Shown: piece by piece, positions 1 to 64,000 of the stretch | Layout of the letters: each line of letters opens with the position of its first letter | How positions within the stretch are numbered: the stretch's first letter is position 1 | Assembly: GCA_021801255.1 (NCBI GenBank) | Contig: JAJYYH010000033.1 | Coordinates: forward strand, 124,001 to 188,000 | Length of the DNA: 64,000 nucleotides | Origin: Pseudomonadota bacterium | Lineage (GTDB): Bacteria > Pseudomonadota > Alphaproteobacteria > Acetobacterales > Acetobacteraceae | Reading direction: 5' to 3' | The notes under the pieces: generated by a model | The model's database searches: none | Told to the model about the DNA's origin: nothing | Seen by the model: the letters and a program-made list of their open reading frames with translations, nothing else | Translations under genes and position numbers: made by a program

Positions 1-390
1 TTGCTGGGTGATACGGGCGAGGGTTTGCGGATTGGCGAGCGGCGGCGGGTTCCAGTTCGCCATCACCTTGGCGAAGTTGAGATAGGTCGGGTTGGCGAGT
101 TGTTGCACGAGCGAGTTGGGCGCCGCCGGATTCTGCGTCATCAATTGTTTCAGAAGGCCTTGCTCGTTGATCATGCCGCTCATGTTGAAGGCGCCGAGCA
201 CGACCTGCAACGCGCGATAATTCTGCAGCAGGGCGGTGGGCGTGGTAAGGTTGGGCGCCTGGCTCCGCAAATACTGCACCGCGAGTGCCGTGCTCGGGTT
301 GCTTTTCGCCGCCGCATCCGCGTATTGCGTTTCGTTCTTGCTGTAGAGCTCATACATCGGTATGGGCGGCAAGCCGGAGATGCCAGACAT
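1..390 (-). CDS. DUF1217 family flagellar-locus protein, partial (C-terminus beyond left edge)
   Basis: The minus-strand frame starts with ATG at 390 and stays open to the window edge, so 130 codons are visible. The peptide begins MSGISGLPPIPMYELYSKNE and continues as Ala/Gln/Asn-rich helical sequence; QNYRALQVVLGAFNM and NPTYLNFAKVMANW resemble the helical units of DUF1217 proteins, which are encoded in alphaproteobacterial flagellar loci. Its molecular role is not established in the family. It is transcribed away from the flagellin gene, and the 183-base AT-richer spacer should hold both promoters. Family assignment is by recalled similarity only. Confidence 0.7.
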   Translation of the reverse strand, partial: MSGISGLPPIPMYELYSKNETQYADAAAKSNPSTALAVQYLRSQAPNLTTPTALLQNYRALQVVLGAFNMSGMINEQGLLKQLMTQNPAAPNSLVQQLANPTYLNFAKVMANWNPPPLANPQTLARITQQ

Positions 391-573
391 CGAGGGTATT
401 CCTCTATCGCTAAAGCCAGAGATCGCCAGACCAGAAATCGTCATGCGGCGCCAGCGGCCGAAAGATTTTTGGATGACGCCTTATTTTATGAGAGTTTCGC
501 CCATTTTTGTAAACATTGCATTAAGCATTTTTCCGGATGATCGGAATGTTGCTCACAAAAGGGAGACACACCG

Positions 574-1707
574 ATGTCCTTTTCCATCAACACCAATCTT
601 GGTGCCCTCGCCGCGCTGCAATCGCTCGATGCCACGCAGCAATCCCTCAACAACACCACGAACATCATCTCGACCGGCCAGTTGGTTTCGAGCGCCAGCA
701 ACAACCCGGCGATCTACTCGATCTCGCAGACCATGCAGGCGAATATCGCCGGCCTGGCCGCGGTTCAGGACAATCTTTCCTTCGCACAATCGGTCGTCGG
801 CGTGGCCAGCTCGGGGGCTTCGCAGATTTCGAGCCAGTTGGCGACGCTGCAGAACACCATCACCCAGGGCCAGCAGAGCGGCCTCAACGCGACCACGATG
901 CAGAATCAGATCAACTCGATTCTGCAGAACATCAATCAGTTCGCCGACAGCGCGACCTTCAACGGCGTCAATCTGCTCAATGGAACCAGCTCGCCTTTGA
1001 CCACCACCGCCAACATCACCGGCTCGACGCTCACGCTTTCGAACCAGAGCGCAACAACAACGGGTCTTGGCTTGGCCGGGTTGCAGGTCAATTCAACCGC
1101 CGTCGCCGTTGACTTCAGCAGTTCACTGGCACCCTCGAACGGGTCCAGCCTCACTCTGTCGAACGGCACGAACAGCTATGTGTTCGAGTTCTCCAACGGC
1201 ACGACGGCCCTGACCGCGACGCCTACGCCGACGACGCAGGTTTTCGCGGTGCAGATCAACTCGACGATGTCGAATACCCAGATGATCGGCGCGCTGATGC
1301 AGTCCCTGCAGCAGAACGGTTTCGGCGCCGGCTATGACAGTTCCGGCAATCTCGATATCACCGGCAACAATGTCGTGGCGGCCTCCAGCTCATCGGCGAT
1401 CACCGGGGCCACCCTGAGTTCGGTGGGTGGTGCCACGGCGGCGATTTCCGTGGTGACCAACGCCATTTCGACGATGAACACGAAATCGGCGACGCTCGGC
1501 GCTTTCGAGGATCAGTTGACGGGTCTGCAGAATTTCAGCTCGTCGCTGAGCACCTCGCTGACCACCGGCCTCGGCGCCCTGACCGACGCCAACATGGCCG
1601 CCGAGAGCGCGCAGTTGAACTCGTTGCAGACCAAGCAGCAGCTCGCCATCCGCACGCTCTCCATCGCCAACGCCCAGCCGCAGGTTCTCCTGAATCTGTT
1701 CCAGTAA
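574..1707 (+). CDS. Flagellin
   Basis: A 377-residue flagellin, the filament subunit exported through the flagellar type III system. The N-terminal D0/D1 helical region is typical (SINTNLGALAALQSLDATQQ, then SQTMQANIAGLAAVQDNLSF). The C-terminal D0 region ends in LQTKQQLAIRTLSIANAQPQ followed by VLLNLFQ, the usual flagellin C-terminus. The centre (about residues 130-290) is Ser/Thr/Asn-rich and variable, as expected for surface-exposed D2/D3. The start is supported by GGGAG about eight bases upstream of ATG 574. FlaF follows after a GC-rich hairpin. There is no flbT in view. No cysteine is present, as is common in flagellins. Confidence 0.95.
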   Translation: MSFSINTNLGALAALQSLDATQQSLNNTTNIISTGQLVSSASNNPAIYSISQTMQANIAGLAAVQDNLSFAQSVVGVASSGASQISSQLATLQNTITQGQQSGLNATTMQNQINSILQNINQFADSATFNGVNLLNGTSSPLTTTANITGSTLTLSNQSATTTGLGLAGLQVNSTAVAVDFSSSLAPSNGSSLTLSNGTNSYVFEFSNGTTALTATPTPTTQVFAVQINSTMSNTQMIGALMQSLQQNGFGAGYDSSGNLDITGNNVVAASSSSAITGATLSSVGGATAAISVVTNAISTMNTKSATLGAFEDQLTGLQNFSSSLSTSLTTGLGALTDANMAAESAQLNSLQTKQQLAIRTLSIANAQPQVLLNLFQ

Positions 1708-1721
1708 CGCCCCCTGGTTAG

Positions 1722-1748
1722 CGGCCGGGCCTGGCGCCCGGCCGTTTG
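1722..1748 (+). terminator. GC-rich hairpin between flagellin and flaF (attenuator or terminator)
   Basis: Perfect 9-bp arms at 1722-1730 (CGGCCGGGC) and 1736-1744 (GCCCGGCCG) around a five-base loop, followed by only three T residues. It sits 14 bases after the flagellin stop. The weak T-tract suggests partial termination or 3'-end protection of the flagellin transcript, giving more flagellin than FlaF. This role is inferred. Confidence 0.5.
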
Positions 1749-1784
1749 CCGCAAGCCTTCCAGAAAGGAAGAGTGGAGACAGCC

Positions 1785-2198
1785 ATGCCCCACACCTACG
1801 CGCAATATGAAGCCGCCCGGCGCCAGGCGGCCCTCCCACAAGACAACGAAATTCTGATCTTCACCCAGATCAACGCCGAACTCGCCAAGGCGAGTGACCG
1901 GCCGAGCCGCATCCAGGCGCTGTTCCGCAATCAGCGCCTGTGGTCATCGCTGGTGAAGGATGTGGCCCTCGACAGCAACCGGCTCGACGCCGAGGTCAAG
2001 CAGCAGATCACCGAGCTTGGCGTCTGGGCGATGCAGTACAGCATCCAGGCGATGCGCGGGGATCTGCCGCTCGAGCCACTGCTCCGCGTCAATCGCGACA
2101 TGATCGAGGGCTTGCGCGCGCAGCCGGTGATGGCCGCGGCGCCGCAAGCCGAGCCTCAGGCGAGACCGCGCGCCGAGGCCGCCTCGCAGTTCGCCTGA
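1785..2198 (+). CDS. flaF: Flagellar biosynthesis regulator FlaF
   Basis: A 137-residue FlaF-family protein. Alphaproteobacterial FlaF promotes flagellin production and secretion, acting with or against FlbT. The family core is clear: a helical N-terminal half, then NQRLWSSLVKDVALDSNRL, ELGVWAMQYS and PLLRVNRDMIEGLR. ATG 1785 is preferred because GGAG lies about eight bases upstream and the protein then begins MPHTYAQYEAARRQ; an upstream in-frame ATG at 1746 has no such site. The last 25 residues are Ala/Pro/Gln-rich and probably disordered. It is downstream of flagellin and probably cotranscribed through the intervening hairpin. Confidence 0.92.
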   Translation: MPHTYAQYEAARRQAALPQDNEILIFTQINAELAKASDRPSRIQALFRNQRLWSSLVKDVALDSNRLDAEVKQQITELGVWAMQYSIQAMRGDLPLEPLLRVNRDMIEGLRAQPVMAAAPQAEPQARPRAEAASQFA

Positions 2199-2220
2199 AC
2201 CGGGCGCCGCCGGCGCGGGT

Positions 2221-3186
2221 TCACTCATCGCGCCGCCGGCGCGCGAGCAGCGCCGCCATGGCCTCGGGGATGGTGGCCCGGCCGGCGAGCACATGCGCGA
2301 CGACGGTCGAGATCGGCAGCTCGCATCCCGCCTCGGCGGCGCGCGCGACGAGGGCGGGGGCGGTCGCCACCCCTTCGGTGACGCTCTGGCGCGCCGCCAG
2401 GATATCGGCCAGGCGTTCCCCGGCGCCGAGCGCCCGGCCGAGGCTGTAGTTGCGGCTGGCTTCCCCGGTGCAGGTCAGCGTGAGATCGCCGAGCCCGGAC
2501 AGCCCGAAGGTGGTTTCCCGCTTGCCGCCCAGGGCGGCGGCCAGCCGGCCGAGTTCGGCGAGGCCGCGGGTGATCAGCGCGGCCCGCGCGTTTTCGCCGA
2601 GCCCCGCACCGATCACCGCGCCGGCGGCGATGGCGATGACGTTTTTCGCCGCCCCTCCCACCTGCGTGCCAATCACATCGTCATTGCCATAGAGGCGGAA
2701 GGCGGGGGTTGCCAGCCGCGCGGCGACCAGGGCGCGCAACCCGGCATTGGCGGTCGCGATCACCGCGGCGGCGGGCAGGCCAAGGGCGATCTCGCGCGCG
2801 AAATTCGGCCCCGAGAGCACGGCCGTCGGCCGCGCCGGATCGGCCTCGGCCAGGATTTCCGAGGGCAGGCGGCGCGTGCTGGCCTCCATCCCCTTGGCGG
2901 TGATCACCGCCGGGCCAGGCGGCAGGCGCGGCGCGACCGCCGCGAGATGCTGCACCGGCACGGCGAGCAGCAGCAGATCGGCGGCGATCGTGCCGAGATC
3001 GGCGGTGATCCGGAGCGCGGGGTCGAGCGCGATCCCCGGAAGCCGCGGGTTTTCCCGGCGCGCCGCGATGGCGTCGGCGCGCCCGGCATCGCGCGCCCAG
3101 AGCGTCACGCGGCTGCCGGCGCGCGCCGCCTGGATGGCCAGCGCCGTGCCCCAGGCGCCGGCGCCGATCACCGCGACCTCACTCAT
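2221..3186 (-). CDS. gpsA: Glycerol-3-phosphate dehydrogenase [NAD(P)+]
   Basis: A 321-residue GpsA that reduces dihydroxyacetone phosphate to sn-glycerol 3-phosphate for phospholipid synthesis in the cytosol. The Rossmann GxGxxG motif is at residues 8-13 (GAGAWG). VLSGPNFAREIA and the catalytic-lysine segment GGAAKNVIAIAAG follow, then the C-terminal helical domain with LSGLGDLTLTCTGEASRNY. The ATG at 3186 is preferred over a TTG two codons upstream. The start overlaps the end of rlmJ by eight bases, so the two are probably translationally coupled in a tsaD-rlmJ-gpsA operon. tsaD-gpsA proximity is common in alphaproteobacteria. Confidence 0.96.
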   Translation of the reverse strand: MSEVAVIGAGAWGTALAIQAARAGSRVTLWARDAGRADAIAARRENPRLPGIALDPALRITADLGTIAADLLLLAVPVQHLAAVAPRLPPGPAVITAKGMEASTRRLPSEILAEADPARPTAVLSGPNFAREIALGLPAAAVIATANAGLRALVAARLATPAFRLYGNDDVIGTQVGGAAKNVIAIAAGAVIGAGLGENARAALITRGLAELGRLAAALGGKRETTFGLSGLGDLTLTCTGEASRNYSLGRALGAGERLADILAARQSVTEGVATAPALVARAAEAGCELPISTVVAHVLAGRATIPEAMAALLARRRRDE

Positions 3187-4003
3187 CGACAAGGTCGATC
3201 ACCGCGCAGCCGGCATCGGGCGCGCCTGGCGCCAAGCGGTCCGCCAGCGCCGCCAGAATCGCCCCCGCCTCGGCCTTGAAGCCGAAAGGCGGGTTGACGA
3301 CGATCATCCCACAGCCATTGAGCCGCGCCGGGTCGAGCGGCGCGCGGAGGTGTAATTCGCACGCGGCGACATCGCGCAACCCCCGGCTTGCGCGGAGTCC
3401 GGCATGAAAGGCGCGGATCGGCGCGCCATGCTTGATCGGATACCACCCCAGCAGCACGCCGTTGGAAAAACGGCGATAGGCGGTCTCGAGGCCGGCTTGC
3501 AGGCGGGCGAATTCGTCCCGCGCCTCGAAAGGCGGATCGATCAGCACGAGGCCGCGCCGCTCGGGCGGCGGCAGCAACGCCCCGAGCGCTTCCCAGCCGC
3601 AGCGGTGATGCACGCTCACCCCGCTGGCGCCGGCGAAGAGACGGCGCAGCGCGGCGGCCTCCTCGGGATGCAGCTCGCAGCAGGCGAGCCGGTCGCCCGG
3701 GCGCAGCATCGCCTGGATCAGGCGCGGCGAGCCGGGATAGAGCCCGAGCCGCGCCACCAGGTCGAGATAGGGAGCAAGAGCGGGCGGCGCCGCGCCGGCC
3801 TGCAGCAGGGCGATGCCGTGCTGCCACTCCCCACCCCGCCGCGCCGCCGCGGCGCCGAGGTCATAGCTTCCCGCCCCGGCATGGCTGTCGAGCACGAAAA
3901 TCGGCTTCTCTTTACGCTGCAGCGCGGCCAGCGCCGCCCGCAACAGCGCGTGCTTCATGCAATCGGCGAAATTGCCGGCATGAAAGGCGTGGCGATAGTT
4001 CAC
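3179..4003 (-). CDS. rlmJ: 23S rRNA (adenine(2030)-N(6))-methyltransferase RlmJ
   Basis: A 274-residue RlmJ, a SAM-dependent N6-methyltransferase acting on A2030 of 23S rRNA. The family start [17 protein letters not shown] is intact, the SAM-binding loop reads [13 protein letters not shown], and the catalytic motif IDPPFE lies in [14 protein letters not shown]. Length fits the family (E. coli about 280). The start codon is GTG: the GTGA at 4003-4000 overlaps the tsaD stop, giving a four-base coupling overlap. It is the middle gene of tsaD-rlmJ-gpsA. Confidence 0.94.
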
Positions 4004-5085
4004 GCCAGCGCCATATCGGGCGCATCGAGCGGCCAGCGCGGGCGCGGCGGGTGATCGAACGGATCGCTCTGGCCGGCGCGGAGCCGCTCGATCCCCGCCC
4101 AGGCGACCATCACCGCGTTATCGGTGCACAGCCGGAGCGGCGGGGCGATCAGGCGAAACCCAGTGGCGGCGGCACTGGCGGCCAGCGCCTCGCGGATCGC
4201 GCGATTGGCCGCGACCCCCCCGGCGATCACCAGGCTTGTACCGGCTGGATGGCTTTGGGCGAACAGAGCGAGCGCGTTCCGCGTGCGATCGGCGAGCACC
4301 TCCACCACCGCAAGCTGAAAACTCGCGGCGATATCAGCCGCGTGCGCCGGCGCCAGCGGGCCCGGGGCGGCGTCGCGGAGCAACAGGGCGACGGCGGTTT
4401 TCAGCCCCGAGAAGCTGAAATCGCAGCCCGCCCGGCCGCGCATCGGGCGAGGCAGGGCGTAGCGCCTGGCGTCCCCCAACGCCGCGAGGCGCTCCAGAGC
4501 CGGCCCGCCGGGCCAGGGCAGGCCGAGCAGCTTCGCCACCTTGTCGAAGGCCTCGCCGACCGCGTCGTCCAGCGTCTCGCCGAGCCGGCGATAGCGCCCG
4601 AGCCCCTCGACGGCGACGAACTGGCAGTGCCCGCCCGAGACCAGGAGCAGGAGATAGGGAAACGCCACGCCCCCCGCGGCGAGGCCGGGCAGGCGCGCGG
4701 TCAGCGCGTGCGCTTCCAGATGGTTGATCGCGATGAAGGGTTTTTTAAGCGCGAGCGCCAGGCCCTTGGCGAAGCTCGCGCCGACGATCAGCCCGCCGAT
4801 CAGCCCCGGCCCGCTGGCCGCGGCGATGGCGGCGAGATCGCCCGGCGCCATGCCCGCTTCGGCGAGCGCCGCGCGTGCCATCTCCGGCAGATAGACGAGG
4901 TGGGCGCGGGCCGCGATCTCGGGCACCACGCCGCCGAACCGGGCATGCTCGGCGAGCTGGGTGCGGAGCCGCTCGGCCAGCACCCGTCCGGCACCATCGA
5001 GCACCGCGACCGCGGTTTCATCGCACGAGGTTTCGATCCCGAGCACCGGGCCGGCGCCGGACGCTGCCGGGTGAGCGGTCTGCAT
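4000..5085 (-). CDS. tsaD: tRNA N6-adenosine threonylcarbamoyltransferase TsaD
   Basis: A 361-residue TsaD that transfers threonylcarbamoyl from TC-AMP to A37 of ANN-decoding tRNAs, working with TsaB/TsaE/TsaC. Diagnostic motifs are [13 protein letters not shown] at the N-terminus, [12 protein letters not shown], the metal-binding [20 protein letters not shown] and the late [11 protein letters not shown]. The ATG at 5085 is chosen because GGAAAGGA lies about 11 bases upstream; an in-frame ATG at 5112 would add nine charged residues upstream of that site. It is divergent from hemC with a 44-base gap that must contain both promoters. Confidence 0.96.
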
Positions 5086-5129
5086 CGAGGCATCTTTCCT
5101 TTCCGAGCGCATCGCATTAGGTGAGCCGC

Positions 5130-6149
5130 ATGGACCTCGCCCCTTTGGATGGCGCCCCGCTTCATAGCGCCCCGCATCACCCGCGCGTCAAGCCGCACGC
5201 GCGCGATCTGCCGCTCCGCGTCGGCACCCGCGCCTCGCCGCTCGCGCTCGCCCAGACCCGCGGCTTTCTCGCGCTTTTGCGGCATTTCTGTCCGGTGCTG
5301 CGCAGCATGGACGTGTTCGAGGAACACGCCATCCGCACCACCGGCGATGCGGTGCAGGATCGCCGCCTCGCCGATATCGGCGGCAAGGGGCTGTTCGCCA
5401 AGGAGATCCACGAGGCGCTGGCCGCTGGCCGCGTCGATTTCGCCGTCCACAGCCTCAAGGATCTCGAAACCACCCTGCCGCCGGGGATCGTGCTCGCCTG
5501 CACGCTCCGGCGCGAGGACGCGCGCGATGCGCTGATCCTCGGCCCGACCTGCCCGCGCGCCGACCCCGCGCAGCCTTTCGCCGCCCTGCCCCGGGGGGCG
5601 GTCATCGGCACCTCCTCGGTGCGGCGCCAGGCGCAGCTCCTGCACGCGCGGCCCGATCTGCGGATCGCGACGCTGCGCGGCAATGTCCAGTCGCGGCTGG
5701 CGAAACTCGCCGCCGGGGCGTGTGATGCGAGCCTGCTCGCCTTCGCCGGATTGCGCCGGCTGGGGCTGGCGGACGCCGCGGCGGTGGTGCTTGAGCCCGA
5801 GACCATGGTGCCGGCGGCCGGGCAGGGCATCATCGGGGTGACCGTGCGCGCCGACGATACCGAGCTGCGTGATCTGCTGGCCGGGATCGAAGACCCCGAG
5901 GCCAAGGCGGTCGCGACCGCCGAGCGGGCGCTCCTGGCGCGGCTCGATGGCTCCTGCCGCACCCCGATCGGCGGCTACGCGCGGCTGCTGCCGGGGGGGG
6001 AGCTGCATCTCACCGGGCTGGTGGCGCGCGCCGATGGCTCGTTTTTGCTCAAGCGCCGTCTGTGCGGTGGCGCGGGCGAGGCGGCGGCGCTGGGCACGGC
6101 GCTCGGCGAGAGCCTGCTGGCCGACAGCCCGGCAGATATTTTTGTCTGA
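5130..6149 (+). CDS. hemC: Porphobilinogen deaminase (hydroxymethylbilane synthase)
   Basis: A 339-residue HemC that polymerises four porphobilinogens into hydroxymethylbilane. It shows [12 protein letters not shown], the [20 protein letters not shown] region, [31 protein letters not shown] and the dipyrromethane-cofactor cysteine in GSCRTPIGG. An N-terminal extension of about 20 residues precedes the conserved core. ATG 5130 has TAGGTGAG immediately upstream; a GTG nine bases earlier overlaps that site and is less likely. It is first in a run with hemD, a mitofilin-like gene and hemY. Confidence 0.96.
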
Positions 6150-6159
6150 GACCCCCTCT

Positions 6160-6888
6160 TTGCCTGAGCCAGGCCCCGGCGGGGAACGGGCGCGCGGGGT
6201 GCTGGTGACCCGGCCGCTGCCCGAAGCGGCGGACACCGCCGCCCGGCTCGACGCGCGAGGCTATCACCCGGTGCTCGCGCCGCTGCTCGAGATTACCCCA
6301 AAAACTGTCCGCTTGCCGCCGCCCGGCGCCGTCCAGGCGGTGCTGGTGGCGAGCGGCCACGCCGTCGATTACCTGCCCGCCAGCCATCGCTCCCTGCGCC
6401 TGTTGGCGGTCGGCGATGCCACCGCCGCCCGCGCCCGCGCCGCCGGCCATGCCGAGGTATGGAGTGCCGCCGGCGATGCCGCGGCCCTGGCCTTGCTCGC
6501 CGGGCGCCTCTGCGATCGTAGAGGCGCGCCGCTGCTGCTCGCGCTCGGGCGCGGGCGGGGCGCGCGGCTCGCCGCGGCGCTTGCGGCGGATGGTTTCCGC
6601 GTGATCTGCGCCGAGGTCTATGATGCCGCCCGGGTCACGACACTGCCCGATGCGGCACGGCGGGCCTTGCACGGCACAAGCCTGCGCGCCGCGCTGTTCT
6701 TTTCGGCCGAGACGGCGCAGGCCTTCAGCGCCCTGGCCGCCTCGGCGGGGCTTGCTCCCCGGCTCGGCGGGGTCGCGGCGCTGGCGATCGGCGCCCCTGC
6801 CGCCGCTTCCCTCGCGGCGCTTCCCTGGCGGGAGGTGCGCGTGGCCGGCCAGCCCAACCAGGAGGCGCTGCTCGCGTTGCTGCCATGA
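6160..6888 (+). CDS. hemD: Uroporphyrinogen-III synthase
   Basis: About 242 residues; HemD cyclises hydroxymethylbilane to uroporphyrinogen III with D-ring inversion. The family is poorly conserved, but RGVLVTRPLPEAADTAARLD at the start, the central GRGRGARLAAALAADGF, the LFFSAETAQAFS segment and the C-terminal AIGAPAAASL fit HemD, and the position after hemC is decisive. The start is uncertain: there is no ATG. TTG 6142 would overlap the hemC stop, TTG 6160 is used here, and GTG 6199 would begin VLVTRP. The stop overlaps the next gene (ATGA). Confidence 0.88.
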   Translation: MPEPGPGGERARGVLVTRPLPEAADTAARLDARGYHPVLAPLLEITPKTVRLPPPGAVQAVLVASGHAVDYLPASHRSLRLLAVGDATAARARAAGHAEVWSAAGDAAALALLAGRLCDRRGAPLLLALGRGRGARLAAALAADGFRVICAEVYDAARVTTLPDAARRALHGTSLRAALFFSAETAQAFSALAASAGLAPRLGGVAALAIGAPAAASLAALPWREVRVAGQPNQEALLALLP

Positions 6889-7883
6889 CCGATCCCGACA
6901 TTTCTCCCCAGACCACGCCGCCGCCCGCGGATGTCGCGCCCGCGCCGAACGAACCCGAGACCCCCGAGGCCGCGCCCGCCGCGGCCCTGCCGCCGGCCCC
7001 GCGCGGGGCGGCGCGGCGGCGCAATCCGTGGCCCTATCTGTTCGCGTTTGTCCTCTCCGTTCTGGTCCTGGGCATTGGCTACGCCTGGGTCGCGCTCCGG
7101 GTGGCTCCGCTCGTGCCGGCGGCGGCGCTCGACCCCGCGGTCGTGGCGCGCCAGGGGCGTGCGATCGCTGCTCTCGCGAGCCAGCTCGACGCGCTGGGAA
7201 ACCGGGTGCAGGCGCTTGAAAACGCGGAAAAAACTTCAAACGCCCCGGCCGCTCTCGCGCCCCTGGCGGCGCGGCTCGATGGGCTCGCGGCGCGGCTGGC
7301 GCGGCTCGAGGCGGCGCCGCAACAAGACAGCGCCGCCGCGGGCCTTGCCGCGCGGCTCGCCCAGGATGAGGCGCGGCTCGAGGCGCTGACGCAGCATAGC
7401 GGCGCGGTCGCGGAGCAACTGGCCGCCCTCTCGGGTCGCGCCCAGCTTCTCGCCCGCCTGCACGAAGCCGAGCTTGACCTCGCCGCCGGCCGTCCGCTCG
7501 GCGAGCTGCCCGGCGCGCCCGCCGCGCTCGCGCGTTTCGCGACGACGCCGCCGCCCACCGAGGCCGCCTTGCGACACGATTTCCCCGCCGCCGCGGCCGC
7601 CGCGCGCGCGGCCCTCGCTCCTTCGCTCGGCACCCGGCTCGGCGATTTCCTCGGCGCCCTGCTCACCATCCGCCGGGGCGATCAGGTGCTGCTCGGCGAC
7701 CCGCTGGCGGCCCGCCTCGCGCGCGCCGAGGCGGCCCTCGATGCCGGCGATCTCGATGGCGCGCTGGCCGCGCTGGCACCGATCGAGGGGCCGGCGGCAG
7801 CCGCGCTCGCGCCCTGGAAAACCCAGGCCGCGGCGCTCGTCGCGGCCCGGCAGGCGCTCGCCGCCCTCGCGCGGGCAAGCTGA
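6885..7883 (+). CDS. Mitofilin/Mic60-like inner-membrane protein
   Basis: A 332-residue single-pass membrane protein. A disordered Pro/Ala-rich cytosolic N-terminus (about 1-45) ends in Arg residues, followed by a transmembrane helix near residues 48-70 (PYLFAFVLSVLVLGIGYAWV), a long Ala/Leu/Arg heptad-like coiled coil (about 85-190) and a helical C-terminal domain. This architecture beside hemD and hemY matches the alphaproteobacterial mitofilin homologue (Mic60, earlier called orf52 in Rhodobacter), which shapes membranes. It starts by an ATGA overlap with hemD and ends one base into hemY. Low-complexity sequence limits certainty; a HemX-like naming is the alternative. Confidence 0.75.
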   Translation: MTDPDISPQTTPPPADVAPAPNEPETPEAAPAAALPPAPRGAARRRNPWPYLFAFVLSVLVLGIGYAWVALRVAPLVPAAALDPAVVARQGRAIAALASQLDALGNRVQALENAEKTSNAPAALAPLAARLDGLAARLARLEAAPQQDSAAAGLAARLAQDEARLEALTQHSGAVAEQLAALSGRAQLLARLHEAELDLAAGRPLGELPGAPAALARFATTPPPTEAALRHDFPAAAAAARAALAPSLGTRLGDFLGALLTIRRGDQVLLGDPLAARLARAEAALDAGDLDGALAALAPIEGPAAAALAPWKTQAAALVAARQALAALARAS

Positions 7884-9202
7884 TGCGGCGGGTTCTCTTT
7901 TTTCTCCTTGCCGTCGCGATCATCGCCGGGCTGACCTTCGCCGCGCTGCATCTGCCGGCGCGCGCGACGCTGGCGTTTGGCGATATCGTCGTCGAGACCT
8001 CGGGGACGATGGCGCTCGCGCTGTTCCTCGCCGTGGTGGTGGTGGCGTATCTGGTGCTGCGGGTGGCGATCGGGCTGCTGACGCTGCCGCGCCGCTGGCG
8101 GCGCTGGCGGGCGGGATGGCGGCGGCGGCGCGGCGATCGTGCCGTGGTCCGCGCGCTGGTGGCATTGGCCGCTGGCGACAGCGCGCTCGCGCGGCATGAA
8201 AGCGGGCGGACGCGGCGGTTTCTGGGTGACACCCCGCAGACCCTGCTCCTCGCCGCGCAGGCGGCGCGCCAGGCCGGGCAGGAAGAGGAAGCGGCGGCCC
8301 TGTTCGGCGCCCTGGCCGGGTTGCCCGAGGCGAGCTTCCTCGGTCTGCGCGGCCTTTTTCAGCAGGCGGTGGCGCGGCAGGACTGGCCGGCGGCGGCAAC
8401 GCTTGCCCGCCGCGCCGAGGCGAGCTTTCCCGGCGCGCTCTGGCTGCGCCGCGAGCGACTGGCGATGGCGGTGCGGAGCGGCGCCTGGCGGGAGGCGCTG
8501 GCGCTCGCCGGGCCCGAGGCGCCGCGCGCGGTCTTTGCCGCCGCCGCCGCCGCGACCGAGGTCGATCCCGCCGCGGCACGCCGTCTCGCCCGTCGCGCCT
8601 GGCGGGAAGACCCGCGCCTGACCGCCGCCGCCCTCGCCTATGCCGGCCGGCTGCGTGCCGCCGGGTCGGGCCGCGCGGCGCAGAAAATCCTCCGCGCCGC
8701 CTGGACGGCCAACCCGCATCCCGACCTCGCCGCCTTTGCGCTGGCGCCGCTCAGCGATCCCATGGCGCGCCATCGCGCGGCCCAGCTGCTGGTCAGCGGC
8801 CGCGCCGACGATCCCGAGAGCCACCTGCTGCTCGCCCGCACCGCGCTCGATGCCGGCTTGGTCGGCCAGGCGCGGCATTACGCCGAGGCGGCGCGGCAGC
8901 GCCTCCACCAGCGTCGGGTTTTTCTCCTGCTCACCGAGATCGCCGAGCAGGAGGCCGCCGCCGAAGAGGCCGGCGAGGACGCCGCGGCGCGCGCCGCGGC
9001 GGTGCAGGCGGCACTGCGCGGGGCGGCGGCGGCCGATCCCGATCCCGCCTGGCATTGCGCCGCCTGCGGCGCGCCCGCGCCAGCCTGGCAGCCGGTCTGC
9101 CACGCCTGCGGCGCCGCCGGGCGGATCGTCTGGGAGAGCGCCGCGGCCAACGCCGCCCCGATCACCCGGCAAAATCTACCGCCCCCGTTAACGCCCCGGT
9201 AA
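7883..9202 (+). CDS. hemY: HemY-like TPR membrane protein with C-terminal zinc ribbon
   Basis: A 439-residue protein with two N-terminal membrane helices (about residues 4-22 and 43-66), an Arg-rich cytosolic segment, and Ala-rich helical repeats of TPR type to about residue 350. The HemY_N domain and position after hemCD identify it; its function in heme biosynthesis is not mechanistically established. Near the C-terminus is a four-cysteine motif, CAAC then CHAC 11 residues later, typical of a rubredoxin-like metal ribbon. TPR plus C-terminal ribbon recalls LapB. The start is ATG in TGATG, overlapping the previous stop by one base. Confidence 0.85.
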   Translation: MRRVLFFLLAVAIIAGLTFAALHLPARATLAFGDIVVETSGTMALALFLAVVVVAYLVLRVAIGLLTLPRRWRRWRAGWRRRRGDRAVVRALVALAAGDSALARHESGRTRRFLGDTPQTLLLAAQAARQAGQEEEAAALFGALAGLPEASFLGLRGLFQQAVARQDWPAAATLARRAEASFPGALWLRRERLAMAVRSGAWREALALAGPEAPRAVFAAAAAATEVDPAAARRLARRAWREDPRLTAAALAYAGRLRAAGSGRAAQKILRAAWTANPHPDLAAFALAPLSDPMARHRAAQLLVSGRADDPESHLLLARTALDAGLVGQARHYAEAARQRLHQRRVFLLLTEIAEQEAAAEEAGEDAAARAAAVQAALRGAAAADPDPAWHCAACGAPAPAWQPVCHACGAAGRIVWESAAANAAPITRQNLPPPLTPR

Positions 9203-9226
9203 TCGCCGCCCGGCAAACTCTGCCGC
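9165..9226. promoter_or_regulatory. Pair of 18-bp near-identical sites upstream of fliF
   Basis: CCCGGCAAAATCTACCGC at 9165-9182 and CCCGGCAAACTCTGCCGC at 9209-9226 match at 16 of 18 positions, with starts 44 bases apart. The second contains the inverted repeat CGGCA-N5-TGCCG. They straddle the hemY stop and end 67 bases before fliF. The spacing and partial dyad suggest binding sites for a flagellar regulator such as the FlbD homologue encoded downstream. This is inference; I found no convincing sigma-54 -24/-12 element between them and fliF. Confidence 0.35.
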
Positions 9227-9293
9227 ATGGCAAAAGGCCAAGCGGCGGGAGCGGGTGGCGCATGAGGCGGGCCGGGGACGCGGGGGGGCGGTG

Positions 9294-10934
9294 ATGCGGG
9301 CACTGCTGGAGGGGCTCAAGGCACTCGGGCCGTTGCGTCTGGCGATGATGGCGGCGGTGGCGATCGGCACGCTCGGCCTGCTCGCGGTGCTGGCGCTGCG
9401 CGGCGGCGATCAGCGCATGGCGCTGCTCTACGGCGATCTCGATACGCGCGAATCGGCGCAGATGATCGAGCAGCTCGAGCGCGCGCACATCGCCCATCAG
9501 CTCGGCCATGACGGCGCCGAGATCCTCGTGCCCATCGATCAGGTGGCGAAGGCGCGTTTGCTGCTCGCCAAGGACGGGCTGCCGAGCGGGGGCTCGGTCG
9601 GCTACGAGATTTTTGACCGCTCCGATACCCTGACCGCCAATCAGTTCCAGCTCGCGATCGACCAGACCCGCGCGCTCGAGGGCGAACTCGCGCGCACCAT
9701 TCGCGCCATCCACGGCGTGCGCGCTGCCCGCGTGCATCTCGTGCTGCCGCGGCGCGAACCCTTTGCGCGCGAGCCCCAGGCGGCGCAGGCCAGCGTGCTG
9801 CTGACCATGGCCGGGGCGGCCCGGATGGACCGCGACGAGGTGCAGGCGGTTCTCAATCTCATCGCCGCGGCGGTGCCCGGATTGAAGCCGCAGAACATCG
9901 CCATTGTCGATAGCCGGGGCAATCTGCTCGCCCGCGCGGGCGAGCCGGTCGGCGATAGCGGCGCCGCGATGACCGCCGAGGAACTGCGCCGCGCCACCGA
10001 GCTTCGCCTGTCGCGCGCGGTCGAGGAGATGCTGGAACAAAGTGTTGGCTTCGGCCATGTGCGGGCGGAAACCTCGGTGCAGATGAATTTCGACCAGTTG
10101 CATCAGACCGAGGAGAAATATGACCCCGACGGGCAGGTGGTGCGGAGCCAGCAGAGCGTCTCGGACAATTCGAAATCCGCCGATGCCGCGAACAATGTTT
10201 CAGTGCAGAACAATCTGCCCAATCCCGACAACAATCCCTCCAACACGACCAACCAGGAAGCCCGCCAGGAGGACACCACCAACTACGAAATCAGCAAGAC
10301 CGTTCGCACCCTGGTGCATGACGCGCCGCAGATCCAGCGCATCAGCATCGCCGTCATGGTCGATGGCGTGAACGCGCCTGGAGCGAACGGCAAGATCGAG
10401 TGGCATGAGCGCGGCCCCGAGGAAATCGCGCATATCAGCGCCCTGGTGAAAAGCGCGATCGGCTTCGATGAGAAGCGCGGCGATGCGGTGCAGGTGGTGA
10501 GCATGCGTTTTGCCCAGCAGGATCCGGCGGCGCTCGCCGCGGCCGGGCCGCTCGGGCTCAATCTTGAGCGCGCCGACGTGATCCATCTCGCGGAAATCCT
10601 GCTTTTCGGGGTGATCGGCGTGCTGGCGCTGCTGGTGGTGCTGCGCCCGATGGTGTTGCGGCTGACGACGCTCGGCGCGCCGGCGCTCGCGGGCGGGGGG
10701 GAAGCCGGCGAGGATGCGGCGGCCGGCCCGGTGCTGGCCGGCAGCGAGGACGGGGCAGCGCTGGCCGGCTCTGGCAACGTGCCGCTGCTGATCGATGAGC
10801 GGATGACCACGCTGGCCAATATCGAGGGCCAGTTACGGGCCTCGGCAATTCGCAAGATCTCGGACCTGGTCGAAAAACATCCCGAGGAGTCGGTTGCGAT
10901 CATGCGTGGCTGGATGGCGCAGGAGCGGGCGTGA
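9294..10934 (+). CDS. fliF: Flagellar M-ring protein FliF
   Basis: A 546-residue MS-ring protein, the inner-membrane platform of the basal body. An N-terminal transmembrane segment (about residues 15-37, MMAAVAIGTLGLLAVLAL) precedes the YscJ/FliF ring-building domains with GYEIFDRSDTLTANQFQ, NYQRALEGELART-like sequence and VHLVLPRREPFARE. The FliF_C domain and a second membrane helix near residue 440 (LLFGVIGVLALLVVL) follow, and the short cytosolic tail is the FliG-binding end. ATG 9294 follows a G-rich stretch; an in-frame GTG at 9255 would add 13 residues. It heads fliF-fliG-fliH-fliN-flbD-flhA-flhF-fleN. Confidence 0.94.
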   Translation: MRALLEGLKALGPLRLAMMAAVAIGTLGLLAVLALRGGDQRMALLYGDLDTRESAQMIEQLERAHIAHQLGHDGAEILVPIDQVAKARLLLAKDGLPSGGSVGYEIFDRSDTLTANQFQLAIDQTRALEGELARTIRAIHGVRAARVHLVLPRREPFAREPQAAQASVLLTMAGAARMDRDEVQAVLNLIAAAVPGLKPQNIAIVDSRGNLLARAGEPVGDSGAAMTAEELRRATELRLSRAVEEMLEQSVGFGHVRAETSVQMNFDQLHQTEEKYDPDGQVVRSQQSVSDNSKSADAANNVSVQNNLPNPDNNPSNTTNQEARQEDTTNYEISKTVRTLVHDAPQIQRISIAVMVDGVNAPGANGKIEWHERGPEEIAHISALVKSAIGFDEKRGDAVQVVSMRFAQQDPAALAAAGPLGLNLERADVIHLAEILLFGVIGVLALLVVLRPMVLRLTTLGAPALAGGGEAGEDAAAGPVLAGSEDGAALAGSGNVPLLIDERMTTLANIEGQLRASAIRKISDLVEKHPEESVAIMRGWMAQERA

Positions 10935-10937
10935 GAC

Positions 10938-11951
10938 GTGGCGAAACTTGAAGAACAGCGCGGGCTGAACGGGGCACAGAAGGCGGCGATTCTGATGCTG
11001 GCGCTCGGCGAGGAGCAGAGCGGACGTCTCTTCGCGCTGATGCACGAGGACGAGATCCGTGAAATTTCCGCGGCGATGGCGCAGCTCGGCTCGGTGCGCG
11101 CCGATCTCGTCGAGCGGTTGTGCAGTGATTTTTCCGACAGCCTCGGCGGCACCGGCAATATCGTCGGCAGCTTCGAGAGCACCGAGCGGCTGCTCCAGCG
11201 CGCCCTGCCGCGCGATCGCGCGCAGCAGATCATGGAAGAAATCCGTGGCCCCGCCGGGCGGACGATGTGGGACAAGCTCGGCAACGTCAACGAGGCGGTG
11301 CTCGCCAATTATCTCAAGAACGAATACCCGCAGACGGTTGCCGTGGTTCTTTCCAAGGTGAAGCCCGAGCACGCGGCGCGCGTGCTGGCGCTGCTGCCGG
11401 AATCCTTCGCCATGGAAGTGGTGATGCGCATGTTGCGCATGGAGAGCGTGCAGAAGGACGTGCTCGAGGGTGTGGAGCGCACGCTGCGCGCCGAATTCAT
11501 GTCTAATCTCGCGCGCAGCACGCGGCGCGACTCGCACGAGATGATGGCGGAGATCTTCAACAATCTCGACCGCCAGAGCGAATCTCGCTTCCTTGCCGCG
11601 CTGGAGGAACGTAACCGCGAATCGGCCGAGCGTATCAAGGCGCTGATGTTCACTTTCGAGGATCTGCAGCGCCTGACGCCGATCGCGGTCCAGACCTTGC
11701 TGCGCGCGATCGAGAAGGACAAGCTCCCGATCGCCCTCAAGGGCGCCTCCGAGACACTGCGCGAGCTTTTCCTCGGCAATATGTCCGAGCGTGCCGGGCG
11801 ATTGCTGCGCGAGGAGATCGATGCGCTCGGTCCGGTCAAGCTGCGCGATGTCGATGAGGCGCAGGGCGCGATCGTGCTGGTCGCCAAGGAACTCGCCGCA
11901 CAGGGCCAGATCGAGATCGGCGAAGGCAAGGATGAGGAGTTGGTCTATTGA
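10938..11951 (+). CDS. fliG: Flagellar motor switch protein FliG
   Basis: A 337-residue rotor/switch protein that binds FliF, FliM and MotA. The N-terminal domain begins [19 protein letters not shown]; the middle domain carries the EHPQ-type motif as [20 protein letters not shown]. The C-terminal domain contains [20 protein letters not shown] and [20 protein letters not shown] with the charged residues that interact with the stator. The start is GTG three bases after the fliF stop, preceded by GGAG. It ends in a TTGA overlap with fliH. Confidence 0.95.
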
Positions 11952-12643
11952 ACGCCGGCGAAACCGCGCAGGCGCGCGCGCGCGCCAAGGCGCCGATGAT
12001 GTTCGTCGAGGATTTCGACGCGCCCGAGGCCGCTCCCGCGGACCCCGACGAGAACGCCGAGCCCGAGATTATCGCGCCGCTATTATCCGAGGACGATATC
12101 GCGCAGGCGCGCGAGCGCGGCTATGCCGAGGGGATGGCGGCGGGACGCGCGGCGGCGATCGGGGCGCGCGAGGTCGCGCTTGATGGCGCGGTCGCGGCCA
12201 TCCGCACGGCGCTCGCCGAGGCGCGCACGGCCGCCATCGGGCGCGCCGACGCGCTCGCCCAGGCCCAGGCGGCAATGCTGACCGCCTCGCTCGCCGTGGT
12301 GCTGCCCGACCTCGTGCGCCGCCACGGGGCCGCCGAGATCACCCGGCTGATCCGCGAAATCCTGCCGCCGATGGCGCTTGAGCCCGAAATCGCGATCCAT
12401 GTCGCGCCGGGCAGCGCGGCCGCCGTGACCGCGGAACTCGCGCGGCTCGATCCGCTGCTCGCGGGGCGCGTGCGGATCGAGCCGGAGAGTGGGATGGCGG
12501 CGAGCGATGTGACGATCACCTGGAAGGAGGGCCGTCTGGTGCGTGACGGCGCGGCTCTCCGGCGCCGGCTTGACGAAGTGTGGCAGCGCTTCGGGCTGGC
12601 AATGGACATCCCTGCCGAGGAGGAGATGGCCGATGCCGAATGA
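11948..12643 (+). CDS. fliH: FliH-like flagellar export protein (FlbE-type)
   Basis: A 231-residue FliH-family protein; FliH regulates the export ATPase FliI and ties it to the C ring. The N-terminal half is acidic and disordered with [20 protein letters not shown], a typical FliH signature (Gly/Ala-spaced helix). The C-terminal half ([20 protein letters not shown] ... [20 protein letters not shown]) is the stator-like domain. The start is TTG at 11948, overlapping the fliG stop and preceded by AGGATGAGGAG; ATG 11996 is an alternative. fliI is not in view. Position between fliG and fliN equals flbE in Caulobacter. Confidence 0.85.
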
Positions 12644-12956
12644 ACCCGATTTTATCGAGGCCGGCGCCGCCCTCGATGGCGGTGACACGACGACGCCGCG
12701 CGGCGTCCGTGACCTCGAAGCGGTCTATGACATCCCGGTCACGGTGATCGCCGTCCTCGGCAAGGCGACGATGCAGGTGAACCAACTGCTCAAGCTCGGC
12801 CGTGGCGCCGTCGTCGAGCTTGACCGCAAACTCGGCGAGGCGATCGACATCTATGTCAATAACCGCTTGGTGGCGCGCGGCGAGGTGGTGATGGTGGATG
12901 ACAACCGGCTCGGCGTCACGATGACCGAAATCGTCAAGGCCGATCGGGTGGTTTGA
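12633..12956 (+). CDS. fliN: Flagellar motor switch protein FliN
   Basis: A 107-residue C-ring component consisting of a short acidic N-terminus and one SpoA domain. The domain runs from DIPVTVIAVLGKATMQVNQL through LLKLGRGAVVELDRKLGE, DIYVNNRLVARGEVVMVDD and RLGVTMTEIV, the standard FliN/FliY fold sequence. ATG 12633 has AGGAGGAG eight to nine bases upstream and overlaps the fliH end by 11 bases, so translation is coupled. Confidence 0.95.
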   Translation: MPNEPDFIEAGAALDGGDTTTPRGVRDLEAVYDIPVTVIAVLGKATMQVNQLLKLGRGAVVELDRKLGEAIDIYVNNRLVARGEVVMVDDNRLGVTMTEIVKADRVV

Positions 12957-12968
12957 GGGGCGCGGGCG

Positions 12969-14366
12969 ATGCGGGTGCTGATCATCGGCTCACTGGCCGC
13001 CGAACTCGGGCAGGCCGCCCGCATCGCCATCGCGCGCGGCGCGCGGCTCGATCAGGCCGACGATATCGCGCAGGGGCTGGTGCGGTTGCGCGCCGATGCC
13101 CGCGTCGATCTCGTGCTCTGCGATATCACCCATGACATTGCGGCGCTGATCCGCGCGATGTTCGCCGAGCGCATCCTGGTGCCCGTCGTGGCGTGCGGTG
13201 TCGGCCATGACGCCGAGGCGGCGGCCGCTTCCATCCGCGCCGGGGCGCGGGAATTTCTGCCGCTGCCGCCGGATGCCGATCTGATCGCGGCGATCCTCGA
13301 GGCGGCGGCGGGCGAGAGCCATGCGATGGTGGCCCATGATCCGGCGATGCTCGCCGCCATCCGCCGCGCCGAGCAGGTGGCGCGCGCCGAGGCTTCGGTG
13401 CTGATCTGCGGCGAATCGGGCACCGGCAAGGAGGTTCTGGCCCGCCATATCCATCGCCGCTCACGCCGCGCGCATGGGCCCTTCATTGCCATGAACTGCG
13501 CCGCGATCCCGGAGAACCTCCTCGAATCTGAAATGTTCGGCCACGAAAAAGGCGCGTTTTCGGGGGCCATCGCGCGCCGCGTGGGGAAATTCGAGGCCGC
13601 CGATGGCGGCACGCTGCTGCTCGATGAGATCAGCGAAATGGACATTCGCCTGCAGGCGAAGCTGTTGCGCGCGCTGCAGGAGCGCGAGATCGACCGGCTT
13701 GGCGGCGCCGGGCCGGTGAAGGTGAATGCGCGCATCCTTGCCACCACCAACCGCGATCTGCCGGGGGAAGTCGCGGCCGGGCGGTTCCGCGAGGATCTCT
13801 ATTTTCGCCTCAACGTCGTGAACCTTCGGATCCCGCCCCTGCGCGAGCGTCCCGGCGATATCGCAGCACTTGCCGCCCATTTCGCGCGCCGCTTCGCCGA
13901 GGTGAACGGGTTGCCGCCGCGCCCGCTGGCGCCCGCCGCGCTCGCGCTGCTCCAGGCGCATCCCTGGCGCGGCAATGTTCGCGAGCTTGAGAACATTCTG
14001 CACCGCGCCGTGCTGCTCGCCGAGGGCGAGGAGATTGGCGCCGACGCGATCGAACTCTCGGCGACCCCGCGGAACCCGCTCCCGGCGACCCCCATGCCCG
14101 CCCCGGCGCCTGTGGGGAGCGCGCCGCCCATTGGCAACGCGGGGGCGGGCGGGGGTGTTGCGGCGCTGGTCGGGCGCACGGTGGAGGAGGTCGAGCGCGA
14201 CCTGATCCTCGAAACGCTCGGCCATACCCTTGGCAATCGCACGCACGCCGCGATCATTCTCGGCATCTCCATCCGCGCGCTGCGCAACAAGCTGCGCGAC
14301 TACGCCGCGCGGGGTCTCGCGGTGCCGCCGCCCGCCGGCAACCTGGCGTCGGTCGAGGCCGCCTGA
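12969..14366 (+). CDS. flbD: FlbD-type sigma-54-dependent transcriptional activator
   Basis: A 465-residue enhancer-binding protein. Residues 1-115 are a degenerate receiver: the N-terminal acidic pair is absent (VLIIGSLAAE) although an Asp remains at VLCD. The AAA+ domain has Walker A GESGTGKE (148-155), the sigma-54 contact loop GAFSGA (195-200, usually GAFTGA) and Walker B GGTLLLDE (213-220), then the arginine-finger region. A Pro/Gly/Ala linker leads to a Fis-type helix-turn-helix (HAAIILGISIRALRNKLRDY). The gene order and degenerate receiver match Caulobacter FlbD, which activates late flagellar genes from sigma-54 promoters. Start is ATG 12969. Confidence 0.93.
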   Translation: MRVLIIGSLAAELGQAARIAIARGARLDQADDIAQGLVRLRADARVDLVLCDITHDIAALIRAMFAERILVPVVACGVGHDAEAAAASIRAGAREFLPLPPDADLIAAILEAAAGESHAMVAHDPAMLAAIRRAEQVARAEASVLICGESGTGKEVLARHIHRRSRRAHGPFIAMNCAAIPENLLESEMFGHEKGAFSGAIARRVGKFEAADGGTLLLDEISEMDIRLQAKLLRALQEREIDRLGGAGPVKVNARILATTNRDLPGEVAAGRFREDLYFRLNVVNLRIPPLRERPGDIAALAAHFARRFAEVNGLPPRPLAPAALALLQAHPWRGNVRELENILHRAVLLAEGEEIGADAIELSATPRNPLPATPMPAPAPVGSAPPIGNAGAGGGVAALVGRTVEEVERDLILETLGHTLGNRTHAAIILGISIRALRNKLRDYAARGLAVPPPAGNLASVEAA

Positions 14367-14373
14367 GAGCCGC

Positions 14374-16467
14374 ATGAGCGACGCCGCGGTCAAGGCCGGG
14401 CCCTGGCTACAGACGCTCGGAGCGCGTCTGAAATTCTATATTCCGGGTAGCGATATCGGGTTGGCGCTCGGCGTGGTGGCGCTGCTGTCGGTGCTGGTGC
14501 TGCCGCTGCCGCCCTTCGTGCTCGATATCGGCCTGTCGCTTTCCATCACCGCCTCGATCCTCGTTCTCATGGTCGCGCTGTTTCTCGAAAAACCGCTCGA
14601 TTTCAGCAGTTTTCCGACCATGCTGCTGCTCACCACGCTGCTGCGCCTGGCGCTTGAGGTGGCGACCACGCGGCTCATTCTCTCGCACGGCAATGAGGGC
14701 CCGCTCGCGGCGGGGCATGTGGTGGCGGCGTTCGGCGGCTTTCTGATGGGCGGCGATGTGGTGATCGGGCTGATCCTGTTCGCCATTTTGCTGGTGGTGA
14801 ACTTCATGGTCATCACCAAGGGCTCGGGCCGTATCGCCGAGGTTTCCGCCCGCTTCAGCCTCGATGCCATGCCGGGCAAGCAGATGGCGATCGATGCCGA
14901 TCTTTCCTCGGGCATGATCGATGACAAGACGGCGCGGCTGCGGCGGCGCGATCTGGAGGCGGAGAGCGGGTTTTACGGCGCGATGGATGGCGCGGCGCGT
15001 TTTGTGCGGGGCGATGCGATCGCCGCGCTGATCATCACCGCGATCAACATCCTGGGCGGGCTCACCATCGGCCTGGTGCGCCATGGCATGCCGTTCGCCG
15101 ATGCCGCGGCAACCTTCACCATGCTCACCGTGGGCGACGGGCTGGTGGCGCAGATCCCGGCGCTCCTGGTCTCGACCGCGGCCGGCATCGTGGTGACCAA
15201 GGGCGGCATGGAGGGCAAGGCCGATGTCGCGCTGTTGGGCGAGATCGGCGGGCGGCCGAAGCCGCTCGCGCTCGCCGCCGGGGCGGCCAGCGTGCTGGCG
15301 CTGATGCCCGGCCTGCCGGCCTTGCCCTTTCTCGGCCTGGCCGGTCTGGCGGGGGGGGCGGCGTGGCTGCGCCATCGCCATCCCCTGGGAATGATCCCGG
15401 CGCGCGCGACCGATCCGCCGAAATTGCCGCCCGAGCCGCCGATCAGCGAGGCGCTGCGCATCGATCTCATCCGGCTCGAACTCGGCTATGGGTTGCTGGC
15501 GCTGGCCAGCGGCGAGCAGCCGCGTCTGACCGAGCAGATCAAGGCGATGCGCCGCACCATCGCCAGCGAGATGGGCTTCGTGCTGCCGCCCGTGCGCATC
15601 CAGGACAATATGCAGCTGCCGGCCGAGGGCTACGCCATCCGCATCAAGGAAATCGAGGCCGGGCACGGCGAGTTGCGCTTGCAGGCGCTGCTCGCCATGG
15701 ACCCCAAGGGCGGCCGGCCGGATTTGCCGGGCGAGAACACGACCGAGCCGGCGTTTGGCCTCCCCGCGCTCTGGATTTCGCCGGAGGCGCGGGAGGAGGC
15801 GGTGTTTCGCGGCTGCACCGTGGTCGATCCGCCGAGCGTGCTGGCGACGCACCTCACCGAACTCGTGCGCGAGAACATGGCCGAGATTCTGTCTTACGCC
15901 GAGACGCAAAAGCTGCTCGATGAACTGCCGCGCGAGCAGCAGAAGCTGGTGGCCGATCTCATCCCCTCGCAGATCACCGTGGGCGGGCTGCAGCGGGTGT
16001 TGCAAGCGCTGCTCGCCGAGCGGGTTTCGATCCGCGATCTGCCGACCATCCTGGAGGGCGTGCAGGAAGCAACGAGCGCGGGCGGGCGCGGCCTCAACGG
16101 CATCGTCACCCATGTCCGCGTCCGTCTCGCCCGGCAATTGAGCGACAGCCATGTCGGCCCTGGCGGCTATATTCCCCTCGTGACGCTGTCGCCGGAGTGG
16201 GAGGGGGCGTTTGCCGATGCGCTGGTCGGCCCGGTGGAGGACCGGCAGCTCGCCATGTCGGCGCCGCGGCTGCAGGAATTCATGCAGCGTTTCCGCGCGG
16301 TTTTCGAACAGGCCGCGGCGAGCGGCGAGGCGCCGGCGTTGCTCACCAGCGCCGCTGTCCGGGCGCAGCTCCGCGCGATCGTCGAGCGCATCCGCCCGGC
16401 CACCCCCGTCCTCGCGCAACCCGAGATCCACCCGCGCGCCCGCATCCGCACGGTCGGCACGATCTGA
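14374..16467 (+). CDS. flhA: Flagellar export gate protein FlhA
   Basis: A 697-residue inner-membrane export gate. About eight transmembrane helices occupy residues 25-330; between them lies the conserved loop RFSLDAMPGKQMAIDADLSS with MIDDKTARLRRRDLEAESGF. The cytosolic domain (about 345-697) binds chaperone-substrate complexes and contains YVIRIKEIE-like and VDPPSVLATHLTELVRENMA sequences. The ATG at 14374 lies seven bases after the flbD stop. A tandem-repeat spacer separates it from flhF. Confidence 0.96.
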   Translation: MSDAAVKAGPWLQTLGARLKFYIPGSDIGLALGVVALLSVLVLPLPPFVLDIGLSLSITASILVLMVALFLEKPLDFSSFPTMLLLTTLLRLALEVATTRLILSHGNEGPLAAGHVVAAFGGFLMGGDVVIGLILFAILLVVNFMVITKGSGRIAEVSARFSLDAMPGKQMAIDADLSSGMIDDKTARLRRRDLEAESGFYGAMDGAARFVRGDAIAALIITAINILGGLTIGLVRHGMPFADAAATFTMLTVGDGLVAQIPALLVSTAAGIVVTKGGMEGKADVALLGEIGGRPKPLALAAGAASVLALMPGLPALPFLGLAGLAGGAAWLRHRHPLGMIPARATDPPKLPPEPPISEALRIDLIRLELGYGLLALASGEQPRLTEQIKAMRRTIASEMGFVLPPVRIQDNMQLPAEGYAIRIKEIEAGHGELRLQALLAMDPKGGRPDLPGENTTEPAFGLPALWISPEAREEAVFRGCTVVDPPSVLATHLTELVRENMAEILSYAETQKLLDELPREQQKLVADLIPSQITVGGLQRVLQALLAERVSIRDLPTILEGVQEATSAGGRGLNGIVTHVRVRLARQLSDSHVGPGGYIPLVTLSPEWEGAFADALVGPVEDRQLAMSAPRLQEFMQRFRAVFEQAAASGEAPALLTSAAVRAQLRAIVERIRPATPVLAQPEIHPRARIRTVGTI

Positions 16468-16517
16468 TATGGTCCTCCTGGCTGATATGGTCCTTCTGGC
16501 TGATATGATCTTCCCGA
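16464..16517. repeat. Tandem repeat, 18-bp unit x3
   Basis: Copies CTGATATGGTCCTCCTGG (16464-16481), CTGATATGGTCCTTCTGG (16482-16499) and CTGATATGATCTTCCCGA (16500-16517). The first copy contains the flhA stop codon (TGA 16465-16467), and the copies extend into the 150-base flhA-flhF spacer. The divergence gradient suggests stepwise slippage. No regulatory role is evident. Confidence 0.9.
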
Positions 16518-16617
16518 CCGAGACGCCCGCCCCGGCCGATCCGATCGCGCGGCGCCGGCATGACACAAAGCCTCCGGCCAGCGGTTTGGCGGGGCCATTC
16601 CCGAGGACAGGCCCGGC

Positions 16618-17547
16618 ATGCGGCTGAAACTTTATCGCGCGGCGAGCATGGCGGCGGCGATGGCGGAATTGCGCCGCGAACTCGGTTCGGAGGCGCTTAT
16701 CCTCGGCAGCCGGCGGGTCGCGGGCGGGATCGAGATCACCGCCGCGCTCGATCCCGGCGCGCCGGACAGGCTCGCCCCTGGCGCGGCGGCGGGGGAGGCG
16801 TCGCGCCGTGCCGTGCTGGCGTTTCATGGCGTGCCGGAAGGGCTTGCCGGATTGCTCGAAGAAGGCGAGATGGCGGCGGCGCTCGCGCGGCATTTCCGCT
16901 TCGCGGCCCTGCCGCTCGCCACCGGCGGATCGCCGCTTTTGTTCGCAGGCCCACCGGGGGCGGGCAAGACGCTGACGGTGGCGCGGCTGGCGACCCGGCT
17001 GGTGCTGGCCGGAGAGCGACCGCTGGTGATTTCCGCCGATGGCCAGCGGGCGGGGGCGACCGAGCAACTCGCCGCCTACACGCGGCTTCTCGGCCTTTCC
17101 CTGCTGGTGGCGAGCCAGCCGGCCTCGCTCGGCCGTGCCCTGGGACGGCGCAGCGCCGGCGCGCCGGTGCTGATCGATGCGCCGGGATGCAATCCCTTCG
17201 ACGTCGCGGCGCAGCGCGATCTCGCGGCGCTCGCCGGGGCGGCGGGGGCAACCCTGGTGGTGGTGTTGCCGGCCGGGCTCGATGGCGCGGAAGCGGCCGA
17301 TCTCGCGGCGGCGTTCAACGCGCTCGGGGCTTTGTTCCTGGTGGTCACCCGCCTTGATCTGGCGCGCCGCCTGGGCAGTCTGCTGGCGGCCGCGGCGGGC
17401 GGTCGTCTCGCGTTGGCCGAGGCCGGGGTCAGCGGCAATGCCGCGGATGGGCTGGTGCCGATGACCCCGACCTTTCTTGCCGCGCGGCTGCAACCTCCCG
17501 CCCCCCCGCCGGTCCATGAGTTTTTGTTGGCAGAGGCCCAGGCATGA
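16618..17547 (+). CDS. flhF: FlhF-like SRP-family GTPase
   Basis: A 309-residue SRP-type GTPase that sets flagellar pole placement with FlhG/FleN. After a short basic N-terminal region (KLYRAASMAAAMAELRRELG, a FlhF hallmark) and N domain come G1 GPPGAGKT, ADGQRAGATEQLAAYTRLLG (the D-x-R-x-GA-x-EQL motif), a G3-like DAPGCNP in place of DTAGR, and G4 TRLD in VTRLDLARRLGSLL. It is shorter than Bacillus FlhF. It overlaps fleN by four bases (ATGA). Confidence 0.88.
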   Translation: MRLKLYRAASMAAAMAELRRELGSEALILGSRRVAGGIEITAALDPGAPDRLAPGAAAGEASRRAVLAFHGVPEGLAGLLEEGEMAAALARHFRFAALPLATGGSPLLFAGPPGAGKTLTVARLATRLVLAGERPLVISADGQRAGATEQLAAYTRLLGLSLLVASQPASLGRALGRRSAGAPVLIDAPGCNPFDVAAQRDLAALAGAAGATLVVVLPAGLDGAEAADLAAAFNALGALFLVVTRLDLARRLGSLLAAAAGGRLALAEAGVSGNAADGLVPMTPTFLAARLQPPAPPPVHEFLLAEAQA

Positions 17548-18353
17548 TACCCGAGACCAGCGTCCATTTTCCGCCCGCGACCATCCTGCCATTTCGGCGC
17601 GGGCGTCTGATCGCGGTCGCCTCGGGCAAGGGGGGGGTGGGAAAAACCTGGCTCTCCATCACGCTGGCGCATGCCCTGGCGCGGGCCGGGCAGCGGGTGC
17701 TGCTGTTCGATGGCGATCTCGGCCTGGCCAATGTCGATATCCAGCTCGGCCTCCTGCCGGCGCACGATCTCGGTGGCGTGATCGCCGGGCGCGCCAGTCT
17801 GGCGGAAAGCGTGGTCACTTTCGCCGCCGGCGGGTTCGACATCCTCGCCGGACGGTCGGGCTCGGGGGCGCTCGCCAGCCTCGATGCGCCGGCGCTGGCG
17901 CGGGTGCTGGCGGAACTGCGGGCCGCCACCGCGCTCTACCAGTCGGTCGTGCTCGATCTCGGCGCCGGGCTCGATCGCGTGGTGCGGCGGCTGGCGGCGG
18001 CGGCGGATACGCTGCTGGTGGTCGCGACCGATGAGCCGACCAGCCTTACCGATGCCTATGCGGTGCTCAAGCTGCACGCCGCTGATTGCGCGGGCGGGAA
18101 CGCCGATACGCGGGTGGTGGTGAACCAGGCGGCGAGCGCCAGTGCCGGCGCGCGCACCTTCGCCACCCTGGCGCGGGCTTGCGGGGCGTTTCTGGGCAAG
18201 GCGCCGGCATTTGCCGGCGTCGTGCGGCGCGACGAGCGGGTGCGCGAGACCCTCCGGCGTCAGGGCCTGCTGTTGACGCGCCACCCCGCGAGCCCGGCCG
18301 CCGCCGATATCGAGCAGCTCGCCGCCACCCTTCTCGCCCGCGTTGTGGCCTGA
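17544..18353 (+). CDS. fleN: MinD-like ATPase FleN/FlhG
   Basis: A 269-residue ParA/MinD-family ATPase controlling flagellar number, a partner of FlhF. It carries the deviant Walker A KGGVGKT (residues 29-35, in VASGKGGVGKTWLS), FDGDLGLANVDIQLG, the Walker B-like VVLDLGAGL and VVVNQAASASAG. A short N-terminal extension precedes the ATPase fold. The C-terminus lacks an obvious amphipathic membrane-targeting helix, though I cannot exclude one. It is the last gene of the flagellar run and converges on the next gene with eight bases between stops. Confidence 0.9.
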   Translation: MIPETSVHFPPATILPFRRGRLIAVASGKGGVGKTWLSITLAHALARAGQRVLLFDGDLGLANVDIQLGLLPAHDLGGVIAGRASLAESVVTFAAGGFDILAGRSGSGALASLDAPALARVLAELRAATALYQSVVLDLGAGLDRVVRRLAAAADTLLVVATDEPTSLTDAYAVLKLHAADCAGGNADTRVVVNQAASASAGARTFATLARACGAFLGKAPAFAGVVRRDERVRETLRRQGLLLTRHPASPAAADIEQLAATLLARVVA

Positions 18354-18361
18354 ACGCGACG

Positions 18362-18979
18362 CTATTTCGGCAAGGCCGGCACCGTGCTGTCGGCGGGCAC
18401 CGGTACCTGGGCGACATTGAGGGTGAGCGAGACCATCACGTAATAGCCGGTGACGCCGATCAGATCGACCACGCCCTGCGCGCCGAAACGCGCCATCGCG
18501 GCGTTGTAGGTGGCATCGGAGACGTTTTTCGTGGTCAGCAGCTCGTTGCAGAAATCATAGACCACGGTCTCGTCGGCGCTCATCCCGGCGGGGCGGCGGC
18601 GCTGCGCGATGGCGTCGGCGATCGCCGGCGACAGCCCGGCCTTCATCGCGAACTGGTAATGCGCATACCACTCGAACTGCGCGTCCCAGGCGCGCGCCAC
18701 CAGCAGGATGGCAAGCTCGTTGAGCCGGTGCGGGAGGGAGGTCTTGAAACGCACGTATTCGCCGACCCGTTGCAGTCGGTCGGCGAGATCGGGGCTGCGC
18801 AGCCAGGCGTTGAACGGTCCGGCGAGCCCGCCGCGCGGCCCGGCGGCGATAGCCCTGGCGACCGCCTGCTGCTCGGGCGTCATCTGCTCGGGCGCGAGCG
18901 GGGGAAAGCGCTCCTCGGCGTGCAGCGTGCCAGCGCAGGCGAGGAGCGTGAGGGCGGCGAGGGCGAGCGGGGCGTGCAT
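18362..18979 (-). CDS. Secreted carboxymuconolactone decarboxylase (CMD/AhpD-fold) family protein
   Basis: A 205-residue protein with a signal peptide (residues 1-21, ending LHA) followed by a CMD-fold domain: FNAWLRSPDLADRLQRVGEY, LPHRLNELAILLVARAWDAQ and FEWYAHYQFA. The CxxC pair of AhpD-type peroxidase partners is absent, so a redox role like AhpD is unlikely. Substrate unknown. AAGGAGG just upstream of ATG 18979 is a strong ribosome site. It is a single gene between the flagellar run and a protease gene. Confidence 0.82.
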   Translation of the reverse strand: MHAPLALAALTLLACAGTLHAEERFPPLAPEQMTPEQQAVARAIAAGPRGGLAGPFNAWLRSPDLADRLQRVGEYVRFKTSLPHRLNELAILLVARAWDAQFEWYAHYQFAMKAGLSPAIADAIAQRRRPAGMSADETVVYDFCNELLTTKNVSDATYNAAMARFGAQGVVDLIGVTGYYVMVSLTLNVAQVPVPADSTVPALPK

Positions 18980-19051
18980 GGGGCCTCCTTGGCTTGCAGC
19001 GCGGGGTGAGCGGGTCGGGATGGGAGGGCGTCGGCGGGGTTGTCCGCTCCT

Positions 19052-19906
19052 TCACGCCTTGCCGCTCGGCTTTTGGCGCGGCACCGGGAGGTATTCGACA
19101 TTGCCGCCCTGGGCGCGCATCGGCTGCGGGTAGAGGTCCATGAGCTGGAGGATCTCCTCCGGCATCGCGGTGCTCACGGGCAGGCCGAGCTGGGCGGCCT
19201 CGGCGGCGGAAATCGGATAGTCATGCGTCCAGGTGCCGGTGGCCAGGGTCTCGGCGATGCGCAGCGCCGCGGCCTCGGGCAGGCGGCGGTCGAGCAGCTC
19301 GTGCGCGACATTGCGCACCTGGACGATCGCCTTGCGCCCGACATCGGCGAGGATCAGCGTCTGGTCGTCGATCTCGGCGATCGGCTTCTGCTCGATCACC
19401 TTGAGCAACGAGGCCGCCGGAGACTGGCCGATCTGCGGATCGACCGGGCCGAGCACGGAGTGGCGGCACATCACGATTTCATCGGCGGCCAGCGCGATCA
19501 GCGTGCCGCCCGACATCGCGTAGTGCGGCACGAACACCGTGACCTTGGCCTTGTGGTCGCGAATGGCGCGGGCGATCTGCACCGCGGCGAGCACGAGGCC
19601 GCCCGGGGTGTGGAGGATGATATCGAGCGGCACGTCGTCGTCGGTGAGGTGGATGGCGCGCAGCACCTCTTCCGAATCGTGGATGTCGATGTAGCGCATC
19701 AGGGGAAAGCCGAGGAGCCGCATGGTTTCCTGGCGATGCACGAGGGCGATCACCCGCGAGCCGCGGCGGCGTTCGATCTGGCCGAGCTTGCGCGCCCGCA
19801 ACCGCTCCAGCAGCCGCTGGCGCAAGAGCGGCTGCAAGGCGCTGAAGATGAAGAAAAGCCAAAAGAGATCGGCGATATTCACGGCGTCACGCTGGGCAGG
19901 CGTCAC
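19052..19906 (-). CDS. Membrane-anchored Clp-fold serine protease (SDH/SppA-like)
   Basis: A 284-residue protein of the serine-dehydrogenase-proteinase family (Clp/crotonase fold, PF01972-like). An N-terminal hydrophobic helix (about residues 10-25, [16 protein letters not shown]) is followed by a basic stretch and the protease domain: oxyanion region HTPGG (99-103), then HYAMSGGTL with the candidate nucleophile Ser132, and [10 protein letters not shown]. It probably acts on membrane or envelope substrates; its physiological target is unknown. The start is GTG 19906; GTG at codon 9 is an alternative. It is divergent from htpG. Confidence 0.85.
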
Positions 19907-19984
19907 GCGATGGCCGGGGGCACTCGGTCATGGCTGGCGCGGCTCCTTCATCCGCGCCATTATCCTCGCTGATTGTGCCCGTCC

Positions 19985-20080
19985 CGCCAAGTCGTCCTCG
20001 CCAAGTCGTCCTCGCCAAGTTGCCCCCGCCAAGCCGACCCGGGGACGCGACCCAGGGACGCGACCCGGGGACGCGCTGCT
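19985..20080. repeat. Two adjacent tandem-repeat arrays (14 bp x4, 13 bp x3)
   Basis: Array A has unit CGCCAAGTCGTCCT at 19985-19998 and 19999-20012 (identical), then diverged copies at 20013-20026 and 20027-20040. Array B has unit GGGACGCGACCCA/G at 20042-20054 and 20055-20067, with a partial copy to 20080. Both lie in the 263-base spacer between the protease gene and htpG, 90-185 bases upstream of the htpG start. Confidence 0.9.
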
Positions 20081-20169
20081 CCTCGAACCGAGACACGACC
20101 GGCGATCGCGCTCGCTTGAACCGCCCGCCAGGGCGCCGCATATCGCTTGCCCGAAAGGAGAATTTCCTG

Positions 20170-22071
20170 ATGACCGATACGACTGACCCCGCGTCGACAA
20201 CGGCCCCCGCCTCTCCGACTGCCCCCGCGTCCGTCCCCGGGGAGCGGCATGAGTTCAGCGCCGAGGTCGGCCGCCTGCTCGATCTCGTTGTCCATGCGCT
20301 CTATTCCGAGCGCGAGATTTTCCTTCGCGAACTGGTGGCCAACGCCGCCGACGCGCTCGACCGGCGCCGCTTCGACGCCCTCACCGAGCCTGCCCTCGCC
20401 CTGCCCACGGACGCCAAGATCCGCATCGTTCCCGACAAGCCGGGTCGCACGCTGAGCATCATCGATGACGGCATCGGCATGACCCGCGACGAGATGATCA
20501 GCCATCTCGGCACCATCGCACGCTCCGGCACCCGCGCCATCAGCGCCGAGATCGCCGCCGCCCGGCCCGAGGAGCGCCCGAGCCTGATCGGCCAGTTCGG
20601 CGTCGGCTTCTATTCCGCCTTCATGGTCGCCGAGAAGGTCGAGGTGGTCTCGCGCCGCGCCGGCACGGACGCCGCCTGGCGCTGGAGTTCGGCAGGCCAG
20701 GGCGATTTCGTGCTGAGCCCGGATGAGCGCGCGACCCCCGGCACCGAGGTCATTCTCCATCTCAAATCGGATGCCGAGGAGTTCCTCGACCCGGTACGGC
20801 TGGAGGCGATCGTGCGCAAATGGGCCGATCACATCACCTGGCCGGTGACGATCGCGCGCGATGGCAAGGATTTGCCGGCGAACGAGGGCACGGCGCTGTG
20901 GCGCAAGCCGAAAGCCGAGATTTCCGAGGCCTCCTATGCCGAGTTCTACCGCCATCTCGGCCATTTGTTCGACAAGCCGTGGGCCACCTTGCACTGGCGG
21001 GCCGAAGGCGCGCTGGAATTCTACGCCCTGCTGTTCATTCCTCAATCAAAACCCTTCGCGGTGGTCGAGGAAGAGCGCCGCTCGAAGCTGCGGCTGCATG
21101 TCCGGCGCATGTTCATCACCGATGAGGCGGATTTGCTGCCGAACTGGCTGCGCTTTGTCCAGGGGGTCGTCGATACCGAGGATCTGCCGCTCAATGTCTC
21201 GCGCGAGATGCTGCAATCGACCCCGGTGCTGGCGCGCATCCGCAAGGCGCTGACCAACCGGGTGCTCACCGAACTCAAGAGCCGCGCCAAGGAAGCGGAA
21301 GACTATCTCGGCTTCTGGGAAAATTTCGGCGCGATATTGAAAGAGGGCCTGTGGGAGGATTCCGGGCAGCAGAAGGACATCATGCCGCTGCTCCGTTTCC
21401 GCTCCAGCGCCGTCGCCGGCTGGACCGATCTCGATGCCTATGTCCTGCGCATGAAACCTGCGCAGGAGGCGATCTATCTGCTGGCCGGCGAGCAGGTCGA
21501 GGCACTGCGCGATAGCCCCGTGCTCGAAGGCTTTCGCGCCCGTGGCGTCGAGGTGTTGCTGCTCGATGACCCGATCGATGCCTTCTGGCCCGATCGCGCC
21601 GGTGATTTCGCGGGCAAGCCGATCCGCCGCGCCGGCGAGGCGATCGCCGATCTCGAAAAACTGCCGCTCGAAGCGGGCGAGAGGGCGCCCGCGATGGATG
21701 TCACGGCGCTCGCCAAGGCGCTCAAGGAGGCGCTCGGCGAGGCGGTTTCCGAGGTGCGTGCCTCAGAGCGCCTGGTCGAGAGCGCGGCGGCGCTGACCAG
21801 CGGGGCGGCGGGCGGCGATCTGTTCCGCGAGCGGCTGATGCGTCGCGCCGGGCGGGCGTTTCCGAGCCCGCCGCCGGCGCTCGAAATCAACCCCCGCCAC
21901 GCCCTGATCCAGGGGCTCGCCGCACAGGTGGGGGAAGCGGATTTCGCCGACCTGGCCACCCTCCTGCTCGATCTTGCGCGCATCCAGGAAGGCGAGGCGC
22001 CGCGCAATCCGGCGGCTTTTTCGCGCCGCGTCGGCCAGGTGCTGGCGGCATCGCTGCCGGTGCGCGCCTGA
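20170..22071 (+). CDS. htpG: Chaperone protein HtpG (Hsp90)
   Basis: A 633-residue bacterial Hsp90, an ATP-dependent dimeric chaperone. The GHKL ATPase domain contains [39 protein letters not shown] and [20 protein letters not shown]. The middle domain has [19 protein letters not shown] and [16 protein letters not shown], and the C-terminal dimerisation domain ends near residue 630. A Pro/Ala/Thr-rich 25-residue N-terminal extension is unusual but common in this group. AAAGGAG precedes ATG 20170. The upstream spacer carries tandem repeats; I see no clear heat-shock promoter. Confidence 0.97.
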
Positions 22072-22078
22072 GCGCGTG

Positions 22079-22112
22079 CCGGAACGGGAAGAAACCGGGG
22101 AACGGGAATAAA
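22079..22112. repeat. Duplicated Shine-Dalgarno-region segment, x2
   Basis: CCGGAACGGGAAGAAA (22079-22094) and CCGGGGAACGGGAATAAA (22095-22112) are adjacent imperfect copies immediately upstream of GTG 22115. They probably arose by local duplication of a leader segment. Confidence 0.6.
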
Positions 22113-22114
22113 AC

Positions 22115-23536
22115 GTGAGGTTCGATCGCCCGCTTGACTGTTTCGCCGCGCCGAGTGCCGCGGCGCTGCCGCTCCATGCGGTGCGGCCGGAGGGGGTTGC
22201 CGGGTTTTTGGCGGCGCTGCCGGAGCCCCTGGCGCGCTATCTCGCGGGCAGCGGATTTGCCGCGGCGGCGCAGCATCTCATCTTGCTGCCGGGGCCGGCG
22301 GGGGTGGCTGGCGCGGTGCTCGGGCTTGGCGCCGACCGCGCGCCCTGGGCCTTCGGCGATCTCGCGTGGCGGCTGCCGGAGGGCACGATCTGGCGGCTGG
22401 AGCCCGGGGATTACGATCCGGCCCGCGCCGCGCTGGGCTTCGCGCTCGGCGCCTACCGGTTTTCCGCCTTCAAGGCCGCGCCCCGCGCCGCGGCGCGGCT
22501 TATCGCCCCGGAGGGTGCGGCGCGGGCGGCGCGCGAGGCGCAGGCGATCTGGCTGGCCCGCGACCTGATCAACACACCCGCCAATCTTCTCGGCCCGCGC
22601 GAGCTGGCGCAGGCGGTGGCCGAGATCGGCGCGGCATTCGGCGCGGCCGTCGACATCATCACCGGTGCGGCGCTGGACGACGGTTTTCCGGCGCTGGCGG
22701 CGGTCGGGCGCGGCTCGGCGCGCGCGCCGGCGGTTGCCCTGCTGCGCTGGCGGGGCAGCACCGCCGGCGACGACGCGCCGCTGGTGGCGCTTTGCGGCAA
22801 GGGGGTCTGTTTCGATACCGGCGGCTATGACCTGAAACCCGCGAGCGCGATGCTGCGCATGAAAAAAGACATGGGCGGGGCGGCCGCGGTGCTGGGCGCG
22901 GCGCGCGCGATCATGGCGGCGGACTGGCCGGTGCGGCTCGCCCTGCGCATCGGCTGCGTCGAGAACAGCGTTTCGGGCAGCGCCATGCGGCCCTCCGACG
23001 TGCTCAGCACGCGCAAGGGGCTCAGCGTCGAGGTCGGCAATACCGACGCCGAGGGGCGCCTGGTGCTCGCCGACCTGCTCGCCGCTGCCTGCGAGGAGGC
23101 GCCGGCGCTGGTGGTCGATTGCGCGACCCTCACCGGCGCGGCGCGCGCCGCCCTCGGCCCGGATCTGCCGGCACTGTTCAGCAATGATCCGGCGTGGGCC
23201 GCGACCTTCCTCGCCGCCGGCCAGGCGGTCTGCGATCCGCTCTGGCAATTGCCGCTCTGGGATGATTACGGCGCGTGGCTGGCGAGCACTGTCGCGGATT
23301 TGAACAACATTGCAGGAAATACACATGGTGGAGCGGTGGTTGCGGCGTTATTTCTTGAGCGGTTCATTGCCATTGGAACAGCGTGGGTGCACATCGATCT
23401 CTATGCCTGGAATGACGCGACGCGGCCTGGCCGTCCGGAAGGCGGTGAAGGTCAGGCGGTTCGCGCCATCTGCGCGGCGCTCGAGGCTGGCCTGCTATCG
23501 GCCGGCTCGCAGGGCGCCGCGCGATCTCCGGGGTAA
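22115..23536 (+). CDS. Leucyl aminopeptidase family protein (M17)
   Basis: A 473-residue M17 dimetallo-aminopeptidase acting on N-termini of peptides in the cytosol. The catalytic C-terminal domain has CGKGVCFDTGGYDLKP (Lys229, Asp234), RMKKDMGGAAAVLGA (Asp252) and the hallmark NTDAEGRL (309-316), then DCATLTGAAR. The N-terminal domain is divergent, as in PepB-like members. The start is GTG 22115. The C-terminal tail (SQGAARSPG) is dispensable-looking. It is probably cotranscribed with htpG. Confidence 0.93.
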   Translation: MRFDRPLDCFAAPSAAALPLHAVRPEGVAGFLAALPEPLARYLAGSGFAAAAQHLILLPGPAGVAGAVLGLGADRAPWAFGDLAWRLPEGTIWRLEPGDYDPARAALGFALGAYRFSAFKAAPRAAARLIAPEGAARAAREAQAIWLARDLINTPANLLGPRELAQAVAEIGAAFGAAVDIITGAALDDGFPALAAVGRGSARAPAVALLRWRGSTAGDDAPLVALCGKGVCFDTGGYDLKPASAMLRMKKDMGGAAAVLGAARAIMAADWPVRLALRIGCVENSVSGSAMRPSDVLSTRKGLSVEVGNTDAEGRLVLADLLAAACEEAPALVVDCATLTGAARAALGPDLPALFSNDPAWAATFLAAGQAVCDPLWQLPLWDDYGAWLASTVADLNNIAGNTHGGAVVAALFLERFIAIGTAWVHIDLYAWNDATRPGRPEGGEGQAVRAICAALEAGLLSAGSQGAARSPG

Positions 23537-23559
23537 TCGACTAAGAAAGGATCTCTTCC

Positions 23560-23946
23560 ATGTCAGCACTTCAGAGCCCCGACACCTTGCTCAACATCCT
23601 CCGCGATACCGTGGTCGCCCTGGTGCGCCGCGACGGTCCCGACCTCTCGGCGCGCCAGCTCGGCGTTTTCCTCACCTGCTATCTCAACGATGGCGGCCAT
23701 ACCGTGCGCGGCCTCTCGGCCGATCTGCACGTCTCGAAACCGGCCATCACCCGGGCGCTCGACCGCCTCGGCGAGCTTGAACTCGCGCGCCGCAAGGTCG
23801 ATCCGGCGGATCGGAGGAGCATTCTGGTGCAGCGTACGGTGAAGGGAGCGGCGCTGATGCGCGACCTGCGCCACATCATGGCCGAGGCCTCGAAAAAAAT
23901 CGCCGCCGGCACGCAAGAGGCACCGCGCCGGGCGGCCAACGGCTAG
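23560..23946 (+). CDS. MarR-type winged-helix transcriptional regulator
   Basis: A 128-residue DNA-binding protein. Residues about 30-95 form a MarR-like winged helix: LSARQLGVFLTCYLNDGGHT, the recognition-helix segment VRGLSADLHVSKPAITRALD and the wing RRKVDPADRRSILVQRTVKG. Shorter flanking dimerisation helices make it smaller than typical MarR (about 145). The ligand and targets are unknown. AAAGGA precedes ATG 23560. It converges on the heptose kinase gene with 13 bases between. Confidence 0.85.
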   Translation: MSALQSPDTLLNILRDTVVALVRRDGPDLSARQLGVFLTCYLNDGGHTVRGLSADLHVSKPAITRALDRLGELELARRKVDPADRRSILVQRTVKGAALMRDLRHIMAEASKKIAAGTQEAPRRAANG

Positions 23947-23959
23947 AGCGGCCGGGCGT

Positions 23960-24982
23960 CTAGCTGGGGTGAGGTTCCAGCGGCGCCAGGGCAAGCCGGG
24001 CGAGAAGATCGTCCGGGCGGGCGACGGCGGTGCCGGGGTGGCGCGCGACGCTCTCGGCGGCGAGCGCCGCGAGCGCGCCCGCCTCGGCGAGCCCGATGCC
24101 CGACGCGCGCGCGGCCGCGAGCGTGGCCAGGACCGCATCGGTGACGCCGAAAAGATCCTGCCGCTCGTCCTCGGGCAGCCGCCAGTGCCGCGCGAGCTGC
24201 GGGCCGATCAGGCTGATGCCGATTTCGCTGCGTAGCACCATGACCGCGCCGAAGCGGTGGCGGGCGGCGAGAGTCTGGGCCGCGCGCGCGATCTCGTCAT
24301 CGGTTTCGCTGGGCAGCCCGGTGGCCGCGGCCAGTTCGCGGGCGGTGGGCAGGATCAGGTCGGCGCCGGCGAAGCGGCCGCAATCGGCGCTGGAGGGATC
24401 GACCAAAACCTGCCGCCCCATGCCGCGCGCGCAGGCCACGAGCTTGCTCGCGGTCTCGCCGGCCAGCACACCCTTGCCGTAATCCGAGAGCACGGTTGCC
24501 GAGGTGGCGGCCATGGCGTCGCCGGCGATGCGCAGCAGCCGCAGCGCGAGTCGCGGCTCGATCGCGTCGGTCTGCTCGCGATCGGCGCGCAGGAGATGGC
24601 GGCCATGGGCGAGAAACCGGGTTTTCCGCGTTGTCGTGCGCCCGCCTTGCACCAGCAGCCAGGGTTCCACGCCGGGCTGGCCGCCGATCAGGCCGGTGAG
24701 CTCGGAGCCCGTTTGGTCATCGCCGACCACCGACACAAACGCCACCGCCGCGCCGAGAGCCGTGAGGTTGCGCACGACATTGGCCGCCCCGCCCGGCTGC
24801 GCGATTTCGCGCTCGATCCCGAGCACCGGCACCGGCGCTTCCGGACTGATGCGCTCGACCCGGCCGTGGACATAGCGATCGAGCATGGCATCGCCGACCA
24901 CCAGCACGCTGGCGCGCGCCAGCCGGGGCACGGCTTCGGCAAGATCGGGATGCGACGTGGGCGGCGGCTCGGAAGGGTCCAT
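23960..24982 (-). CDS. D-glycero-beta-D-manno-heptose-7-phosphate kinase (single-domain RfaE1/HldA type)
   Basis: A 340-residue PfkB/ribokinase-family sugar kinase of the HldA (RfaE domain I) type for ADP-heptose synthesis. Matching segments are VVGDAMLDRYVHGRVERISP, EAPVPVLGIEREIAQPGGAA, NVVRNLTALG, VLSDYGKGVL and VDPSSAD. The nucleotidyltransferase domain of fused HldE is absent. The usual D-x-x-GAGD anion-hole motif reads DLFGVTD (276-282): the catalytic Asp remains but GAG is replaced. The DNA is clean in frame there. ATG 24982 gives a start 12 bases after the beginning of the upstream spacer, downstream of an AmpG-like gene on the same strand. Confidence 0.85.
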   Translation of the reverse strand: MDPSEPPPTSHPDLAEAVPRLARASVLVVGDAMLDRYVHGRVERISPEAPVPVLGIEREIAQPGGAANVVRNLTALGAAVAFVSVVGDDQTGSELTGLIGGQPGVEPWLLVQGGRTTTRKTRFLAHGRHLLRADREQTDAIEPRLALRLLRIAGDAMAATSATVLSDYGKGVLAGETASKLVACARGMGRQVLVDPSSADCGRFAGADLILPTARELAAATGLPSETDDEIARAAQTLAARHRFGAVMVLRSEIGISLIGPQLARHWRLPEDERQDLFGVTDAVLATLAAARASGIGLAEAGALAALAAESVARHPGTAVARPDDLLARLALAPLEPHPS

Positions 24983-24993
24983 GGCGCTCCCGC

Positions 24994-26280
24994 CTAACCG
25001 TCCACCCCGGCGGTTGCAAGCCTTCTTTCCCGGCTCGCGAGGGCGAGGCTGGGATAGCGGCGGAGGAGGAAGACCATCACCAGCATCGCCGGCAGGGCGG
25101 CGAGCATGCAGAGCGCGTAAAACCGGGTCCAGCCGAGAGCCGCCGCGAGATAGCCCGACGCCCCGCCCAGCGTGCGGAGCGGCAGCGCGGCGAGCGATGA
25201 CAGCAGCGCGTATTGCGTCGCCGAATAGGCGCGCGCGCAGAGGCCGGAGAGAAAGGCCAGGAAGGCGGCGTCGGCCAGTCCCTCGGCGAAGGCTTCGGTA
25301 AGTGTCGTGGCATAGAGCACGCGCGGCGCGCCGGCCGAGACGGCGAGCGCCAGATACATCGCCATCGCCGCCATCTGGGCAAAGCCGGTGCCGATCAACG
25401 CCCGCGCCGCCCCGACGCGAACGACGAGCCAGCCGCCCAGGCTGATGCCGGCGAGCGTCGCCGCCAGCGAGATCGGCCCGTTGGCCAGCGCCACGGCGCC
25501 GCGATTGAAGCCGAGCGCATGGTAGAAGGGCGCCAGCATGACCCCGGCCAGCGCCTCGCCGAGCTTGAAGAGGGCGATGAACAGCAGCGCCGTGAAGGCC
25601 CCCTCGCGGCTCAGGAATTCGCGCAACGGCGCGAGCACCAGGCGGGCGAAAACATTTTTCCCCGCCGTGTCGGGTGCGGCGGCCTCCGGCTCCGGGGCCA
25701 GCAGCGTCGCCAGTGGCCCGATCAGGGCCAGGCCGGCCATGGCGAGAAGCGCCCCGTGCCAGCCCCAGAGATCGGCGAGCTTGATGGCGAGCGCGCCCGA
25801 GATCAGCAATGCCAGGCGATAGCCCCAGACATAGCAGGCCAGCGCCGCGCCCTGGAGGCTCGGGGAAAAAATCTCGATCCGCCAGGCATCGACGATGATA
25901 TCCTGGCTGGCCGAGAAAAACGCCAGCGACGCGGCGGCGGCAACGGTTGCGAGCGGGCGGGTCAGGGGATCGGAGAGCGCCAACACGACGCCGGCGACGA
26001 CGAGCAGGGGCTGCACGATGAGCAGCCAGCCGCGCCGCCGACCGGGCGGGATCAGGGCGCGGTCGAACAGCGGCGCCCAGAGAAATTTCAGCGCATAGGC
26101 GAGCCCGATAACGGCGGAAAGCCCGATCGTCCCGAGCGAAATCCCGGCCTCGCTCAGCCATTGGCGAAGCGTGAAACCCGAGAGCGGCAGCGGCAGGCCG
26201 CAGGCGAAGCCATAGGCCGTCATCACCGCGAAGCGGCGCCGCCCCGCCCCCCTAAACGGCGCGGCCAGCGCCGCGCTCAA
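24994..26280 (-). CDS. ampG: AmpG-like major facilitator permease
   Basis: A 428-residue, roughly 12-helix MFS transporter of the AmpG/PAT family, importing anhydromuropeptides for cell-wall recycling. Diagnostic stretches are YGFACGLPLPLSGFTLRQWL, GLAYALKFLWAPLFDRALIP, PGRRRGWLLIVQPLLV and FFSASQDIIVDAWRIEIFSP. The start used is TTG 26280; ATG 26223 (codon 20, MTAYGFACG) is a plausible alternative. Substrate is inferred from the family; other PAT members carry acetyl-CoA or peptides. Confidence 0.86.
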   Translation of the reverse strand: MSAALAAPFRGAGRRRFAVMTAYGFACGLPLPLSGFTLRQWLSEAGISLGTIGLSAVIGLAYALKFLWAPLFDRALIPPGRRRGWLLIVQPLLVVAGVVLALSDPLTRPLATVAAAASLAFFSASQDIIVDAWRIEIFSPSLQGAALACYVWGYRLALLISGALAIKLADLWGWHGALLAMAGLALIGPLATLLAPEPEAAAPDTAGKNVFARLVLAPLREFLSREGAFTALLFIALFKLGEALAGVMLAPFYHALGFNRGAVALANGPISLAATLAGISLGGWLVVRVGAARALIGTGFAQMAAMAMYLALAVSAGAPRVLYATTLTEAFAEGLADAAFLAFLSGLCARAYSATQYALLSSLAALPLRTLGGASGYLAAALGWTRFYALCMLAALPAMLVMVFLLRRYPSLALASRERRLATAGVDG

Positions 26281-26289
26281 GCCAGCCCG

Positions 26290-26392
26290 CTCAGAGCGTG
26301 GAAATCAAATCGAACTTGAAAAAGACTGCCCTCTGAAAACATTGATTTTTTCTGGTCGATTCTGGGGCGCGAGGGCATTCTTTTTCAAACTC

Positions 26393-26401
<9 letters not shown>
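26290..26401 (+). repeat. Dispersed ~110-bp repeat, copy 1 (fills the typA-ampG spacer)
   Basis: This segment aligns with the reverse complement of 62399-62507. Nearly identical blocks are CGCGAGGGCATTCTTTTT, CAAACTCTCAGGCCGC and AATCGAACTTGAAAA. Within this copy a 17-bp inverted repeat (26317-26333 against 26371-26387, 16 of 17 positions) can form a hairpin with a 37-base loop. It spans the end of typA, whose stop is at 26393-26395, to ten bases before the ampG start. Confidence 0.85.
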
Positions 26402-28216
<1,815 letters not shown>

Positions 28217-28389
28217 GAAAGGGTTCCGAAAGCGCTGCGCGTTGCTGCGCTGCACACATAGCGAAGCGCGGGCCAGATGACGAGGGCAAAATCCCGCGCG
28301 CAGGCCTGTCATACTAGAAGCTTGGGGGGAATTGATCAAATCAGGGCAAGGCCAGGGGCGCTGCCCCCAAACCCGCCTGATCGCCCGCA

Positions 28390-29223
28390 TTATGGAATGG
28401 ATCGCGGCGGCGCGGCTTGCGCGAGACGGGCCGGGCTTTCCGGGTCGTGGCTCGGCAGATAGACGGTCGGGGTATGGCGGCGGAGCGCGTTGATCCGGCG
28501 GAGCGTCACGCGCGCCGAATGGGGGTTCGGCGTGACGCCATCGATCCTGAGGTCATCGGCCGCCGCCTCGGTGTAGGAGGCGTCACCGGCGAGCAATACT
28601 TGAGAGCCGCCCAGCCGCACCAGCACCGAGACATGGCCGGAACTATGGCCTGGCGTCGGAACGATGATAATGGCGCGATCCTCGGTCAACGCCATGGCGC
28701 GGGTGAAGGGGGCTGGCGGCTCGGCGTCGAAGCGGATGAACGCGGGGCGGAAGTTTTCCGGCAGATGGCCGAGAAAATAGCCGCGCAGGACGCCGGCGAA
28801 CCCTTGTGCGAGCTGCCACTCGATGTGGGTGAGGAGCACGCGCAGCCGGGGTAGATGGAAAAGCCCCCCCGCGTGATCGGTGTGGAGATGGGTGAGCACG
28901 ACGGCGCGGATATCGTGCGGGTCGAACCCAAGACCGCGGATCCGCGCATCGATGGCGTCCTCGGGGGCGATCTCGAAGCGCAGGGCGCGGCGGAAATAGG
29001 GGTGCCAGGGCGGAAAATAGCCTTTTCCCATGGCGCGCGGGCTTTCCCCGGTATCGACCAGGAACAATCCCTCGGGATGCTCGATCAGCCAGGCGAGAAC
29101 CGGCAGTTTTTCGCTCCAGCGCGGATCGAAAAGCGGGCGCAGCCGGCGGGCCGGCGCGCGGCCGATGATCTGGCTCGGCCGGAGGTAAACCGAGCCGGTC
29201 TGCAGGGGATGGATGCGGATCAT
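28390..29223 (-). CDS. Metallo-beta-lactamase-fold hydrolase (AHL-lactonase-like)
   Basis: A 277-residue MBL-fold protein resembling N-acyl homoserine lactonases. It has VDTGESP, the zinc motif THLHTDHAGG (HxHxDH at 112-117), HIEWQLAQ, PTPGHSSGHVSVLV and AGDASYTEAA, and a C-terminal His in YLPSHDPESP. Lactonase activity is inferred; other small MBL esterases share these motifs. The ATG at 29223 overlaps the rsmI stop by four bases (ATGA), so the two are coupled. No luxI/luxR is in the window. Confidence 0.85.
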   Translation of the reverse strand: MIRIHPLQTGSVYLRPSQIIGRAPARRLRPLFDPRWSEKLPVLAWLIEHPEGLFLVDTGESPRAMGKGYFPPWHPYFRRALRFEIAPEDAIDARIRGLGFDPHDIRAVVLTHLHTDHAGGLFHLPRLRVLLTHIEWQLAQGFAGVLRGYFLGHLPENFRPAFIRFDAEPPAPFTRAMALTEDRAIIIVPTPGHSSGHVSVLVRLGGSQVLLAGDASYTEAAADDLRIDGVTPNPHSARVTLRRINALRRHTPTVYLPSHDPESPARLAQAAPPRSIP

Positions 29224-30149
29224 GGCGTTGCGGCTATCTCGTTGAACGCGCGTTCTTTCTTGATTTCCAGGGCGCGGGCATAGACTTTGCCGCGCGGCCA
29301 GCCGGTGAGCGCGCTCGCCTGCGCCACCGCCGCGCGCAGGCTCTGGTGGGCGAGGGCGGCGGCGAGAACGGTGTCCAGCTCGGCCGCGCTGGCGGGCGGG
29401 GTGTCGGCGGCCGGGCCGATCAGGAGGGTGATCTCGCCGCGCGCTGGGGTGGTGGCATAATAGGCGGCCAATTCCGGCAGCGGCGCGCGGCGGATTTCCT
29501 CGAAACGCTTGGTCAGCTCGCGCGCGACCGCGGCTTCCCGCGCGCCGAAACTCGCCGCGAGATCGGCAAGGCTCGCGGCCAGCCGGTGCGGCGCCTCGTA
29601 CCAGATCACCGTGGCCTTTAGCCCGGCCTGTTCGATGCGGCGCAGCTCGGCGAAACGCGCCAGCCGGGCGGCGTGCCGCGCCGGCGGGAAGCCCATGAAT
29701 AAAAAAGGATGCGGCGGCAGGCCAGAAAGCGTCAGCGCGAGCAGCGCCGCATTCGCCCCCGGCACGGCGCTGATCGGCAGGCCGGCGGCGATTACCGCGC
29801 GGGCGAGCGCGTAGCCGGGATCGGAAATCAGCGGCGTGCCGGCATCGCTCACCAGCACGAGACACTGGCCCGCGCGCAGCATCTGCAACAGCGCCGGAAC
29901 GCGCGCCGTCTCGTTGTGCTCGTGCAGGGCCGCGAGCGGCCGGTGGATGCCGAAGGCGTGACAAAGCTGGGCGGTGGTGCGCGTGTCCTCGCAGAGGATG
30001 AGATCGGCGGCACGGAGCGCGGCCAGCGCGCGCGCCGAGATATCGCCGAGGTTGCCGAGTGGCGTCGAAACGAGCACAAATCCCCCCGGAGGCGGCGAGC
30101 CGGCGGGCTCAGGCGGGGAAGGAAGATCATCGTATGCGGCGTGCGGCAT
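29220..30149 (-). CDS. rsmI: 16S rRNA (cytidine(1402)-2'-O)-methyltransferase RsmI
   Basis: A 309-residue tetrapyrrole-methylase-fold enzyme that 2'-O-methylates C1402 of 16S rRNA. Motifs are VLVSTPLGNLGDISARALAA, ILCEDTRTTAQLCHAFGI, HEHNETAR, LVSDAGTPLISDPGYALARA, SAVPGANAALLALTLSGLP and YEAPHRLAAS. ATG 30149 has AAGGAG six bases upstream. Its first 16 bases overlap head-to-head with the LpoA-like gene on the other strand. The rsmI/lpoA divergent pair is conserved as yraL/yraM in E. coli. Confidence 0.96.
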   Translation of the reverse strand: MPHAAYDDLPSPPEPAGSPPPGGFVLVSTPLGNLGDISARALAALRAADLILCEDTRTTAQLCHAFGIHRPLAALHEHNETARVPALLQMLRAGQCLVLVSDAGTPLISDPGYALARAVIAAGLPISAVPGANAALLALTLSGLPPHPFLFMGFPPARHAARLARFAELRRIEQAGLKATVIWYEAPHRLAASLADLAASFGAREAAVARELTKRFEEIRRAPLPELAAYYATTPARGEITLLIGPAADTPPASAAELDTVLAAALAHQSLRAAVAQASALTGWPRGKVYARALEIKKERAFNEIAATP

Positions 30150-31360
30150 GGGCGCTCCTTCTCGGTGCTTTAGCATTGACCGGCTGCGCCGGCACAGGGG
30201 GGGGATTTATCCAGGGTCCGGCGCATCCGCTCGGGCCGGGTGGCGCGGGCGGGGCCAGCAATGGCGCCGCGCACAAGGTTGCCCTTCTGGTGCCGCTTTC
30301 GGGGCCCGATGCCGGGCTCGGCCAGGCGATGCGCCAGGCCGCCGAACTGGCGCTTGCCGTGCCCGGCGCGCCCGCGCTCACCGTTGCCGACAGCGCCGGC
30401 GGCAATGCCGCGCAAGCGGCGCGGGGGGCGATCGGCGCGGGGGGAGAAATCATTCTCGGCCCGTTGACCGTCGCGGAAACCCGCGCGGTGGCTGGGCCGG
30501 CGCGGAGCGCGGATGTGCCGGTGCTCGCCTTCACCTCCGACCCGAGCGTGGCGCAGCCCGGCCTCTGGCCCTTGGGGCTTTCCCCGCTACAGCAGGTGCG
30601 CCGGCTGGTGGCGGCGGCGCGCGCCGAGGGGCGGAGCCGCTTCGTGGCGCTGCTGCCCGATAATGCGCTCGGCCACGCGATGGCGGCGGCTTTGGAAAAA
30701 TCCGCCACCGAGGCCGGGCTCGCCGCACCGACCATCCGCTTCCACGGCGCCGGCATGGCGGCGATGACGGCGCTGGTGCGCGAGGTTTCGGACTATGCCG
30801 ACCGGCGCGGCCCGATCGACAAGCAAATCCGCGAGGCGCGTGACAAGGGTGATCGCAAGACCGCGGCTGAATTGGCCCGCCAGCCCATTCCGCCGCCGCC
30901 CTTTGACGCCCTGCTGCTCGCCGATACCGGGGAGCAGCTCGCCGAGATCACCTCGCTGCTGGCCTATTACGACGTCGATCCGCCGCAGGTGCGCCTGCTC
31001 GGCCCGGCCTTGTGGGCCTCGCCCAGGGCGCGCGCCGGGGCGACGCTGCGGGGGGCGTGGTATGCCGCGCCCGATCCGGCGGCGCGCGCCGCCTTCGTCG
31101 CCGCCTACCAGGCGAAATACGGCGTTCCCCCCCCGTCGCTCGCCGATCTTGCCTACGACGCCGCGTCGCTGGCCCGGGTGGTCGCGGGGGAGGGCGGTTT
31201 TCACGGCCGCGCGCTCACCCGGCGAGAGGGATTCCTCGGCGCCGACGGGTTGCTGGTATTGGCTCCCGATGGCTCGGTGCGTCGCGGCCTCGCGGTGTTC
31301 CGGACCAATGGCGCGATCGTCTCGCCGGCGCCGCTGCGCGTCGGCGAGGCCGGGAGCTGA
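30134..31360 (+). CDS. LpoA-like penicillin-binding-protein activator lipoprotein
   Basis: A 408-residue lipoprotein: the signal peptide ends at the lipobox LTGC (Cys18). The mature part is a type I periplasmic-binding fold: HKVALLVPLSGPDAGLGQAM, GAGGEIILGPLTVAETRAVA, SADVPVLAFTSD and a second lobe with DALLLADTGEQLAEITSLLA. The C-terminal fold and the divergent rsmI neighbour indicate LpoA (YraM), which stimulates PBP1A-type synthases; alphaproteobacterial versions lack the N-terminal TPR domain. GGAAGGAAG precedes ATG 30134. Confidence 0.85.
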   Translation: MRRAAWALLLGALALTGCAGTGGGFIQGPAHPLGPGGAGGASNGAAHKVALLVPLSGPDAGLGQAMRQAAELALAVPGAPALTVADSAGGNAAQAARGAIGAGGEIILGPLTVAETRAVAGPARSADVPVLAFTSDPSVAQPGLWPLGLSPLQQVRRLVAAARAEGRSRFVALLPDNALGHAMAAALEKSATEAGLAAPTIRFHGAGMAAMTALVREVSDYADRRGPIDKQIREARDKGDRKTAAELARQPIPPPPFDALLLADTGEQLAEITSLLAYYDVDPPQVRLLGPALWASPRARAGATLRGAWYAAPDPAARAAFVAAYQAKYGVPPPSLADLAYDAASLARVVAGEGGFHGRALTRREGFLGADGLLVLAPDGSVRRGLAVFRTNGAIVSPAPLRVGEAGS

Positions 31361-31388
31361 CCCCGGCGGCGATGATGCCGCTCCCGTG

Positions 31389-32630
31389 ATGCCGCTTCCC
31401 TGGCTGGTCGCCCCGCTGCTCGGCGTGATGGTTTTGGGCGCCGTCGCCATGGCGGTGGTGCTGCGCCGGATCGCCGCCGCGCTCGGCCTCGCGCCAGGGC
31501 TTTGGCCGCCGGGGCTTTGGCCGTGGCCGGGGCGATTGCTCGACCAAGCCCGGCGGCTGCGCCGCGTCGGTAGCGAACAGGCGGCGGCGCTGGCGCGGCT
31601 GGTGCAGGCCGGCGCGATCATCATCGAGCGCCTGCCCGATCCGCTGATCGTGCTCGATGCCGCCCGCACGGTGCGCCAGGCGAATGACGCCGCGCGCGCC
31701 GCCTTCGGCGAGGATATCGCCGCCGTGCTGCGCCATCCCGTGCTGCGCGCGGCGATCGAGCGGGCCTATGCCGGGCGCACCACCGAGACCGCGACCTTCT
31801 CCCTTCCCGTGCCGATCGAGCGCAATATCCGCGCCCGCGTCGTGCATCTTCTACAGGAACTGCCTGATGGCGGCATCGTGATCGTGGTACTCGGCGATCG
31901 CTCGCGCGAGCAGGCGGTGGAGCGCATGCGCGCCGATTTCGTGGCCAACGCCAGCCACGAATTGCGCACCCCGCTGGCCAGCCTGATCGGTTTCATCGAG
32001 ACGCTGCAAGGCCCCGCCGCCGATGACGCCGAGGCGCAGCGGCGCTTTCTCGCGATCATGGCCGAGCAGGCGCAGCGCATGAACCGGCTGATCGACGATC
32101 TGCTCAGCCTCTCGCGCATCGAGGTGGTCGAGCATCAGCCGCCCGAGGGCGCGGTCGATCTCGCCATGCTGGTGCGCGGCATCGCCGAGTCCTTCGAATT
32201 GCGCCTAGAGGCGCGCCACATGCGTCTCACGCTCGACCTCGCCGCCCTGCCGCGGCGCTTGCCGGGCGATGCCGATCAGCTCGCCCAGGTGATCCAGAAC
32301 CTCCTCGACAACGCCGTGAAATATGGCCGTGAGGGCGGCCTGGTCAGCGTCACCGCGCGCGCCGAAAGCCGCGCCGGGCGGGCGGGCGTGGCGCTCATCT
32401 TCGAGGATGACGGTTTGGGCATTCCACGCGCCGATCTGCCGCGCCTGACCGAGCGCTTCTATCGCGTCGATCGCGGCCGCTCGCGCGCCGCCGGCGGCAC
32501 CGGGCTCGGGCTCGCCATCGTCAAGCACGTGCTCAACCGCCATCGCGGGGCACTGACCATCGCGAGCGAGGAGGGAAAGTTCAGCCGGTTCACGGTGTGG
32601 CTGCCGACCCCGCCCGGCCCCGAGAGCTGA
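31389..32630 (+). CDS. PhoR-like sensor histidine kinase
   Basis: A 413-residue kinase: one N-terminal membrane helix (about residues 5-28), a short Trp/Pro-rich linker (GLWPPGLWPWPG), a PAS-like segment (LPDPLIVLDAARTVRQANDA), then the HisKA box FVANASHELRTPLASLIGFI and HATPase motifs NLLDNAVKYGR, DDGLGIP and GTGLGLAIVKHVL. The PAS plus LASLIGFIETL pattern is PhoR-like, implying phosphate sensing with PhoB, but no response regulator or Pst/PhoU gene is adjacent. ATG 31389 lies 28 bases after the previous stop; GTG 31386 is an alternative. Confidence 0.88.
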   Translation: MPLPWLVAPLLGVMVLGAVAMAVVLRRIAAALGLAPGLWPPGLWPWPGRLLDQARRLRRVGSEQAAALARLVQAGAIIIERLPDPLIVLDAARTVRQANDAARAAFGEDIAAVLRHPVLRAAIERAYAGRTTETATFSLPVPIERNIRARVVHLLQELPDGGIVIVVLGDRSREQAVERMRADFVANASHELRTPLASLIGFIETLQGPAADDAEAQRRFLAIMAEQAQRMNRLIDDLLSLSRIEVVEHQPPEGAVDLAMLVRGIAESFELRLEARHMRLTLDLAALPRRLPGDADQLAQVIQNLLDNAVKYGREGGLVSVTARAESRAGRAGVALIFEDDGLGIPRADLPRLTERFYRVDRGRSRAAGGTGLGLAIVKHVLNRHRGALTIASEEGKFSRFTVWLPTPPGPES

Positions 32631-32706
32631 TGGGAAACGCTCCGGCCAGGGTTGCGGGGCGGGCGAAGCTTGGCTAGAAGCGGCGCACCGAAGCGCTTCG
32701 GGCGGT

Positions 32707-32781
32707 GGGCGGTTAGCTCAGCGGGAGAGCGTCCGCTTGACACGCGGGAGGCCACTGGTTCAATCCCAGTACCGCCCACCA
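32707..32781 (+). tRNA. tRNA-Val(GAC)
   Basis: A complete cloverleaf of 75 bases including encoded CCA. Acceptor GGGCGGT pairs with ACCGCCC; the D arm is GCTC/GAGC; the anticodon stem CCGC/GCGG holds loop TTGACAC with anticodon GAC; the T arm is ACTGG/CCAGT with loop TTCAATC. It follows the PhoR-like gene and precedes a convergent gene. Confidence 0.96.
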
Positions 32782-32789
32782 TTTTACCC

Positions 32790-32820
32790 CCATCCCCGGC
32801 TTCCCCCATTCCCGGCTTCA
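32790..32820. repeat. Short tandem duplication, 15-16 bp x2
   Basis: CCATCCCCGGCTTCC (32790-32804) and CCATTCCCGGCTTCA (32806-32820) are adjacent copies. The second contains the stop codon of the ThDP-enzyme gene (complement of 32818-32820), and the first extends towards tRNA-Val. Confidence 0.75.
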
Positions 32821-34473
32821 CGGCAGCGCCGGGCGCGATGGCGCCTCGAAGCCTCGCACGCGGGGTAGCAGCAGGAGCGGCCAGGGGCTCGGCACCTCGC
32901 CGAGCTTGACATGGACCAGCCCCGGTGCGCCGCGCGCGATCGCCGCGCGCAGCGCCGCCTCCAGCTCAGCCGGCGTATCCGCCCGCCACGCCGCCATGCC
33001 ATGCGCCTCGGCGAGACGCACGAAATCGGGATTGGCGAGGTCGCAGGCGATCAGCCGGTTGCCATACTGCTCGGCCTGGATGCGTCGGACATTGCCGAAG
33101 GCGCCATCATCAAACACCACCACCACCACCGCGAGATGATGCCGCATGGCGGTGGCCAGTTCGCCCGATTGATAGAGAAACCCGCCATCACCCGTGATCG
33201 CGACGACGGCGCGCCCGGGCAGCGCCGCCTTGGCGCCGAGCGCCGCGCCATAGCCCCAGCCGAGATTGTCCTGATAGCCCGGCGAGAGGTAGAGCCGGGG
33301 GGCGGCGACCGGGAAGGCGAGGCGGCCGACAAAGGCCATCTGCGTCACATCCTCGACAAGGATGCCATCTTCCGGCAGGGCAGCGCGGATGGCGCCGAGA
33401 AACCCCATCTGCGGCGCGAGCCGGGCGAGTTCGCCCGCGCACCACGCCTCTGCCCGCGCGATCTCGGCGCGGGGCGCCCGTGCGGGGCCGGGAAGGGCGG
33501 CGCGGAGTGCCGCGAGGCCGAGGGCCGCGTCGGCGAGGATGGCGCAGTCGGGGCGGCGGAAGCGCTCGATCTCCTCGGCATCGATATCGAGGCGGATCAG
33601 CTTCATGGCGCTATCCGTGCCCCAATGGGCGAGTGGCTCGTAGGCGCGGGTGCCAACCGCGAGCACCACGTCGGCGTCACGCCACAGGCGATGGCCGACC
33701 GGGCGCGAGATGGCGAGCGGGTGATCGGAGGGCAGCACGCCGCGGGCCCGGCGATAGGTCATCACCGGGGCGCCGAGCGCCGAGGCCAAGGCGCGGAGTT
33801 CGCCGGCGGCGTCAAGCACGCCGCCGCCGGCCACGATCAGCGGCCGCTCGGCGCGCGCGAGCAGGGCGGCGGCCGCCTCGATCGTGGCGGGATCGGGGGC
33901 GAGCGGGGTGAGGGGCGCGGGATCTTCGAGTGCCACCGGCGCCGCCCGTCCCCAGACGTCGATCGCGCATTCCAGTGCCACCGGGCGCGCCCGCCCGCTC
34001 CGCGCCTGTAACAAGGCCGCGCGGATCAGGCCGGACGCGGCGGCGGGATGGGTGATGCGCGCGGCGTATTTGGTGAAATGGCGCAAGAGGCCGAGCTGGT
34101 CGGGCAGTTCGTGGAGGTGGCCATAGCCGCGATCGATGGCGTGCTGGGGGATCTGCCCGGCCAGCGCCAGCACCGGCGCGCCGAGCCCATAGGCGTTGAG
34201 CAGCGCGCTTGCGGCATTGAGCACACCCGGCCCCGGCACCATGGCGCAGACCTGCGGCCGGCCGGTCGCGAGTGCCGCGCCGAGCGCCATGTAGGCCGCC
34301 GCCTGCTCATGGCGCGGATGGATGACGCGCAAGCGGTCGCCGGCCTGGTGCAGCGCGTCGAACAGCTTGTCGTTATGCACCCCCGGCAGGGCATAGAATT
34401 TGTCGATGCCGTGGCGCAGCAAGCTCTCCACCACCGCTTCGGCGGTGGTGAGCCGGGGGAGGGCGGCCACCAT
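32818..34473 (-). CDS. Thiamine-diphosphate-dependent enzyme, acetolactate-synthase-like
   Basis: A 551-residue ThDP enzyme with the three-domain order of acetolactate synthase large subunits. The Pyr domain carries the catalytic Glu56 in RHEQAAAYMALG; a central FAD/TH3-like domain includes GGGVLDAAGELRALASALGA; the PP domain has the diphosphate motif GDGGFLYQSGELATAMRHH. The substrate is undetermined. Glyoxylate carboligase replaces that Glu with Val, so it is probably not Gcl despite the glycerate-kinase operon. ATG 34473 is ten bases after the tatA stop. The gene ends beside tRNA-Val. Confidence 0.85.
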   Translation of the reverse strand: MVAALPRLTTAEAVVESLLRHGIDKFYALPGVHNDKLFDALHQAGDRLRVIHPRHEQAAAYMALGAALATGRPQVCAMVPGPGVLNAASALLNAYGLGAPVLALAGQIPQHAIDRGYGHLHELPDQLGLLRHFTKYAARITHPAAASGLIRAALLQARSGRARPVALECAIDVWGRAAPVALEDPAPLTPLAPDPATIEAAAALLARAERPLIVAGGGVLDAAGELRALASALGAPVMTYRRARGVLPSDHPLAISRPVGHRLWRDADVVLAVGTRAYEPLAHWGTDSAMKLIRLDIDAEEIERFRRPDCAILADAALGLAALRAALPGPARAPRAEIARAEAWCAGELARLAPQMGFLGAIRAALPEDGILVEDVTQMAFVGRLAFPVAAPRLYLSPGYQDNLGWGYGAALGAKAALPGRAVVAITGDGGFLYQSGELATAMRHHLAVVVVVFDDGAFGNVRRIQAEQYGNRLIACDLANPDFVRLAEAHGMAAWRADTPAELEAALRAAIARGAPGLVHVKLGEVPSPWPLLLLPRVRGFEAPSRPALP

Positions 34474-34482
34474 GGCGGCCGC

Positions 34483-34734
34483 TTAGCTGTGGTGGCTGGC
34501 GGTACTCTGTTCCTGCTTGGCGTTCCCCGCGGCCGGGTTCGGCCCGGCGATGGTGCCGGTCGGCCGTTCCGCCGAGGCCTCCATCGAGGCGTCGGTGTCT
34601 TCCGCCATGTTTTTCTTGAAGGATTTGATGCCCTTGGCGAAGTCACCCATCAGGTTGCTCACCTTGCCGCTGCCGAACAGCAGCAACACCACCATCAGGA
34701 CGACAAGCCAATGCCAGATGCTCAGGCTGCCCAT
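34483..34734 (-). CDS. tatA: Sec-independent translocase protein TatA
   Basis: An 83-residue TatA. A short N-terminus (MGSLSIWHW) is followed by one membrane helix ([19 protein letters not shown]) with the [20 protein letters not shown] hinge and amphipathic helix, then an acidic, disordered tail. It forms the protein-conducting part of the Tat pore. ATG 34734 is preferred over an upstream ATG 18 bases earlier, because orthologues begin MGS. No tatB or tatC is adjacent; the gene lies between pyk and the ThDP-enzyme gene. Confidence 0.93.
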
Positions 34735-34839
34735 TGCCGCTATGCTCCGCAATCCATGCCACGTTCCCTAGGACATGGACCGGGCGCGGCCGGGTTGCAA
34801 GCACCTTTCGCCGCGCCGCCCTCCGGCGTGCCCCCCGCC

Positions 34840-34899
34840 GGTTATTTCCCCGCCGATCATTTCCCCGCTGATTACTTCCCCGCTGATTACTTCACGGTG
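34840..34899. repeat. Tandem repeat, 15-bp unit x4, ending at the pyk stop codon
   Basis: Copies GGTTATTTCCCCGCC (34840-34854), GATCATTTCCCCGCT (34855-34869), GATTACTTCCCCGCT (34870-34884) and GATTACTTCACGGTG (34885-34899). The last copy carries the final codons and TAA stop of pyk (complement of 34887-34889); the others extend downstream into the pyk-tatA spacer. Confidence 0.92.
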
Positions 34900-36320
34900 G
34901 CGACACGCAGGGCGTTGGTCGTGCCTTTCTGGCCGAACGGCACCCCGGCCACCACCACGATCTCCTCGCCGGACGCCGCCAGCCCCTCCTGCGACGCGAG
35001 CCGCGTGGCGCGGGTCACGGTCTCGCTCATGCTGTGGGTGAGCGGCGAGATCAGCGCGTGCACGCCCCAGGCGAGCGCGAGGCGGCGCGCCGTTGACGGG
35101 TCGGGGGTGAACGCCATCACCGGGCAATCCGGCCGCTCGCGCGCGATGCGGAGCGCGGTGCTGCCCGAGGAGGTGAAGGCGGCGATCGCCTGGGCGTCGA
35201 TGGTATGCGCCACCTGGCGGGCGGCGGCGGCGATGGCGTCGGCCGAGGAGTGCTCGGGGGCGGGGCGGGACGTGTCGATGAAGGCGCGCCAGCCGGGATC
35301 GCGTTCGACCCGGGCGATGATGCGATCCATGATATTCACCGCCTCGAAGGGATATTGCCCGGCGGCGGTCTCGGCCGAGAGCATCACCGCGTCCGCGCCG
35401 TCGAAAACCGCGGTCGCAACGTCCGAGGCCTCGGCCCGGGTCGGCGCCGGGGCGCTGATCATGCTTTCCAGCATCTGCGTCGCTACCACGACGGGCCGTC
35501 CCAGCACGCGGGCGGCCCGCACGATGCGTTTTTGCGCCAGCGGCACCTCCTCGGGGGGCAGTTCGACGCCGAGATCGCCGCGCGCCACCATCACCGCGTC
35601 GGAAAGCGCCAGAATGGCATCGAGATTATCGAGCGCCTGGGGTTTTTCGAGCTTGGTCATGATCCATGCCCGCTCGCCCACGATCTCGCGGGCCTCGGCG
35701 ACATCCGCGGCGCGCTGGACGAAGGAAAGCCCGATGAAATCGACGCCCTGGGCGAGGGCGAAGGCGAGGTCTTCGCGGTCCTTCGCGGTCAGCGCCGGGA
35801 TCGGCAGCACGACATCGGGGACATTGACGCCCTTGCGGTCGGAGAGCGGCCCGCCCACCACCACCTCGGTCACCAGGTGATCGGGCCGCTTATGGACGAC
35901 GCGGAGGCGAAGCTTGCCGTCATCGAGCAGGAGCGTCGCGCCGATCTCGGCGGCGGCGATGATTTCGGGATGCGGCAGTTCGACGCGCTGGGCGTTGCCC
36001 GGCGTCGGGTTGAGATCGAGGCGGAAGCTCTGGCCGGTCTGGAGATGGGCGCGCCCGGCCGCGAACCGCCCGACGCGGAGTTTCGGCCCCTGGACATCGG
36101 CGAGAATACCGATGGGGCGGCCGGTTTCTTCTTCCAGCGCGCGGATAAAGGCGATGCGCGCGGCGTGGTCCTCATGCGTGCCATGCGAGAAATTGAGCCG
36201 GAACACATCCGCCCCGGCATGGAACAGGCGGGCCAGAATCTCCGGCGTCGAACTCGCGGGACCGATCGTCGCGATGATCTTGGTGCGCCGGTGCCGGCGG
36301 AGTCGGGGATGGGTGCTCAT
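34887..36320 (-). CDS. pyk: Pyruvate kinase
   Basis: A 477-residue pyruvate kinase converting phosphoenolpyruvate and ADP to pyruvate and ATP. It has RTKIIATIGPASSTPEILA, LNFSHGTHEDH, DVQGPKLRVG, the catalytic MTKLEKPQALDN, DAVMVARGDLGVELPPEEVP and ATQMLESM, then a C-terminal allosteric domain with FTSSGSTALRIARERPDCP. ATG 36320 follows a duplicated 18-bp spacer unit. It lies 46 bases downstream of glycerate kinase, so 2-phosphoglycerate made by that kinase can feed directly through enolase to this step. Confidence 0.97.
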   Translation of the reverse strand: MSTHPRLRRHRRTKIIATIGPASSTPEILARLFHAGADVFRLNFSHGTHEDHAARIAFIRALEEETGRPIGILADVQGPKLRVGRFAAGRAHLQTGQSFRLDLNPTPGNAQRVELPHPEIIAAAEIGATLLLDDGKLRLRVVHKRPDHLVTEVVVGGPLSDRKGVNVPDVVLPIPALTAKDREDLAFALAQGVDFIGLSFVQRAADVAEAREIVGERAWIMTKLEKPQALDNLDAILALSDAVMVARGDLGVELPPEEVPLAQKRIVRAARVLGRPVVVATQMLESMISAPAPTRAEASDVATAVFDGADAVMLSAETAAGQYPFEAVNIMDRIIARVERDPGWRAFIDTSRPAPEHSSADAIAAAARQVAHTIDAQAIAAFTSSGSTALRIARERPDCPVMAFTPDPSTARRLALAWGVHALISPLTHSMSETVTRATRLASQEGLAASGEEIVVVAGVPFGQKGTTNALRVATVK

Positions 36321-36322
36321 GA

Positions 36323-36358
36323 GAGGGCTTTGCTTTTGTAGAGAGCTTTGCTTTTGTT
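36323..36358. repeat. Tandem duplication, 18 bp x2, in the glycerate kinase-pyk spacer
   Basis: GAGGGCTTTGCTTTTGTA (36323-36340) and GAGAGCTTTGCTTTTGTT (36341-36358), 16 of 18 positions identical. Together they make up nearly the whole 46-base spacer upstream of the pyk start. Confidence 0.9.
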
Positions 36359-36366
36359 CGGGGGGA

Positions 36367-37704
36367 TCATGCGGCGACGATCAAGACCGCGCGGATATCG
36401 TTGACATTGGTGAGGGTCGGGCCGGTGATCACCAGATCCTCCAGCGCCGCGAACAGGCGGTAGCTGTCGTGGCGGGCGAGCAGGGCGCGCGGATCGAGCC
36501 CCAGGGCGCGGGCACGCGCGAGCGTCGTGGGGGTGACCAGCGCGCCGGCGGCCTCTTCGGTGCCATCGATGCCATCGCTATCACCGGCGATCGCCCAGAT
36601 CGCGGAGTCGCCGTCGAGGGCAAGGGCGAGGCCGAGCAGACATTCGGTGTTGCGCCCGCCGCGCCCCGGAGCGCCCGTTTCGGGGCCAATCGTCACCGTC
36701 GTCTCGCCACCCGAGAGCAGCACGGCGGGAGGCGCCAGGGGCTGGCCGTGGCGGCGCACGCTGCGGGCGATGCCGGCGAGCACGGTGCCGAGCACGCGGC
36801 TTTCGCCCTCCAGCGCATCGCCGAGGATGAGCGGCGTGATCGCCATCGCGCGCGCCCGCTTGGCCGCCGCTTGGAGCGCCATGGCCGGGGTCGCGATGAG
36901 GCGGAATTCGGCATGCCGCAGGCTGCCCGGCTTGGGTGTTTCGTCCCGCGCCGCGGCCAGGCGCTGGGCGACGGCGGGCGGCGGGGTGATGCCGTGGCGC
37001 GCGAGGATGGCGCTGGCCTCGGCGAAGGTCGAGGGATCGGGTACGGTCGGGCCCGAGGCGATCACCGCCGGATCGTCGCCCGGCACGTCGCTGATGGCCA
37101 GCGTCACGAGGCGCGCCGGGGCGCAGGCGGCGGCGAGCCGGCCGCCCTTGATCGCCGAGAGATGCTTGCGCACCGTGTTCATCTCCCCGATCGTCGCCCC
37201 CGAATGCAACAGCGCGCGGTTCACCGCCTGTTTATCGGCGAGCGTGATCCCCGGCGCGGGCAGCGAGAGCAGCGCCGAGCCGCCGCCCGAAATCAGCGCC
37301 AGCACCAGATCATCCGCCGACAAGCCGCGCACGGCCGCGAGAATGCGCCGCGCCGCCTGCTCGCCGGCGGCATCGGGCACCGGGTGGGAGGCTTCGACCA
37401 CTTCGATCCGCCGCGTCGGGACGGCATGGCCGTAGCGTGTCACGACCAGGCCCGAGAGCGGCGCCTCGGGCCATGCCGCTTCGACCGTGGCGGCCATCAG
37501 GGCGGCGGATTTGCCGGCGCCCACGACCACGACCCGCCCGCGCGGGAGGGGGGGCAGGTGCGTGGGCAGGATGCGGCGGGGATCGGCGCTCGCCACCGCG
37601 GCGGCGAAAATCGCCCGCAAACCGGCCCGCGCCGCGCGATCCCGCCGCGTGGCATCAGGCGAGCACCAATCCATCGCCGTCGGTTGCGCGTCATCGCCCT
37701 GCAT
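36367..37704 (-). CDS. Glycerate 2-kinase (MOFRL/GckA family)
   Basis: A 445-residue glycerate kinase of the GckA/TtuD family, phosphorylating D-glycerate to 2-phosphoglycerate. The N-terminal domain shows VVVVGAGKSAALMAATVEAA, VTRYGHAVPTRRIEVVEASH, ALISGGGSALLSLP and NTVRKHLSAIKGGRLAA; the MOFRL domain has LLSGGETTVTI, GRGGRNTECLLGLAL and AGDSDGIDGTEEAAGA. ATG 37704. Older annotations call this family hydroxypyruvate reductase. The pyk gene follows on the same strand. Confidence 0.93.
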   Translation of the reverse strand: MQGDDAQPTAMDWCSPDATRRDRAARAGLRAIFAAAVASADPRRILPTHLPPLPRGRVVVVGAGKSAALMAATVEAAWPEAPLSGLVVTRYGHAVPTRRIEVVEASHPVPDAAGEQAARRILAAVRGLSADDLVLALISGGGSALLSLPAPGITLADKQAVNRALLHSGATIGEMNTVRKHLSAIKGGRLAAACAPARLVTLAISDVPGDDPAVIASGPTVPDPSTFAEASAILARHGITPPPAVAQRLAAARDETPKPGSLRHAEFRLIATPAMALQAAAKRARAMAITPLILGDALEGESRVLGTVLAGIARSVRRHGQPLAPPAVLLSGGETTVTIGPETGAPGRGGRNTECLLGLALALDGDSAIWAIAGDSDGIDGTEEAAGALVTPTTLARARALGLDPRALLARHDSYRLFAALEDLVITGPTLTNVNDIRAVLIVAA

Positions 37705-37760
37705 GATGGCCTCTCCTCCCAGGTGCCGCCAGTATGGCGAAAGCGCGCTGGCCGCGCCAT

Positions 37761-37786
37761 GTTAGTGTCCCAAGTTAGCGTCCCAT
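37761..37786. repeat. Tandem duplication, 13 bp x2
   Basis: GTTAGTGTCCCAA (37761-37773) and GTTAGCGTCCCAT (37774-37786) lie in the divergent spacer between glycerate kinase and the DUF1244 gene, 26 bases before the latter's start. Confidence 0.75.
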
Positions 37787-37811
37787 GCGAGATCGTCGAG
37801 GGAGATCAGCC

Positions 37812-38123
37812 ATGACAGCAGCGACATCAGAGGAAACCTTGCGTATCGAACTGGAAGCCGCCGCGTTCCGGCGCCTCGTCGCACATCTCCGTGAGCGTAG
37901 CGACGTGCAGAATATCGACCTGATGAACCTCGCCGGCTTCTGCCGCAACTGCCTCTCGCGCTGGTATCGCGAGGCGGCGGCGGAGCGCGGCGTGAGCCTC
38001 AGCGACCCGCAGGCGCGCGAGATCGTCTATGGCATGCCTTATAAGGAATGGCAGGCGAAATACCAGAAGCCGGCGAGCCCGGCGCAGCAGGCGGCGCTGG
38101 CGAAATCCCATCCCGGTCATTGA
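37812..38123 (+). CDS. DUF1244 domain-containing protein
   Basis: A 103-residue protein of unknown function from a family widespread in proteobacteria. The conserved core is FRRLVAHLRERSDVQNIDLM, NLAGFCRNCLSRWYREAAAE and EIVYGMPYKEWQAKYQKPAS. The Cys pair in FCRNC is a family feature. GAGGGAGA precedes ATG 37812. It is followed 61 bases on by a GapR-type gene, possibly cotranscribed. Confidence 0.92.
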   Translation: MTAATSEETLRIELEAAAFRRLVAHLRERSDVQNIDLMNLAGFCRNCLSRWYREAAAERGVSLSDPQAREIVYGMPYKEWQAKYQKPASPAQQAALAKSHPGH

Positions 38124-38184
38124 CCGCCCGGCGCCGCATCGCTATCCGGGGCGGCCTCAAGGCTTTGCGAGAGGGAGCGCGCGG

Positions 38185-38448
38185 ATGGCCCTGGATAGCC
38201 CGACCAAGCAGGAAACCGGCGGCATCGCGGCGGATCGGCTGCGCAGCCTGGTCGAGCGCATCGAACGGCTGGAGGAGGAAAAAAAGGCCCTCACCGATGA
38301 CATCCGCGACGTCTACGCCGAGGCCAAATCGGCCGGGTTCGATGTCAAGGTGCTGCGCCAGTTGATCCGCCTGCGCCGCTCCCAGCCCGCCGAGGTCGAG
38401 GAGCAGGAGACGCTGCTCGATCTCTATCGTCGCGCGCTCGGGATGTAG
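38185..38448 (+). CDS. gapR: DUF2312 (GapR-like) nucleoid-associated protein
   Basis: An 87-residue protein matching DUF2312, the family of Caulobacter GapR, which clamps overtwisted DNA and aids replication. The helical core is intact: ADRLRSLVERIERLEEEKKA, LTDDIRDVYAEAKSAGFDVK and VLRQLIRLRRSQPAEVEEQE. GAGGGAG lies about 12 bases before ATG 38185. It converges with the efflux operon end, eight bases away. Confidence 0.94.
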   Translation: MALDSPTKQETGGIAADRLRSLVERIERLEEEKKALTDDIRDVYAEAKSAGFDVKVLRQLIRLRRSQPAEVEEQETLLDLYRRALGM

Positions 38449-38456
38449 CGCCGCGT

Positions 38457-39941
38457 TCAGGGATGGATGCCGGGCGCGAAGCTCACCGTTTCGAGTGAAT
38501 TGCCGCGCGGCAGTTGATCGCTCGACCAGCCGCCGCCGAGCGCCTCGACGAGGGCGACCGAGGCGAGCATGCGGTTCTGCTGGATGGTGACATCGGTGAC
38601 CTCATCGCTCAGTTCGAGTTCCTGGTCGGTCAGCACGGTGGTATAGATCGTCGTTCCTGCCTTGTATTCGTTGAAGGCGAAGGCGACGTTTTCTTTCGCC
38701 GACTTGACCGCGATGTCCTGCTGTATCTTCTCTTCGGCGAGGATGCGCAGCGCCGCCAGTTCGTCCTCGACCTGCTGGAAAGCGCTGAGCACGGTCTCGC
38801 GGTAGTTGGCAACCGCGCCGTCATATTCGGCGCGCGCCGCCTTGACTGCGGCGATCTGCGCGCCGCCCTCGAAAATCGGCAAGTTGAAGGCGCCGCCGAG
38901 CGCCCAAATGCGGTTAGTGGACTGCAACAAATTGTCGAGAGTGGGGCTGGTATAGCCGAAGAAGCTGGTGAGGTTGACCTGCGGGTAAAACGCCGCGATG
39001 GCAACCCCGATCAGCGCGTTCTCCGCCTGCATTTCACGTTCGGCGGCGGCAATATCGGGGCGGCGCTGGAGCAGCGTGGACGGCACCGAGGGCGGCATCA
39101 CCGGCACGGCGTCGGGCAGCGCGCTCGGGCCGATGCTGAGCTCGGCGGGCGGCTTGCCGATCAGCACCGCGATCGCGTGCTCGTATTGCGCGCGCGCCAC
39201 CCCGACATTGGTGAGCTGCGCCTGGGTGGTCTGCAACTCGGTCTGCGCGGTGAGCACGTCGCCGCGCGCGACGTAGCCGGCATGGTATTCGTTTTCGACG
39301 ACGCGCAGCGCATCGGTGTATTGCTTGACGGTGTTGCTGAGCAGCGTGGTGAGCGAGTCGGAGGCGCGGAGGTTGAAATAGGCGGTCGCGAGCGCCGCCT
39401 GCGCCGAGAGCCGGGCATTGGCGATCTCGGCGGCGCTGTATTGCGCGAGCGCGACATCACTTTCGATCTGGCGGCGGATCTCGCCCCAGACATCGAGATC
39501 CCAACTGCCAGTGCCTTGCAGCGTGTATTGATTGCCGGTGAAGCCGCGCGCCCCGCTCACCGCGACGTTATTGCCCGAGGAGACGATGCCGTTGCTGGTG
39601 GCGCCGATGCCGGTGCGCTGGGCGCTGCCGACCCCGGCGAAGACCGGAAACAGCGCCGCCGTCGCCTCCTGCACGATGGCCTGGGCGTTGCGGTAATTGG
39701 CCTCCGCTTGTTGCAGCGTGTAATTGGAGATATCGATCTGTCGTTCGAGATGATCAAGTATTGGGTCGTGGTAGATCGACCACCACGCGCCACGATCAAA
39801 GCCATCCTCGGGGGTGGCTGGCTGCCAACCCGCAAGCTCCTTGTAGGAGACCGCAACCGGCGCGGGCGGGCGGCGGTAATTGGGACCGACCATGCAGCCC
39901 GCGAGCAGCAAAGCCATTGCGAGGACAGCGCCACGGTTCAC
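38457..39941 (-). CDS. RND efflux outer-membrane lipoprotein (NodT/OprM family)
   Basis: A 494-residue outer-membrane channel. A lipobox (LLAGC, Cys16) is followed by MVGPNYRRPP and FDRGAWWSIYHDPILDHLER, both characteristic of the NodT family, then two repeated coiled-coil/beta units (DVWGEIRRQIESDVALAQYS and ALGGAFNLPIFEGGAQIAAV). It completes the tripartite pump with the two permeases and adaptor upstream. The start is GTG 39941 in a GTGA overlap with the upstream permease stop. It is last in the operon. Confidence 0.95.
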   Translation of the reverse strand: MNRGAVLAMALLLAGCMVGPNYRRPPAPVAVSYKELAGWQPATPEDGFDRGAWWSIYHDPILDHLERQIDISNYTLQQAEANYRNAQAIVQEATAALFPVFAGVGSAQRTGIGATSNGIVSSGNNVAVSGARGFTGNQYTLQGTGSWDLDVWGEIRRQIESDVALAQYSAAEIANARLSAQAALATAYFNLRASDSLTTLLSNTVKQYTDALRVVENEYHAGYVARGDVLTAQTELQTTQAQLTNVGVARAQYEHAIAVLIGKPPAELSIGPSALPDAVPVMPPSVPSTLLQRRPDIAAAEREMQAENALIGVAIAAFYPQVNLTSFFGYTSPTLDNLLQSTNRIWALGGAFNLPIFEGGAQIAAVKAARAEYDGAVANYRETVLSAFQQVEDELAALRILAEEKIQQDIAVKSAKENVAFAFNEYKAGTTIYTTVLTDQELELSDEVTDVTIQQNRMLASVALVEALGGGWSSDQLPRGNSLETVSFAPGIHP

Positions 39942-42900
39942 GGCACAGGCCTCGCCGCCGCGCCGCCCTGAGCACGGCGGAAGCGCAGCCGCAGCCGATC
40001 GAGCGCGAGATAAACGACGGGGGTGGTATAAAGTGTCAGCGCCTGACTGACGAGAAGCCCGCCGATGATCGAGATGCCGAGGGGCTGGCGCAATTCCGAG
40101 CCATCGCCGCCGCCGATCGCCAGCGGCAGCGCGCCGAGAATGGCGGCGAAGGTCGTCATCATGATCGGCCGGAAGCGAAGCGCGCAGGCCTCGGCGATCG
40201 CGGCGCGTGGATCGAGCCCGCGCGTGCGCTCGGCATCGAGCGCGAAGTCGATCATCATGATGGCGTTTTTCTTGACGATCCCGATGAGCAAGATCACCCC
40301 GATCAACGCGATGATGGTGAATTGCTGGCCCGTGAGCATCAGGGCGAGAATGGCGCCGACCCCGGCCGAGGGCAGGGTCGAGATGATGGTGAGCGGGTGG
40401 ATGTAGCTTTCATAGAGGATGCCGAGCACGATATAGACGGCGCCGAGGGCGGCGAGAATGAGGATGGGCTCGGAGGCCAGCGATTGCTGAAAGATGCGCG
40501 CGGTGCCGGCGAAACCGCCATGGATCGTGCTCGGCGCGCCGAGCTTGCGCAGCGTCTCATCGATCGCCCGTACCGCGCCGCCCAGCGACCGGCCCAGTGG
40601 AACATTGAAGGAAATCGTGGTGGCGACGAACTGGCCCTGATGGTTCACCACGACCGGCGTGGTGCCGGGGACCATCTTGGCGATCGCGGCGAGCGGCACC
40701 ATGGTCTCGCGCACGGTGCTCACCGCGGCGCCGGTCGAGCCGGCGTGGCCGCCGGTATTGGCGATGGCGTTATTCAGGCTGTTGCGCGCGGCGTTGCTGG
40801 CGATCGCCGCGGCCGCGTCCTGGGCGCCGAGAAGTGCATCGAAGCGCGATCCGGCGACAAAGAGCGGCGAGTTGGCGATGCGGCCATGCGGCGTCGTGAC
40901 GGTGCCGATCACCGCGTTGGTGAGCGCGGTGCCGTTGGGAAAGGCGCCGACCGTGCTGATATAGATTTTCGGCAGCACCGAGCGATCCTGCCAGAAGCGC
41001 GGCGCCACTTCCATCACCACATGATACTGGTTGAGTGCGTTGTAGATCGTCGAGACCTGGCGCTGGCCGAAAGCGTCGTAGAGATTCTGGTCGATGGTGC
41101 TCTGAAACAGCGCCAGCCGCGCCGCCGTCGTCCGATCGGTCACGAGATAGGTCTCGCTGCCGGCCTGCTGCTGATCGGAGCTGACATCGGCGAGCGCCGG
41201 ATTATTTTGTAGCGCGGCGGTCAGCCGGTTGGTCCAGTCATAGAGTTCGGCCGGGTTGATATCCTGCAGCGTGAACTGGTATTGCGCGTTGCTCTGCCGC
41301 CCGCCGGCGCGAATGTCTTGCACGACCTGAAGATAGAGCTGCGCGCCTGCCACCGCGCGCAACTTGCCGCGCAGCCGCGCGATGACCTGATCGGCCGAGG
41401 CATGCCGGTCACTGCGGGGCTTGAGTGCCACGAAAAAAAACCCGGAATTGGTCTGCCGCCCGCCGGTGAAGCCGGCGATATTCTCAACCGCCGGATCGGC
41501 CCGCACGATGGTCATGAACTGCACCATCTTCTCGCGCATCGCCTGAAACGAGATGGTCTGATCACCGACCAGCGTGCCGATCATCCGCCCGGTATCCTGC
41601 TGCGGGAAAAACCCCTTGGGCACGATTTTATAGAGATAGAAATTGAGGCCGATGGTGAAAAACAGTACGGTGAGCGTGAGCGCGGGATGGCGCAACACGA
41701 CGGCGAGCGTGCGGCGGTAAAAGCCGAGCGCGCTTTCGAATCCGCGCTCCATGATCCGCCCGAGCCAGCCCGGCGCGCCGTGCTGGCGGCGCAGGAAAAT
41801 CGCGCACATCATCGGCGTCGCGGTGAGCGAGATGACGAGCGAGACGATGATGGCGAGCGAGAGGGTGACGGCGAATTCGCGAAACAGCCGGCCGATCAGA
41901 CCGCCCATCAGCAGGATCGGCAAAAACACCGCGATCAGCGAGAGGCTGATCGACAACACGGTGAAACCGACCTCGCGTGCCCCGCGCAGTGCCGCGGCGC
42001 GTCGTGCCATGCCGCCCTCGATATGGCGCATGATGTTTTCCAAAACCACGATCGCGTCATCGACGACGAAGCCCGTCGCGACGGTGAGCGCCATCAGCGA
42101 GAGATTATCGAGACTGTAGCCGAGCAGATACATCACCCCGAAGGTGCCGGTGATGGAGACCGGCACCACCACGCTCGGGATGAGGGCCGCGCGGGGATTG
42201 CGCAGGAACACGAACACCACGCCGATGACGAGGACCAGGGCGATGAGAAGGGCCGTCTGCGTGTCATGCAGCGAGGCGCGGATGGTCGGCGTGCGATCGG
42301 CGATGATGGTGACATCGATATCGGCGGGCAGCGCCGCCTGTAGTTCGGGCATCGCGGCGCGCACGGAATCGACGGCCTCTATGATATTCGCCCCCGGCTG
42401 GCGATAGACGATCACCAGCACGGCGGGCTGGCCGTTGGCGAGCGCCGCGTTGCGCAGATCCTCGACCGAATCGTCAACCTCGCCAACATCGGTGAGGAAT
42501 ACCGGCGCGTTGTTGCGATAGGCGATGATGAGGGGGCGATAGTCGGCGGCGCGCGTCGCCTGGTCATTGGTGTAGAGCTGATAGCGGCGCGGCCCGATCT
42601 CGATCGCGCCCTTCGGGCTGTCGGCATTGGCCGAGGCGATGGCGGCACGAATGTCCTCGAAGCCGATGCCGTATTCGGCGAGCGGATCGGGATCAAGCTC
42701 GACCCGCACCGAGGGCAGCGCGGCGCCGGCGACATCGACCTCGCCGATGCCGGTGAGCTGTGAGAGGCGCTGCTGGATGATGTTCGCCGCGGCATCGAAA
42801 ATCTGCCCCGGCCGGCGCGATTTCGAGGTCATCGCGACGACCATGATCGGCGCATCGGCCGGGTTGATCTTGTGATAGACGGGGTTGAGGCGCAGCTGCG

Positions 42901-43261
42901 TCGGCAGATCGGCGTGGGCGGCGTTGATCTCCGCCTCGACATCGCGCGCCGCGCCATCGATGTCGCGATCGAGGCCGAATTGCAGCACGATGCGGCTGGT
43001 GCCGGTGAAGCTCTGCGAGGTCATCTCGTCGAGATCGGCGATTTGACCGAGATGTTTTTCGAGCGGGGCGGCAACATTGCTGGCAACCGTCATCGGGCTC
43101 GCGCCGGGCAGTGTTGCCTGCACCAGGATCACCGGAAAATCGACCTGCGGGAGGGGTGCGACGGGGAGCTTATAATAGCCGAGCACGCCGGCCAGCGCGA
43201 TCGCGAGGGTGAGCAGCGTCGTTGCCACGGGGCGGCGGATGAAGGGCGCGGAGATATTCAC
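39938..43261 (-). CDS. RND multidrug efflux permease (MdtC-like)
   Basis: A 1107-residue inner-membrane proton antiporter with 12 helices and two large periplasmic loops. It starts [20 protein letters not shown] and has [20 protein letters not shown], the TM4 proton-relay region [20 protein letters not shown] and [20 protein letters not shown]. It is about 70 residues longer than MdtB/MdtC; the excess is an Ala/Asn/Gly-rich insertion near residues 780-850 in the second periplasmic loop. The start is GTG in a GTGA overlap. Pairing with a second permease implies an MdtBC-type heterotrimer. Confidence 0.95.
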
Positions 43262-46200
43262 GGCGCGGCTTCCGGCGCGGCGGCGGGCCGCGCGAGGCGC
43301 GCCAGGCGATCGAAGAAGAGATAGATCACCGGCGTCGTGAACAGGGTCAGAACCTGGCTCACCAGAAGTCCCCCGACAATGGCGAGGCCGAGCGGGCGGC
43401 GCAACTCCGCCCCGGTGCCGTGCGCGAACATCAGGGGCAGCGCGCCGAGCACCGCGGCCATCGTCGTCATCAGGATCGGGCGCAGCCGCAGCCGCGCCGC
43501 GCGCAGAATCGCGGCCTCGGGGCCGAACCCGTCCTCGCGTTCGGCCTGCAAGGCAAAGTCGATCATCATGATGGCATTTTTCTTGACGATGCCGATCAGC
43601 AATACGATGCCAATGATGCCGATGACATCAAGATCCTTGCCAGCGATCATCAGCGCGAGCAGCGCGCCGATGCCGGCAGAGGGCAGCGTCGAGAGGATGG
43701 TGATGGGGTGGATAAAACTCTCATAGAGTACGCCCAGGACGATATACATGGTAACCACGGCGGCCAGCAGCAGCAGCAATTCATTGCCGAGCGCCGACTG
43801 AAAGGCGAGCAGCGCACCCTGGAAGCGCAAAATGAAACTCGCCGGCAGCCCGATCCCGGCGATCGCCGCGTGGACATCGGAAAGTGCGGCGCCAAGGGAA
43901 GCGCCTTGCGCCAGATTGAAAGAGATGAAAGCGGCGGGAAACTGGCTCAGATGGTCGATTTGCAACGGTGCAGGCCGCTCACTGATGGTGGCGATGGCGG
44001 AAAGCGGTACCTGGCCATAGGTGGCGTTCGACGAGGGGAGATAGATCTTGCCAAGATCAGCGAGCGATTGCCGCGCCTTGGGCGCCACCTCCATGATGAC
44101 GCGATATTGGTTCGACTGGGTAAAAATCGTCGAGACGATACGCTGGCCGTAACTGTCGTAAAGCGCATTGTCAATGGTCGCCGGTGTCACGCCGAAGCGC
44201 GCGGCGGTGGCGCGGTCAATCTCGATGTCGACGGCCCGACCATCATGTTCGAGATCGCTCGTGACATCGGCGAGCGCGGGGGATTTCTGAAGCCGCGCGA
44301 GCAGGATCGGCACCCAGGTTGCGAGCATCGCGGGATCGGGGTTTTCCAGTACGAACTGGTATTGCGTCGCGCTGATCGCGGTGTCGATGGTAAGATCCTG
44401 CACCGGCTGCATGAAAAGCTTGATGCCGGCGACATCGGCGGTTTCGCGTTGCAGGCGGCGGATGATGGTCGAGACATTGGCTTGGCGTCGATCAGGGGAG
44501 CGCAGCGAGATGAGGAAGCGGCCGCGGTTGAGGGTCGTGTTGGTGCCGTCGATGCCAATGAAGGAGGCGAGGCTTTTGACATCGCGATCCTTGAGGAGGG
44601 CGTCGGCGAGCGCCTGTTGATGTTCCGCCATGGACGCGAAGGAAATGCTGCCCGGCGCTTGCGAGAGCCCCTCGATCATGCCGGTGTCCTGGATTGGAAA
44701 AAAACCTTTGGGAATGACGATGTAGAGAAAAGCGGTAAGTGCCAGAGTCGCGAGTGCGAGGAGCAGCGTCAGGTTCTGGTGGCGGAGCACACGGCGCAGC
44801 ATCAAGTCATAGATATCCTGCAGCCTGACGAAAAACCCCGGCCGTGCCGCGGCCGGGCGCGGGCGCAGCAAGCGGTTGCACAGCATCGGCACCAGGGTCA
44901 GCGCGATCATCGCCGAGATGATGATGGTGACCGCGAGCGTGATGGCGAATTCGTGAAATAGCCGCCCCACGACATCGCCCATGAACAACAGCGGGATCAG
45001 CACCGCGATCAGCGAGACGGTGAGCGAGATGATGGTGAAGCCGATCTGCGCCGAGCCCTTGAGCGCGGCCACCAGCGCGCTTTCGCCGGCCTCGATGAAG
45101 CGCGAGATGTTCTCAATCATCACGATCGCATCATCGACGACGAAGCCGGTGGCGATGGTGAGCGACATCAGCGAGAGATTATCGAGGCTGAAGCCAAGCA
45201 GATACATCACGCCGAGCGTGCCGACCAGCGAGAGTGGCACGGCAAGACTGGGGATAATGGTCGCGGGCACGCTCTGGAGAAAAAGATAGATCACCAGAAC
45301 GACCAGCACGACGGCGAGCGCCAGCTCGACCTCGACATCGCGCACCGAGGCGCGGATGCTGGTGGTGCGATCGGCGAGCAGCGCGACATTGGCGCTGGCC
45401 GGCAAGGTCGATTGCAGTTCCGGCAACAGCGCCTTGACGCGCTCGGCGACGGCAATGACGTTGGCACCGGGCTGGCGCTGGATGTTGAGAATGATCGCCG
45501 GTTCCCGGTTCATCCAGGCGGCAAGCTGGGCGTTCTCGGCGCCGTCGATGACGGTTGCGATGTCGGAGAGAAAAACCGGCGCGCCGGCGCGATAGGCGAC
45601 GACGGCATGGCGGTATTCCTCGGCGGTGGTGAGCTGATCGTTGGTGTTGATCGTGGAAGCCCGCGCCGGCCCGTCGAAGCCGCCCTTGGCGAGGTTGATG
45701 TTGATATTGGTGATGGTGGTGCGGAGATCGTCGATATTGAGCCCGAAGGCGGCCATCGCGGTCGGGTTGATCTGCACCCGCACCGCCGGACGATGGCCCC
45801 CGCTCACGGTGACGAGGCCGACGCCGGCGAGTTCGGAGAGCTTTTGCGCGAGCCGCGTCTCGGCGAGATCCTCAAGCCGGATCAGCGGCAATGTCTTCGA
45901 CGTCAGCGCCAGCGTGAGGATCGGCGCGTCGGCGGGATTGACCTTGGCGTAGATCGGCGGCGCCGGCAGATCCGCGGGCAGCAGATTGTTCGCGGCATTG
46001 ATCGCGGCCTGCACTTCTTCTTCCGCGACATCGAGGCTGACCGAGAGATTGAATTGCAGGGTGATCATCGAGGCGCCGGCGGCGTTGATCGAGACCATCT
46101 GGTTGAGCCCCGGCATCTGGCCGAGCTGCTCCTCAAGCGGCGCGGTGACGGAGGTCGTCATCACCTCGGGACTGGCGCCGGGGTAAAAGGTCTGCACCTC

Positions 46201-46335
46201 GATCGTCGGGTAATCGACCTCGGGCAGCGCCGAGATCGGCAGGAACCCCCAGGCGACGAGGCCGGCGAGCATGAGGGCCACCATCAACAGCGTGGTCGCG
46301 ACCGGGCGCTGGATGAAAAGGGCGGAGGGGTTCAC
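43258..46335 (-). CDS. RND multidrug efflux permease (MdtB-like)
   Basis: A 1025-residue RND permease of normal length. The N-terminus is [20 protein letters not shown], followed by [20 protein letters not shown]; the TM4 segment [20 protein letters not shown] carries the Asp pair for proton relay, and [20 protein letters not shown] marks TM11. It is upstream of and coupled (GTGA) to the MdtC-like gene. The start is GTG 46335, 18 bases after the adaptor stop. Substrates cannot be predicted. Confidence 0.95.
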
Positions 46336-46353
46336 GGCGCGCGGTGCCCCGCC

Positions 46354-47607
46354 TCAATGCGCGGGCGTCGCCGCGGCGGGTTGCAGGACCGTGACCTTGG
46401 CGCCATCGCGCAGCCGGTCGGCGCCATCGACCACGACATGCTCGCCGGGCTTGAGGCCCCCGGTGATCACGCTCTGGTCCTTATTCTGTGGCCCGAGCGT
46501 GACGGGGCGCATGCTGACCGTGTTGTCGGGACCGACAACATAGACATAAGCGCCGGGCGCGCCGGTGAGCACCGCGGCATGCGGCACGAGGGTTGCGTTA
46601 TGCAGGGTCTTGACCAGGAGATGGGCGTTGACGAACTGGTTGGGGAAAAGCTCGGTGTTCTTGTTGGCGAACATGGCGCGGAGATTGACCATGCCGGTCG
46701 AGGTGTTGATCTCGCTGTCGATCGCATAGACGGTGCCGTCGGCGAGATGCTGGGTGTCGCTGCGATCAAAGGCCGCGACCTGGAGGGCGCCGCTCGCCTT
46801 GAGCCCGGCGAGAACTTCCGGCACGCTATCTTCGGGCAAGGTAAAAATCACGGTGATCGGCTGGATCTGCGCGATCACCGCGACCCCGGTGGGGCTGCTC
46901 GGCTGGACGAAATTGCCGGGATCGACGAGGCGGAGCCCGATCAGCCCGGTGATGGGCGCGACGATGTGGCAATAAACAAGGTCGAGCTTGGCATTGTCGA
47001 TCTGCGCCTGATCGACCTTCACCTTGCCTTCATATTGTTTCACCACATAAACCTGATCCTCGTAGGTCTGGCGCGCGATCGAGTCCTGGCGGTTGAGCGT
47101 GTGGTAGCGCTCGAGATCCATGCGCGCCTGGCCAAGGCTTGCCTGATCGGCGGCGAGCTGGCCCTCGTACTGTTCGAGCATCACCTGATAGGGGCGCGGA
47201 TCGACCAGCGCGATCTCCTGGCCCTGTTTGACGGTCTGGCCTTCCTGGAACTCGACATTCATCAGATAGCCGGCGATCTGCGAGATCACCGTCACGGTAT
47301 AGACCGGCGTCACGGTGCCAAGCTCGGTCAGCGTGACGGGGAAATCGCCGCTCACCGCCTCGGCCTCGCGCACCGGCTGGGGCAGCGCGCTGGCGGGGGC
47401 GATCGCGGGGCGGTGATGCGTCCCGCGCCCCGGCTTCAGCCACCAGCCAAGCCCGGCACCGGCGAGCAGCACCAGCGCGAGCCCGAGCGCGAGCCGCCGT
47501 TTGCGCGACGCCGGCCGGGTCTCGGGCGGGGTCTCGGGCGGCCGGACCGCTGGCTCGCGCGGGGCCACCTCCGATCGCGGCGGCTTGCTGGTGACGTGCT
47601 GGTCCAT
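46354..47607 (-). CDS. RND efflux periplasmic adaptor (MdtA-like)
   Basis: A 417-residue membrane-fusion protein. A Pro/Arg-rich cytosolic N-terminus is followed by one membrane anchor (about residues 40-57, LALGLALVLLAGAGLGWWL), then beta-barrel, lipoyl and alpha-hairpin domains: GTVTPVYTVTVISQIAGYLM, VEFQEGQTVKQGQEIALVDP, the hairpin with YEGQLAADQASLGQARMDLE and IVAPITGLIGLRLVDPGNFV. Typical of MdtA. It is first in the operon and has no adjacent regulator. Confidence 0.95.
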   Translation of the reverse strand: MDQHVTSKPPRSEVAPREPAVRPPETPPETRPASRKRRLALGLALVLLAGAGLGWWLKPGRGTHHRPAIAPASALPQPVREAEAVSGDFPVTLTELGTVTPVYTVTVISQIAGYLMNVEFQEGQTVKQGQEIALVDPRPYQVMLEQYEGQLAADQASLGQARMDLERYHTLNRQDSIARQTYEDQVYVVKQYEGKVKVDQAQIDNAKLDLVYCHIVAPITGLIGLRLVDPGNFVQPSSPTGVAVIAQIQPITVIFTLPEDSVPEVLAGLKASGALQVAAFDRSDTQHLADGTVYAIDSEINTSTGMVNLRAMFANKNTELFPNQFVNAHLLVKTLHNATLVPHAAVLTGAPGAYVYVVGPDNTVSMRPVTLGPQNKDQSVITGGLKPGEHVVVDGADRLRDGAKVTVLQPAAATPAH

Positions 47608-48046
47608 AGGCGCCTAGGGGGCTGTTCTCGCGTCAGAAGACGAACGGCGGGGCAACGGGGTCAGGGCGGCCATCGCGGCGGGTTCCTGGCCGGGCGGCAC
47701 ATATTCTTGCGGCGGCGGGGCGTAATGACCACCTTGGGATGGCGGCGCCGACCCCAAGGCCGATCAGCGCATACATGAAGCGGCAGGTTTTCCGCAATCC
47801 TTGCCACGCCCAGGCCAGCCCATGGCAACGCGTCATGGTTTGATCGTTCCTGCATAAGAGAGGCGAACACCATCCTATCTCACCAAAGGCCTACGAGCGT
47901 CACGAGACATACGAGCATCACCGCGAAATTCCAGCCCAGACCCCCCTGACCCAAGCCAGCATGATATAGATGCTGATTATTGCGGGCCGGCTTTTCTCCT
48001 GTGACATAATGTGACAATCCCCGCCGAGACACGCGCCGCGCTGCTT
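47608..48046. other. Gene-poor spacer upstream of the efflux operon
   Basis: There is no convincing gene in these 439 bases. A minus-strand reading frame at 47633-47836 (67 codons, one hydrophobic stretch) has no recognisable relatives and a weak ribosome site. Near 47890-47925 two imperfect 18-bp copies, CCTACGAGCGTCACGAGA and CATACGAGCATCACCGCG, are adjacent. At 48000-48015 TGTGACATAATGTGACA contains a direct repeat of TGTGACA-like sequence. The operon promoter should lie here. Confidence 0.5.
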
Positions 48047-50380
48047 TCAGGGCCGGAGATCGACGCTTGCGCTGACGCTGTCGGGGTCGGGTCCGAGGGT
48101 GAGGGTCGCGCCGTCGCGCCAGGGCGTCAGCAGGTCGCGGGCGTGCGGGCTGAGCAGGTTGCCGGACTCGCCGGGCGCGATCATGAACAGGCTGCGATCG
48201 GGTAGAGCGAGGTCATAGACGCCGCGATAGGAAGCGCCGTGGAGCGCCTCGAACCCATCCGGTCCCATGGCGCCGCGATCGACCGTGCTGTCATCGCCGC
48301 CAGCCGGGATCGCGAGCGTGGCGAGCCGGCCGATCGCGGGCAGGTGCGCGAGCAGGGGATGGGCGAACACCGCCGGATGCACGTCTCCCCAGCGCCAGGC
48401 GCGGAGATCGGGGCCGAGGCGGAGCGCCAGCGTGCCCACCGCGTCATCGAGCGCCTTGGCGAGCCGGCCCGAGCAATCGCCGCCGCACCAAAGGGCCGCG
48501 CCTTCTTGGGTAAAGAGCGAGGCGGTGAATTCGAGCGTCGGCGCCGCCGGATCGCCGAATTTTACGCCCTGTTCGGCCAGCACGCCGGCGGCGAAGCGGC
48601 GCAGCCAGGCGTTGAAAATCAGCGGCTCCGGCCGGTCATGGGCCATCCGTCCGTCCCAGCCCGCGAGCAGGGCGGCCGCCGTGGTGGCAAGGCCGGGCGG
48701 CGGCGAGATGGCGCGGAGATGGGGCAGGATCTGGGCGGCGAAGACGCTCGTGGTATCGGCCTGCATGGTGGCGAAGTCAGCGACATCGGCCTTGCCGATG
48801 CCAGCGAGCAAAGAGCGGATGCGCTCGGCCCGCCAATCCCCCGGCCAGTCGGCGCCGAGGAACACGCCGCCCGCGCCCGCTGCCGGGCCGATCCGTTCGT
48901 TGGCGTTGACCAGCCGCCCGCTGGCGGGCGCGATGAAATGCGGCAGCGCCTCGCCCGCGGCCCAGCCGATCCAGTCATGCGTGGGATCCGCGCCGGGCAG
49001 CGGGGCAGCGCCTTCGGGTGTGCGCCGCAGCGGCACCCGCCCGGTGAGAAAAAGCGCGATTTTCTGGCGATCGGCCACCATGAGATTCTGCACCGGGGCG
49101 CTGATCAGCGCCGCCGCCGCGCCGGCCTGCTCGACCGTCTCGGCGTGGTTGAGCGACCATAGGCCCAGCGTGGCGGTGCCCGGCCCTTGCAGATTGGCGG
49201 CGGCGAAGGCGAGGAGGCGGGTTTCGCCGGGGATGAGATCGCTGATCACCGGGCCGTGGCGGGTCGCGCGCACGGTCATCAAGACATCCGGTGCGCCCCG
49301 CACCTTGATGCGTTCCTCGCGTAGCCCGAAGGGCAGTGGCCCGGTCGGGCCGAGATAATGGCCGGGATCGAGCGGGGTTTCCGCGAAGACATCCTCGGTA
49401 TCGGCGCCGTTGGAGGTGAAACTCCAGGCAATATGGCCGTTCTGGCCGAGCACCAGGAAGGGCACGCCGGGCACCGTGGCGCCGGTCAGAACCCGCTCGG
49501 GGGTGGTCACGCGCACGAGATACCAGAGGCCGGGAAAGCTGAAGCCGAGATGCGGGTCGCCGGCCAGCAGCGGCGCGCCAGTGCGGCTATGCGCGCCATC
49601 GACCGCCCAGGCGTTCGATTCTTCACTGGGCTCGGTGAAGCGGGCGGGAAAGGCCGGGATGGCGGCGAGCAAGGCGCCCGCTTCACTGGCGAAGCGGGCA
49701 TCCCCCGGCGCCAGCGCGGCATCCGGCCGCCCCGTTCCCTCAGCCGGCGGCCACAGGGCGGCGATTTTTTCAGGGGAGAGGTTTTTCCCCGCAAGCGCCA
49801 TGCGCGCCAGTTCCACCCGCTCATTGGCGGCGAGATACCAGCCCATGAGATGCCCCCAGAGCAGCGAATCGACCGGCTGCCAGGGTTCCAGCCGGCGAAA
49901 AGCGATACATTCGAGGCAGGCGTAGCGCCCCCGCGCGTCGAGCCAGGCATTGACGCCGGCGGCATAGGCGTCGAGCACGGCGCGCGGCGCGGCGGGCAGG
50001 GTCGCGTATTCGGCCAAGGCCGCCTCGCGCAGCCCGAGCGTGCGCATCAGCCGGTCGCTTTTCAGCGCCGCCGGCCCGACGCGTTCGGCGAGCCGGCCGG
50101 AGACGGTGCGGCGCATCAGCTCCATCTGGAACAGCCGGTCGCGAGCATGGACATAGCCAAGCGCCAACGCCGCGTCGCGCTCGTTGGCCGCCGTGATGCG
50201 CGGCACGCCGTGGCTGTCGAAGCGGATCGCCACGGGGGCGGAGAGCCCGGCGATATGCAGCACCTCATGGCGGGGCGGCAAGGTGAGCCAGAGCAGGCTG
50301 CCGGCGACGACCACGCCGAGCAGCAGCAGAACCGCCAACCCAGTGCCCAGCCGGCGCAGCCACAGGAAGGTTTTGCGCAT
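48047..50380 (-). CDS. Penicillin acylase family protein (Ntn hydrolase)
   Basis: A 777-residue precursor. An N-terminal hydrophobic segment (residues 13-35) acts as signal or anchor. The alpha region includes DSHGVPRITAANERDAALAL and GYVHARDRLFQMELMRRTVS. Autocleavage is expected before Ser255 in EESNAWAVDG, making Ser255 the N-terminal nucleophile of the beta chain; GDPHLGFSFPGLWYLVRVTT and LGQNGHIAWSFTSNGADTED follow. Likely a periplasmic amide hydrolase on acylated amines or acyl-homoserine lactones; the substrate is unknown. It is last of a minus-strand run after the RNase gene. Confidence 0.93.
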   Translation of the reverse strand: MRKTFLWLRRLGTGLAVLLLLGVVVAGSLLWLTLPPRHEVLHIAGLSAPVAIRFDSHGVPRITAANERDAALALGYVHARDRLFQMELMRRTVSGRLAERVGPAALKSDRLMRTLGLREAALAEYATLPAAPRAVLDAYAAGVNAWLDARGRYACLECIAFRRLEPWQPVDSLLWGHLMGWYLAANERVELARMALAGKNLSPEKIAALWPPAEGTGRPDAALAPGDARFASEAGALLAAIPAFPARFTEPSEESNAWAVDGAHSRTGAPLLAGDPHLGFSFPGLWYLVRVTTPERVLTGATVPGVPFLVLGQNGHIAWSFTSNGADTEDVFAETPLDPGHYLGPTGPLPFGLREERIKVRGAPDVLMTVRATRHGPVISDLIPGETRLLAFAAANLQGPGTATLGLWSLNHAETVEQAGAAAALISAPVQNLMVADRQKIALFLTGRVPLRRTPEGAAPLPGADPTHDWIGWAAGEALPHFIAPASGRLVNANERIGPAAGAGGVFLGADWPGDWRAERIRSLLAGIGKADVADFATMQADTTSVFAAQILPHLRAISPPPGLATTAAALLAGWDGRMAHDRPEPLIFNAWLRRFAAGVLAEQGVKFGDPAAPTLEFTASLFTQEGAALWCGGDCSGRLAKALDDAVGTLALRLGPDLRAWRWGDVHPAVFAHPLLAHLPAIGRLATLAIPAGGDDSTVDRGAMGPDGFEALHGASYRGVYDLALPDRSLFMIAPGESGNLLSPHARDLLTPWRDGATLTLGPDPDSVSASVDLRP

Positions 50381-50424
50381 GCCGCCAGGGTGGCAGATGC
50401 CGGCGGTTGGGGGAAGGTGGGAGA

Positions 50425-51591
50425 TTAGATCGGCACGATCCGCCAGGCATCGAGCGCGAGTCCCGGCTCACTCCGGAGGGCGAGGGCGCGGCCGGCGCGG
50501 CGGGCAAAATCGGCGCGCGCCAGGGTGTCAGCCTCGATCGCCGCGATCACCGCGGGCGCGGCGAGGAGGGCAAGCGGCATCGCCGGCCGGGCGGCGGCGT
50601 CCCTCATCGCCGCGCGCAGTGCCCGGAGGCCGGCGGCGTGCGGCCCGCTTAAATATTCGTGGAGCGGCGGGTGGACGCGCGGGCGGAGGATTTCGGCGAA
50701 GCCCAGCGCGGTGAAGCCGAGCAGGCGCGGGCGCAGCGGATCGGCGGCCAACGCGGCGGCGAGGGCGGGCGCCAGCGTCGCGCGTTTTTTCGACTTCATG
50801 CCGGCGAAATCGATGAGGATCGCGCCGCTCAGATTGCGCAGCCGGATCTGGCGCGCCAGCGCCGGGATCAGCGCCCGGTTGAGCGCTTCCTGGGCCACCC
50901 CCTTGGGCGCGCGCGCGGCGGTCGCGGCGCCGGCGTCGAGGTCGATCGCGGTCAGCGCCGGGGTGGGATGAAACGTGGCGCGCACGCCGTCGGGAAGCGC
51001 CGCGTCGGGTGCGGCGAGTGCCGCGGCCTGGTCCTCGATGCCGGCGTCAAACGCCGCGGCGAGGCAGGTGAGGCGGGATCCAAGCAGCGTGTGGAGCTGG
51101 GCGGCGAGCGCTCCGTCGTCCACGCGCACGGGGGCCTCGGGATAGTGCGCGGCGATTTGCAGCAACGGGTGCGGCGCCGGCTGGAGCAGCCGTGGCGGCC
51201 CGCCTGGCGTCTCGCCTGCGAGCGCTTGCAGGCGCGGCCCCTTGCCGCCGAGTGCCGCGCGGCTGACGCGAACCCGGATCAGCGCCCCCTCGGCGAGCTT
51301 CGCACCACCGGCGGTATCGGGCAGAAACCCCTCGGCGCCAGCGAGGGCGACAAACACTCCGGCCATCGCCGGCACCCGCTTGATCACCCGCCCGAGATGC
51401 TCATCGCCCACACCATCCGGCGCCCCCGGCCGCCAGAGGCGGTAGTCGAGCAGCGTGCCCTGCCGGTCGGTGAGCGCGATCCGCACTTCTCCCGGAGAAG
51501 ACGCCGCCAGTATCGTGACGGATTGCAAAGGCTCCGCCTTTGCTGGGGTCGAGGGGCAAGGCCCCGCGCCTTGATGGGGCTTTTCCGTCAC
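50425..51591 (-). CDS. RNase E/G family ribonuclease
   Basis: A protein of about 388 residues of the RNase E/G family, shorter than RNase E. It has the S1-like region EGALIRVRVSRAALGGKGPR, the segment with the first catalytic Asp (LTAIDLDAGA), LNRALIPALARQIRLRNLSG and AILIDFAGMKSKKR with the second. The Cys-rich Zn-link (CPxCxG) is absent. Position after infA and maf is conserved in alphaproteobacteria. The start is uncertain: GTG 51591 overlaps the maf stop (GTGA), but the first 20 codons cross a REP-like hairpin, and TTG 51528 with GGCGGAG upstream is a good alternative. Confidence 0.82.
   Translation of the reverse strand: MTEKPHQGAGPCPSTPAKAEPLQSVTILAASSPGEVRIALTDRQGTLLDYRLWRPGAPDGVGDEHLGRVIKRVPAMAGVFVALAGAEGFLPDTAGGAKLAEGALIRVRVSRAALGGKGPRLQALAGETPGGPPRLLQPAPHPLLQIAAHYPEAPVRVDDGALAAQLHTLLGSRLTCLAAAFDAGIEDQAAALAAPDAALPDGVRATFHPTPALTAIDLDAGAATAARAPKGVAQEALNRALIPALARQIRLRNLSGAILIDFAGMKSKKRATLAPALAAALAADPLRPRLLGFTALGFAEILRPRVHPPLHEYLSGPHAAGLRALRAAMRDAAARPAMPLALLAAPAVIAAIEADTLARADFARRAGRALALRSEPGLALDAWRIVPI
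51525..51564. repeat. REP-like pair of hairpins at the maf-RNase junction
   Basis: GCAAAGGC (51525-51532) pairs perfectly with GCCTTTGC (51536-51543). Beyond it GGGGC and GCCCC flank a three-base loop within GTCGAGGGGCAAGGCCCC. Such G/C-rich palindrome pairs with a GGGTCGAGGGGC-type core recur in high-GC alphaproteobacterial genomes. The element lies within the 5' end of the longer reading of the RNase gene. Confidence 0.6.
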
Positions 51592-52172
51592 GCAATCCCG
51601 CGCCAGCCCAGCCCGCGCAGCACCTGGCGGGTCTCGAACAGCGCGAGCCCCACGACATTGCTGTAGCTGCCCGAGAGAAACCGGATAAACCCGGCGGCGC
51701 GGCCCTGGATGGCGTAGCCGCCGGCCTTGCCGCGCCACTCCTCGGTGGCGAGGTAGGCGGCGATTTCGGCTTCCGAGAGGCGCTGGAAGGTGACGTGGCT
51801 CACCACCAGCCGCATCGCCCAGCGCCCGCCCGGCGCATGGAGCGCGATGCCGCCATGGACTTGGTGCCGTCGCCCGGAGAGCAGGGTGATGGCGGCGCGG
51901 GCTTCGGCCTCGGTTACCGCCTGGCCGACCACCCGCCGCCCGACGGCCGCCACGGTATCGGCGCCGAGCACGAAATCACCTGGGCACGCGCGGGCCACCG
52001 CCTCCGCCTTGCTCCGCGCGAGGCGGGCGGCGAGCCGGCGGGGGGATTCGTCGCGGGCCGGGGCCTCGTCGATCCCGGCGGGCAGGACGGCATCCGGGAC
52101 GATGCCGATCTGGGCGAGGAGGTCGAGGCGGCGCGGGCTCGCCGAGGCCAGGACGAGGCGCGGCGCGCTCAT
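51588..52172 (-). CDS. maf: Maf family nucleotide pyrophosphatase
   Basis: A 194-residue Maf protein, a house-cleaning pyrophosphatase for modified or canonical dTTP/UTP-type nucleotides. It carries LVLASASPRRLDLLAQIGI, DESPRRLAARLARSKAEAVA, LGADTVAAVGRRVVGQAVTE and the late GGYAIQGRAAGFIRFLSGSY with SNVVGL. ATG 52172, 30 bases after infA. The stop overlaps the presumed RNase start. Confidence 0.94.
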   Translation of the reverse strand: MSAPRLVLASASPRRLDLLAQIGIVPDAVLPAGIDEAPARDESPRRLAARLARSKAEAVARACPGDFVLGADTVAAVGRRVVGQAVTEAEARAAITLLSGRRHQVHGGIALHAPGGRWAMRLVVSHVTFQRLSEAEIAAYLATEEWRGKAGGYAIQGRAAGFIRFLSGSYSNVVGLALFETRQVLRGLGWRGIA

Positions 52173-52202
52173 CGGAGCGCCGGGGTCATGGGCGGCGGTC
52201 CG

Positions 52203-52421
52203 TTACTTGAAGCGAAACGTGATCCGGCCCTTGGAGAGATCGTAAGGGGTCATTTCCACGTTCACCCGGTCCCCGGCCAGCACGCGGATACGGTTCTTGC
52301 GCATCTTGCCGCTGGTATGGGCGAGGATGACGTGTTCGTTATCGAGTTTGACGCGGAACATGGCGTTGGGCAGCAATTCCGCCACCGTGCCGCTGAACTC
52401 GATCATATCTTCTTTCGACAT
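52203..52421 (-). CDS. infA: Translation initiation factor IF-1
   Basis: A 72-residue S1/OB-fold initiation factor that occupies the ribosomal A site during initiation. The sequence is canonical from [20 protein letters not shown] through [20 protein letters not shown] and [20 protein letters not shown] to the [11 protein letters not shown] end. GAGGTG lies just upstream of ATG 52421. It lies between hisD and maf, a conserved alphaproteobacterial order. Confidence 0.98.
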
Positions 52422-52476
52422 CACACCTCTGGACGCTTGACTTTCGCGCGGAAAATGGTCTCGCGGGCGGGCGCGG

Positions 52477-53784
52477 TCAAGCGGGGGGTGTGTTCTGGCC
52501 GAGACGGAGCGCGATGCTGCGAGCGTGCGCGCCGAGCCCCTCGGCCTCGGCCAGCGTGATCGCGGCGGGCCCGAGTTCGCCGAGCGCGCGCGCATCGGGC
52601 GCCGCGATCCAGGTGGTGCGCTTGAGGAAGTCGAACACCGCGAGGCCGGAGGCGAAGCGGGCGCTGCGCGCGGTGGGGAGAACATGGTTCGGCCCGGCGA
52701 TGTAGTCGCCGAGCGCCTCGGGCGCGAAACGGCCGAGAAATGCCGCCCCGGCATGGCGGATACGCGAAAACAGCGCCTCGGGCTCGGCCACCATGAGTTC
52801 GAGATGCTCGGGCGCCAGTTGATTGACGAGTGCGACGGCTTCCTCCCACCCCCGCACCACGATCACCGCGCCATGCGCCGCAAGGCTGGCGCCGGCGATG
52901 GCGGCGCGCGGCAGGGTGGGGAGTTCGGCCGCGATGGCGGCCGCGACGCGGGCGGCGAAGGTCGCGTCATCGGTGATGAGGATCGCCTGCGCCGCCTCGT
53001 CATGCTCGGCCTGGGCGAGGAGATCGATCGCCACGAGACGCGGATCATTGGCGGCATCGGCCAGCACCACCACCTCGGAGGGGCCGGCGATGGCGTCGAT
53101 GCCGACCTGGCCGTAAACCTGCCGCTTGGCTTCGGCGACGTAGGCATTGCCGGGCCCGACGATGCGATCGACCGGGGCGATCATCGCCGTCCCGAACGCA
53201 AGTGCCGCGATCGCCTGCGCGCCGCCGACGCGATAGATCTCATCTACCCCCGCGAGCCTGGCCGCGGCCAGCACCAGCGGGTTGAGCACGCCGCCAGGGG
53301 CGGGCACGCACATCGCGAGGCGCCGGACGCCGGCGACGCGGGCGGGGATCGCGTTCATCAGCACCGAGGAGGGATAGGCCGCCTTGCCGCCCGGCACATA
53401 GAGCCCGACGGCGTCGAGCGGGGTCCAGCGCAGGCCGAGGCGAAGCCCGGTGGGCTCTTCGGTTGCCAGGTCGGGGGGCATCTGGCGGCGGTGGAAATCC
53501 TCGATCCGCGCCGCCGCCAGCGCCAGCGCCCTGGCGCGTTCCGGGGCGATGGCCCGGCTGGCCGCATCGATTTCCGCCGCGCCCACGCGAAGCGGCACAG
53601 TTGCCGGGTCGAACCGATCGAAACGCGCGGTGAGCGCGGCCAGCGCGGCATCGCCCCGTTCCCGCACCTCGGCGATGATCGCCGCGACCGCGCCCCGGAC
53701 ATCCTCTTGCGTCGCGCGCGGCGCAGCCAGGAGGGCGGCGAAATCGCCGGGGAAATCAGGATCGGTGGTGGCCAGGCTCCGCAT
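52477..53784 (-). CDS. hisD: Histidinol dehydrogenase
   Basis: A 435-residue zinc enzyme performing the last two steps of histidine synthesis (histidinol to histidine with two NAD+). It has [71 protein letters not shown], the zinc-ligand segment [15 protein letters not shown] and [19 protein letters not shown]. The ATG at 53784 overlaps the hisG stop by a few bases. Confidence 0.97.
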
Positions 53785-54500
53785 CAGGCGGCGCCGATCG
53801 CGGCACGGAAGCGGGCGATCCAGCCGCCGATGAGTTCGGGGCGGGTTTTCAGCGCGGTGCGGTTGACGATGAGGCGGCTGGTGATCGGCGCGATGACCTC
53901 GGTCTCGACCAGGCCATTGGCCTTGAGCGTCGAGCCGGTCTGCACGAGATCGACGATGAAGCGGGCCAGGCCGAGGCCCGGGGCCAGCTCCATGGCGCCG
54001 TTGAGATGGACGATCTCGGCCTGGATGCCGCGCGCCGCGAAATGCTTGCGCGTCACCGCCGGGTATTTGGTGGCGACCCGCACCCGCGACAGGCGTGCCA
54101 GATTCTCGACCGGCGCGTCTCCGGCGGGGGCGGCGAGCGAAATGCGGCAATGGCCGATATCGAGATCGAGGGGCGCGTAGATCTCGGGATAGTCGAACTC
54201 CATCAGCACGTCGGCGCCGCAGATGCCAAGCGAGGCGGCGCCGAAGGCGACGAAGGTCGCGACATCGAAGGAGCGCACGCGCACCACGTCGAGACCGGGG
54301 TCGTCGGTCGGAAAACGCAGCCTGCCGCTGCCCTCATCGGCGTAATCGGGCGCGGGGACGATGCCGGCGCGGGCGAGGAGCGGGCCGCATTCCTCAAGAA
54401 TGCGCCCCTTGGGCAGCGCGAGCACGAGTTTTTCCGCGGCGCCGGGCGTGGCGGCGGGGGCGGGGGAGGGGAGAAACACGTCGTGGCCGGCCAGGCTCAT
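53784..54500 (-). CDS. hisG: ATP phosphoribosyltransferase, short form (HisG)
   Basis: A 238-residue HisG catalysing the first step of histidine synthesis. Motifs are LALPKGRILEECGPLLARAG, DVVRVRSFDVATFVAFGAAS, GICGADVLMEF, RVATKYPAVTRKHFAARGIQ and the PRPP loop DLVQTGSTLKANGL. It lacks the C-terminal ACT-like regulatory domain, so it should require HisZ, which is not in this window. ATG 54500 is preferred; a GTG one codon earlier is possible. Confidence 0.95.
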   Translation of the reverse strand: MSLAGHDVFLPSPAPAATPGAAEKLVLALPKGRILEECGPLLARAGIVPAPDYADEGSGRLRFPTDDPGLDVVRVRSFDVATFVAFGAASLGICGADVLMEFDYPEIYAPLDLDIGHCRISLAAPAGDAPVENLARLSRVRVATKYPAVTRKHFAARGIQAEIVHLNGAMELAPGLGLARFIVDLVQTGSTLKANGLVETEVIAPITSRLIVNRTALKTRPELIGGWIARFRAAIGAA

Positions 54501-54507
54501 CACGCCT

Positions 54508-56608
<2,101 letters not shown>

Positions 56609-56644
56609 ATTTTCTACCTTTTCCCTGTTCATTCCTGGTCTCTC

Positions 56645-57487
56645 TCATTCCTGATCAAGCAGGAAGGCCCGCACCGCCCGGATGGACTCGGTGTCCATCA
56701 ACGCGGGCGCATGGCCAGCATTTTTGATGATCAGCGGAATAGCGCCGGATTTGATCATTCTGTCAAAAGTTCTCGGCAACAGCAGATCACTCTCCTCGCC
56801 GCGGATCGCCAGCACGGGGATGTGAATTTTCTCCCACCACGACCACATCTCGGTGTCGATGGCGAGCGAGGAGCGGATCGGCTTGGCGATGCCGGGATCG
56901 TAATGCAGCGCCACGCGGCCATCGGGCAGGTCGCGCGCCGAGGTTTTCGTGAGATGCTCCCATTGCGCGTCGCTCAGCGGGCCGAAGCTGCCATGCACCC
57001 GCCGCAGATGTGCCTCGAGCGCCAGGATATCGGGGAATTCCGGGCGCACGCTGACATAATCCCGGATCCGCGCAATCGCCGGTCCGGGCACCATCGGCCC
57101 GACATCGTTGAGCACCAGCTTGGTGAGCGGATTGCCGATCGCCGAGGCGATCGCCATGCCGCAGATCCCGCCCAGCGAGGTGCCGACAAACATGACCTTC
57201 TCGCCGAGCGCCGCGAGCAGGTGGGTCAGCGCCTGAACGTAGGAGGGCGGCTGATAGAGATTGGCATCGGGCAGCCAGTCCGACGCGCCGCGCCCCGGCA
57301 GGTCGGGGCTGATGACGTGGAAGCGATCGGCGAGCCCGAGCGCGAGGGCATCGAAATCCCGCCCCGTCCGGGTCAGGCCATGCACGCAGACGACTTTCGG
57401 GTTCTTGCGGCTGCCGATTTCGTGATAGGCCATGCGGTAGAAAGCGCCCCCGAGGTAATAGCGGATTTCCCCCTCATGGGGCCGCAT
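56645..57487 (-). CDS. Alpha/beta-fold hydrolase
   Basis: A 280-residue alpha/beta hydrolase with VVCVHGLTRTGRDFDALALG (oxyanion region), VISPDLPGRGASDWL and the nucleophile elbow FVGTSLGGICGMAIA (Ser), and a late His in NAGHAPALMDTESI. The cap region is small. Its stop/start coupling with the CoA transferase (ATG 57487 overlaps its stop) suggests a shared pathway, perhaps a thioesterase or lactonase step. No substrate can be assigned. Confidence 0.9.
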   Translation of the reverse strand: MRPHEGEIRYYLGGAFYRMAYHEIGSRKNPKVVCVHGLTRTGRDFDALALGLADRFHVISPDLPGRGASDWLPDANLYQPPSYVQALTHLLAALGEKVMFVGTSLGGICGMAIASAIGNPLTKLVLNDVGPMVPGPAIARIRDYVSVRPEFPDILALEAHLRRVHGSFGPLSDAQWEHLTKTSARDLPDGRVALHYDPGIAKPIRSSLAIDTEMWSWWEKIHIPVLAIRGEESDLLLPRTFDRMIKSGAIPLIIKNAGHAPALMDTESIRAVRAFLLDQE

Positions 57488-58704
57488 CAAATGACACCCT
57501 TGGCCCGCAGCCCGGACAATTCCGCCTCGCCCAGCCCGAGCATCTCGGTGAGCACGCTGGCGCTGTGTTCGCCCAAGCCGGGGGGTGCGAGGCGGTAATC
57601 GGGGGGCGTCGCCGAGAGCCGCACCGGGTTGGCGATCACTTTTACCTTGCCGCCGGCAGCACCCGGCTGGTCCATCTCGACGACGGCGCCGCGCGCGAGG
57701 ACTTGCGGATCGGCGAAGACCTCGGAGAGCCGGTTGATCGGCCCGCAGCCGATCTTGAGGGTTTCCAGTTTTTCCACCCACCAGGCGGTGGGATGGCGGC
57801 GCATCACCGGCGTCAGGGTCTCGGTGACCAGCGCCCGGTTCTCGACGCGCGCCGCGTTGGTCGTAAAACGTGCATCCTCCAGCAGCGCGGCGAGGTCGAA
57901 GGCGGCGCAGAAGCGCTGGAAGGTCGGGTCGTTGCCGATGGACAGCACGATGTGCCCATCCTCGGTCGGAAATACCTGATAGGGCACGATATTGGGGTGC
58001 TGGTTGCCGAGCCTGGCGGGGTTTTCCCCGGTCGCGAGATAGTTCATGCCCTGATTGGCGAGCCAGGCGACATGGGCATCGAGCATGCCGATATCGATCT
58101 GCTGGCCCTCGCCGGTTTTCTCGCGATGGCGGAGTGCTGCGAGGATGCCGATGCAGCCATAGAGCCCGGCGAAGAGATCGGCGACCGGCACGCCGACCTT
58201 CTGGGGTGGCCCATCCGGCTCGCCGGTCAGGCTCATCACGCCGCCCATCGCCTGGATCAGACTGTCATAGCCGGGGCGCGGCGCGTAGGGGCCGGTCTGG
58301 CCGAAGCCCGTGATCGAACAATAGATCAGGCCAGGAAAGCGCTCCTTGAGCTGTTCATAGGCGAGGCCGTATTTGGCGAGCGCCCCCACCTTGAAATTCT
58401 CCACCAGGATATCGCACCGCGCGATCAGCCGCAGCGCCAGCGCCTGCCCGTCGGGGGTTGCGATATCGAGGGTGAGCGAGCGCTTGTTACGGTTGACACC
58501 GGTGAAATAGGCGCTCTCCTTGGTGCCCGGCATGAAAGGGGGGGCGAAGCCGCGGGTATCATCGCCGGCGCCGGGTTTTTCGATCTTGATGACATCGGCG
58601 CCGAGATCGCCCAGCATCTGGGTCGCCGTCGGCCCGGCCAGCACGCGGGTCAGATCGAACACGCGCAACCCCGTCAGGGGACCGCTCGGCGCCTTGGTCT
58701 CCAT
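57487..58704 (-). CDS. CaiB/BaiF family CoA transferase
   Basis: A 405-residue family III CoA transferase. It has LTGLRVFDLTRVLAGPTATQ, LGDLGADVIKIEKPGAGDDT, NRNKRSLTLDIATPDGQ, SITGFGQTGPYAPRPGYDSL and the catalytic Asp in IDIGMLDAHVAWLANQ. Such enzymes move CoA between carboxylic acids (oxalate, mesaconate, carnitine, etc.); the family does not fix the substrate. ATG 58704. The aldehyde dehydrogenase gene is divergent, 111 bases away. Confidence 0.94.
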   Translation of the reverse strand: METKAPSGPLTGLRVFDLTRVLAGPTATQMLGDLGADVIKIEKPGAGDDTRGFAPPFMPGTKESAYFTGVNRNKRSLTLDIATPDGQALALRLIARCDILVENFKVGALAKYGLAYEQLKERFPGLIYCSITGFGQTGPYAPRPGYDSLIQAMGGVMSLTGEPDGPPQKVGVPVADLFAGLYGCIGILAALRHREKTGEGQQIDIGMLDAHVAWLANQGMNYLATGENPARLGNQHPNIVPYQVFPTEDGHIVLSIGNDPTFQRFCAAFDLAALLEDARFTTNAARVENRALVTETLTPVMRRHPTAWWVEKLETLKIGCGPINRLSEVFADPQVLARGAVVEMDQPGAAGGKVKVIANPVRLSATPPDYRLAPPGLGEHSASVLTEMLGLGEAELSGLRAKGVI

Positions 58705-58815
58705 CCTCGTCTCCGCTCATCCGGCGCCCACGCTGCCCGATGGCTTGCAGGGGGCGGGCGCTCGGTTCATCTTTGGCCATTGCTTATAGAGACCCATTCA
58801 CGGGAGGAAAACCCG

Positions 58816-60327
58816 ATGCTCGACCATCCCCATGCCCCGCCTGCTTCGCCGAGCCTCGATGAACGGGCATTGGCGAAGGCGCTTTCCGGCCATCATTTCA
58901 TCGGCGGAAGGTTTGTCGCGGCCCATGGCCGCCGCAGCTTCGCAGTGCACAATCCCGCGACCGGGGAGGAAATCGCCCGCGCCGCCGAGGGCGACGCGCA
59001 TGACGTCGCCACGGCGGTCGAGAACGCGGCGCATGCGCAGGTTTCCTGGGCGCGGACGCCGGCGCGCAAGCGCGGCGCCCTGGTCGCGCAATGCGCCGCC
59101 TTGCTTACCGAGCACGCCGAGGAACTCGCCCGCCTGATCGCGCTTGAGACCGGCAAGGCGCTGCGCACCGAAAGTCGCGTCGAGGCCGGCGTGGTGGCCG
59201 ATATCCTGAGCTTTTTCGGCGGGCTGGGGAGCGAGTTGAAGGGCGAGAGCGTGCCTTTCGCTCCCGATGTCCTCGCCGTCACGGTGCGCGAGCCGCTCGG
59301 CGTGGTCGGCGCGATCATTCCGTGGAACGTGCCGATGCTGCTGATGGCGCTGAAAATCGCCCCGGCCTTGGTCGCGGGCAACACGGTGGTGGTGAAATCC
59401 GCCGAGGAGGCGCCGCTCGCGGTCTTGCGGGTGTGCGAGCTGATGAACCGCATCCTGCCGCCGGGCTGTTTCAATATGCTGTCGGGCTTCGGCCCGGAAT
59501 GCGGCGCGCCCCTCGTCGAGCACCCCAAGGTGCGGAAACTGACCTTCACCGGCAGCGTCGAGGTCGGGCGCATCGTCGCCCGCGCGGCGGCCGAAAAGCT
59601 CATTCCCGTCACGCTGGAACTCGGCGGCAAGAGCCCAATGATCGTCTTCGCCGATTGCGATTTCGAGAAAACCGTGATGGGCGCCATCACCTCGATGCGC
59701 TTCACCCGCCAGGGCCAGAGCTGCACCGCGGCCAGCCGCATCTATGTCGAGCGGGGGCTGTTCGAGCGTTTCGTGGATGCTCTCGCGGCCAAGGTGGACG
59801 CCATGGTGATGGGCGATCCGCTCGATGAAAAAACCGATATCGGCGCCATCATCAGCCCCGGCCAGTTCGAGAAAGTCGAGGGTTTCATCGCCGAGGGCTT
59901 GGCCACGCCGGGCGCTGCGGCGCGCGTCTGTAGCGCGATGCCAAAAGACCCGGCGCTCAAGAAGGGGCTGTTCTTGCGCCCGCACATCTTCACCGGCCTC
60001 CCCCGCGAGAGCCGGCTGGTGCGCGAGGAGATTTTCGGCCCCGTCACCTGCGTCTTCCCCTTCGATGACGCCGAAGCGGTGCTGGCCGAGGCCAATGACA
60101 GCGAATACGGCCTCGCCGCCTCGCTCTGGACCAACAACCTCAAGCGCGGCCTCGATCTCGCCCATCGTCTCGAAGCGGGGCTGGTGCAGATCAACCAGAA
60201 CCTCGTGGTGCAGGCCAATCTCTCCTATGGCGGCGTGAAAAGCTCGGGGCTTGGCAAGGAAGCGAGCCTGGAGGCCATGCTCGAACATTTCACCCATAAG
60301 AAGACGATCATGGTGAATTACGGGTAA
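58816..60327 (+). CDS. NAD(P)+-dependent aldehyde dehydrogenase
   Basis: A 503-residue ALDH-superfamily enzyme. It shows FIGGRFVAAHGRRSFAVHNP, VGAIIPWNVPMLLMALKIAP, VKSAEEAPLAV, FTGSVEVGRIVARAAAEKLI, the general-base Glu in VTLELGGKSP and the catalytic Cys in RQGQSCTAASRIYVERG, and EEIFGPVTCVFPFDDAE. GGGAGGAAAA precedes ATG 58816. It is divergent from the CoA-transferase operon. Substrate unknown; a vanillin/succinate-semialdehyde-like role is only a guess. Confidence 0.93.
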   Translation: MLDHPHAPPASPSLDERALAKALSGHHFIGGRFVAAHGRRSFAVHNPATGEEIARAAEGDAHDVATAVENAAHAQVSWARTPARKRGALVAQCAALLTEHAEELARLIALETGKALRTESRVEAGVVADILSFFGGLGSELKGESVPFAPDVLAVTVREPLGVVGAIIPWNVPMLLMALKIAPALVAGNTVVVKSAEEAPLAVLRVCELMNRILPPGCFNMLSGFGPECGAPLVEHPKVRKLTFTGSVEVGRIVARAAAEKLIPVTLELGGKSPMIVFADCDFEKTVMGAITSMRFTRQGQSCTAASRIYVERGLFERFVDALAAKVDAMVMGDPLDEKTDIGAIISPGQFEKVEGFIAEGLATPGAAARVCSAMPKDPALKKGLFLRPHIFTGLPRESRLVREEIFGPVTCVFPFDDAEAVLAEANDSEYGLAASLWTNNLKRGLDLAHRLEAGLVQINQNLVVQANLSYGGVKSSGLGKEASLEAMLEHFTHKKTIMVNYG

Positions 60328-60351
60328 AGCCCCCCTCGGCGCCAAAAATAA

Positions 60352-60377
60352 GGGCCTCGCACCGCGAGGCCCTTTTT
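60352..60377. terminator. Bidirectional rho-independent terminator
   Basis: GGGCCTCGC (60352-60360) and GCGAGGCCC (60364-60372) form a perfect 9-bp stem with a three-base loop, followed by TTTTT on the plus strand. On the minus strand the stem is followed by TTATTTTT. It lies between the convergent ALDH and DegP genes and should stop transcription from both sides. Confidence 0.92.
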
Positions 60378-60396
60378 CGTGGGGGGAAAAGCCCGA

Positions 60397-61956
60397 TCAG
60401 CCCTTGTCGGACCTCGTAGCCTTGTCGGAATTCCCGAGATCGACCGCGACATAGGCGGCGGTGCCGTGACGCAGGATGCGCAAAGCGACGGCATGGTGCG
60501 CATGGGCGGATTTCTTGATCAGCTTGACCGCCTCTTCGGGGTTTTCGACCGGCGCGGTGCCGACGCCGATCACCACGTCGCCGGGCTCAAGACCCGCCTG
60601 TTCCGCCGGTGAGCCGGGTTCAACCGCGGCGATGACGGCGCCGTGGCTGCCCTCGGGCACGCCAAGCTGCGCGCGCGCCTCGGGCGAGAGCGGCTGGAGG
60701 GCTAGGCCAAGATGCTCCTGGCCCGCCGCCGCCGCGCCGGCATGGGCGGCGCCGGGCTCGTCGGGGAGCGCGGCGATGGTCACCGTCTCGTCCTGGCTGG
60801 CACCGTTGCGGAGCACGCTGACATGCGCCGTAGCCCCCGGCTTGAGGCCGGCGATCTCGCGCGCCAGATCGCGCGGATCGGCAACCGCGTTGCCGTTGAC
60901 GGCGGTGATCACGTCACCCGGCTCGATGCCGGCGAGCGCGGCGGGGGAGTGCGGCTCGACATTGGCGACCAGCGCGCCCTTGGCCCCGCCCTTGCCGGTC
61001 GGTAGATCCAGCGCCGCCTCGATGTCGGGCGCCACCGGCTGTGCCGCGACGCCGAGATAGCCGCGCGTGACATGGCCCGAGGTCTCGATATCGGCGATCA
61101 CGGTTTTCACCAGATTGGAGGGGATGGCGAAGCCGATGCCGATACTGCCGCCCGAGGGCGAGAGGATCGCGGTATTGACGCCGACCACCTTGCCATCCTG
61201 GGTGAACAGCGGCCCGCCGGAATTGCCCTGGTTGATCGGCGCATCGACCTGGATGAAATTGTCATAGGGGCCGGCGCCGATGTCGCGCCCCTTGGCCGAG
61301 ACGATGCCGGCGGTGACGGTGCCGCCGAGGCCGAACGGATTGCCCATGGCGATCACCCACTGGCCAGGCTTGAGCGCGTGCGAATCGCCGAGCGTCACGG
61401 CGGGCAGCGGATGATCGGCCTTGACCTTGAGCACCGCGAGGTCGGTGCGGGCATCGCGCCCGATCACGGTGGCCGGCAACTCGGTGCCGTCATCGAGCGT
61501 CACCATCACCGATTTGGCGTCCTTCACCACATGGTTGTTGGTGACGATGATGCCGTTCGGGTCAACGATGAAGCCCGAGCCGCGGGCCTCGATCATCTGG
61601 GGATGCGGCGGTGCCGCGTCGTTCGGCCCCATCCCGAAGGGCATGGGCATGGGCGCCGGGCCCTCGTCATCGACCGCGCTCGCCTTGAGCTTGCTAGTGA
61701 TCGAGACCACCGCCGGTTTCACGCGGCTCACGATCTCCGAGAAATCGGCCATCACCGCGTGGGTTGCCGGCGCCGCTGTCGCGGCCTCGCTCGCGGCATG
61801 GCCGCGTTCGATGGCCGCGTAGCCGCCGAGCATGGTGCCGGCAAGCAAGAGAGAGGCGAGCAAGCCCTTGGCGCCCGCCGTGTGGCGGGGGCGGAGATTG
61901 GGGCGGGGGGTGGGCGAGGGGTTGGCAATCGGTTCGACGGGTTCTCTGATTGACAT
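60397..61956 (-). CDS. DegP/HtrA-type periplasmic serine protease
   Basis: A 519-residue Do-family protease/chaperone of the periplasm. A Pro-rich N-terminus and a hydrophobic segment (about residues 30-50, KGLLASLLLAGTMLGGYAAI) act as export signal or anchor. The trypsin-like domain carries the triad: His in IIVTNNHVVKDA, Asp in ARTDLAVLKV, Ser in PINQGNSGGPLFTQDG. Two PDZ domains follow (RGYLGVAAQPV...; EHLGLALQPLS...). CAGGAGA supports ATG 61956. It probably degrades misfolded envelope proteins. Confidence 0.96.
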   Translation of the reverse strand: MSIREPVEPIANPSPTPRPNLRPRHTAGAKGLLASLLLAGTMLGGYAAIERGHAASEAATAAPATHAVMADFSEIVSRVKPAVVSITSKLKASAVDDEGPAPMPMPFGMGPNDAAPPHPQMIEARGSGFIVDPNGIIVTNNHVVKDAKSVMVTLDDGTELPATVIGRDARTDLAVLKVKADHPLPAVTLGDSHALKPGQWVIAMGNPFGLGGTVTAGIVSAKGRDIGAGPYDNFIQVDAPINQGNSGGPLFTQDGKVVGVNTAILSPSGGSIGIGFAIPSNLVKTVIADIETSGHVTRGYLGVAAQPVAPDIEAALDLPTGKGGAKGALVANVEPHSPAALAGIEPGDVITAVNGNAVADPRDLAREIAGLKPGATAHVSVLRNGASQDETVTIAALPDEPGAAHAGAAAAGQEHLGLALQPLSPEARAQLGVPEGSHGAVIAAVEPGSPAEQAGLEPGDVVIGVGTAPVENPEEAVKLIKKSAHAHHAVALRILRHGTAAYVAVDLGNSDKATRSDKG

Positions 61957-62110
61957 CGCATGTCTCCTGCACAAAAGAAGTGGCGTTGCCACGACAGGTG
62001 GAGATATGAGCGTCTTGTCCGAACATTGCCGTGACGGCGCAATGAAAACGGCGCAATGACAGACCTGTCATGCGCAAGTTATGATTAAGGAATGCCCAGG
62101 ATCATCTTGG

Positions 62111-62185
62111 GCCGGGTTAGCACAGGGGTAGTGCAGCGGTTTTGTAAACCGAAGGCCGGGGGTTCAAATCCCTCACCCGGCACCA
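62111..62185 (+). tRNA. tRNA-Thr(TGT)
   Basis: A 75-base tRNA including encoded CCA. Acceptor GCCGGGT pairs with ACCCGGC; the anticodon arm CGGT/ACCG closes loop TTTGTAA with anticodon TGT; the T loop is TTCAAAT in GGGGGTTCAAATCCCTC. It is immediately followed by the AT-rich spacer. Confidence 0.96.
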
Positions 62186-62297
62186 ATCAAATCATATAGT
62201 TAATGGAATAGCGGCTTTTGCGTATCTGGCATTGCCATGGCGATGCTATGTCCGCGCATTTTACTTGTATCGCCAATCATAGCCTGCCGAGGGGTAT

Positions 62298-62348
62298 GAA
62301 TGCCATCACAAGACGAATGCCGTCACAAGACGAATGCCGTCACAAGAG
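62298..62348. repeat. Tandem repeat, 17-bp unit x3
   Basis: GAATGCCATCACAAGAC (62298-62314), GAATGCCGTCACAAGAC (62315-62331) and GAATGCCGTCACAAGAG (62332-62348), each differing at one position from its neighbour. It lies 113 bases after tRNA-Thr. Confidence 0.93.
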
Positions 62349-62398
62349 GCGGGCGACCGTCGACTGCCTTGCTGTCCAACGGGGCTCAATCCGGGTTC

Positions 62399-62507
62399 GC
62401 GGCCTGAGAGTTTGCAAAAGAATGCCCTCGCGCCCGGAATTGATCGAAAATAGCAAAATTTCCCCGGGGTATTGGTTTTCAAGTTCGATTGTTTGCAGGC
62501 TCTGAAC
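62399..62507 (-). repeat. Dispersed ~110-bp repeat, copy 2
   Basis: The reverse complement of this segment aligns end to end with 26290-26401. The strongest block, GCGGCCTGAGAGTTTG then AAAAGAATGCCCTCGCG, has about one mismatch in 35; the centre is diverged. The internal inverted repeat of copy 1 is largely degraded here (about 10 of 14 positions pair). Confidence 0.85.
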
Positions 62508-62794
62508 GTCAGTCCTGGCCGCGATGGCATCTGTCGGGGTCGCAATTGCCCGCATCCTGCCGCGATGCACTTGCTGCCAGCGTGCCATACACAAGATGGT
62601 ATTATGACACAGTAAGATCAAAGGCGGCGTTATGAGCGCTGCATTCGGTCAAAGACAGGCGGCGTTCAGCGGATGGATATTTTCAAAAAATGGGTGTTTC
62701 GAAATCTCCGCACCGAGATGCCCGCGTTTATCTCGTTATGTCTGCGTTTGTCTCGTTAGAAATCTTATCGCGGATATTAAATGAAATGCAAAGG

Positions 62795-62824
62795 TTGACA
62801 TGTCCAGTGCAAAACGTCTAGACT
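62795..62824 (+). promoter_or_regulatory. Sigma-70-like promoter for the GH13-like gene
   Basis: TTGACA (62795-62800), an 18-base spacer and TAGACT (62819-62824). A transcript would begin near 62830-62832, at or just before ATG 62832, so the message may be leaderless. Evidence is pattern only. Confidence 0.5.
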
Positions 62825-62831
62825 AACATGG

Positions 62832-64000
62832 ATGCGAGAGAAAAACCGCAACATATCGCTACAGAAAAACAATAATAACATCTATTACCTGCATGTGTTA
62901 CTCACCGGCCCGGCCTCGGCGTGGAACGAGGCGCTTGATCGTTGTGCCGGCATGGGCTTTGGGCAGGTTTTACTTCCGCCCCTTGTTGCGCCGGGAAGCG
63001 GGGGCAACCTGTTTCTCGCCGGCGACCTGGACCTGCCGCATCCCGCTTGTGCCTGGCACGGGGATACGACGGCGCTGGTCGCGCATCTCGCCGGCTTGTG
63101 CCGGGCGCGCGGCGTGCGGCCCCTGGTCGATCTCGTGCTCGATCAGGTCGCAGCGGATGGCGCCTTGCGCCACGCGCATGCCGATCTTTTCGAAGCCGCG
63201 GATGGGCCCGCCGGCCTCGATCCGCGCATCCCCCGCGCCGGGTTTGGCGCCGTGCGTGCGCTGTGGGATGTGCCGGACGCCGCCGCCGCCCTGATCGCGC
63301 TCTGGACCGCGCGGCTGCGCGGCTGGGCGGATGCGGGGCTTGGCGGGGTTCGGCTTCTCGGGCTCGGCGCCGTGCCGGGAGCCCATCTCGCCGGTCTCAT
63401 CGCCGGTGTGCGGCAACACGCGCCGGATTTCCGTTTCCTCGGCTGGACACCGGGCGTGCCCCGGACGCGCTATGCCGAATGGCGCGGCGCTGGGCTCGAT
63501 CTCGTGTTCTGCTCGCTGCCGTGGTGGAATTTTCGTGACGGCTGGTTCTGGGATGAAATCGCGGCGCTGCGCGATGTCGCGCCGGTCGCGGCGGCGCCGG
63601 AGGCGCCTTGCGGCCACCGCCTCGCCACACAATGGCAGAGCCCGGCGCTGCTTCGTGCTTTCTATCTGCGCGCGCTCCGCCTTGCCGCCGTGCTCGGCGC
63701 CGGCTGGCTTCTGCCGATGGGGTTCGAATACGCGGCCGGCCGCGCCCTGCCCGATGCCGATCCCCGCCCCGACGATTTCGCCGCCATGCGCAACGACGCC
63801 CCCTTCGATCTCACCGCTGAAATCGCCGCGCTCAACACGTCGCGCAACGAGATCGCGGGTCTCGCCGCGGGGGAGGCGCGGCTGCTGACCGGGCCGGGCG
63901 GGGATGCCATCGCGCTGCTTCGCGGCAACGCCGCGGAGGCCACGGCGCTGGCGCTTCTCAATACCCGCCTCGAAGCGACAAACACGCTGCGTTGCGCCGA
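62832..64000 (+). CDS. GH13/GlgE-like alpha-amylase family protein, partial (C-terminus beyond right edge)
   Basis: A frame open to the window edge (389 codons). After an AT-rich, Asn-rich N-terminus (MREKNRNISLQKNNNNIYYL), the sequence follows a GH13 barrel: GMGFGQVLLPPLVAPG, LAGLCRARGVRPLVDLVLDQ, AHADLFE, then WADAGLGGVRLLGLGAVPGA and LPMGFEYAAGRALP. The pattern is closest to GlgE-type maltosyltransferases. The usual nucleophile segment (GFRxDA) reads GVRLLG, and the usual acid/base segment (FLAE) reads FLGW, so both catalytic residues appear lost. The start could be ATG 62832 or a GTG near 62893; neither has a clear ribosome site. Confidence 0.65.
   Translation, partial: MREKNRNISLQKNNNNIYYLHVLLTGPASAWNEALDRCAGMGFGQVLLPPLVAPGSGGNLFLAGDLDLPHPACAWHGDTTALVAHLAGLCRARGVRPLVDLVLDQVAADGALRHAHADLFEAADGPAGLDPRIPRAGFGAVRALWDVPDAAAALIALWTARLRGWADAGLGGVRLLGLGAVPGAHLAGLIAGVRQHAPDFRFLGWTPGVPRTRYAEWRGAGLDLVFCSLPWWNFRDGWFWDEIAALRDVAPVAAAPEAPCGHRLATQWQSPALLRAFYLRALRLAAVLGAGWLLPMGFEYAAGRALPDADPRPDDFAAMRNDAPFDLTAEIAALNTSRNEIAGLAAGEARLLTGPGGDAIALLRGNAAEATALALLNTRLEATNTLRCA

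Follow-up and report, generated by a model that had tools for sequence, protein, structure and literature searches.

The GlgE pathway leads from TreS–Mak through maltose 1-phosphate to GlgE and on to GlgB, as laid out in the consulted passages of a 2024 review (PMC11046441). The catalytic residues of S. coelicolor GlgEI are given as D394 and E423 in the part of PMC4526890 consulted, while passages of PMC8084333 describe P. aeruginosa PAO1 GlgE as an active enzyme with published kinetics. The solved GlgE chains matched in our searches are 663–723 residues long, and no mention of a second barrel in GlgE was found in the portions consulted of PMC11046441, PMC7935935, PMC4526890 and PMC8084333. 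Elsewhere in alpha-glucan metabolism, plant ISA2 provides a precedent for a non-catalytic GH13 protein; according to the consulted text of PMC12510319, it is a non-catalytic paralogue that works together with an active enzyme as a separate subunit of a debranching complex. Also relevant here are the maltogenic amylase AmyB (PDB 4gkl) and an alpha-amylase of Lactobacillus plantarum (PDB 3dhu), which are separate amylases of 422 and 449 residues, respectively, and carry no GlgE fusion.

The locus analyzed here encodes a GlgE of 1096 residues. It resembles the solved enzymes in the domains and catalytic residues of its C-terminal half and in adjoining treS-mak and glgB, and differs from them in carrying an additional N-terminal barrel of ~440 residues that lacks the catalytic triad. 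This extra barrel nonetheless has the same fold as GlgE, which is among its closest solved relatives. With respect to ISA2, the likeness lies in the pairing of a non-catalytic paralogue with an active alpha-glucan enzyme, whereas the dead barrel and the polymerase described here are parts of one fused chain. The protein family as such is already known, its annotated records being named GlgE or "maltotransferase domain-containing protein".

The 5′ part of the gene lies at the end of the window, the 64,000-nucleotide stretch of DNA that was analyzed (G000:C58:124001-188000), and its principal features are collected in Table 1. The 3′ end lies 2122 bases past the window end, at G000:C58:190122, and the gene is not truncated; the full frame corresponds to L007:332-3622, against which window 62832-64000 was compared letter for letter. 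Downstream on the same strand follow treS-mak (with treS_nterm and TreS_Cterm matches, its longest frame beginning within the end of glgE) and then glgB, glgX and treZ. Upstream of glgE, a tRNA-Thr (TGT) is located at window 62111-62185, with ~650 bases between the two to which no gene was assigned.

Table 1. Features of the two-barrel glgE gene within the window.
Feature	Window position (strand)	Basis or conservation
Two-barrel glgE, 5′ part	62832..64000 (+)	Residues 1-389 of 1096
Degenerate GH13/GlgE-like N-barrel and start of its C-terminal strands	62874..64000 (+)	AlphaFold, Foldseek, VIA-align, profile match
Asp100 (region I Asp)	63129..63131 (+)	Kept in 16/16 active and 73/76 degenerate N-barrels
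Arg174 (region II Arg)	63351..63353 (+)	Kept in 16/16 active and 70/76 degenerate N-barrels
Leu176 in place of nucleophile Asp	63357..63359 (+)	Profile, row comparison, own-half BLASTP
Trp205 in place of acid/base Glu	63444..63446 (+)	Trp in 61/76 degenerate N-barrels, Glu in 0/76
Glu242	63555..63557 (+)	Glu in 73/76 degenerate N-barrels, Gln in 15/16 active
Pro259-Cys260 in place of the conserved His-Asp of active N-barrels	63606..63611 (+)	

Judged by its sequence, the C-terminal half is a GlgE maltosyltransferase of the usual kind whose active site is intact, and it is predicted to transfer maltosyl units from maltose 1-phosphate. Specifically, matches to PF11896 (residues 451-636, E 1.6e-51), PF00128 (648-787) and PF21702 (GLGE_C, 1005-1090) all score above their curated cut-offs, and the N/S domain, the catalytic domain and the GlgE C domain are all present in this half. 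Its motifs include GVRLFRVDNPHTKP, FLAEAF and NTPDIN, with FRVDNPHTKP and FLAEAF read directly in the sequence. The catalytic barrel has Arg824, Asp826, Glu855 and Asp913, among which the nucleophile Asp826 and the acid/base Glu855 are invariant in an alignment of five sequences.

The N-terminal half is confidently predicted to be a GH13/GlgE-type barrel, a reading that draws on remote homology and structural modeling. Its 431 residues match neither a Pfam nor an NCBIfam family at E values up to 0.1; when two related N-halves were scanned alone at a lax limit, matches below the cut-offs appeared for Alpha-amylase (L018, E 0.0028) and hDGE_amylase (L012, E 0.0014; L018, E 0.044), in agreement with a GH13 barrel. 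A profile built from 22 degenerate N-halves matched GlgE 5cgm best in the PDB (E 8.1e-22, positions 12-395), and the eight best PDB rows were all GlgE. Moreover, a BLASTP alignment of the protein's own two halves spans 377 columns at 25% identity (E 2e-9). For window 62874-63998, an AlphaFold model built from 41 sequences has a mean pLDDT of 90.6 and a pTM of 0.91. Foldseek placed GlgE first for this model (4u3c, E 6e-18), while in VIA-align GlgE 4cn4 (Z 33.6, 352 aligned, 3.0 Å) tied with the L. plantarum alpha-amylase 3dhu (Z 34.4, 343 aligned, 2.6 Å) as the best structural match. Taken together, the predicted model and its matches are those of a GH13 (beta/alpha)8 barrel. For the complete protein, a full-length model of the relative from Belnapia arida reached a pTM of 0.66, with a low-confidence stretch between the halves at residues 423-437, and at this pTM it does not support any domain arrangement or shared glucan path.

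In terms of catalytic residues, Leu176, Trp205 and Cys260 stand where active GH13 enzymes have Asp, Glu and Asp. The catalytic residues of GH13 enzymes sit at or after the ends of barrel strands, and in the AlphaFold model (model residue numbering for the strands) Leu176 is the last residue of strand 158-162, Trp205 comes immediately after strand 187-190, and the loop past strand 238-240 contains Pro259-Cys260; these are the places expected for a GH13 active site. The original prediction had read the nucleophile segment as GVRLLG (window 63345-63362) and the acid/base segment as FLGW (window 63435-63446) within a retained barrel pattern, with both catalytic residues lost, and had proposed a pseudoenzyme or the N-terminal regulatory half of a larger two-barrel protein whose active domain lies beyond the edge. 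Both segments held up, and the own-half BLASTP places Leu176 opposite Asp826 and Trp205 opposite Glu855; the barrel pattern was likewise recovered, in the profile match to GlgE structures and in the confident model. The loss in fact goes further than had been claimed, since the third position (His-Asp) is gone as well, and the extended gene has an intact GlgE domain just past the window edge. The inactivity of the N-barrel is thus predicted from its sequence and well supported, and the barrel corresponds to a GH13 pseudoenzyme in the sequence sense, namely a homologue that is conserved yet without catalytic residues.

A catalytic Asp or Glu elsewhere in the visible sequence, which would have undone this reading, was sought by sequence, profile and fold position, and only unlikely replacements emerged. 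The remaining conserved acids Asp100, Glu257 and Glu299 also occur in active N-barrels beside an intact triad and are therefore unlikely substitutes, and Glu242, which is new to the degenerate group, lies within a helix (model residues 224-233).

Two-barrel GlgEs were found in many Pseudomonadota. GlgE was present in 63 of the 398 Pseudomonadota genomes drawn, and 19 of these 63 had it in a single frame of at least 1000 residues, which leaves room for two barrels. Sequences related to the N-half were matched in 14/40 genomes of relatives (own genome included), 56/289 of the class and 103/299 of the phylum, many of the class and phylum matches being ordinary GH13 or GlgE barrels; further N-halves came from plasmid records and from a scan of named genomes, in which 54 of the best 80 of 587 relatives had the N-half. 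The Pseudomonas GlgEs compared here, among those same best 80 of 587, have one barrel. The survey covered Pseudomonadota, and the three actinobacterial GlgEs included as outgroup are frames of 682-720 residues, consistent with one barrel.

From 100 collected N-halves, 94 were compared after six had been dropped. Sixteen retain the full triad (for example in Azospirillum and Methylobacterium), the acid/base Glu is absent from 76, and the remaining two are mixed: the N-barrel of L022 has Asn in place of the nucleophile and keeps Glu and His, and that of L041 keeps Glu and has lost both nucleophile and His. These counts are of sequences, close relatives included, and not of independent events. 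The active forms in Azospirillum (annotated "maltotransferase domain-containing protein"), Methylobacterium and Oleisolibacter share their architecture and a homologous N-barrel with the protein described here, and differ from it in keeping the Asp, Glu and His-Asp that are lost in our barrel. Among the 76 degenerate N-barrels, the nucleophile Asp is retained in 16, Glu in none, His in one and the Asp of His-Asp in five; at most one of the three acids is left in any sequence, and 55 have none. Predicted inactivity is less certain for the 16 that keep the nucleophile Asp. Scaffold positions are preserved much more widely (Asp100 73, Arg174 70, Trp231 69, Trp232 73, Trp238 74 and Gly172 76), and new residues have become common, with Trp205 in 61, Pro259 in 65 and Glu242 in 73. 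For the 110 columns that at least 15 of the 16 active rows conserve, median retention in the degenerate rows is 45%, so the catalytic sites are more fully lost than a typical conserved column; certain columns outside the triad are lost equally (Asn104 0/76, His105 2/76, Trp at position 137 0/76).

Several individual cases were also encountered. In L022:1417-2559 (G037; L032 is the same gene) the nucleophile Asp is replaced by Asn and Glu and His-Asp are kept, and the close relative L025 has the full triad; L022 apparently represents an independent step of inactivation. In G171, an active-looking N-barrel forms its own 466-residue frame (L113:6530-7927) directly before a treZ-like frame, and a separate single-barrel GlgE frame of 746 residues lies on another contig. 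This free-standing N-barrel is possibly an unfused ancestor or the product of fission. In two GlgE genes, at L115:4129-6196 (G579) and at G507:C1:1995769-1996300, the part coding for the GlgE domain falls into two frames, by assembly error or decay; G579 had looked like a second standalone case and was set aside because of these frame changes. Standalone N-barrels were accordingly rejected as proof of an ancestral state, as G171 and G579 could both be fissions. Finally, L039, L042 and L043 are free-standing GH13-like frames of 445-577 residues from same-class genomes of 1.4-1.6 Mb and are distant relatives of the N-barrel; two of them, L039 and L042, have Asp, Glu and His-Asp.

We considered how often the triad had been lost by means of trees for each half. 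The N-half tree comprised 82 of the 100 N-halves, with catalytic columns removed, six partial or poorly matched N-halves excluded and eight GlgE barrels as outgroup. In it, a single clade (SH-aLRT 99) takes in 67 of the 68 degenerate rows and leaves the 14 active rows outside; the exception is L022, which falls beside its active relative L025. The degenerate N-halves evolve rapidly, with a stem of 0.5, several very long end branches and a long-branch warning from the program, and their clade may for this reason be partly an artefact. An unrooted C-half tree likewise splits active from degenerate types by a branch with support 99, L022 again being the sole exception, and places the single-barrel GlgEs of Pseudomonadaceae and Halomonadaceae on the degenerate side. 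A quick C-half tree rooted on Streptomyces/Arthrobacter conflicts with this arrangement: degenerate lineages branch off close to its base, and the active rows are nested further in, together with other single-barrel GlgEs (that of Paracoccus, for example). When the degenerate side was held together, a group named after the trees had been inspected, the likelihood exceeded that of the rooted quick tree by 46 log units (p-AU 0.898); the test thus did not reject a single degenerate clade, and the quick search was incomplete. A single loss was not accepted from the C-half tree alone, given the disagreement between rooted and unrooted trees and the post hoc choice of group. Overall, one main loss of the N-barrel triad is likely. 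As for the source of the barrel, a profile of the active N-barrels finds 4gkl and 3dhu as its two best hits in the PDB, ahead of GlgE, and a simple duplication of GlgE is therefore not supported.

Selection was assessed by dN/dS (Nei–Gojobori) in 17 pairs, namely 14 degenerate, two active (L056/L058 and L055/L031) and L025/L022, which are not all independent because two rows were used in two pairs each. The N-half value ranged from 0.08 to 0.44 in all 14 degenerate pairs (344-466 codons), and was 0.245 in our protein's own pair, where the GlgE half gave 0.172. The N-half value exceeded that of the GlgE half in 17/17 pairs, active types included, which indicates weaker constraint on the N-half. 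The degenerate N-barrel thus appears to be retained under natural selection in many proteobacteria.

The account that we regard as probable, if by no means assured, is that this protein is a GlgE fused behind a dead GH13-type barrel, which serves it in cis as a non-catalytic accessory domain and most likely holds glucan or acts as a scaffold. An ancestrally active GH13 barrel would have become fused to GlgE, been inactivated mainly once, and been retained thereafter as an accessory domain that no longer hydrolyzes or transfers glucan. The neighboring TreS–Mak would make maltose 1-phosphate, the C-terminal barrel would add maltosyl units and GlgB would branch the product, with the N-barrel most likely holding the growing alpha-glucan in its former active site by means of the Trp, or else shaping the assembly. 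Between these roles we infer glucan binding as the preferred one, from the fold, the conserved Trp residues and the analogy with ISA2.

The residues most pertinent to this role can also be read otherwise. That Trp205, Pro259 and Glu242 have become common at or near the old pocket is unexpected under plain decay, and would also suit a regulatory domain that gates GlgE from within the same chain, its pocket recognizing a glucan end or one of the metabolites maltose, trehalose and maltose 1-phosphate; regulation of the pathway is moreover largely unknown according to the consulted passages of the 2024 review. We consider such a sensor doubtful, as no ligand is known and Asn104 and His105, pocket residues in the active N-barrels, are lost as well. 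In addition, the compared Pseudomonas GlgEs manage with one barrel, and the PAO1 enzyme, which lies outside that comparison, is active (PMC8084333, as consulted); if it is single-barreled like them, the N-barrel would be dispensable for GlgE activity. The weaker constraint in 17/17 pairs, the poorly matched N-parts in rows L040, L041, L045 and L149, and the grouping with the degenerate types, in the C-half tree, of Pseudomonadaceae and Halomonadaceae GlgEs that lack the barrel would instead agree with an evolutionary relic that has no specific function and persists because its loss would destabilize the fused protein. This we judge unlikely in view of dN/dS values below 0.45 in every degenerate pair, the same substitute Trp in 61 of 76 sequences, and the near-invariance of the non-catalytic Gly172, Trp238 and Asp100. 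Continued enzymatic activity through other residues is highly improbable: it could point to the nucleophile Asp in 16 of the 76 and to acids near the old pocket (Glu257 in 56/76, Glu299 in 63/76), but these two Glu residues are also present in 16/16 active N-barrels and so are unlikely replacements, no degenerate sequence has a second triad acid, and the Asn-His of the active form's region I is gone.

Extending the accessory-domain account more speculatively, it is possible that a single recruitment early in the history of this GlgE lineage turned the dead barrel into an in-cis sensor of glucan or of a metabolite, which controls glycogen polymerization through the Trp205/Pro259 site, and that lineages with an active N-barrel are bifunctional, trimming as well as extending glucan; we offer this tentatively. 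A dead N-barrel as a conserved GlgE module with active counterparts was not described in the literature searched, in the parts consulted, and subscription papers may mention it. As one architecture includes barrels that are active, dead or in between, both the steering of GlgE and the conversion of an enzyme into an accessory domain become directly testable, and the single-barrel Pseudomonas GlgEs provide a natural comparison for the two-barrel forms.
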